Positions 1-32,012 of a stretch of 32,012 nucleotides of DNA are shown here, in pieces. The stretch covers positions 1 to 32,012 of the forward strand of contig JAJFFL010000266.1 in the NCBI GenBank assembly GCA_021776705.1, read 5' to 3'. Position 1 is the stretch's first letter; each line of letters starts with the position of its first letter. The notes beneath the pieces are model-generated. The model made no database searches. It worked only from the letters and a program-made list of their open reading frames with translations, and had not been told where the DNA came from. The stretch is from Alphaproteobacteria bacterium (GTDB lineage Bacteria > Pseudomonadota > Alphaproteobacteria > Caulobacterales > Maricaulaceae). Made by a program: the position numbers and the translations under genes.

Positions 1-258
1 GCGCACCAGGCGGACGACGCGCAGGCCGAGGTAGCCGCCGAGCCCGGCGATCAAAATCAAATTGGCGATGAGGGCCGAGAGCATCAGGTCGCCGGCGGCG
101 GCCGTCGGATCGCCGCCCGCGAACACCCGCAAACCGGCCACGACGGCGATCACGGCGGCGGCGGCGAAGCCTGCCCCGAAGGCGTTCGAGATGAACGCGC
201 GCGGCCCCCTCGTCCAAGGTCCGCCGGATTTGCCGGCGGGCGTCGCCTGAGAACTCAT
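1..258 (-). CDS. ntrY: NtrY-like sensor histidine kinase, N-terminal part only
   Basis: Eighty-six codons run from an ATG at 258 off the left edge of the window. The N-terminus is basic and soluble. Two hydrophobic segments follow, at about residues 22-46 and 54-80, the second ending in an arginine-rich cytoplasmic anchor (LRVVRLVR). This paired-helix start, with a short PT-containing loop between the helices, resembles alphaproteobacterial NtrY, the membrane sensor of the NtrY/NtrX nitrogen-response pair. The kinase domains lie outside the window. It follows dusB on the same strand after 101 bp, and dusB (nifR3) classically heads the ntrBC-ntrYX cluster of alphaproteobacteria, which supports the call. 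NtrB is unlikely because it is soluble. Any other membrane kinase with a similar N-terminus remains possible. Confidence 0.65.
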   Translation of the reverse strand, partial: MSSQATPAGKSGGPWTRGPRAFISNAFGAGFAAAAVIAVVAGLRVFAGGDPTAAAGDLMLSALIANLILIAGLGGYLGLRVVRLVR

Positions 259-359
259 GCGAACCGCGTGCTCCTTGCCGAGACGGGGCGATCCTACGCC
301 TGCGTTGCCGCAAATCAACACGCCGTTGCAGGAACGTCACATAGGACGCGGCCGCGCGA

Positions 360-1370
360 TCAGGCGGCGGCGGCCAGGGCGATGTCGGATTCGCCGAACA
401 CGGCGTGGATTTCGGCGCGCAAATGGGCCGGATCGTCGAGGCGGCACAGGCGTTTGGCGACGGCGCGGCGTTCGTCGGGCGACAACGCCGAAGGCGCCGA
501 ACCGACGTACCACGCGAGATGCTTTCGAAACGTCCGCAGCCCAAGCGGGACGCCGTAGAGGGCGAGACTTTCCTCGAATTGTTCCAGAATCAGGTCGCGC
601 AGCGCCGGCCCGGCGGGTTCGCGGGCCTCGCCCGCGCCGGCGAGCGCGGCGGCGATTCGGCCCGGCAGCCACGGGCGGCCGTAGGCGGCGCGGCCGATCA
701 TCACCGCGTCGGCGCCGGAGGCGGCGAGCGCCGCGCGCGCGTCCGCGGCGTCGGCGATGTCGCCGTTGACGATCACCGGGACGCGCACCGCCTGCTTCAC
801 CGCCCGGACCGCGGCCCAGTCGGCGGCGCCGGCGTAGAATTGACAGCGGGTGCGCCCGTGCACGGTGAAGGCCTGCACGCCGGCCGCCTCGGCGCGGGCC
901 GCGAGCACCGGAGCATTGACGCTGTCGTGGTCCCAACCGAGCCGCATTTTCAACGTCACCGGGACGTCCACCGCGTCGACCGTGGCCTCGATCAGGCTCA
1001 GGGCGTGGTCGAGGTCGCGCATCAAGGCGGAGCCCGAGAGGCCCTTGGTGACGTGCTTGGCCGGGCAGCCCATGTTGATGTCGACGACGTCGGCTCCGGC
1101 GTCGGCGGCGATTTTCGCGCCTTCCGCCATCCACCGCGCCTCCCGCCCGGCGAGCTGAATCATCCGCGGCGCCACGTCCGCGTCGCCGGCGGCGCGGCGG
1201 ACGACGTCGGCGCGGCCCTTGGCGAGCTCTTCCGAGGCGACCATCTCCGACACCACCAGCGCCGCCCCGAAGCGGCGCGCGATGCGCCGAAACGGCAGAT
1301 CGGTGACGCCCGACATCGGCGCCAGCACGGCGCGGCCGGCGACGGCGACGGGTCCGATGCAAAAAGCCAT
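360..1370 (-). CDS. dusB: tRNA-dihydrouridine synthase DusB (NifR3 family)
   Basis: A 336-residue flavoenzyme that reduces uridines in tRNA to dihydrouridine. The TIM-barrel start carries the FMN-binding APMSGVTDLPFR stretch near residues 17-28. The catalytic cysteine is in NMGCPAKHV at about residue 102, where most relatives read GCPAKKV. The TLKMRLGWD and FTVHGRT segments follow in order, then VNGDI and GADAVMIGRAA of the phosphate-binding region. I chose the ATG at 1370; a TTG three codons further upstream would only add residues outside the conserved fold. Forty-odd bases separate it from the preceding serine hydrolase gene on the same strand, so the two could be cotranscribed. The NtrY-like gene follows downstream. 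The family call is very secure; the Dus subgroup is inferred from length, motif and context. Confidence 0.95.
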   Translation of the reverse strand: MAFCIGPVAVAGRAVLAPMSGVTDLPFRRIARRFGAALVVSEMVASEELAKGRADVVRRAAGDADVAPRMIQLAGREARWMAEGAKIAADAGADVVDINMGCPAKHVTKGLSGSALMRDLDHALSLIEATVDAVDVPVTLKMRLGWDHDSVNAPVLAARAEAAGVQAFTVHGRTRCQFYAGAADWAAVRAVKQAVRVPVIVNGDIADAADARAALAASGADAVMIGRAAYGRPWLPGRIAAALAGAGEAREPAGPALRDLILEQFEESLALYGVPLGLRTFRKHLAWYVGSAPSALSPDERRAVAKRLCRLDDPAHLRAEIHAVFGESDIALAAAA

Positions 1371-1421
1371 GGCCGCCAATCGCCTCGCCGCGGCGGCTCT
1401 GTCAAGCCGCGAGGCGCTCCC

Positions 1422-2837
1422 CTACTCCTCGACCCAGTTCAGGCCGGTGAGGATTCCGTCGACGAAACGCATCTCCCAGAACCGGACCTCGCCGCCGTAG
1501 CCGCCGCGGTAGACCAGGCGACGGCCGCCGCCGTCGTCCTCGGCCGAGATCAACACCAGCGCGTCAAGCTCGCGCACCGACGGTTGAACCTCCTGACGCA
1601 TGTCCGCGAAACCCTCTCCGACGGCGAAGTTCTTGAGCCCTTGGCTGAGCAGATCCAGCGGCTCCTCCGCGAGCACGGCCTGGCGCAAAGCCCGGCGGGC
1701 GCGCGCGGTCTCGGCCGGATCCGGGCCGTCCAGCGCCGGCCAGTCGGCGTAGCGCAGGTCCGGCATCACCGTCAGCGCCAGCGTCGTCGCCACGCCGCCG
1801 ACACGGCCGCCATACCGGTTGGTCATCACCAGCATCGCCAGGCCGCGATCGGGGTAGCGCTCCAGAAACGTCGTATAGCCGGACGTCTGGCCGGAGTGCG
1901 TGTAGCGGGTCTCGCCGCGCCGCGGCGCGATCACCATGCCGAGGCCGTAGCGGATCTCCGTGCCGTCATCGAGTCGCGAGCGGCTGTAGGTCATCGCCAG
2001 GGACTCTTCGGAGACCAAGGCGCCGGCGCTCAGCGCCCGCTCCCACTTCGCCCAGTCGGCCAGGGTCAAGGCGACGGCGCCGGCCCCCAACGTCGTGCGC
2101 GGGAAGATCGGCGGCGTCTCGACCAGGGTCTCGGCGGCGTTGTCGTAGCCTTGCGGCTTGTGGCCCTGGGCGGTGTAAGCGCCGGCCGGATGGCCGAGAC
2201 CCGCCGTCGTCATGCCGGCGGGGCCGAACAGATCGTCCTCGAAATACTCCGACGTCGACCGCCCGGTGACCTTTTCGAGCACCAGGCACAGCAAATAGTA
2301 GCCGGTGTTGGAGTAGCTGTAGGCGGAGCCCGGCGCGAAATCCATCGGCCGGTCGGCGACGATCGCGAGGATCTCCGCCGACGTGGCCGGGGCCTCGTAC
2401 ACGGTGTAGGTCGCCGCCGCTTCGTAGTCCGGCACGCCGCTGGTGTGGCTGAGGAGCTGACGCAGGGTGACCGCGCGCCACGCCGGCGGCAGGTTCGCGA
2501 GATGATCGTCGAGGCGGTCGTCGAGCGACACAGCGCCGGCTTCGACCTGCTGCAGCAGCGCCACGGCGGTGAAGTGCTTCGACAGGGAGCCGATCTCATA
2601 GGCGACGTCGGCGCGCGCCGCGACCGCCGGGTCGCGGTCCGCCAGGCCCCAGGCGAAGTCGTAGACCAGCTCGCCGTCCTGAAACACGCCGACGACCATC
2701 GACGGGGCGCCGGTCGCTTCGGCGGCTTCCGGCAAGACGGCGTCGAGCTCAGCCGCCCATGGCGGCGGGGCCGCCGGAGGCGTTTGACAGGCCGCCAGGC
2801 CGGCCACAACAAACAGGACAAGAGCGCGTAGGAGCAT
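1422..2837 (-). CDS. Beta-lactamase-family serine hydrolase, predicted lipoprotein
   Basis: A 471-residue protein of the class C beta-lactamase/DD-peptidase family (Pfam Beta-lactamase). A short hydrophobic signal ends in a lipobox (LAAC), with the acylated cysteine at residue 17, so it is probably tethered to a membrane on the periplasmic side. Catalytic motifs are complete: SLSK (Ser84, Lys87), YSN (175-177), and HSG in the late part of the catalytic domain (THSGQTSGY). After about residue 370 comes an extra roughly 100-residue C-terminal domain, typical of D-aminopeptidase or esterase-like members. The ATG at 2837 has a GGGGA ribosome site and begins exactly at the signal peptide; the open frame extends further upstream but without family resemblance. 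The substrate cannot be told from sequence: peptide, ester or beta-lactam are all possible. Confidence 0.9.
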   Translation of the reverse strand: MLLRALVLFVVAGLAACQTPPAAPPPWAAELDAVLPEAAEATGAPSMVVGVFQDGELVYDFAWGLADRDPAVAARADVAYEIGSLSKHFTAVALLQQVEAGAVSLDDRLDDHLANLPPAWRAVTLRQLLSHTSGVPDYEAAATYTVYEAPATSAEILAIVADRPMDFAPGSAYSYSNTGYYLLCLVLEKVTGRSTSEYFEDDLFGPAGMTTAGLGHPAGAYTAQGHKPQGYDNAAETLVETPPIFPRTTLGAGAVALTLADWAKWERALSAGALVSEESLAMTYSRSRLDDGTEIRYGLGMVIAPRRGETRYTHSGQTSGYTTFLERYPDRGLAMLVMTNRYGGRVGGVATTLALTVMPDLRYADWPALDGPDPAETARARRALRQAVLAEEPLDLLSQGLKNFAVGEGFADMRQEVQPSVRELDALVLISAEDDGGGRRLVYRGGYGGEVRFWEMRFVDGILTGLNWVEE

Positions 2838-3005
2838 CGTCGATCCCCGGATTGGTTGCGCGTCAGCGGCGCGCCCGGCGAGACTGCCACATCGCCGCCG
2901 CCGCCGTCCGCCGTGTTGATGCCGCCGAACCGGCGTCGGGATCGCCGCTCGACAAGGCCGCCGGGCCGTCCTAGTCGCAAACATGCCCGTCGCAGGAGGA
3001 TCGCG

Positions 3006-4178
3006 TTGAGCGTCGCCGCCGTCATCGTCGCCGCCGGGAGCGGCTCTCGCGCCGGCGGCGAAACGCCGAAGCAGTACCGCGACCTCGCCGGCGCGCCGGT
3101 GCTGGTCCGTGCGTACCGCGCCTTCGCCTCCCACCCGCGCCTCGACCGTGTCGTCGTCGTCGTCGCCGAGTCCTGGAAAGATCACGCGGAGCAACTCCTG
3201 AGCGCGGAAGCGTCCGCCGCCGGCCGCCCGGCGGAGATTGTCCTCGGCGGCGCGACCCGCACCGCGTCGGTGCGCGCCGGCCTCGCCGCCCTCGCCTCCG
3301 ATCCCCCGGACGCGGTGCTGGTCCACGACGCCGCACGCCCCCTGGCTTCGGCGGCGCTGATCGATCGGGTGCTGGACGTCCTCGCCGCCGCCGACGGCGC
3401 CGCGCCCGCCCTGCCCTCATCGGACGCCTTGAAGGCGCTCGACGACCGCGGCGGCCTCGGCGCCGACCTTGACCGCGGCGCGGTGCGCGCGGTGCAGACG
3501 CCGCAAGGCTTTCGCCACGCCGCCCTCGCCGCCGCCTACGCGGGCCTCGCCGCCGACGCCGACCTCCCCGACGAGGTCGCCGTGGCCCGCGCCGCCGGAT
3601 TCAACGTCGTCGCGGTCGAAGGCGAGCCCGACAATTTCAAGTTGACCCGCCCGGAGGACTTTTCCCGCGCCGAGCGGCTCTTGCGCGCCCCGATCGCGCG
3701 GATCGCCGCCGGGACCGGGTTCGACGCCCACCGGCTCGTCCCCGGCGGCGGCCTGACGCTGTGCGGCGTCCGGATCGCCGCCGACGTCGCCCTGGCCGGA
3801 CATTCCGACGCCGACGTCGGCTTTCACGCCGCCGTCGACGCGGTGCTTGGGGCGCTCGGGGCCGGCGACATCGGCAGCCATTTCCCGCCGGCCGAGGCGC
3901 GCTGGAAAGGCGCGGATTCCGCCGCCTTCCTGGCCCACGCGGCGGCCCTGGCTCGCGCCGCGGGAGCCGAAATCCAGCACCTCGACGTCACCCTCATCTG
4001 CGAGCGGCCCCGGATCGGTCCGCACCGTAACGCCATGCGCGCCGCCTTGGCCGCCGGTCTCGGCGTCGCCGTCGAGCGCGCGTCGGTGAAAGCGACGACG
4101 ACGGAGAAAATGGGGTTCACCGGCCGCGGCGAGGGAATCGCCGCCCAGGCCGCCGCCACCCTGGTGTGGCGCCTCTAG
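3006..4178 (+). CDS. ispDF: Bifunctional IspD-IspF enzyme of the MEP isoprenoid pathway
   Basis: A 390-residue fusion. Residues 1 to about 230 are IspD (2-C-methyl-D-erythritol 4-phosphate cytidylyltransferase), with the nucleotide loop AAGSGSRAGGETPKQYR at 9-25 and VHDAARP. Residues from about 236 are IspF (2,4-cyclodiphosphate synthase), with the zinc ligands in GTGFDAHR and GHSDADV, and the C-terminal KATTTEKMGFTGRGEGIAAQA signature. The two steps flank IspE in the pathway to IPP and DMAPP. Translation starts at a TTG: AGGAGG at 2994-2999 sits six bases before it, and the IspD fold begins at the next residue. A nearby ATG at 2983 is out of frame. The gene diverges from the serine hydrolase across a 168-bp spacer. 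Its stop codon interlocks with that of the gene opposite in a shared CTAG. Confidence 0.96.
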   Translation: MSVAAVIVAAGSGSRAGGETPKQYRDLAGAPVLVRAYRAFASHPRLDRVVVVVAESWKDHAEQLLSAEASAAGRPAEIVLGGATRTASVRAGLAALASDPPDAVLVHDAARPLASAALIDRVLDVLAAADGAAPALPSSDALKALDDRGGLGADLDRGAVRAVQTPQGFRHAALAAAYAGLAADADLPDEVAVARAAGFNVVAVEGEPDNFKLTRPEDFSRAERLLRAPIARIAAGTGFDAHRLVPGGGLTLCGVRIAADVALAGHSDADVGFHAAVDAVLGALGAGDIGSHFPPAEARWKGADSAAFLAHAAALARAAGAEIQHLDVTLICERPRIGPHRNAMRAALAAGLGVAVERASVKATTTEKMGFTGRGEGIAAQAAATLVWRL

Positions 4179-6307
4179 CGGCCGGCCGCCCGCTTGCGCC
4201 ACAAGGCGGCGGGGATGTTGACGTAGTCGTCCGTCCACAAACGACCGCCGAAGCGGCGCGGCGCGCGCCAGCCGCGGTCGACCGCGAACGCCGCCAGGGT
4301 TTCGGAATCGCGAGCGAGGACCGCGGCGTGGGTCGCCTGCACGTCAGCGCCGTCGCGCAGTTTCGAGCTTTTTCGCACCCGAACCGCCAGCCCGGCGTCG
4401 GCCGCGAGGTCGCCGACGACGCTCTCCAACTCCAACACCCGGTTGGAGATGTGGGCGATCAGCACCCCCTCCGGCGAAAGCTTGTCGACGTACAGCGCCA
4501 GCGCTTCCCGGGTCAAAAGGTGGGTCGGAATGGCGTCGGAGGAGAACGCGTCGAGCAGGATCACGTCGAAGGCCCCCGGCGCGGCGTCGGCGAGCGTCAG
4601 CCGCGCGTCGCCGACCACTACCGGGGCGTCGGGCGTGCAATCGCTCAGGAAACGGAACAAATCCGGATCTTGAGCGATGTCGCGGACCAGCGGATCGATT
4701 TCATAGAACGTCCACTGATCGTCCGCCTCGGCGTAACAGGCCGTGGCGCCGACTCCGAGACCGATCACGGCGAAGGAACGCGCGCCGGCCGCCTGGCGGG
4801 CTTGCAGCGCCTCCCCGATCGGCGTCCGGGCGCCGTAGTAGGTCAGCGGCGTGCGCGCTTCCGCCGGGTCCGTCGACTGGGCCCCGTGCAAGGTGGTGCC
4901 ATGGTAGAACTCCCGCCGGCCGTCGCCTTCGACGACTCGCAAAACCCCGAAGAATCCGCGTTCCTGGGCGATCACCCCATCGAACCGCAGGGCGGCGCCG
5001 CTGACGGCGACGACGCCGAACAGCGCCGCGGCGTAGAACCAGCGCGCGCCGCGCACCAGCACCGCGGCGGCGATCCCCGCCCCGACCGCCGCGCCGCCGA
5101 GGGCGAGATTGGGGTCGGCGAGCCGCTCTTGGACGACGATCAGTCCAAGGAACAAGGTGAACAAGCCGCCGGCGGCCCAGGCGTCGCGGCGGCCGGGACG
5201 GTCGGCCGCCGCCGCCAGGCCGGCCGCGGCGGCCAGCGCCAGCGGATATTCCAGGATCGAGTCGAACAGCACCGGGGCGGCGAACGCGTTGAACACCCCG
5301 CCGAGGACGCCGCCGAGCGACATGAAGAGATAGAACTCGGTCAGCCGGTCGGCGTCCGGCCGCGCCTTCACCAACAGATGGTGACACGCCAAGGCGGCGA
5401 AGAAGAACGCCGCCAGGTGGGCCGGCGCGGCGAATTCCCAGCGCGCCTGCGGCAGCGCCAGCGCGGCCGCGGCGAGCGCGAGTGTAAACGCGTTTATCTT
5501 CCCCGCCCGCGCGGCCGAAATCAGCGGTTTTCGGGCGAAGGCGATGACGAACGTGGCCAGGAACAAGGCCAGCGGCACGACCCACAGGAACGGCGCCGAG
5601 GCGACATCGGTGGTCAGGTGCGACGTGACCCCGAGGAGCAGGCTTGAGGGCACGAAGGCGAGCGCCATCCACCGCCCGCGGCGCGACCACGACACCGGCG
5701 ACGACCGCGGCGCCGCCGGAGCGGAGAGCGCTGCGCCGCCGCCCTGGCGGCCGACGAAGACGCCGCAGGCGAGAACCGCCGCGGCGGTCGCCCAAAACCC
5801 GATCCCCCAGCCGGTCGTCTGGGCGTCGAGACGGGTCAACGGTTCGATCACCGTCGGATAGGCCGCCAGCGCCGCGAGGCTGCCGACGTTGCTGGCCGCG
5901 TAGAGGTGATACGGATCGCCGGCGTCAGGCCGCCGCGTGCGGGCGTACCAGGCCTGCAGCAACGGCGCGGTCGCGGACAACGCGAAAAACGGCGCCCCGA
6001 TCGACACCGCGTACAGACCGAGCAGCCAAAACGCCGGAGCGTCCGTAGGCGGACGGTCGAGGGCGTCGCTGACCGCAAGCGGCACGAAAAAGGCCCCGAC
6101 GGCAAGAACGCACGCATGAACAACAACTTGCGTCGTCATTCCTCGCAGTTTTTGAAGTCCGTGTGCGTACAGATAGCCGAGCAAGAGAACGCCCTGGAAG
6201 AACGCCATGGCGGTGTTCCAGACGCTCGGCGAGCCGCCGAGCAGCGGCAGCGTCATCTTGGCGAACAGCGGCTGCACCAGAAAAAGCAGCGTCGCCGAAA
6301 GCCCCAT
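4175..6307 (-). CDS. Membrane protein with C-terminal spermidine-synthase-like domain (N-terminus possibly truncated)
   Basis: A 710-residue fusion. About 500 residues hold roughly a dozen or more hydrophobic segments. They include FLVQPLFAKMTLPLLGGSP and VWNTAMAFFQG near the start, hallmarks of the 'fused MFS/spermidine synthase' family. From about residue 505 comes a Rossmann methyltransferase-like domain related to polyamine synthases (VIGLGVGATACYA, FYEIDP, VVGDARL, LLDAFSSDAIPTHLLT). The substrate is unknown; it should not be assumed to make spermidine. The ATG at 6307 lies in the middle of the first transmembrane helix and has no clear ribosome site. In the same frame, an ATG at 6388 with an upstream GGAG begins an 18-codon leader. 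That leader is stopped by TAG at 6332-6334, then the open frame resumes. The native start was therefore probably 6388, and this copy may be damaged or the base misread. Confidence 0.85.
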   Translation of the reverse strand: MGLSATLLFLVQPLFAKMTLPLLGGSPSVWNTAMAFFQGVLLLGYLYAHGLQKLRGMTTQVVVHACVLAVGAFFVPLAVSDALDRPPTDAPAFWLLGLYAVSIGAPFFALSATAPLLQAWYARTRRPDAGDPYHLYAASNVGSLAALAAYPTVIEPLTRLDAQTTGWGIGFWATAAAVLACGVFVGRQGGGAALSAPAAPRSSPVSWSRRGRWMALAFVPSSLLLGVTSHLTTDVASAPFLWVVPLALFLATFVIAFARKPLISAARAGKINAFTLALAAAALALPQARWEFAAPAHLAAFFFAALACHHLLVKARPDADRLTEFYLFMSLGGVLGGVFNAFAAPVLFDSILEYPLALAAAAGLAAAADRPGRRDAWAAGGLFTLFLGLIVVQERLADPNLALGGAAVGAGIAAAVLVRGARWFYAAALFGVVAVSGAALRFDGVIAQERGFFGVLRVVEGDGRREFYHGTTLHGAQSTDPAEARTPLTYYGARTPIGEALQARQAAGARSFAVIGLGVGATACYAEADDQWTFYEIDPLVRDIAQDPDLFRFLSDCTPDAPVVVGDARLTLADAAPGAFDVILLDAFSSDAIPTHLLTREALALYVDKLSPEGVLIAHISNRVLELESVVGDLAADAGLAVRVRKSSKLRDGADVQATHAAVLARDSETLAAFAVDRGWRAPRRFGGRLWTDDYVNIPAALWRKRAAGR

Positions 6308-6331
6308 CGCCGCGGCGAAGGCGACGCCGAC

Positions 6332-6388
6332 CTAACGGCCGTCGACGGCGAGACCGGAGCCCGGCCGGGCGATGCTGAGGTTCGCCAT
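6332..6388 (-). pseudogene. Cut-off N-terminal leader of the spermidine-synthase-like gene
   Basis: From the ATG at 6388 (GGAG about nine bases upstream) the minus strand encodes MANLSIARPGSGLAVDGR and then TAG at 6334-6332. Directly after the stop, the same frame gives VGVAFAAA and runs into the methionine at 6307 and the rest of the first transmembrane helix. Frame and hydrophobicity are continuous apart from the one codon. This is what a single point change, for example from CAG, AAG, TGG or GAG to TAG, would leave. Whether it is real or a sequencing error cannot be judged from one sequence. Confidence 0.55.
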
Positions 6389-6455
6389 CAAGCCGGCTCC
6401 CTGCTAAACGCGAGGATCCCAAATACCCGACATTCCTTGAATCCCGGCTAACGCG

Positions 6456-6977
6456 ATGACGTTTCCCTCCGAGCTGACCGACGCCGCCCGCCAGGTGCTC
6501 GCCGCCGCGCGCGCCAAGGGGTGGACGATCGCCACCGCGGAAAGCTGCACCGGCGGCCTGATCGCCGCCTGCCTGACCGAGATCCCGGGCTCCTCGGCGG
6601 TCGTCGACCGCGGCTACGTCACCTATTCCGACGCCGCCAAGACCGCGCTTCTCGGCGTCCCGGAGGCGCTGCTCGCGGCCCGCGGCGCGGTCAGCGGCGA
6701 GGTCGCCGCGGCGATGGCCGACGGGGCCTTGGCGGCCGGCGGCGCGGACTTGGCGGTCGCCGTCACCGGGATCGCCGGCCCCGGCGGCGGGACGCCGCAA
6801 AAGCCGGTCGGCCTGGTGTGGTTCGGGGTGGCGTCACGCGGCCGCCCGGCGACGGCGGTCGAGCGCCGCTTCGGCGATCTCGGCCGCGGCGCGGTTCGGC
6901 TCGCGGCCGTCAAGACGGCGTTAACCCTGCTGCGCGGCGCCCTCGAAGGCGGCGATCAGGGCGGCGGGGTCGGCTGA
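6456..6977 (+). CDS. pncC: CinA C-terminal-type nicotinamide-nucleotide amidohydrolase (PncC)
   Basis: A 173-residue stand-alone CinA C-terminal domain. The family deamidates nicotinamide mononucleotide to nicotinate mononucleotide in the pyridine nucleotide cycle. Diagnostic motifs are ATAESCTGGLI (residues 26-36), the RGYVTYSDAAK segment, and VTGIAGPGGGTPQKPVGLVW. Length matches the family; the longer CinA N-terminal domain is absent. It diverges from the spermidine-synthase-like gene across about 70-150 bp, depending on which start that gene uses. No strong ribosome site precedes the ATG. Its last 57 bases overlap, tail to tail, the end of the RatA-family gene on the other strand, so the glycine-rich C-terminus (EGGDQGGGVG) is antisense to that gene's final codons. 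In alphaproteobacteria this gene commonly sits between ispDF and the ratA-like gene, as here. Confidence 0.93.
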   Translation: MTFPSELTDAARQVLAAARAKGWTIATAESCTGGLIAACLTEIPGSSAVVDRGYVTYSDAAKTALLGVPEALLAARGAVSGEVAAAMADGALAAGGADLAVAVTGIAGPGGGTPQKPVGLVWFGVASRGRPATAVERRFGDLGRGAVRLAAVKTALTLLRGALEGGDQGGGVG

Positions 6978-7436
6978 CACGTCGCCGGCCGGCGGCAGGA
7001 TCGCGGCGGCGCGCTGTTCGAAGGCGCGGATCAGGCGCCCCGACACGCGGTCGAAATTCGTGGTGAACAAAGTCTGAAGCAACGGGTTGCGGAACTCGAA
7101 GTCGATCCAGAAGTCGATCAGACAGGAGCCGTCCGCCAAGCCGTGGAAGCGCCAACGGTTGTCGAGTTCGTCGAACGGCCCGGAGATGAACGCGACGTCG
7201 ATCGCGCCCGCCGGCTTGTCGACACGGACCTCGGTGGCGAACCGCTCGCGGACGATCTTGAAGCCGACGACCGCCTCGGCCTTGAGCACGCCCACGCCGT
7301 TCACGACACGCTCATCTTTCACGCGCATCGCTTTGATCCATTTGATGAAATTGGGATAGTCCCGGACGTTCGCGACGAGATCGAAAACGTCCTCCGGGGC
7401 GTGCGGGACACGGCGGCGGTCTCGGTGTTCGGGCAC
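6921..7436 (-). CDS. RatA/Coq10-family START-fold (SRPBCC) protein
   Basis: A 171-residue protein of the polyketide cyclase/START family that includes Coq10 (ubiquinone-binding chaperone) and E. coli RatA. The N-terminal pattern HRDRRRVPHAPEDVFDLVANV followed by YPNFIKW is characteristic, as are DFWIDFEFRNPLLQ and the final amphipathic helix after FTTNFDRVSGRLIRAFEQRA. The start is GTG at 7436, three bases after the lipA stop codon, so translation is probably coupled to lipA. The family usually begins at exactly this point. Databases often label such genes 'RatA family toxin', but there is no antitoxin gene here. A Coq10-like role in respiratory quinone handling is the better inference. A C-terminal extension of about 25 residues overlaps pncC. 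Confidence 0.88.
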   Translation of the reverse strand: MPEHRDRRRVPHAPEDVFDLVANVRDYPNFIKWIKAMRVKDERVVNGVGVLKAEAVVGFKIVRERFATEVRVDKPAGAIDVAFISGPFDELDNRWRFHGLADGSCLIDFWIDFEFRNPLLQTLFTTNFDRVSGRLIRAFEQRAAAILPPAGDVSADPAALIAAFEGAAQQG

Positions 7437-7439
7437 GGC

Positions 7440-8408
7440 CTAGGCGGTCCGCAGCTTGGCCTCGCGGGCCGCGCGCAGGCGTTGGAAGTCTTCCCCGGCG
7501 TGGTAGCTCGAGCGAGTCAGCGGACTCGCCGACACCATCAGGAAGCCTTTCGCCCGGGCGATGGTCTCCAGCAACGCAAATTCCTCCGGCGGCACGAACC
7601 GTTCGACGGCGGCGTGCTTGCGGGTCGGCTGCAAATACTGGCCGACGGTGAGAAAATCGACGCCCGCCGACCGCATGTCGTCCATCACCTGCATCACCTC
7701 CTCCTTGCTCTCGCCGAGGCCGACCATGAGGCCGGACTTGGTGAACTGGGAGGGAGCGCGTTCCTTGACGCGCTCCAGCAGCCTTAACGAATGGTAGTAG
7801 CGCGATCCCGGGCGGATCGAGAGATAGAGCCGCGGCACGGTCTCGAGGTTGTGGTTGAACACGTCCGGTCCGGCGTCGATCACGGCGTCGACGAAGCGGC
7901 TCTCCTTGCGCAGGAAATCCGGGGTCAGGATTTCGATCGTCGTGTTTGGAACTTCGTCGCGCAAGGCGTTGATGGTCTTGACGAAATGTCCTGCGCCGCC
8001 GTCCTCGAGATCGTCCCTGTCGACCGAGGAGACGACGACGTGCTCAAGGCCCATCTCGCGGGTCGCGACGGCGACGTTGCGCGGCTCGTCCGGGTCGAGC
8101 GGGCCCGGCAGACCTGTGGCGACGTTGCAGAAGGCGCAGGCGCGCGTGCAGCGGTCGCCGAGGATCATGAAGGTGGCGTGCTTTTTCTCCCAACACTCGC
8201 CGATGTTGGGACATCCCGCCTCTTCGCACACGGTGACCAGGTTCTTGTCGCGGACGATCTTCTTGGTTTCCGCGTACCCCTTCGACACCGGGGCCTTGAC
8301 CCGAATCCAGGCCGGCTTGCGCTGCACCGGCGTGTCCGGTCGCTTTTGCTTTTCCGGGTGCCGCAACGCGGGCGTCCGTCCGCCGGTGGTGTCGATGACC
8401 GTCGCCAT
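7440..8408 (-). CDS. lipA: Lipoyl synthase LipA
   Basis: A 322-residue radical-SAM enzyme that inserts two sulfur atoms into protein-bound octanoyl groups to form the lipoyl cofactor. Both iron-sulfur cluster motifs are complete: the auxiliary cluster in [12 protein letters not shown] (Cys61, Cys66, Cys72) and the radical-SAM cluster in CTRACAFC (Cys87, Cys91, Cys94). The C-terminal [10 protein letters not shown] carries the serine that ligates the auxiliary cluster. Its products are needed on the E2 and E1-beta subunits encoded at 19493-22505, and lpd is encoded just upstream on the same strand. The ATG at 8408 begins a roughly 30-residue basic N-terminal extension common in alphaproteobacteria. 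The next gene downstream starts three bases after its stop. Confidence 0.98.
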
Positions 8409-8439
8409 GCCGCTTACTTGGACCCGCCGGCGGGCCCGA

Positions 8440-8949
8440 TCAAGCGCCCGTCCAGCGCATGCCGCCGCGGCCGCGGAAGATCAGGGTCCGGATTTCGTCC
8501 CACAGCGCCACGTTGACGAAGTTGGTCTGATCCGAAAACTCCTCGACAAGGATCAGATTGCGCACCCCAAGTCTTTGAGGCGGCTCAGGTATCAAGAGTT
8601 TCTGGTAGACGTAAAGATGGTCGCCGTCGAACTCCGCCCCGACGGTTTCGAGCGGCAGCTCCGCGCCCTCGTCCGCCGCCGCCGCGAACCGCCCTTCGAC
8701 GTAGAGCGCGGCGAGCGCCAGATCCTCGTCGTTCTCCAGCGGCCGTCCCGGCCGGCCGGCCGCGCGGGCGACGGCGCCGCTCAAGTCATGGGCGTAGGCG
8801 CGGTGGAAAATCTCGATCGCCCCGGCGTTCGGATTCCAGGTCACCTCGCTGAGCGCGGTGTGCATGCGGTGGGCGAACGCCGGCCGGGCCACAGCCGCCG
8901 CGGCGGCGGCTCCGGCGATCACGGCGCGGCGGGTGACCTGAGTCCGCAT
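8440..8949 (-). CDS. DUF6702-like exported protein with Tat-type signal
   Basis: A 169-residue protein of unknown function. It opens with [16 protein letters not shown], a twin-arginine-type signal peptide with likely cleavage after AFA near residue 26. The mature part starts with [14 protein letters not shown] and contains [10 protein letters not shown], a pattern I associate with the DUF6702 family, which is commonly found beside M1-type metallopeptidases. The C-terminal half carries [19 protein letters not shown], again family-like. Its ATG is five bases after the stop of the M1 peptidase gene, so the two almost certainly form an operon and may act together outside the cytoplasm. The family name is from memory of the pattern and should be confirmed by a profile search. 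Confidence 0.8.
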
Positions 8950-8954
8950 CGCTG

Positions 8955-11381
8955 TCAGTTCGGCTCCAGGGGCGCGTCCTCGTCGGCGCCTTCCTCGGTC
9001 CGCAACTCGACGCGCATGTCGGCGATCAGGTCACGAAACTCCGGACGCGCGGATTCAAACACGTCGATTCGGGAGCGTGAGATGCGGCGCGGAAACGCGT
9101 TGTTCACCATGTTGACGTCGGCGATCTCGAGCTGCGGGTCGAGCACGAACGATGTCGCCGGCTGGTCGAACGCAAACATCTTCGTGACCGACTTGGCGTT
9201 GCGCCGCCAGATCTCGGCCGGAATCTGGATCCGCGCGCTCGAGCCGTCGGCGAACGTCACCTCGAACGGCAGCGGCATCACCAGGCCGCCGAGGTTGGCG
9301 ACGTCGACGAAGTAGAAGTACTGCCCTTCCTCAATCGCCCGGTCGAGCACCTCGCGCCGCCAGCCATCGAGGCCGTCGCGCGCCGCGAGATAGGTGTTGC
9401 GGTCGACGTTGGTGACCGTGAACTCGTCGTTTTCGGAATAGGTGTCGATCAGACCGTCGTAGCGTTCGTCGTGCTTTTCGATGTCGGCGTTGCGCTGGTT
9501 GGAAAGGTTAATCGGCGCTTCGGCGTCGCGGGCCCGCGCCAGCGGAAACTCAACGTCCGGATCGCCGGTCGAGACTTGGTATTCGCGCACGTCGGCGAGG
9601 TCGAAGTCGACGTGGTCGGTGGTGAAGAACCAGCCGCGCCAGAACCAGTCGAGATCGACCGCGGAGGCGTCCTCGAGGGTGCGGAACAGGTCCTCCGGCG
9701 TCGGGCGTTTGAATTTCCAGCGGTTGGCGTATTCCCGGAACGCGTGGTCGAACAAGTCCCGCCCCATCACGGTTTCGCGCAAGATGTTCAGCGCCGTCGC
9801 CGGCTTGGCGTAGGCGTTGTTGCCGAACTGCAGGATCGAGTCGGACTGGGTCATGATCGGAACCTGATTTTCCGACTTCATGTAGCCGACGATGCCGACC
9901 GGCTTGCCGCGGGTGCGGGGGTAGCCGCCGTCCTGCCACAGGTCTTGGGCCAGCACCTGCAGGAACGAGTTGATCCCCTCGTCCATCCAAGTCCAGCGGC
10001 GCTCGTCGGAGTTGACCGTCATCGGGAAGTAAATGTGCCCGATTTCGTGAATCACGACGCCGATCAGCCCGTGCTTGGCCTGATGCGAATAGCTCCACTC
10101 CCCGGTCTCTTCGTCCTTCGTCGGCCGGTAGCCGTTGAAGGTGATCATCGGGTACTCCATGCCGCCGCCGGCCCAGGTGTTGACCGACTGCGCCGTGGGG
10201 TACGGGTACGGGAACGAGAACTGGGAATAGACCTCCATCGTATGCACGACCGCCTGGGTCGAATACTTCGACCACAGATAGTCGGCCTCGCGGGGGTAGA
10301 ACGACATCGCCCAGACGAACGGCGTCTCGCGGTCGTCCTGGGCGTAGCCCATCGCGTCCCAGATGTACTTGCGCGACGAGGCCCAGGCGAAATCGCGGAC
10401 GTTGTCGGCCTTGAAGCGCCAGGTCTTGGTGGCGCCGGTTCCTTCCTTCTCGTTCTCCAGGGCTTCGTCCGGGGTGACGATGTAGACCGGGCTGTCGGCG
10501 TCGCGGGCCTGGTCGAGTCGCGCCCGCTGCTCGGCGGTCAGGACCTGGTTGGCGTTCTGCAAGGCGCCGGTGGAGGCCACGATGTGGTCCGCGGGGACCG
10601 TCAGCGCGACCTCGTAGTCGCCGAACTCGAGCGTGAATTCGCCGCCGCCGAGAAACTGCTTGTGCTGCCAGCCGGTGTAGTCGGTGTAGGCGGCGAGGCG
10701 CGGAAACCACTGGGCGAGAAAATACTGGAAAGTTTCCGGCGTGCCCGCCTCGTCGTCGGCGTCGAAGCGCTCGTAGCCGTGGCGGCCGCCCATGACGTTG
10801 TTTTCCGGAATGTTGAACGTCCAGCCGATGCTGAAGCGGACCGAACGGCCGGGCGCCAACGGTTGCGGCAGGTCGATCCGCATCATGGTGTCGTTGATCA
10901 CATACGGCAGGTCGCGGCCGCGCGCGTCGGTCACCGCGGTGATCGTGTGGCCGTATTCGATGTCGCGCGAGGCGAAGTCGCGGCGCAGCGCGAACATCGA
11001 CACGCTGTCCTCGCCGTCGTCCGACCCCGCCGTCCCGCTCATCCGCGAGGTCGATTCCGGCCGGTGCCGGTTCTGGTCGAGCTGCACCCAGAGGTAGGTG
11101 AGCGTGTCGGGCGAATTGTTTTGGTAGTCGATGTCCTCCGTCGCCGTGATCCGCTTGGCGGCTTCGTCCAACGTCGCGTCGATCTTGTAGTCGACCTCCT
11201 GCTGCCAATAGTTCGGCCCCGGCGCGCCGGACGCGGTGCGGTAGACGTTCGGGTCGCGGATCTCGGACTCAAGCTGGCGAAACTTGTCGTCGAAATCGCC
11301 CTTGGTTTGGCGGATCTGCGCGGCCGCGGCGGGCGCGGCGAGGACGGCGGCGGACAGGACCGCCGCGAAAACGCGGTTCAT
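8955..11381 (-). CDS. M1 family metallopeptidase (gluzincin), exported
   Basis: An 808-residue zinc peptidase. A signal peptide (residues 1-21, ending APAAAA) sends it out of the cytoplasm. The N-terminal beta domain occupies roughly residues 45-330. The substrate-binding GGGMEYPM (406-413) is the counterpart of the GAMEN exopeptidase motif. The zinc site is HEIGH (His445, Glu446, His449) followed after 18 residues by the third ligand Glu468 in WMDEG, and a tyrosine-containing stretch follows. It is a large, divergent member related to those annotated 'M1 family metallopeptidase' in marine alphaproteobacteria. The ATG at 11381 has GGGAG upstream and begins the signal peptide; an in-frame start 51 bases earlier would precede that site and is unlikely. 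The DUF6702-like partner follows after five bases. An AT-rich patch at 11411-11420 may hold its promoter. Confidence 0.95.
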   Translation of the reverse strand: MNRVFAAVLSAAVLAAPAAAAQIRQTKGDFDDKFRQLESEIRDPNVYRTASGAPGPNYWQQEVDYKIDATLDEAAKRITATEDIDYQNNSPDTLTYLWVQLDQNRHRPESTSRMSGTAGSDDGEDSVSMFALRRDFASRDIEYGHTITAVTDARGRDLPYVINDTMMRIDLPQPLAPGRSVRFSIGWTFNIPENNVMGGRHGYERFDADDEAGTPETFQYFLAQWFPRLAAYTDYTGWQHKQFLGGGEFTLEFGDYEVALTVPADHIVASTGALQNANQVLTAEQRARLDQARDADSPVYIVTPDEALENEKEGTGATKTWRFKADNVRDFAWASSRKYIWDAMGYAQDDRETPFVWAMSFYPREADYLWSKYSTQAVVHTMEVYSQFSFPYPYPTAQSVNTWAGGGMEYPMITFNGYRPTKDEETGEWSYSHQAKHGLIGVVIHEIGHIYFPMTVNSDERRWTWMDEGINSFLQVLAQDLWQDGGYPRTRGKPVGIVGYMKSENQVPIMTQSDSILQFGNNAYAKPATALNILRETVMGRDLFDHAFREYANRWKFKRPTPEDLFRTLEDASAVDLDWFWRGWFFTTDHVDFDLADVREYQVSTGDPDVEFPLARARDAEAPINLSNQRNADIEKHDERYDGLIDTYSENDEFTVTNVDRNTYLAARDGLDGWRREVLDRAIEEGQYFYFVDVANLGGLVMPLPFEVTFADGSSARIQIPAEIWRRNAKSVTKMFAFDQPATSFVLDPQLEIADVNMVNNAFPRRISRSRIDVFESARPEFRDLIADMRVELRTEEGADEDAPLEPN

Positions 11382-11412
11382 GGAGACACTCCCAACATCG
11401 TTCGCGGCAAAC

Positions 11413-11418
11413 GTTATA
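11413..11418 (-). promoter_or_regulatory. Possible -10 element upstream of the M1 peptidase gene
   Basis: On the minus strand the hexamer TATAAC stands out in a GC-rich spacer, 32 bases before the start codon at 11381. A recognisable -35 is weak (GTGGAC about 16 bases upstream). The 76-bp gap after lpd is long enough for a separate promoter. This is a guess from composition and position only. Confidence 0.3.
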
Positions 11419-11457
11419 AAGTTGCATTCCACGGGTCCACCGCCCCGCGACGAATGG

Positions 11458-12870
11458 TTACACGTGCACGACGCGTCCGTAGGCGTCGAGCACGCTCTCG
11501 TGCATCATTTCCGACAGCGTCGGGTGCGGGAACACGGTCTGCATCAACTCCGCCTCGGTCGACTCCAGGGTCCGGGCGATGCCGAATCCGTGGATCAGTT
11601 CGGTGACCTCGGCCCCGATCATATGCGCCCCGAGCAGCTCGCCGGTCTCGGCGTCGAACACGGTCTTCACCAGCCCTTCCGGCTCGCCGAGGGCGATCGC
11701 CTTGCCGTTGCCGATGAACGGGAAGCGCCCGACCTTGACCTTGCGGCCGGCGTCCTTGGCCGCCTTCTCCGTCAATCCGACCGACGCGACCTGCGGCATG
11801 CAATAGGTGCAGCCGGGAATCGTCGACGGATCGAGGGCGTGGACGTCTTTTTCGCCGGCGATTTTTTCGATGCAGGCGACGCCTTCGTGCGAGGCCTTGT
11901 GGGCGAGCCACGGCGGCCCCGTGAGGTCGCCGATGGCGTAGAGCCCGTCGACCCCGGTGCGGCCGTAGCCGTCGACGACGACGTGGGTTTTCTCGACCTT
12001 GACGCCCAACGCCTCGAGCCCGAGGCCCTCGACGTTGCCGACGATGCCGACGGCGACGATCACGCGGTCGAACTCCAGGGTCTCGGACTTGCCGCCGGCC
12101 TTGATCGTCGCCTTGGCGGCCGCGCCGGAGACGTCGAGCTTTTCGACCGTCGCGCCGGTGACGATCTTCATGCCCTGCTTCTTGAACTGCTTTTCCGCCA
12201 GCTTGGAGATCTCCTCGTCTTCGACCGGCAGGACGCGGTCCATCATCTCCACCACCGTGACTTCGGAGCCGAGGGTCTTGAAGAAGCTCGCGAACTCGAT
12301 GCCGATGGCGCCGGAACCGATCACCAGGAGCCGCTTCGGCATCGCGTCGGGGACCAGCGCCTCCTTGTAGGTCCAAACCAACTTTCCGTCCGGCGCCAAG
12401 CCGGACTGCGGGATCGTCCGAGCCCGCGCGCCGGTGGCGAGGATGACGTGCTTGGCGGCGTGCTTGGTCTCGGCGCCGTCCTTTCCCTTCACCACGACGG
12501 TCGGGGCCGGCTTGCCCTTCTCCAGGCGGCCTTCGCCGTCGAGCACCGTGATCTTGTGCTTCTTCATCAGGAATCCGACGCCGTTCGACAGCTGCTTGGC
12601 GACTTTGCGCGACCGGTCCACCACCTTGGTCAGGTCGAACGAGACGCCCTCGGCCTTCAACCCATAGGCGTCGGCGTGGGTCATCAGATGGTAGACCTCC
12701 GACGTGCGCAGCAGCGCCTTGGTCGGAATGCAGCCCCAGTTGAGGCAAATGCCGCCGAGGTGCTCGCGCTCGACGACGGCGGTCTTGAAGCCCAGTTGGC
12801 TCGCCCGGATGGCGGTGACGTAGCCGCCGGGGCCCGAGCCGATGACGATCACGTCGAAGTCCGTCGCCAT
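11458..12870 (-). CDS. lpd: Dihydrolipoamide dehydrogenase (E3)
   Basis: A 470-residue FAD/NAD flavoprotein that reoxidises dihydrolipoyl groups for 2-oxoacid dehydrogenase complexes. The FAD fingerprint GSGPGGYV is at 11-18 and the redox-active disulfide in GGICLNWGCIPTK uses Cys42 and Cys47. The NAD-binding GSGAIGIEFA and the second FAD segment YAIGDLTGPPWLAHKA follow. The active-site HPTLSE near the C-terminus has His449 and Glu454. The ATG at 12870 has AGGAG nine bases upstream. It probably serves the pyruvate dehydrogenase encoded at 19493-25606, although it is separated from pdhC by about 6.6 kb of unrelated genes. It may also serve 2-oxoglutarate dehydrogenase and the glycine cleavage system. 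An M1 peptidase gene follows in the same direction. Confidence 0.98.
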   Translation of the reverse strand: MATDFDVIVIGSGPGGYVTAIRASQLGFKTAVVEREHLGGICLNWGCIPTKALLRTSEVYHLMTHADAYGLKAEGVSFDLTKVVDRSRKVAKQLSNGVGFLMKKHKITVLDGEGRLEKGKPAPTVVVKGKDGAETKHAAKHVILATGARARTIPQSGLAPDGKLVWTYKEALVPDAMPKRLLVIGSGAIGIEFASFFKTLGSEVTVVEMMDRVLPVEDEEISKLAEKQFKKQGMKIVTGATVEKLDVSGAAAKATIKAGGKSETLEFDRVIVAVGIVGNVEGLGLEALGVKVEKTHVVVDGYGRTGVDGLYAIGDLTGPPWLAHKASHEGVACIEKIAGEKDVHALDPSTIPGCTYCMPQVASVGLTEKAAKDAGRKVKVGRFPFIGNGKAIALGEPEGLVKTVFDAETGELLGAHMIGAEVTELIHGFGIARTLESTEAELMQTVFPHPTLSEMMHESVLDAYGRVVHV

Positions 12871-12960
12871 GTGCGCATTCTCCTGAAACCGAAGTCGGCG
12901 CGACCGGAGCCCGATCGCCGCCGGAAATCAAGCCCGGCGGCGTCGCACCGACAAACGGCG

Positions 12961-12990
12961 TTGACCCGACGGCGTTCCGGCGCCGATCAT
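12961..12990 (+). promoter_or_regulatory. Possible sigma-70-type promoter for the membrane protein at 13019
   Basis: TTGACC at 12961-12966 and GATCAT at 12985-12990 are separated by 18 bases and point towards the ATG at 13019, leaving a short leader. The match is good at -35 and fair at -10. The 148-bp spacer also has to hold the divergent lpd promoter, which I could not pick out. Confidence 0.35.
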
Positions 12991-13018
12991 CGTGCTGGTG
13001 GTCGAAAGTGAGCCCGCG

Positions 13019-13672
13019 ATGCGTCCCCGCTCGCCCGTCTCGAATTTGTTCCTGCTGCTCGCGCTCGCCGCGCCGGCGCTGTCGGCGCTTGCGCCGTTCT
13101 TCCTCGGCCGCGGCGTCGAGGGCTTCAACCCGGTGCGGGACCCAATCGCGCTGCTGTCGGTGCTCAACGACGGCGAGGTTGGCCTGATCTACGCCTTCGG
13201 CATGTTTCTGCTCGGCGGCGCGCGCCTGGCGTTCGCGTTCGGGCTGGCGATGCGGGTCGGCTGGCTGTCGTTCTCCGCCCTCTTCGCCCTCGGCCTCGCC
13301 GCGACCAGCTTCGCGGCCGGCCTGTTCACGCCGGACTCGGCCTATTTCGACCTTTACGGGCTGTCGATCGTCGCGGTGCTGCTGCCGGCGGCCTTCGCCA
13401 CCGAGGTCGGGCTCGGGCGCGGCGTGTTCGCGCAACTGTGCATCGGCGCCTCGGCCGTGCAGCTCGCCCATGTCTGGGCGATCGTCTTCGGGTTCGAGCC
13501 GATCGCGATTTCAGGCGCGATCCGGATGCTGGCGACGCTCGCCCTCGACCTGTGGATCGCCGGCGCCGCCGTGTGGCTGATGGCGCGCGACGACTTTCAT
13601 CCGCCGGAACCTATTCGGACACGGACGCGTCGGCGTAAATCGAGTTCTTCGGGGCGGCGAAGACGCGCCTGA
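13019..13672 (+). CDS. Multi-spanning membrane protein of unknown function (DUF998-like)
   Basis: A 217-residue protein with about six hydrophobic helices and little else. The first loop carries FNPVRDPIALLS, which recalls the VRDPIS motif of DUF998-type membrane proteins; that assignment is tentative. It ends in a very basic, serine-rich tail (RTRTRRRKSSSSGRRRRA). That tail is encoded by the 62 bases that overlap the end of the HD-domain gene on the other strand and may be a by-product of the overlap rather than a conserved part. I chose the ATG at 13019 (GTGAG-like site upstream) over a GTG nine codons earlier, because the hydrophobic core starts soon after. It diverges from lpd. Confidence 0.75.
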   Translation: MRPRSPVSNLFLLLALAAPALSALAPFFLGRGVEGFNPVRDPIALLSVLNDGEVGLIYAFGMFLLGGARLAFAFGLAMRVGWLSFSALFALGLAATSFAAGLFTPDSAYFDLYGLSIVAVLLPAAFATEVGLGRGVFAQLCIGASAVQLAHVWAIVFGFEPIAISGAIRMLATLALDLWIAGAAVWLMARDDFHPPEPIRTRTRRRKSSSSGRRRRA

Positions 13673-14207
13673 GCATCGGCTCGAAGAAGGCGAGCGGCGC
13701 GGTGTCGTAGTCGGCGTCGAAGGCGTTTTGGTCGTACTTTTCGCAAAACTCGGCGCAGGCGTCGAAGTGTTCATGGCCGCGGAAGTTCTCGCGCATCTCG
13801 CGGTCCATGCCGAGGTGGTGGAAGAAGTAGTAGCCCTGGAAAATGCCGTGCTGCTGGCAGATCCAGTGGTTCTCCTCCGACACGAACGGCTTCAGGATCG
13901 CCGCCGCGATGTCGGGGTGGTTGTAGCTGCCCAGCGTGTCGCCGATGTCGTGGATCAGCGCCATGACCACGTACTCCTCGTCGCGCCCGTCGCGGTGGGC
14001 GCGCGTCGCGGTCTGCCGGCAGTGCGTCAGCCGATCAACGGGAAAGCCGCCGTAGTCGCCGTCGAGCAGCTTCAGGTGCGCCAGGATGCGGTCCGGCAGC
14101 TGCGCCGCGAACGGGAAAAACTCCGTCGCGATCGTCTTCCAGTCCTGCGCCGAACTCTCGGTCATGGCGGTGAACGCGGCGCGCGGCGCGGCGACGGCGT
14201 CGGACAT
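13611..14207 (-). CDS. HD-domain protein resembling MIOX/PhnZ-type diiron oxygenases
   Basis: A 198-residue soluble HD-fold protein. The metal-binding pattern is complete: His62 in THCRQTA, His86-Asp87 in LIHDIGD, His97 in YNHPD, His120 in QQHGIF and Asp159 in KYDQN. The arrangement LLDGDYGG-PVDRLTH-QTA, with six ligands of the H-HD-H-H-D type, resembles myo-inositol oxygenase and the phosphonate-cleaving PhnZ. Those are HD proteins that use a mixed-valent iron pair to oxidise C-H bonds. It could equally be a phosphohydrolase; the substrate is unknown and no phosphonate or inositol genes are nearby. The ATG at 14207 has AGGAG eight bases upstream, and that site lies in a small predicted hairpin. 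MarC is encoded 57 bp upstream on the same strand. Confidence 0.85.
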   Translation of the reverse strand: MSDAVAAPRAAFTAMTESSAQDWKTIATEFFPFAAQLPDRILAHLKLLDGDYGGFPVDRLTHCRQTATRAHRDGRDEEYVVMALIHDIGDTLGSYNHPDIAAAILKPFVSEENHWICQQHGIFQGYYFFHHLGMDREMRENFRGHEHFDACAEFCEKYDQNAFDADYDTAPLAFFEPMLRRVFAAPKNSIYADASVSE

Positions 14208-14215
14208 CGGCGGGC

Positions 14216-14237
14216 TCCTGTCTCGTTTGTGACAGGA
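14216..14237 (-). promoter_or_regulatory. Hairpin overlapping the ribosome site of the HD-domain gene
   Basis: TCCTGTC at 14216-14222 pairs perfectly with GACAGGA at 14231-14237 across an 8-base loop. On the transcript of the minus strand the 3' arm contains most of the AGGAG ribosome site for the gene starting at 14207. It could limit translation or be chance. Confidence 0.3.
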
Positions 14238-14264
14238 TGAACCTTCAGCCGTTCCGCTTCAATG

Positions 14265-14897
14265 CTAGCCGATCCCGAACGCGCCGCTCACCCCGTCGAT
14301 GATCAATTGCGCCGACAAGGCCGCCAGGATGACGCCGAGGATGCGGGTGATCATGGCGGCGATGGTGTCGCCCATGACGCGCATGATCGGGCCGACGGCC
14401 AGGAACGAGACCAGGCAGATCAGCAAGTTGACGCCGATCGCCGCGAGCACGATCCCTTGTTCCGCAAATGACGCCGTCGAGCCCATGAACAGCATCGCCG
14501 AGGCGATCGTGCCGGGGCCGGCGAGCATCGGAATGCCCATCGGAAAAACGGAGATGTCGACCGGCGCGGCGTGATCGCCCTCCATCAAGGCTTCCGCCCG
14601 GCCTTCGCGCCGCTCGGTGCGCTTTTCAAACAGCATCTCCAGCGCCATCAGGAACAAAAGCACGCCGCCGGCGATGCGGAACGCGTCAAGCGAGACGTGC
14701 AGCTGGCGCAGCAGCCATTCGCCGCCGTAGCCGAACCCCAGGATCACGAAGGTCGCGATGATCACCGACTTGATCGCCATGGTTCGTCGCCAGCGCGGGC
14801 TGGCGCCGTCGGTCAGGCCGCCGAAGATCGGCATCACGCCCGGCGGGTCGATGACGACGAAAAAGGTGACGAAGGCGGAGACGAAAAGCTCGATCAT
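14265..14897 (-). CDS. MarC-family membrane protein
   Basis: A 210-residue integral membrane protein with six predicted helices, of the MarC/UPF0056 family. Family marks are the N-terminal FFVVIDPPGVMPIF and the later SVFPMGIPMLAGPGTIASAM. MarC was once linked to multiple antibiotic resistance, but its transport role is unproven. A charged cytoplasmic loop (EKRTERREGRAEALMEGDH) separates the two halves. The ATG at 14897 begins the first helix; the longer open frame upstream runs through repeat DNA and is not protein-like. The HD-domain gene follows in the same direction. The inverted repeat at 14969-15058 lies upstream. Confidence 0.9.
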   Translation of the reverse strand: MIELFVSAFVTFFVVIDPPGVMPIFGGLTDGASPRWRRTMAIKSVIIATFVILGFGYGGEWLLRQLHVSLDAFRIAGGVLLFLMALEMLFEKRTERREGRAEALMEGDHAAPVDISVFPMGIPMLAGPGTIASAMLFMGSTASFAEQGIVLAAIGVNLLICLVSFLAVGPIMRVMGDTIAAMITRILGVILAALSAQLIIDGVSGAFGIG

Positions 14898-14968
14898 GAG
14901 CCGCCCTTTACTCCGGTTCGGGCGCCGACGCCAACGGCGGAAATGCGGAGGTGGTATGCGGGAATGGT

Positions 14969-15058
14969 GGTCATCCTGAACTGCAGGCGAGCGACCTCGG
15001 GGCGATCGGCCGTTGCGCCGTCTCAAGTCCGCGATTCTTCACGCCGCTCAGAATGACC
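14969..15058. repeat. Interspersed palindromic repeat, about 90 bp
   Basis: The ends GGTCATCCTGA (14969-14979) and TCAGAATGACC (15048-15058) are inverted repeats with one mismatch. The interior contains TCTCAAGTCCGCGATTCTTC, a type of sequence found in scattered 'GTCATCCTGA...' palindromic repeats of alphaproteobacteria. It fills the divergent spacer between marC (minus) and the MFS gene (plus). I see no coding content. Confidence 0.6.
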
Positions 15059-15096
15059 TGATTGGAGGAAGGCGAGCTTCCCGCTACACCGCCGCG

Positions 15097-16308
15097 ATGG
15101 CCGACGCTTTCGCCGCCAAGCCCCGCTCCGTCGCCGCGATCGCGGCGGCGCAGGTGATGGTGCTGGCTTTGTGGTTCGTCTCCAGCGCGGTGGCGACCGA
15201 CCTGGCGGCCGCGGGCGTCTCCGACGCGCAGCTCGCCCGCCTCGCCCTCGCCGTGCAGCTCGGCTTCGCCCTCGCCAGCCTGGCCTCCGCCGGTCTCGGA
15301 TTGCCCGACCGCGTGCCGCCGCGGCGCCTGTTCGCGGCCGGGGCCGTGCTCGGCGCGGCGGCCAACGCCCTGCTCCTGATCCTCGACCCGAGCGGCCCCG
15401 GCGCGGTCGTCGCGCGCGGCCTCGCCGGGGCCGCGATGGCGGCGGTCTATCCGGTCGGCATGAAACTCGCCGCGTCGTGGGCCAAGGGCGACACCGGGCT
15501 GCTCATCGGCCTGCTCGTCGGCGCCCTGACCCTCGGCTCGGCCAGCCCGCACCTGTTCGCCTTCGCCGGCGGCGTCTCCTGGAAGCTCGGGGTCGCGGCC
15601 GCGAGCCTGTCGGCGGTCGCCGGAGCGGGCGTCATCTTCGTCGCCGCCGTCGGGCCGGGCCATAAGCCGGCGGGACGCTTTACGCCGGCGGCGGCGCTCG
15701 ACATCTGGCGCCTGCGCGGGGTGCGGCTGGCGACGCTGGGCTACCTTGGCCACATGTGGGAGCTCTACGCCATGTGGGCGTGGATCGGCGCCTTCCTGGC
15801 CGCCAGCTTCGCCGTCTCCGGCCTCGCCGACGCCGCGGCGGCCGCCAAGCTCGCCGCCTTCACCGTCGTCGGCGCGGGCGCCGCGGGCTGCGTCGCCGCC
15901 GGTTGGCTCGCCGACCGGCTCGGCCGCACCGCCGTCACTTCCGCCGCCATGGCGGTCTCCGGCGCCTGCTGCCTGGCGATCGGCCCGCTGTTCGGCGGCC
16001 CGGTCGCGGCGCTGGTGGCGGTGGCCCTGGTCTGGGGCGTCGCCGTCGTCGCCGACAGCGCGCAGTTCTCGGCCGCCGTCGCCGAGCTCGCCCCGCCGGA
16101 ACGCGTCGGCGCCCTGCTGACGCTGCAAACCGCCGCCGGCTTCCTGCTCACCGCCGTCACCATCCGCCTGGTCCCCGCCTGGGTCGACGCGGTCGGCTGG
16201 GAATGGGCCTTCGCGCCCCTCGCGATCGGCCCGGCGCTCGGCGTCGCGGCGATGCTGCGGCTGCGCGCGGTTCCCGAGAGCGCCGGCCTGGCCGGCGGGC
16301 GGCGGTGA
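15097..16308 (+). CDS. Major facilitator superfamily transporter
   Basis: A 403-residue membrane protein with about twelve hydrophobic helices. GWLADRLGRTAVTS in the second half is the classic MFS loop motif, and VYPVGMKLAASWAKGDTGLL in the first half matches the MFS helix 4-5 region (compare the CynX/NimT-like and 'YbfB-like' groups). The transported substrate cannot be read from sequence. The start is uncertain: I chose the ATG at 15097 (MADAFAAKPRS) because the first helix begins about ten residues later. No close ribosome site is seen, and the longer upstream frame reads through the palindromic repeat. It is alanine-rich and strongly GC-biased. The alpha/beta hydrolase gene follows in the same direction after about 100 bp. 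Confidence 0.88.
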   Translation: MADAFAAKPRSVAAIAAAQVMVLALWFVSSAVATDLAAAGVSDAQLARLALAVQLGFALASLASAGLGLPDRVPPRRLFAAGAVLGAAANALLLILDPSGPGAVVARGLAGAAMAAVYPVGMKLAASWAKGDTGLLIGLLVGALTLGSASPHLFAFAGGVSWKLGVAAASLSAVAGAGVIFVAAVGPGHKPAGRFTPAAALDIWRLRGVRLATLGYLGHMWELYAMWAWIGAFLAASFAVSGLADAAAAAKLAAFTVVGAGAAGCVAAGWLADRLGRTAVTSAAMAVSGACCLAIGPLFGGPVAALVAVALVWGVAVVADSAQFSAAVAELAPPERVGALLTLQTAAGFLLTAVTIRLVPAWVDAVGWEWAFAPLAIGPALGVAAMLRLRAVPESAGLAGGRR

Positions 16309-16404
16309 CGATCACGTTTCGGAAATCGACGAGCGGAGGGTTTCAGGCTCGGCGTCTGCGGCTAAGCTCGCCACGTGTCACGCACACCGCTCACGGGGAT
16401 GATC

Positions 16405-17397
16405 ATGCAGATTCGACCGCTTCTTGTCGCCTTGGCGCTCAGCGCCGGCGCATGCGCCCACCCGGTCGACCGGATCGACGCCGGCGCCGAAAACGCCGAC
16501 CCAGACGCCGCCGGATTCAGCTGGTACTTCGCGACGCCGGACAAAGAGGCGACGCTGTTCGTTTTCGAAATTGGCCGGGGCGAACCTTACTTCGTGCTGC
16601 ATGGAGGTCCGGGCGGCGACATGGAGTCTCTGCGCGGGCTCGAAGACGGTCTCACCGACACGCATCGGTTCATCTTCTACAACCGCCGCGGATCCGTGCG
16701 CTCGCCCGCGGCGACGGACAACGTGACGCTCGACAAGCACGTCGCCGACCTCGACGCCTTGCGCGCCGAACTCGGCATCGAGAAAGCCAACATCATTTCG
16801 CATTCCGCCGGCACGATGGTGGCGATGCGCTACTTGATCGGCCACCCGGACACGACCGGGAACGTCGTGCTCCTGGGCGCGCTCGACGTGAAAAACGGCG
16901 GCGACACGTTCGGCGAATTCGAGCAGACGGTTTACGCCGAAAAAGAGGTCGAATTCGCCGCGTTCGTCGAGCGCCAGGCGGTCAAAGATGAGATCCGCAA
17001 CGCCGGCCTGGACGACCCGACGAACCAACGCGACAGGGATCGCCTGCGCCATCTCAACAGCGCGGCGGCGAATGTGTACGACATCACCAAGTGGCGCGAC
17101 TTCGGCTTTTACTACGTCAGTCGCGACGCCGCGCTGGCGACGCGCGGCTCCACCAGTTGGGATTACGATTGGCGGCCGATTCTGCAATCGCCGCCGGGCC
17201 GGGTGAGCGTCATCAACGGCGAATTCGACTACATCGTCGGACCGCGAAACAGCCCGACGTGGCGTTCCGCGATCGAGAACGACGGCGTCGACGTCGAACT
17301 CACGGTCATCCCAAATGCGGGACACGCCGTTTGGGTCGATCAGCCGGAGATGTTTCGCGATGCGCTGGTCGCCGCCATGACGCCCGAGACGCCCTAG
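16405..17397 (+). CDS. Alpha/beta-fold hydrolase, probable lipoprotein (proline iminopeptidase-like)
   Basis: A 330-residue hydrolase. A signal peptide runs from MQIRPLL to the SAGAC region, with a possible lipidated Cys17. HGGPGG at 66-71 forms the oxyanion-hole motif typical of S33 proline iminopeptidase-like enzymes. The nucleophile elbow is SHSAGT with Ser134 as nucleophile; the usual first glycine of G-x-S-x-G is replaced by serine. The likely acid and base are Asp275 (GEFDYIVG) and His307 (NAGHAVW). I chose the ATG at 16405, six bases after GGGG, over a GTG at 16375 and an ATG at 16399, since it places the signal peptide at the very start. Its stop codon interlocks in a CTAG with that of the gene opposite. 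The substrate is unknown. Confidence 0.88.
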   Translation: MQIRPLLVALALSAGACAHPVDRIDAGAENADPDAAGFSWYFATPDKEATLFVFEIGRGEPYFVLHGGPGGDMESLRGLEDGLTDTHRFIFYNRRGSVRSPAATDNVTLDKHVADLDALRAELGIEKANIISHSAGTMVAMRYLIGHPDTTGNVVLLGALDVKNGGDTFGEFEQTVYAEKEVEFAAFVERQAVKDEIRNAGLDDPTNQRDRDRLRHLNSAAANVYDITKWRDFGFYYVSRDAALATRGSTSWDYDWRPILQSPPGRVSVINGEFDYIVGPRNSPTWRSAIENDGVDVELTVIPNAGHAVWVDQPEMFRDALVAAMTPETP

Positions 17398-17864
17398 CGC
17401 CCCGGCGCCATCGGGCTGTCGGCGATTTCGGCGCGGCACAAATCCTGGATCCGCTTGTTGGCGGCGTCGAGATCGGCGATCTGGCGCTCCATGGCCGCGG
17501 CGTCGCGGCTGAGGGCGGCGCCGACGATCTTCTGGGCGCTGCCGCGCATTTCCTCGAGGTCCGCGTGGGCGCTTTCCGGCAGCATGTAGAGCGCCCGGTA
17601 GGAGGCGCGGATGACGTCGCGCGGGGCCTGGGTGACGAGCTGGAAGGTGCGTTCCGAAATCGCGCCGCCGCGCGCCTCGGCGGCGCCGATCTCCGCCTTG
17701 GCGAGGAAGTCCGCGGTGACGCCGCCGACCTCGGCGCAGGTGTCGAGGAAACGGCCGGCGACCGTCGCCTCGAGCAGGTCGTCGCGGGCCCCGAACGACA
17801 AGTAGGCCTGGGCCGTCGCCAGGATCAGCGCGAGCGACACGAGCACGAGCGGCAATTGACGCAT
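17394..17864 (-). CDS. Small exported or membrane-anchored protein of unknown function
   Basis: A 156-residue protein that I do not recognise. A hydrophobic N-terminus (QLPLVLVSLALILATAQAYL) is either a signal peptide cleaved after AQA or an anchor. The rest is soluble, charged and probably alpha-helical, with two cysteines (about 43 and 143) that could form a disulfide in the periplasm. The segment ALSRDAAAMERQIADLDAANKR looks like a short coiled coil. The ATG at 17864 is preceded by an AGGGGG-type ribosome site. It converges with the alpha/beta hydrolase gene and diverges from the GST gene. Codon use looks like its neighbours, so it is probably a real gene. Confidence 0.7.
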   Translation of the reverse strand: MRQLPLVLVSLALILATAQAYLSFGARDDLLEATVAGRFLDTCAEVGGVTADFLAKAEIGAAEARGGAISERTFQLVTQAPRDVIRASYRALYMLPESAHADLEEMRGSAQKIVGAALSRDAAAMERQIADLDAANKRIQDLCRAEIADSPMAPGR

Positions 17865-18011
17865 GAAGGGCCCCCTTGGAATGAGAGCTCTTTTTCACCC
17901 GGCTTCCGGGCGAATCCAAGGCCGCGGCGCCGCAGCCGGGTCCGGAACTTCTCGCCACGGCGGCCGCCGGGTTCTAGGTTCGCCGAAACTTCACCCGATC
18001 AGGAGTCCGAC

Positions 18012-18647
18012 ATGAATAAGCTGGAAATCATCGGCGCGCCGATGTCGAGCTACGTTTGGGCCGTGCGTCTTGCGGCGGCGGAAAAGGGCGTCGATTACGA
18101 ACTGCACCCGGTGCGGCCGTCCGACGAGATGGTCTCGACCATCCACCCCTTGTCAAAAATCCCGGTGCTGCGGCACGAGAACTTACGCCTGTTCGAGAGC
18201 CGCGCCATCGCCGGCTACATCGACGACGCGTTTCCCGGCCCGGATCTGTTCCCGAAGGACGCCAAGGCGCGGGCCGAGGTCGAGCAGTGGGTCTCGATCG
18301 TCAACACGGCGGTCGATCCGGTGTGCATCCGCATGTACGCGCTTGAGGCCGTGGCGCCGCAGATCTTCGGCCGGCCCGGCGATGTCGCCAAGATGAAGGC
18401 CGCCGTGGAGCAGATGCCGCCGCTCCTGGACGCGCTCGAAGGCGGGATCACGACCGCCGGCTTTCTCGGCTCGGACGGCTATTCCTACGCCGACGCCAAC
18501 GTGACGCCGATCCTGTACTACTTGTCGATGACGCCCGAGGGCGGCGACATGCTGAACGAGCGCCCGGCGCTGAAAAGCTACCTTGAGCGGATGATGGCGC
18601 GGCCGAGTTTCAAGGCCGCGGCTCCGCCGGCGCCCGTGGCGGCGTAA
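18012..18647 (+). CDS. Glutathione S-transferase family protein
   Basis: A 211-residue protein with a thioredoxin-fold N-terminal half and a helical C-terminal half. The probable active-site serine is in APMSSYVWAVR (residues 9-19), and the cis-proline is in KIPVLRHENLRLFESRAIAGYI, whose ES pair binds the glutathione glutamyl group. FGRPGD and GFLGSDGYSYADANVTPILYY belong to the C-terminal domain, the latter holding the conserved N-capping aspartate motif. The ATG at 18012 has AGGAG six bases upstream. It could detoxify electrophiles or act as an isomerase or reductase; the specific reaction is not visible. The open frame of a GNAT domain begins inside its last 60 bases, in the -1 frame. Confidence 0.93.
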   Translation: MNKLEIIGAPMSSYVWAVRLAAAEKGVDYELHPVRPSDEMVSTIHPLSKIPVLRHENLRLFESRAIAGYIDDAFPGPDLFPKDAKARAEVEQWVSIVNTAVDPVCIRMYALEAVAPQIFGRPGDVAKMKAAVEQMPPLLDALEGGITTAGFLGSDGYSYADANVTPILYYLSMTPEGGDMLNERPALKSYLERMMARPSFKAAAPPAPVAA

Positions 18648-19117
18648 GGGCGGCGCACGCCGACCTTGTCCGCCGCGCCGAAACGGCGGCCGAAATCGCC
18701 GCCGTCAAGGCGCTGTTCGCCGAGTACGTCGCCTGGTTCGACGTCGCCTATACGACCGCGAACTGGGCGTCCGAAATCGCCGATTTTCCGGCCGCCTACG
18801 CGGCCCTGGTTCTCGCCGGCCCGCCCGACGCGCCGCGCGGCGCCGTCGGCGTGCGGCCGTTCTCGTCCGAACCGGCGGTCTGCGAAATCAAGCGCCTGTG
18901 GGTGCGGCCGCAGCGCCGCGGCGCCGGCGGCGGGCGGGCGCTGATGACCGCCGCCTTGTCCGACGCCCGTCGGCTCGGATTCGCCGAAGCGCGCAGCGCC
19001 ACCGTGGCGCGGGCGCAGGCGTCGATCGCATTGCATGAAAAACTGGGGTTCCGCCCGGCGCCGGCCTACTTCGCCCACCCCGAACCGGACGCGGTGTTCT
19101 TGACTCTGACGCTTTGA
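18644..19117 (+). CDS. GNAT family N-acetyltransferase without a normal start codon
   Basis: The frame encodes a nearly complete GNAT acetyltransferase of about 150 residues: VRRAETAAEIAAVKALFAEY at the start, CEIKRLWVRPQRRGAGGGRAL as the acetyl-CoA-binding beta4/alpha3 motif, and ASIALHEKLGFRPAPAYF near the end. It is open from 18587, inside the GST gene, but I find no ATG, GTG or TTG in frame before the GTG at 18851. Starting there would remove the first third of the fold. It may use a rare start codon, be read by -1 frameshifting from the GST gene, or be a decayed or misread gene. I set the left end at the codon overlapping the GST stop; the true start is unknown. The substrate amine is also unknown. 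Confidence 0.65.
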   Translation, partial: VRAAHADLVRRAETAAEIAAVKALFAEYVAWFDVAYTTANWASEIADFPAAYAALVLAGPPDAPRGAVGVRPFSSEPAVCEIKRLWVRPQRRGAGGGRALMTAALSDARRLGFAEARSATVARAQASIALHEKLGFRPAPAYFAHPEPDAVFLTLTL

Positions 19118-19125
19118 GCGATCGC

Positions 19126-19323
19126 TCAGCGCACCGTCGGCCAGGACTCGTCTTTTCCGGCGACGGCGGCGGCGAACATCGCGCCGAGCAGGCCGCACAG
19201 GCCCATGGCCACGGCGATGGTCGTCAACGGCCCGGCGTAGACGTCGCCGACGACGGAGCCGAAGCCTGAGCCCAGCGTCGCGCCGAGCGTGGCGCCGAAA
19301 AGCAGCAGCGAAGAATTGTTCAT
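19126..19323 (-). CDS. Short glycine-rich membrane protein, hypothetical
   Basis: A 65-residue open frame with two hydrophobic stretches. The first is small-residue-rich (GATLGATLGSGFGSVVGD), a glycine-zipper-like pattern that favours helix packing in membranes. The second spans about residues 33-55. The tail is short and polar. The ATG at 19323 has only a weak GAGG close to it. It converges with the GNAT frame, 8 bp away. I do not recognise a family; it could be real or a spurious small frame, with hydrophobicity the main argument for it. Confidence 0.5.
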   Translation of the reverse strand: MNNSSLLLFGATLGATLGSGFGSVVGDVYAGPLTTIAVAMGLCGLLGAMFAAAVAGKDESWPTVR

Positions 19324-19421
19324 GGCCTCAGGTCCGGTGCGTCTCGAAGTGGCGCTGAGGTAAGGATGCGCGCGACGGCGTCAAGACCCGGGCGGTAAGC
19401 GGTTGTGGACGGAATTCAGCC

Positions 19422-19446
19422 GCCGGCGCGCCGCAAGGCGCCGGGC
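19422..19446 (-). terminator. Possible hairpin terminator downstream of pdhC
   Basis: CCGGCGCGCC (19423-19432) and GGCGCCGG (19437-19444) can form a GC-rich stem with a four-base loop and a small bulge, about 50 bp beyond the pdhC stop. No run of T follows on the minus strand, so it is at best a weak intrinsic terminator or a transcript-end structure. Confidence 0.3.
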
Positions 19447-19492
19447 TTCATTGAAATGAAAGACATTCCGCGCGCGCCGAACCCGGCCGCCG

Positions 19493-20842
19493 TCACAACA
19501 GCATCGTCTCCGGGTCTTCGATGTAGCGCTTGAAGGCGTTGGTGAACTTCGCCCCGATGGCGCCGTCGACGACCCGGTGGTCGCAGGTCACCGTCACCGA
19601 CATGATCGTCGCCGTCGCCAGCGCCCCGTCCTTGACCACCGGCCGCGCCTCGCCCGCGCCCACCGACATGATCATCCCGTGCGGCTCGTTGAGGATCGAG
19701 GCGAAGTCCTTGATCCCGAACATGCCGAGGTTGGAGAGCGAGAAGGTGCCGCCGGTGTATTCCTCCGGCTTGAGTTTCCGGTCGCGCGCCCGCGCGGCGA
19801 GATCTTTCATCTCCTCGGAAATCCGCCGCAGACCTTTTTCGTCGGCGCGGAAAATGATCGGCGTGATCAGACCGCCGTCGATGGCGACCGCCACGGCGAC
19901 GTCGGCGTGGTGGTGGAACAACAGCCCGTCCGGCGAATAGCTGGCGTTCGAGTCCGGGACCTTTTTCAGCGCCAGCGCCGAGGCGCGAATGAGGAAGTCG
20001 TTGACCGAGATCTTCACCCCGTCGTCGGCGACCTTGGCGTTGAGCTTCTTGCGCAGGTCGAGCAGCGCGTCGAGTTCGACGTCGACCGACAAGGGAAAGT
20101 GCGGCACGTCGCGGAAACTGTCGGTCATCCGCCGGGCGATGGTCTTGCGCATGCCGTCGAGCGGCACGAGATCGTAGGAGCCTTCGGGGATGCCCATGGC
20201 GCGCGGGTCACGCACGGCGGGGACTTGCGCCCGGCCCTGGGCCGGCGCGTCCGACACCGCGATCGCGGTCGTCGCGCCCGGCGTCGCGCCGCCGGCCTTG
20301 GCCGCCTCGACGTCGCGCTTGACGATGCGACCGTGCGGCCCGGAGCCGGAGATCTGGCTGAGGTCTATTCCCGCCGTCTTCGCCAGACGCTTGGCGAGGG
20401 GCGAGGCGCGAAGGCGGCCGTTGAGGGATCCGCCCTCCGAGCGCTTCGCGCCCACCTCCCCCGCAGGCGGGGGAGGAGAACCGCTCGCCGCCGACGCGTC
20501 TTTTCCTCCCCCGCTTGCGGGGGAGGTGTCGGCGAAGCCGACGGAGGGGGGAGCGCCGCCGCCACCGCCGCTCATGCCTTCCAGCGCGCTCTTGTCTTCG
20601 CCCTCCTCCAGCAAGGCGGCGATGACGGCGTTGACCTTCACACCCTCGGCGCCCTCGCCGACGAAGATCTTGCCGACGACGCCTTCGTCGACGGCCTCGA
20701 CCTCCATGGTCGCCTTGTCGGTCTCGATCTCAGCGATGATGTCGCCGGACGACACCGTGTCGCCCTCCTTCACCAGCCACTTGGCGAGCGTGCCTTCCTC
20801 CATGGTCGGCGACAGGGCGGGCATGAGAACTTCGATGGGCAT
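19493..20842 (-). CDS. pdhC: Pyruvate dehydrogenase E2, dihydrolipoamide acetyltransferase, with repeat-derived linker
   Basis: A 449-residue core subunit that moves acetyl groups from lipoyl to CoA. Residues 1-80 are one lipoyl domain with the lipoylated lysine Lys43 in [10 protein letters not shown]. About 146-180 is the peripheral-subunit-binding domain ([15 protein letters not shown] to [11 protein letters not shown]). About 220-449 is the catalytic domain, with His422 and Asp426 in CDHRVVDG. Residues 98-137 of the linker are encoded by a palindromic DNA repeat (20433-20551). The result is an unusual GGGK- and PPPP-containing stretch in place of the normal Ala-Pro-rich hinge, and the frame stays open. 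The ATG at 20842 comes two bases after the stop of the small gene upstream, so translation is likely coupled. The PDH name is secure from the pdhB and pdhA context. Confidence 0.97.
20433..20551. repeat. Palindromic repeat element inside pdhC
   Basis: Two arms of about 45 bases face each other across a short centre. Each has its own hairpin: CCTCCCCCGC/GCGGGGGAGG at 20455-20464/20467-20476, and again at 20505-20514/20517-20526. A GTCGGC-GAA-GCCGAC stem lies at 20528-20542, with a degenerate GAGCGC-TTC-GCGCCC counterpart at 20439-20453. This architecture belongs to the GC-rich 'CCTCCCCCGC' dispersed repeats that are normally intergenic in several alphaproteobacteria. Here it lies wholly within the coding frame of pdhC. 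I saw no second copy in this window. Confidence 0.8.
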
Positions 20843-20844
20843 GG

Positions 20845-21120
20845 CTACAAGCTCTTCGATATGGCAATCGCATCCAGAACGATCCGGCCTTGGTCATTCC
20901 GGCGCATGATTGGATTGGCGTAGCTCGCGATGGCTGCACGCTTTACCGCAGCGAGAACTTCTTCAGACGCAAGTGCTTCTACTTCGCCGTTCACACCCGG
21001 AAATTGGTCTTCGATAACTTCTAAATCGATCGCGAAAACAACCGGCACTTTGTCGTTGTGCCCCTTCAACAGAAGTTGGCCGCTGCTCCAACTCCATTCA
21101 ACGTTTGAGAAGTCGAGCAT
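20845..21120 (-). CDS. Small lower-GC gene between pdhB and pdhC (possibly DUF1488-like)
   Basis: A 91-residue protein, [14 protein letters not shown] to [22 protein letters not shown] followed by a helical [14 protein letters not shown] and a GRIVLDA strand is weakly like DUF1488 proteins, whose function is unknown; this is tentative. By hand count 20881-21120 is about 52-53% GC, clearly below its neighbours. It starts 11 bases after pdhB stops, with a GTGGAAA site, and ends two bases before the pdhC ATG, so it is part of the operon. No membrane segment or signal is visible. Tight spacing and a clean frame argue that it is expressed. The composition suggests later arrival than pdhB and pdhC. 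Confidence 0.78.
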
Positions 21121-21131
21121 AGTTTCCACGA

Positions 21132-22505
<1,374 letters not shown>

Positions 22506-22601
22506 GCGGCGTTTCCCCCAGGCCGCGCCTCGCGCGGGGACGGAACTTGAATTCCACTGGTTTCTAGCGGTTTCCGCGCGCCGGCCACAAGCCGTCCCGG
22601 G

Positions 22602-23150
22602 TCACCGCTTGCGGAACGCCACGTAGGCGAAAATCAGGCTCCAGACGCCCAAGGCCGCGGCGAAGCGGAACACCGCGGCCACCAGCCCGAGACCCCACTG
22701 CGCGCGGGCGTCGAAAGCCGGCGCGCCGGGCAGGTCGACGTCGAAGATTTCGAGCCCGTCGAACAGCGCCCCCTTGAGCGCCTGGTCGGTCCAGAACGCC
22801 AGCGCCTCCAGCCGCGTCGGCGGCGCGGCGAACGGCGCGAACAAATGGTGCTTGGCGGTCAGCGCATAGGTCGCGCCGGAAAACAGCATGATCAGGATCA
22901 GCGCGAAGACGACGCCGACGGCGACCGAGCCGGCGACCGACGCCTGGCCCCCGGACGGGGCGCGCACGAAATCGAACCGCGCCTTGAGCGCCAGGTACGT
23001 CAGACCGACGAGCACCAGACCGGCGGCGACGTCGAGGCCGACGCCGACGGCGCGTGGGGCCCAGTCGGCCGGCTGCCACAAAATCGCGAGCGACGCCGCG
23101 GCGAGCACCGCGGCGCCGATTCCGAACGTCAGCTCGCGGCCGTGTCCCAT
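22602..23150 (-). CDS. Membrane protein of unknown function
   Basis: A 182-residue protein with about four hydrophobic helices: roughly residues 8-25, 34-54, 72-95 and 150-178. Between the third and fourth is a soluble loop of about 50 residues holding FWTDQALKGALFDGLEIFDV. No family is recognised. An adjacent GTG one codon upstream is the alternative start; the ATG at 23150 has GGGG five bases before it. It starts about 13 bases after the VOC gene stops, so it is in the same transcription unit, and lies just upstream of pdhB. Confidence 0.78.
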   Translation of the reverse strand: MGHGRELTFGIGAAVLAAASLAILWQPADWAPRAVGVGLDVAAGLVLVGLTYLALKARFDFVRAPSGGQASVAGSVAVGVVFALILIMLFSGATYALTAKHHLFAPFAAPPTRLEALAFWTDQALKGALFDGLEIFDVDLPGAPAFDARAQWGLGLVAAVFRFAAALGVWSLIFAYVAFRKR

Positions 23151-23163
23151 CACGCCCCGCCGC

Positions 23164-23550
23164 TCATGCGGCGGCCTCGTCAGGCTGCATCAGGCCGATG
23201 ATGTTGCCCTCGGTGTCGTGCACATAGGCGAGCCAGCCGACGCCGGGGATCGCCATCTTGTGCACGCCGACCTCGCCGTTCATCTCCAGCGCCTTGGCGA
23301 CATAGGCGTCGACGTCGTCGACGTCGCAGGTGCACACCCAGGCGATGACCGGTTCGCCGCCCTTGGGAGCCGCGCCGCGCCGCGGCAGCAGGCCGCCGTC
23401 GATGCCGGGCCCGCCGTCGCCGGTCTTCACGAACCAGTATTGGCCCGGCGGGCCGAACGGCGTGAACGTCCAGCCGAACAGACCTTCGTAAAACGCGATC
23501 GCGCGCGCCGGGTCCTGGGCGTGAATTTCGAAGTGCGTGGGGCGTGGCAT
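23164..23550 (-). CDS. VOC family (glyoxalase/bleomycin resistance-like) protein
   Basis: A 128-residue protein with the paired beta-alpha-beta-beta-beta fold of the vicinal oxygen chelate superfamily. The N-terminus THFEIHAQDPARAIAFYEGLFGW carries the first probable metal ligand (His6) and the FYEGLFGW signature. The C-terminal half has GWLAYVHDTEGNIIGLMQPD, with the expected glutamate in TEGN. Members include glyoxalases, dioxygenases and antibiotic-binding proteins; which one is not visible. The ATG at 23550 fits the family start. It is followed by the four-helix membrane protein gene. Upstream lies a 161-bp palindromic repeat. Confidence 0.9.
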   Translation of the reverse strand: MPRPTHFEIHAQDPARAIAFYEGLFGWTFTPFGPPGQYWFVKTGDGGPGIDGGLLPRRGAAPKGGEPVIAWVCTCDVDDVDAYVAKALEMNGEVGVHKMAIPGVGWLAYVHDTEGNIIGLMQPDEAAA

Positions 23551-23577
23551 GGGACCGTCTTTCGAGTTCCGCTTTCC

Positions 23578-23738
23578 GTCATCCCGCGCGCGCTGCAGCG
23601 CGCAACGCCGCCGCGCAGATGCGGGACCTAGCGAGGTTTGCGACTATCGTCCGACACGGCATGTGAGACAATCGCCAACGTGGGCAGGTCCCGGATCAGC
23701 AGCGCACCGCTTGCGCGCTGCGCAGCATCCGGGATGAC
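23578..23738. repeat. Interspersed palindromic repeat, about 160 bp
   Basis: GTCATCCCG at 23578-23586 is an exact inverted repeat of CGGGATGAC at 23730-23738. Each end also folds on itself: the left around the perfect palindrome GCGCGCTGCAGCGCGC and closing with GCGGGACC, the right from GGTCCCGGAT to ATCCGGGATGAC. This is the layout of dispersed 'GTCATCCCGG...CCGGGATGAC' repeats known from alphaproteobacterial genomes. It occupies nearly the whole spacer between the NTF2-like and VOC genes. Confidence 0.7.
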
Positions 23739-23741
23739 AGG

Positions 23742-24140
23742 TCAGGTGGCGCCCTCGAAAGCCTCCACATGCGAATTCATGCGCTGGGCGAAGTCGATCA
23801 GGGTGTTCAGCGGCCGGATCCAGACTTCGATCCGCGCCATCTTGCCGTCGGCGTCGAGTGTGATGCGGTCGAGCCCGACCAGGGAGCGGCCGCCGACTTC
23901 GCCCTCGAACTCCAGCATCAGCATGTCGCCGTCGATCCACGTCCGGCGGTAGCGGAAGTCGTCGATCGTCGCGATGACGCCGGAAAGAATGTGGATGACG
24001 AGGTCGCGGCCGCGTTTCGGCTTCCACACCACCGGCGAGTTCAGCTCGCAGTCCTCGGCGACGATCGCGCGCAGCTTCTCCGCGTCGCGGGCGTCGACGG
24101 CGGCGTGCCAAGCGTTGAGAAAGGCGCGGGCGTCGGCCAT
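23742..24140 (-). CDS. NTF2/SnoaL-like fold protein
   Basis: A 132-residue protein with the cone-shaped NTF2 fold: an N-terminal helix pair (ARAFLNAWHAAVDARDAEKLRAIVAEDCELNSPVV, quoted here only as a region at residues 4-38), then beta strands with RRTWIDGDMLMLEFEGEVGG and LVGLDRITLDADGKMARIEV. Such proteins are often SnoaL-like cyclases, isomerases or binding proteins; no function can be assigned. It starts 7 bases after the MAPEG gene ends and is in the same direction, so both are probably cotranscribed. The downstream spacer is filled by the palindromic repeat. Confidence 0.85.
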   Translation of the reverse strand: MADARAFLNAWHAAVDARDAEKLRAIVAEDCELNSPVVWKPKRGRDLVIHILSGVIATIDDFRYRRTWIDGDMLMLEFEGEVGGRSLVGLDRITLDADGKMARIEVWIRPLNTLIDFAQRMNSHVEAFEGAT

Positions 24141-24147
24141 CGGATCC

Positions 24148-24537
24148 TCACACCAGCAGGACGAACACGATCATGATCAGAGCCACCGCCCCGACCAGCC
24201 ACGCGATGGTGCGCAGCCAGGGCACGCCGAGCAGGTAGAGGGCGGCGTGGGCGATCCGGGCCCCGAGGTAGATCTGCGCGGCGAGCGCGGTGACGTCGTT
24301 GGCGGCGCCGGAGAGGACAACGGCCAGGATCAGCGGCGCGAACAGCGCCAAACCCTCGATGTGGTTGCGCACGTTGCGGTCGGCGCGGGCGCAGAAACGG
24401 CCCGGATCGGGCAATTGATCGCGCGCGCCGGCCGCGGCCACGATCCCGACCTCCAGCACCCGCACCGTCGCCCCGATCGCAATCACCGCAAACAGCACCA
24501 AGGTGACGTAGACGAGCACGGCGAGTTCGACGGTCAT
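24148..24537 (-). CDS. MAPEG family membrane protein
   Basis: A 129-residue, four-helix membrane protein of the MAPEG family (membrane-associated proteins in eicosanoid and glutathione metabolism). The key stretch is RADRNVRNHIEGLALFAPL at about residues 51-69, the bacterial version of the family's R-A-x-R-x-x-x-N-x-x-E signature, followed by ARIAHAALYLLGVPWLRT. Eukaryotic relatives act on glutathione-linked lipids; bacterial ones are mostly uncharacterised. It starts 25 bases after the pdhA stop and is followed by the NTF2-like gene, forming the first of four genes inserted between pdhA and pdhB. Confidence 0.92.
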   Translation of the reverse strand: MTVELAVLVYVTLVLFAVIAIGATVRVLEVGIVAAAGARDQLPDPGRFCARADRNVRNHIEGLALFAPLILAVVLSGAANDVTALAAQIYLGARIAHAALYLLGVPWLRTIAWLVGAVALIMIVFVLLV

Positions 24538-24562
24538 GGCGGATCTCCGCGTTTGGAATGGG

Positions 24563-25606
24563 TCAGGCCTCGATGAGAACGTCCGTCCAAAGCTCTTTCG
24601 GGTCCGGCTCCGGGCTGGTCTTGGCGAACTCGACCGCTTCGTTGACCGTCGCCTTCACCCGCTTGTCGATGTCCTTGAGGGCGTCCTCGGTCGCCCAGCC
24701 GGCGGCCAGAAGCCGGGTCTTGCAAAGCTCGATCGGGTCCGACTTGGCGCGCACCGCGTCGACCTCGTCGCGGGTGCGGTACTTGGCCGGGTCCGACATC
24801 GAGTGGCCGCGGTAGCGGTAGGTCTTCATTTCAAGGATGTGCGGGCCTTTGCCGGCGCGCGCGTTCTTCACCGCCCGCCGGCCGGCGTCGCGCACCGCCA
24901 ACACGTCCATGCCGTCGACCTCTTCGCCTTCGATGCCGAACGAAACGCCGCGCTTGTGCAGATGGGTCTCCGACGAGGCGCGCCGGACGCTGGTGCCCAT
25001 GGCGTATTGGTTGTTTTCGATCACGTAGATCACCGGCAGGTCCCAGAGCTTGGCCATGTTGAAGGCCTCGTAGACCTGCCCCTGGTTGGCGGCGCCGTCG
25101 CCGAAATAAGTCAGGCAGACGCGGTCGCCGCCGCGGTACTTGTTGGAGAACGCGAGCCCGGTGCCGATCGGCACCTGCGCCCCGACGATGCCGTGGCCGC
25201 CGAAGAAATTCTTCTCGCGGCTGAACATGTGCATCGACCCGCCCTTGCCCCGCGAGTAGCCGCCGGCGCGTCCGGTCAGCTCGGCCATGACGCCGTTCGG
25301 GTCCATGCCGCAGGCGAGCATGTGGCCGTGGTCTCGGTAGCCGGTGATGACTTGGTCGCCCTCGCCGATCGCCGACTGCATGCCGACGACGACCGCTTCC
25401 TGGCCGATGTAGAGATGGCAAAAGCCGGCGATCAGGCCCATGCCGTAAATCTGGCCCGCTTTCTCCTCGAAGCGCCGGATCAGCAGCATGTCTTCATAGA
25501 AGGTGAGGAGCTCGTCCTTGGACGCGTCGGGCTTTTTCGCCTTCGACGCCGCCGCCGCCTTTTTGGACGAGGACGATTTGTTCGCCGTGGACTTGTTCGC
25601 CGCCAT
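24563..25606 (-). CDS. pdhA: Pyruvate dehydrogenase E1 component alpha subunit
   Basis: A 347-residue thiamine-diphosphate enzyme subunit. The first 30 residues are a lysine-, serine- and alanine-rich extension of low complexity. The fold follows with LLIRRFEEKAGQIYGMG, GFCHLYIGQEAV and GYRDHGHMLACG. The ThDP/Mg motif starts at GDGAANQGQVYEAFNMA and ends at ENNQYAMGTS. The RYRGHSMSDPAKYR loop corresponds to the regulated loop of E1-alpha. It pairs with PdhB (21132-22505), although four other genes now lie between. It follows ftsB, as in many alphaproteobacteria. The ATG at 25606 is preceded by a CGCGC-UUUC-GCGCG hairpin and a GGGAGGGG stretch further upstream. Confidence 0.98.
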   Translation of the reverse strand: MAANKSTANKSSSSKKAAAASKAKKPDASKDELLTFYEDMLLIRRFEEKAGQIYGMGLIAGFCHLYIGQEAVVVGMQSAIGEGDQVITGYRDHGHMLACGMDPNGVMAELTGRAGGYSRGKGGSMHMFSREKNFFGGHGIVGAQVPIGTGLAFSNKYRGGDRVCLTYFGDGAANQGQVYEAFNMAKLWDLPVIYVIENNQYAMGTSVRRASSETHLHKRGVSFGIEGEEVDGMDVLAVRDAGRRAVKNARAGKGPHILEMKTYRYRGHSMSDPAKYRTRDEVDAVRAKSDPIELCKTRLLAAGWATEDALKDIDKRVKATVNEAVEFAKTSPEPDPKELWTDVLIEA

Positions 25607-25616
25607 GCCCTGCGGG

Positions 25617-25630
25617 CGCGCGAAAGCGCG
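25617..25630 (-). promoter_or_regulatory. Small hairpin in the pdhA leader
   Basis: CGCGC at 25617-25621 pairs with GCGCG at 25626-25630 over a four-base loop, giving a very stable stem just before the pdhA start codon. The purine-rich GGGAGGGG lies on its upstream side, so folding would bring that site nearer to the ATG. A role in translation is speculation. Confidence 0.25.
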
Positions 25631-25659
25631 ACCCCTCCCTGCCCTGCAATTCGGCGCGG

Positions 25660-25688
25660 ACGCTAGCCCTAGCGGCGGCGTCCGTCCA
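25660..25688 (-). promoter_or_regulatory. Possible promoter for pdhA
   Basis: On the minus strand TGGACG (25688-25683) and TAGCGT (25665-25660) are 17 bases apart and would start transcription about 45 bases before the pdhA ATG. The -35 half lies within the last codons of ftsB. The consensus match is moderate. The same TGGACG hexamer precedes the secG candidate promoter. Confidence 0.3.
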
Positions 25689-25992
25689 CCGCCGCCGGCA
25701 AGGCGGAGGCCGGCACGAGGATGTCGCGGGGGTCGGCGACTCCGACCAGGATGCGGGCGCGCTCTTCCAGGTAGTCGAGATCGAGCGTCGCCTCGCGCAG
25801 CCGCGCGGCGCGCGTCTCGAGTTCGCGCACGTCGGCCGCCGTTCGGGCGATTTCAACGTCAAGATCGGAAATGCGGGCCTGGTAGCCCATCCAGGCGATG
25901 ACGCCCTTCTCCCCGGTCAGCGCATGACCGGCGAAATACAAGATCGCGCAACACAGCAACGCCGTCGGCGTCCAGGACAGCACCGTCCTCAT
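25669..25992 (-). CDS. ftsB: FtsB/DivIC family septum formation initiator
   Basis: A 107-residue bitopic membrane protein. After a short cytoplasmic start (MRTVLSW) there is one transmembrane helix (about residues 9-25), then a coiled coil rich in leucine, glutamate and arginine (ARISDLDVEIARTAADVRELETRA, about 39-72). A final LDYLEERARILVGVADPRDILV matches the end of the family. FtsB links FtsL and FtsQ in the divisome. It lies between eno and pdhA, the usual place for this gene in alphaproteobacteria. I took the ATG at 25992; a GTG three codons upstream is possible. The TerB-like gene precedes it by 78 bp. Confidence 0.9.
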   Translation of the reverse strand: MRTVLSWTPTALLCCAILYFAGHALTGEKGVIAWMGYQARISDLDVEIARTAADVRELETRAARLREATLDLDYLEERARILVGVADPRDILVPASALPAAVDGRRR

Positions 25993-26070
25993 TCTGAGCA
26001 CCCCGCCATAGCCGCCTTTTTCGGCGGACTGATTCGCGGGGATTTGAGTCAGATCAGGGTGAAGATCCGG

Positions 26071-26967
26071 TTAAGCGGCGTCGCGGTAGTAGCCGAAGTC
26101 CGGCGACACCGCCGCGGCTTCCTTGCAGATGTAGGCCACCAGCGCCTGCTGTTCGGCGTCCATGGCTTCCGGCGCGCCGAGTCGCTCGGCGAGCCATTCG
26201 GCCTCGGCCCCGTCCACGACGTCGGGCGAGCCGCCGCCGAACAGGACGTGCATGGTCACCGCCTTGACGAACAGATCGCGCCACTCCGCGGCGTTGTCGC
26301 CGCCGCGCGCCGCGGCTTGAATCTCGAACAGGGCCTCGGCTTCGGCGCGCGAAATCGTCAGACCCCAGTCGCCCGCCGGGCCGTAGAACACCGCGCGCAG
26401 CAGCGCGACGTCGTCGGCGTCGACCCGGCCGTCGGCCTTGACGGTCTGCTTCACGGCCTCGAACGCGAACGCCGACAGGCTTTCCGGGTAGTCGATGGCG
26501 CGCTCGAACAGGCGCTTGAAAACGCGGCGCTCGACGGCGTCGAGCACGAATCCGCCGGCCTCCTTGACCGCCGCGACGAGATGCTGGGCGTGGGCGTCGG
26601 GCAGATGCGCGGAGACGTCGCGCCAATCGAATTCCGCCGACGGCGCCTTGTGCCCGGGGAACGGCGACGCCGCCCGCGCGACGTTCATGATGGCGCGGCC
26701 GTAGTTCGCTTTGTATTCGGTTCCCCAATCGGGAACTTCGCGCTGATAGGCGAAGAAATCGACCACCGCCTCGACGAAAAACTCAGCCCAGGCGTCGCCC
26801 GCGTCGGCCGCGGCGCCGCAGCGGTGCAAGGTCAAAAGGCTCTTGATTTCGTCGGCGCTCACCCGGCCGTCGGCGTAGACGGCGCGGCGCAGACTCAAGA
26901 CGTCGTCGCCGACGACGGTGGATCGGTTCTGCAAACCCTGCAGAGCTTTGGTCAGTTCGGCGCCCAT
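26071..26967 (-). CDS. Two-repeat TerB-like helical protein of unknown function
   Basis: A 298-residue soluble, mostly helical protein. It contains two related halves. Residues 28-75 hold LRRAVYADGRVSADEIKSLL followed by WAEFFVEAVVDFF; residues 172-242 hold VKQTVKADGRVDADDVALLR followed by EWRDLFVKAVTMHVL. The D-G-x-V-(S/D)-x-D-E/D pattern is that of the TerB/DjlA-type fold, which binds metal or partners and is linked to tellurite and stress responses. No enzyme activity can be claimed. The ATG at 26967 has GAGGG six bases before it; a TTG eight codons upstream is the alternative. It lies between eno and ftsB on the same strand, 75 bp after eno. Confidence 0.8.
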   Translation of the reverse strand: MGAELTKALQGLQNRSTVVGDDVLSLRRAVYADGRVSADEIKSLLTLHRCGAAADAGDAWAEFFVEAVVDFFAYQREVPDWGTEYKANYGRAIMNVARAASPFPGHKAPSAEFDWRDVSAHLPDAHAQHLVAAVKEAGGFVLDAVERRVFKRLFERAIDYPESLSAFAFEAVKQTVKADGRVDADDVALLRAVFYGPAGDWGLTISRAEAEALFEIQAAARGGDNAAEWRDLFVKAVTMHVLFGGGSPDVVDGAEAEWLAERLGAPEAMDAEQQALVAYICKEAAAVSPDFGYYRDAA

Positions 26968-26973
26968 GACGGC

Positions 26974-27000
26974 CCTCGCGCGTTCATCCAATTCGCGAGG
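26974..27000 (-). promoter_or_regulatory. Hairpin over the ribosome site of the TerB-like gene
   Basis: CCTCGCG at 26974-26980 pairs exactly with CGCGAGG at 26994-27000 across 13 bases. On the transcript one arm includes the GAGG of the ribosome site for the ATG at 26967. It may reduce translation, or may be a chance product of the GC-rich composition. Confidence 0.25.
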
Positions 27001-27042
27001 AGCCTACATCGGAGACGCTGAGGGCCGCGTTAAGCGGAATGG

Positions 27043-28359
<1,317 letters not shown>

Positions 28360-28409
28360 TTAGACGAGACCGTCGGCGAGGGAAAGCCGCCCGAAAGCGA
28401 CCTTGCGCC

Positions 28410-28589
28410 TCAGTCTTCGGCCTCTTCGACCACCTGGCGGCCGCGGTACATGCCGGTCTTCAGGTTGACGTGGTGGCGGCGGTGCAGTTCGCCGTCTTGG
28501 TCCTCGGCGAAGGACGGGTTCGCCAGCGCATCATGGCTGCGGCGATTTCCGCGCTTGGCGCGTGTGACTTTGCGCTTCGGGACGGCCAT
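28410..28589 (-). CDS. rpmF: 50S ribosomal protein L32
   Basis: A 59-residue basic protein: [20 protein letters not shown] at the start, then [20 protein letters not shown], and [19 protein letters not shown] at the end. The opening MAVPKRK, the RRSHDAL core and the GMYRGRQV end are the standard L32 layout. No cysteines are present, so this is the zinc-independent form common in Proteobacteria. The ATG at 28589 has AGGAG eight to nine bases upstream. The gene is short and easily missed. In many bacteria rpmF sits beside plsX; here it precedes eno. Confidence 0.97.
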
Positions 28590-28874
28590 CGGGGCCTCTC
28601 CTTGTGGAAAACGACGATCGCCCGCGATTCAGCGCGGACGAAGAGCCGCGGTGCTTAGCGGAAAGCCGCTTCGGCCTCAACCCTCTTCGCAGGCGCCGCG
28701 TGCGCGGAGGGCCGGATTATGGTACCGTTTTGATCTGGCGACCGGCCCGCCCGCGCCCGCACGACCACACCAGACTGGGTACAGCCCTCGGATCGTGACG
28801 GAGCCCCCTGCGGACCGGCCGCCACCCTATCCTCCAAAGCCGCTGCGGCCCGTCGCCGCCCCGTCACCGCCCCG

Positions 28875-29504
28875 TCACCGCAGGGTGATGTCGCCGCCCG
28901 TGGACGACGATTTGTCGACTTTCGAGGCCCCGCCGCGGAAGCTGAGATCGCCGCCGGTGCTGGCTTCCGCGACCACGCTTTCGGTGGCGTGCAGCTGCGC
29001 GTCGCCGCCGGTCGAGGCGTCGGCGAAGACGTTGCGGCAGACCAACTCATAGGCGTCGATGTCGGCCCCGGTCGAAATGTCCACGCTCAGCGACCCGCAG
29101 GTTCCGGTGATGTCGAGTTCGGCCCCGGTGGAGGCGTCGATGGCGAAGGTTTCGGCGTTGACGCCTTCGACGACCGCGTTGACGCCGCGCGCCATGTCGA
29201 CGCCGGTCAGTTCCGCCAGCGTGACGTGGACGTCGACGTCGATGCGGCCGCCGCCGAAGAACAAGAAGCGGCGCGACTTGCCGTCGAGTTCGAGTTCGCC
29301 GTCGCGAACCCGGACCTTGATCTTTTCAAGCTCGTCCGCCTCGCCGTCCATGCGAAAGCTCGCCGGACCGCCGACGGTGACGAACAAGTTGAATTGGCCG
29401 GCGGCGTCGAGGCGAGACACGCCCGAAACGTCGACGTCCTGCGCGAAAACCGGCGCGGCGGCGCACAGCGCCATCACGGCGGCCGAAATGATCTTGAACT
29501 GCAT
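28875..29504 (-). CDS. Exported GIN-domain-like (DUF2807) beta-helix protein
   Basis: A 209-residue secreted protein. The signal peptide is MQFKIISAAVMALCAAAPVFA, cleaved after about residue 21. The mature protein starts as a GIN/DUF2807 domain (SRLDAAGQFNLFVTVGG, VRVRDGELELDGKSRRFLFF, VDVHVTLAELTGVDMARGVN). It then becomes a run of rungs about 20 residues long, marked by STGAELDI, STGADIDAY, STGGDAQLH, STGGDLSF and STGGDITL, as in a right-handed beta-helix. Such proteins are usually periplasmic or surface-located, and their role is not known. Two cysteines near the middle may pair. The ATG at 29504 has GGGAG eight bases upstream. pyrG precedes it by 70 bp on the same strand. Confidence 0.85.
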   Translation of the reverse strand: MQFKIISAAVMALCAAAPVFAQDVDVSGVSRLDAAGQFNLFVTVGGPASFRMDGEADELEKIKVRVRDGELELDGKSRRFLFFGGGRIDVDVHVTLAELTGVDMARGVNAVVEGVNAETFAIDASTGAELDITGTCGSLSVDISTGADIDAYELVCRNVFADASTGGDAQLHATESVVAEASTGGDLSFRGGASKVDKSSSTGGDITLR

Positions 29505-29574
29505 GTGTCGTCTCCCGAGGAACAAGCCGTGTCGCGGGTGTGATGCGCGCGGCGCGGCCGGCGGATGCGCCAGC

Positions 29575-31588
<2,014 letters not shown>

Positions 31589-31647
31589 GATCCGTCGGAG
31601 ATGGGGGCTCGGCGCTCCGGCGCCAAGCGGTGGCGGCGTTGGCGCGG

Positions 31648-31677
31648 CCTATAGCGCGCCGACGCGGTCCGCGTCCA
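31648..31677 (-). promoter_or_regulatory. Possible promoter for secG-pyrG
   Basis: TGGACG (31677-31672) and TATAGG (31653-31648) on the minus strand are separated by 18 bases, giving a likely start of transcription about 50 bases before the secG ATG. It lies just past the stop of the gene upstream. This is one of the clearest sigma-70-like pairs in the window. Confidence 0.4.
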
Positions 31678-31687
31678 GGCCGACGTC

Positions 31688-32008
31688 TCAGCCGGCCTTG
31701 CGCAAACCCACCTGTTGCAGCCGCGATCGGATCGCCGACACCACCATGTCGATCTCGTCGCGGGAGCGTTCCGCCTCTGGTTCGCCGGCGAACGCCGCGA
31801 ACGCGCCCATCGCCAATTCGCCGGCCAGCTTGAGATCGTCGACCTCGGCCGCGTCGGCCCCGCGCACCCGCCCGGTCAGCTCGGTCAAGGCCCGGGCCAT
31901 CTCGACCGCGTCCGCCGGACCGTCCTCCTCCAGACGCCCGCGCAACTCGCGCGCCGCCCGGTCGAGCTCGTCGAGGCCGAACGCGTCGCCCTCTTCGTCG
32001 TCCCGCAT
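31688..32008 (-). CDS. Acidic helical protein of unknown function
   Basis: A 106-residue acidic protein, alanine-, glutamate- and aspartate-rich, probably all alpha-helical (LDELDRAARELRGRLEEDG, AVEMARALTELTGRV, EIDMVVSAIRSRLQQVG). I recognise no family. The ATG at 32008 is four bases from the window edge, so the true start may lie further upstream outside it. Downstream on the same strand come secG and pyrG. In many genomes tpiA lies hereabouts; this is not tpiA. Confidence 0.65.
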   Translation of the reverse strand: MRDDEEGDAFGLDELDRAARELRGRLEEDGPADAVEMARALTELTGRVRGADAAEVDDLKLAGELAMGAFAAFAGEPEAERSRDEIDMVVSAIRSRLQQVGLRKAG

Positions 32009-32012
32009 CCGC

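Follow-up and report, generated by a model that had tools for sequence, protein, structure and literature searches.

A low-GC gene with a predicted DUF1488 fold between pdhB and pdhC of an alphaproteobacterium, probably a recently acquired passenger of the pyruvate dehydrogenase operon

The closest described relatives of the gene considered here belong to the DUF1488 family (PF07369), whose hallmark, according to the accessible text of PMC2954204, is a left-handed crossover that joins the last two parallel strands. The family includes the protein of structure 2gpi (Shew_3726) and YrdB of E. coli, a protein of 85 residues for which no function is given in the accessible part of PMC4006907; the available portions of the literature on DUF1488 likewise give none for the family as a whole. 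Mobile DUF1488 genes of unknown role are found in integron cassettes of Xanthomonas (PMC12444791, accessible text). The transfer of genes into operons is the subject of PMC2259305, as far as the available part of that article indicates.

We analyzed a window of 32,012 nt (the whole stretch of DNA under study), taken from a fragmented assembly of 322 contigs that is 92% complete. Its pyruvate dehydrogenase (pdh) region is described in Table 1. The first-pass annotation had reported a small frame of 91 codons between pdhB and pdhC, 11 and 2 bases away from them; both flanking genes were confirmed by Pfam and NCBIfam and the two distances were found again on measurement. The product, read on the minus strand from 21120 to 20845, has 91 residues (MLDFSN...SKSL). 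A weak Shine-Dalgarno-like GTGGA can be seen by eye in the spacer behind pdhB. The start codon is not fixed, since the reading frame continues without a stop in the upstream direction, through pdhB, and an alternative in-frame GTG at 21126-21124 would give a longer N-terminus. As the second spacer is so short, a ribosome site of pdhC, if any, would lie within the last codons of the small gene. Neither a promoter-like nor a terminator-like site was found in 20700-21300, and co-expression with the pdh genes is thus the natural inference. The same interval contains no inverted repeat of at least 12 nt in a general repeat search (as opposed to an attC model), a possible difference from the Xanthomonas cassette genes. 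As a separate observation, a double palindrome resembling the REP type is present at 20429-20552, in the linker region of the pdhC open frame. It is composed of two arms of 52 nt, 83% complementary and 20 nt apart, matches to its core pattern number 4, with 0.03 expected, and the same core occurs in pdh loci of other genomes (L027/L058 and L033/L064), by position also within pdhC.

Table 1. Coordinates of the small gene, its spacers and the surrounding pdh genes and inserts in the window.
Feature	Coordinates	Strand	Remarks	Basis
Small gene, 91-residue predicted DUF1488-fold protein	20845-21120	-	stop included; ATG at 21120	profile and model
Spacer between pdhB stop and small gene	21121-21131	-	11 nt, TCGTGGAAACT	
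Spacer between small-gene stop and pdhC ATG	20843-20844	-	2 nt	
pdhB, E1 beta with N-terminal lipoyl domain	21132-22505	-	457 aa	Pfam, NCBIfam
pdhC, E2 dihydrolipoamide acetyltransferase	19493-20842	-	449 aa	Pfam, NCBIfam
pdhA, E1 alpha	24563-25606	-	347 aa; 2057 nt from pdhB	
All pdhA-pdhB inserts	22602-24537	-	four frames, all with host-like GC3	
MAPEG, pdhA-pdhB insert	24148-24537	-		
SnoaL-like, pdhA-pdhB insert	23742-24140	-		
Glyoxalase-like, pdhA-pdhB insert	23164-23550	-		
183-aa frame, pdhA-pdhB insert	22602-23153	-	without Pfam match	

By itself the open frame is weak evidence for a gene, since 26 of 2000 composition shuffles also left a frame of this length intact. Its status as a protein gene comes from the fold. 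The best and sole Pfam model was DUF1488, with 14.3 bits (E 0.042) against a gathering cut-off of 22 bits. A single-sequence AlphaFold (AF2) model of the protein (pLDDT 68.9) gave 2gpi as its top Foldseek match (E 0.056, prob 0.97, TM 0.56), and VIA-align superposed the two, whose sequences are 11% identical, with Z 9.8 and rmsd 2.0 over 83 of the 91 residues, the next chain reaching Z 3.5. Alignment with hhalign to 15 DUF1488 proteins scored 26.4, a value attained by none of 400 shuffles (best 16.5), and the repeat on two disjoint DUF1488 sets gave 26.3 and 26.8 for shuffle maxima of 16.3 and 15.7; no signal was obtained with an eight-member set of alphaproteobacterial stand-alone DUF1488 proteins (13.9, under a shuffle maximum of 18.0). 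The weak likeness to DUF1488 suspected at first reading is thereby strengthened. The protein resembles 2gpi in length, in strand-helix order and in fold, and the alignment to DUF1488 begins at its first residue. The alignment to 2gpi extends to residue 88, but the hallmark itself falls in the low-confidence tail of the model, where the last 20 residues have a pLDDT of about 30-41 and no strand of at least 3 residues is listed. From model and profiles, the small-gene product is predicted to be a divergent protein with the DUF1488 fold, a small one of the alpha+beta type, rather than a formal member of PF07369. One might still take the frame for a chance opening in foreign or intergenic DNA, without a working gene, given that it is an orphan by sequence and that some shuffles stay open. 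We regard this as very improbable: besides the fold and an alignment that starts at residue 1, GC1 (60.9) exceeds GC2 (35.9) as in coding DNA, and the spacing is operon-like.

To what DUF1488 genes are attached elsewhere was analyzed in 48 loci, distributed as follows: in 5 cases (L051, L052, L116, L118 and L119), an NTP_transf_8 nucleotidyltransferase carries the domain at its C-terminal end, as seen by Pfam for four of them and by BLAST plus an open frame of 471 codons for L116. In 2 cases (L114 and L120), a HipA kinase gene is followed closely by the DUF1488 gene. In 41 cases, neither partner was present. Fusion to NTP_transf_8 and position behind HipA fit a small docking or regulatory domain, and DUF1488 may be a docking module for enzyme partners (HipA, nucleotidyltransferase) if such gene contexts are a guide. 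The enzyme-partner idea has no candidate here, since HipA_C (PF07804) and NTP_transf_8 (PF12281) both gave 0 matches in the source genome, at the 92% completeness of its assembly. No pdh gene was found near DUF1488 in the first 18 loci (3.1-3.3 kb each), in which they differ from the small gene; yrdB of E. coli is, we assume, located near aroE. The same contexts could make the small gene an orphaned partner from a toxin-antitoxin or phage-conflict system, captured alone and now driven by the pdh promoter as a protection against incoming toxins of the HipA or NTP_transf_8 type. The HipA-adjacent and fused copies would agree with this, as would the DUF1488 genes of the Xanthomonas integron cassettes (PMC12444791, accessible text), but the source genome is devoid of both partner domains, PADLOC gave no match, most DUF1488 loci have neither partner and the profile does not prefer the partner-linked subset over the wider set. 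We found no paper naming DUF1488 and HipA jointly, and consider this origin unlikely.

The base composition of the small gene departs strongly from that of its surroundings. Its GC content is 51.8%, close to the 52-53% counted by hand in the first-pass annotation, and it lies well under the neighbouring DNA as was claimed; that annotation put one line at about 42%, and the poorest 46-nt block measured is at 45.7%. The tendency is particularly marked at third codon positions: GC3 is 58.7% in the small gene, compared to 90.8 in pdhA, 93.9 in pdhB (35 points higher), 89.8 in pdhC and 89-92 in the four pdhA-pdhB inserts. Windows of 276 nt over 181,880 unmasked bases of the source genome, a sample that includes the 32,012-nt window and excludes the surroundings of the small gene, have a mean GC of 67.3% (sd 5.0), and a value of 51.8% or less occurs in just 10 of 1926. 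Nine of these ten belong to one stretch of contig L130. That stretch (14077-15456) is the sole longer low-GC stretch among the contigs of the source genome that were sampled.

The distribution of the protein was then considered in overlapping samples of relatives, family, class and phylum. At E<=0.001 the source genome was the sole match in a set of 41 genomes of relatives, and there was no match in the 136 other genomes of the 137-genome family set or in the 397 others of a phylum sample of 398. Looser family matches (E 0.012 to 0.9) were all judged to be chance. In a class sample of 385 genomes, five of the 384 others matched, the best with E 6.3e-4 and the remaining four with values reaching 0.0085; these were also judged to be chance, four lying inside frames of 609-686 codons and the fifth, in G503, in a frame of 161 codons. 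Plasmids, phages and viral contigs gave no match, none of 561 pattern stretches in genome contigs was confirmed, and no donor was found in any of these searches. Nor was a homologue obtained from the PDB sequences, and PHROGs, NCBIfam and PADLOC returned nothing useful. The foreign composition and the absence from all 136 family and 397 phylum-sample genomes support, at the level of sequence, the earlier proposal that the small gene is a recent arrival. No second genome of the same genus appeared among the family-set genomes listed, and the age of the arrival is therefore not bounded from the genus side.

The junction between pdhB and pdhC was compared in 56 genomes, that of the source and 55 relatives (G041 and G002 being left out of the 57 other genomes with a pdhB match). 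The gap is of at least 250 nt in 36 of the 56. In a wider scan of pdhB in named genomes, mostly of more distant alphaproteobacteria, pdhC was in reach in 72 of 80 loci and the gap was of this size in 23 of the 72. As controls, gaps between suc genes were measured in 36 genomes by length alone: at least 250 nt was found in 1/36 for sucA-sucB, 7/34 for sucD-sucA and 12/28 for sucC-sucD, values that include odd pairs which may be alignment artefacts (1580/1569 in L162, 1843/1839 in L166). The idea of a uniquely loose spot is weakened by these figures, as sucC-sucD (p 0.10 in comparison with pdhB-pdhC) and pdhA-pdhB (28/49) are loose as well. Gaps of several hundred nt between sucC and sucD were seen in L151, L153, L154, L163, L167, L168, L174 and others. 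This suggests that core metabolic operons of the order commonly contain inserts.

The first-pass annotation had viewed the small gene as a working operon member, and further as possibly regulating the pyruvate dehydrogenase complex or helping in its assembly. The first part stands as far as the tight spacing goes. On the second, the gene would be retained in the operon for its action on E1 beta or E2. Here the spacing is again an argument, and docking on E2 is conceivable for a DUF1488 protein, given the physical ties of the family to enzymes elsewhere. A conserved tie to the pdh genes was nevertheless not observed: none of the 55 relatives' junctions holds the small gene, and none of the 136 other family genomes has it at E<=0.001. 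Order-wide occurrence at ordinary GC, which would have contradicted the first-pass annotation, is clearly not seen. Tight junctions free of any insert exist (for example gaps of -1 to 14 nt), the slot is otherwise filled by unrelated genes, and the first 18 DUF1488 loci have no pdh gene. As the occupants differ and are unrelated, the junction gives no pointer to a function in the complex. A role as regulator of the complex is thus possible, with no support from these comparisons, and we hold it to be improbable.

To characterize what fills the slot, 60 ORFs were catalogued. The analysis rests on 48 of them; the 12 doubtful ones set aside include three from L068, where at least two were wrongly tiled and the real occupant is a GFA gene seen under L037. 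GFA proteins were identified in 13 loci by BLAST and Pfam, plus one by eye. DUF5076 (PF16826) was present in 9 of the 56 genomes, 5 by Pfam and 4 by BLAST to those. The remainder comprises DUF805 (4 loci), a membrane protein of 137 residues (4 loci), a 2OG-Fe(II) oxygenase and orphans. Like the small gene, DUF5076 is a small protein gene lodged between pdhB and pdhC, and we found no paper naming it; unlike the small gene, it has a host-like GC3 in 8 of 9 cases. An origin of the small gene as a worn-down DUF5076 was rejected (hhalign score 8.0, 1 column). The DUF5076 and DUF1488 profiles scored 19.1 against each other (p 0.008), with single DUF5076 proteins up to 20.9, and a link between the two families was not accepted on that score.

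The 48 occupants fall into two kinds. Shared or otherwise assigned families account for 37, counting L094_2 and L106_4, which are glycosyltransferase-like and PLP decarboxylase-like by eye rather than by Pfam scan; 11 are without Pfam match or wide sharing, including L072_2, which was left out of the Pfam scan. The scan itself covered 19 proteins and the small gene, the rest being assigned by BLAST. In GC3 the 37 are close to pdhB. A GC3 at least 14 points under that of pdhB was found in 9 of the 11 but in only 2 of the 37 (Mann-Whitney on the two classes, p 4e-5, or 1e-4 without the small gene, the related genomes not being independent). Orphan genes are often AT-rich anywhere in a genome, and the comparison is among slot occupants only, so that this result carries a strong caveat. 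The nine low-GC3 orphans all come from the source genome's family, where they occur in eight genera and in 9 of the 32 genomes examined, and lie 14-51 points under pdhB. L070_1 and L077_1 are weakly alike (E 9e-5) and L064_2 has a relative in L068; the others are singletons in the set. The slot gene of L088 (G024) is 50.7 points below its pdhB and that of L102 (G020) 30.6 points, L102_1 being weakly Mrr_N-like (E 0.08). No plasmid match was obtained for L088_1, L070_1 and L102_1, and no phage match for L070_1.

These figures also bear on whether the small gene could be a long-established occupant of the slot whose sequence evolved fast and whose composition drifted, its homologues having been lost from every relative sampled. 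As no other member of the genus appears in the family set, an old lineage-specific gene is conceivable, and low-GC orphans do recur in the slot of other genera. Against this, the GC3 deficit of the small gene far exceeds the mean differences from pdhB of the resident families, -2.9 for GFA and -2.4 for DUF5076, and only 2 of 299 genomes of the order have a DUF1488 above the cut-off (both NTP_transf_8 fusions). Long residence is in our estimation quite unlikely.

We favour, with a little better than even confidence, the reading that the small gene is a real and recently acquired DUF1488-fold gene, a passenger co-expressed with pdh that has its own role and is neither a subunit nor a regulator of the complex. 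Coming from a lower-GC source, it would have settled between the stop of pdhB and the start of pdhC without leaving a visible scar, at a spot which very often accepts small genes in the order. Having no promoter of its own, it would be transcribed and translated together with the pdh genes, and the operon would provide it with steady, growth-linked expression. Its product would be a stand-alone protein-binding module.

A broader proposal, which we put forward tentatively and with less than even confidence, is that the pdhB-pdhC junction in this family, Maricaulis included, may be a recurrent capture site for AT-rich orphans, the essential and steadily expressed operon acting as an expression slot in which newborn or foreign genes are tried out. 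The small gene would be one such arrival, and DUF1488 perhaps a module docking on enzyme partners. For DUF1488, whose structure dates from 2006 and for which the available portions of the literature give no function, the fusions and HipA neighbours offer a functional idea that can be tested. If the slot reading is true, the arrival, loss and replacement of genes could be watched at one junction across dozens of genomes, and with flanks that can always be aligned, the question of orphan-gene expression would become directly testable.
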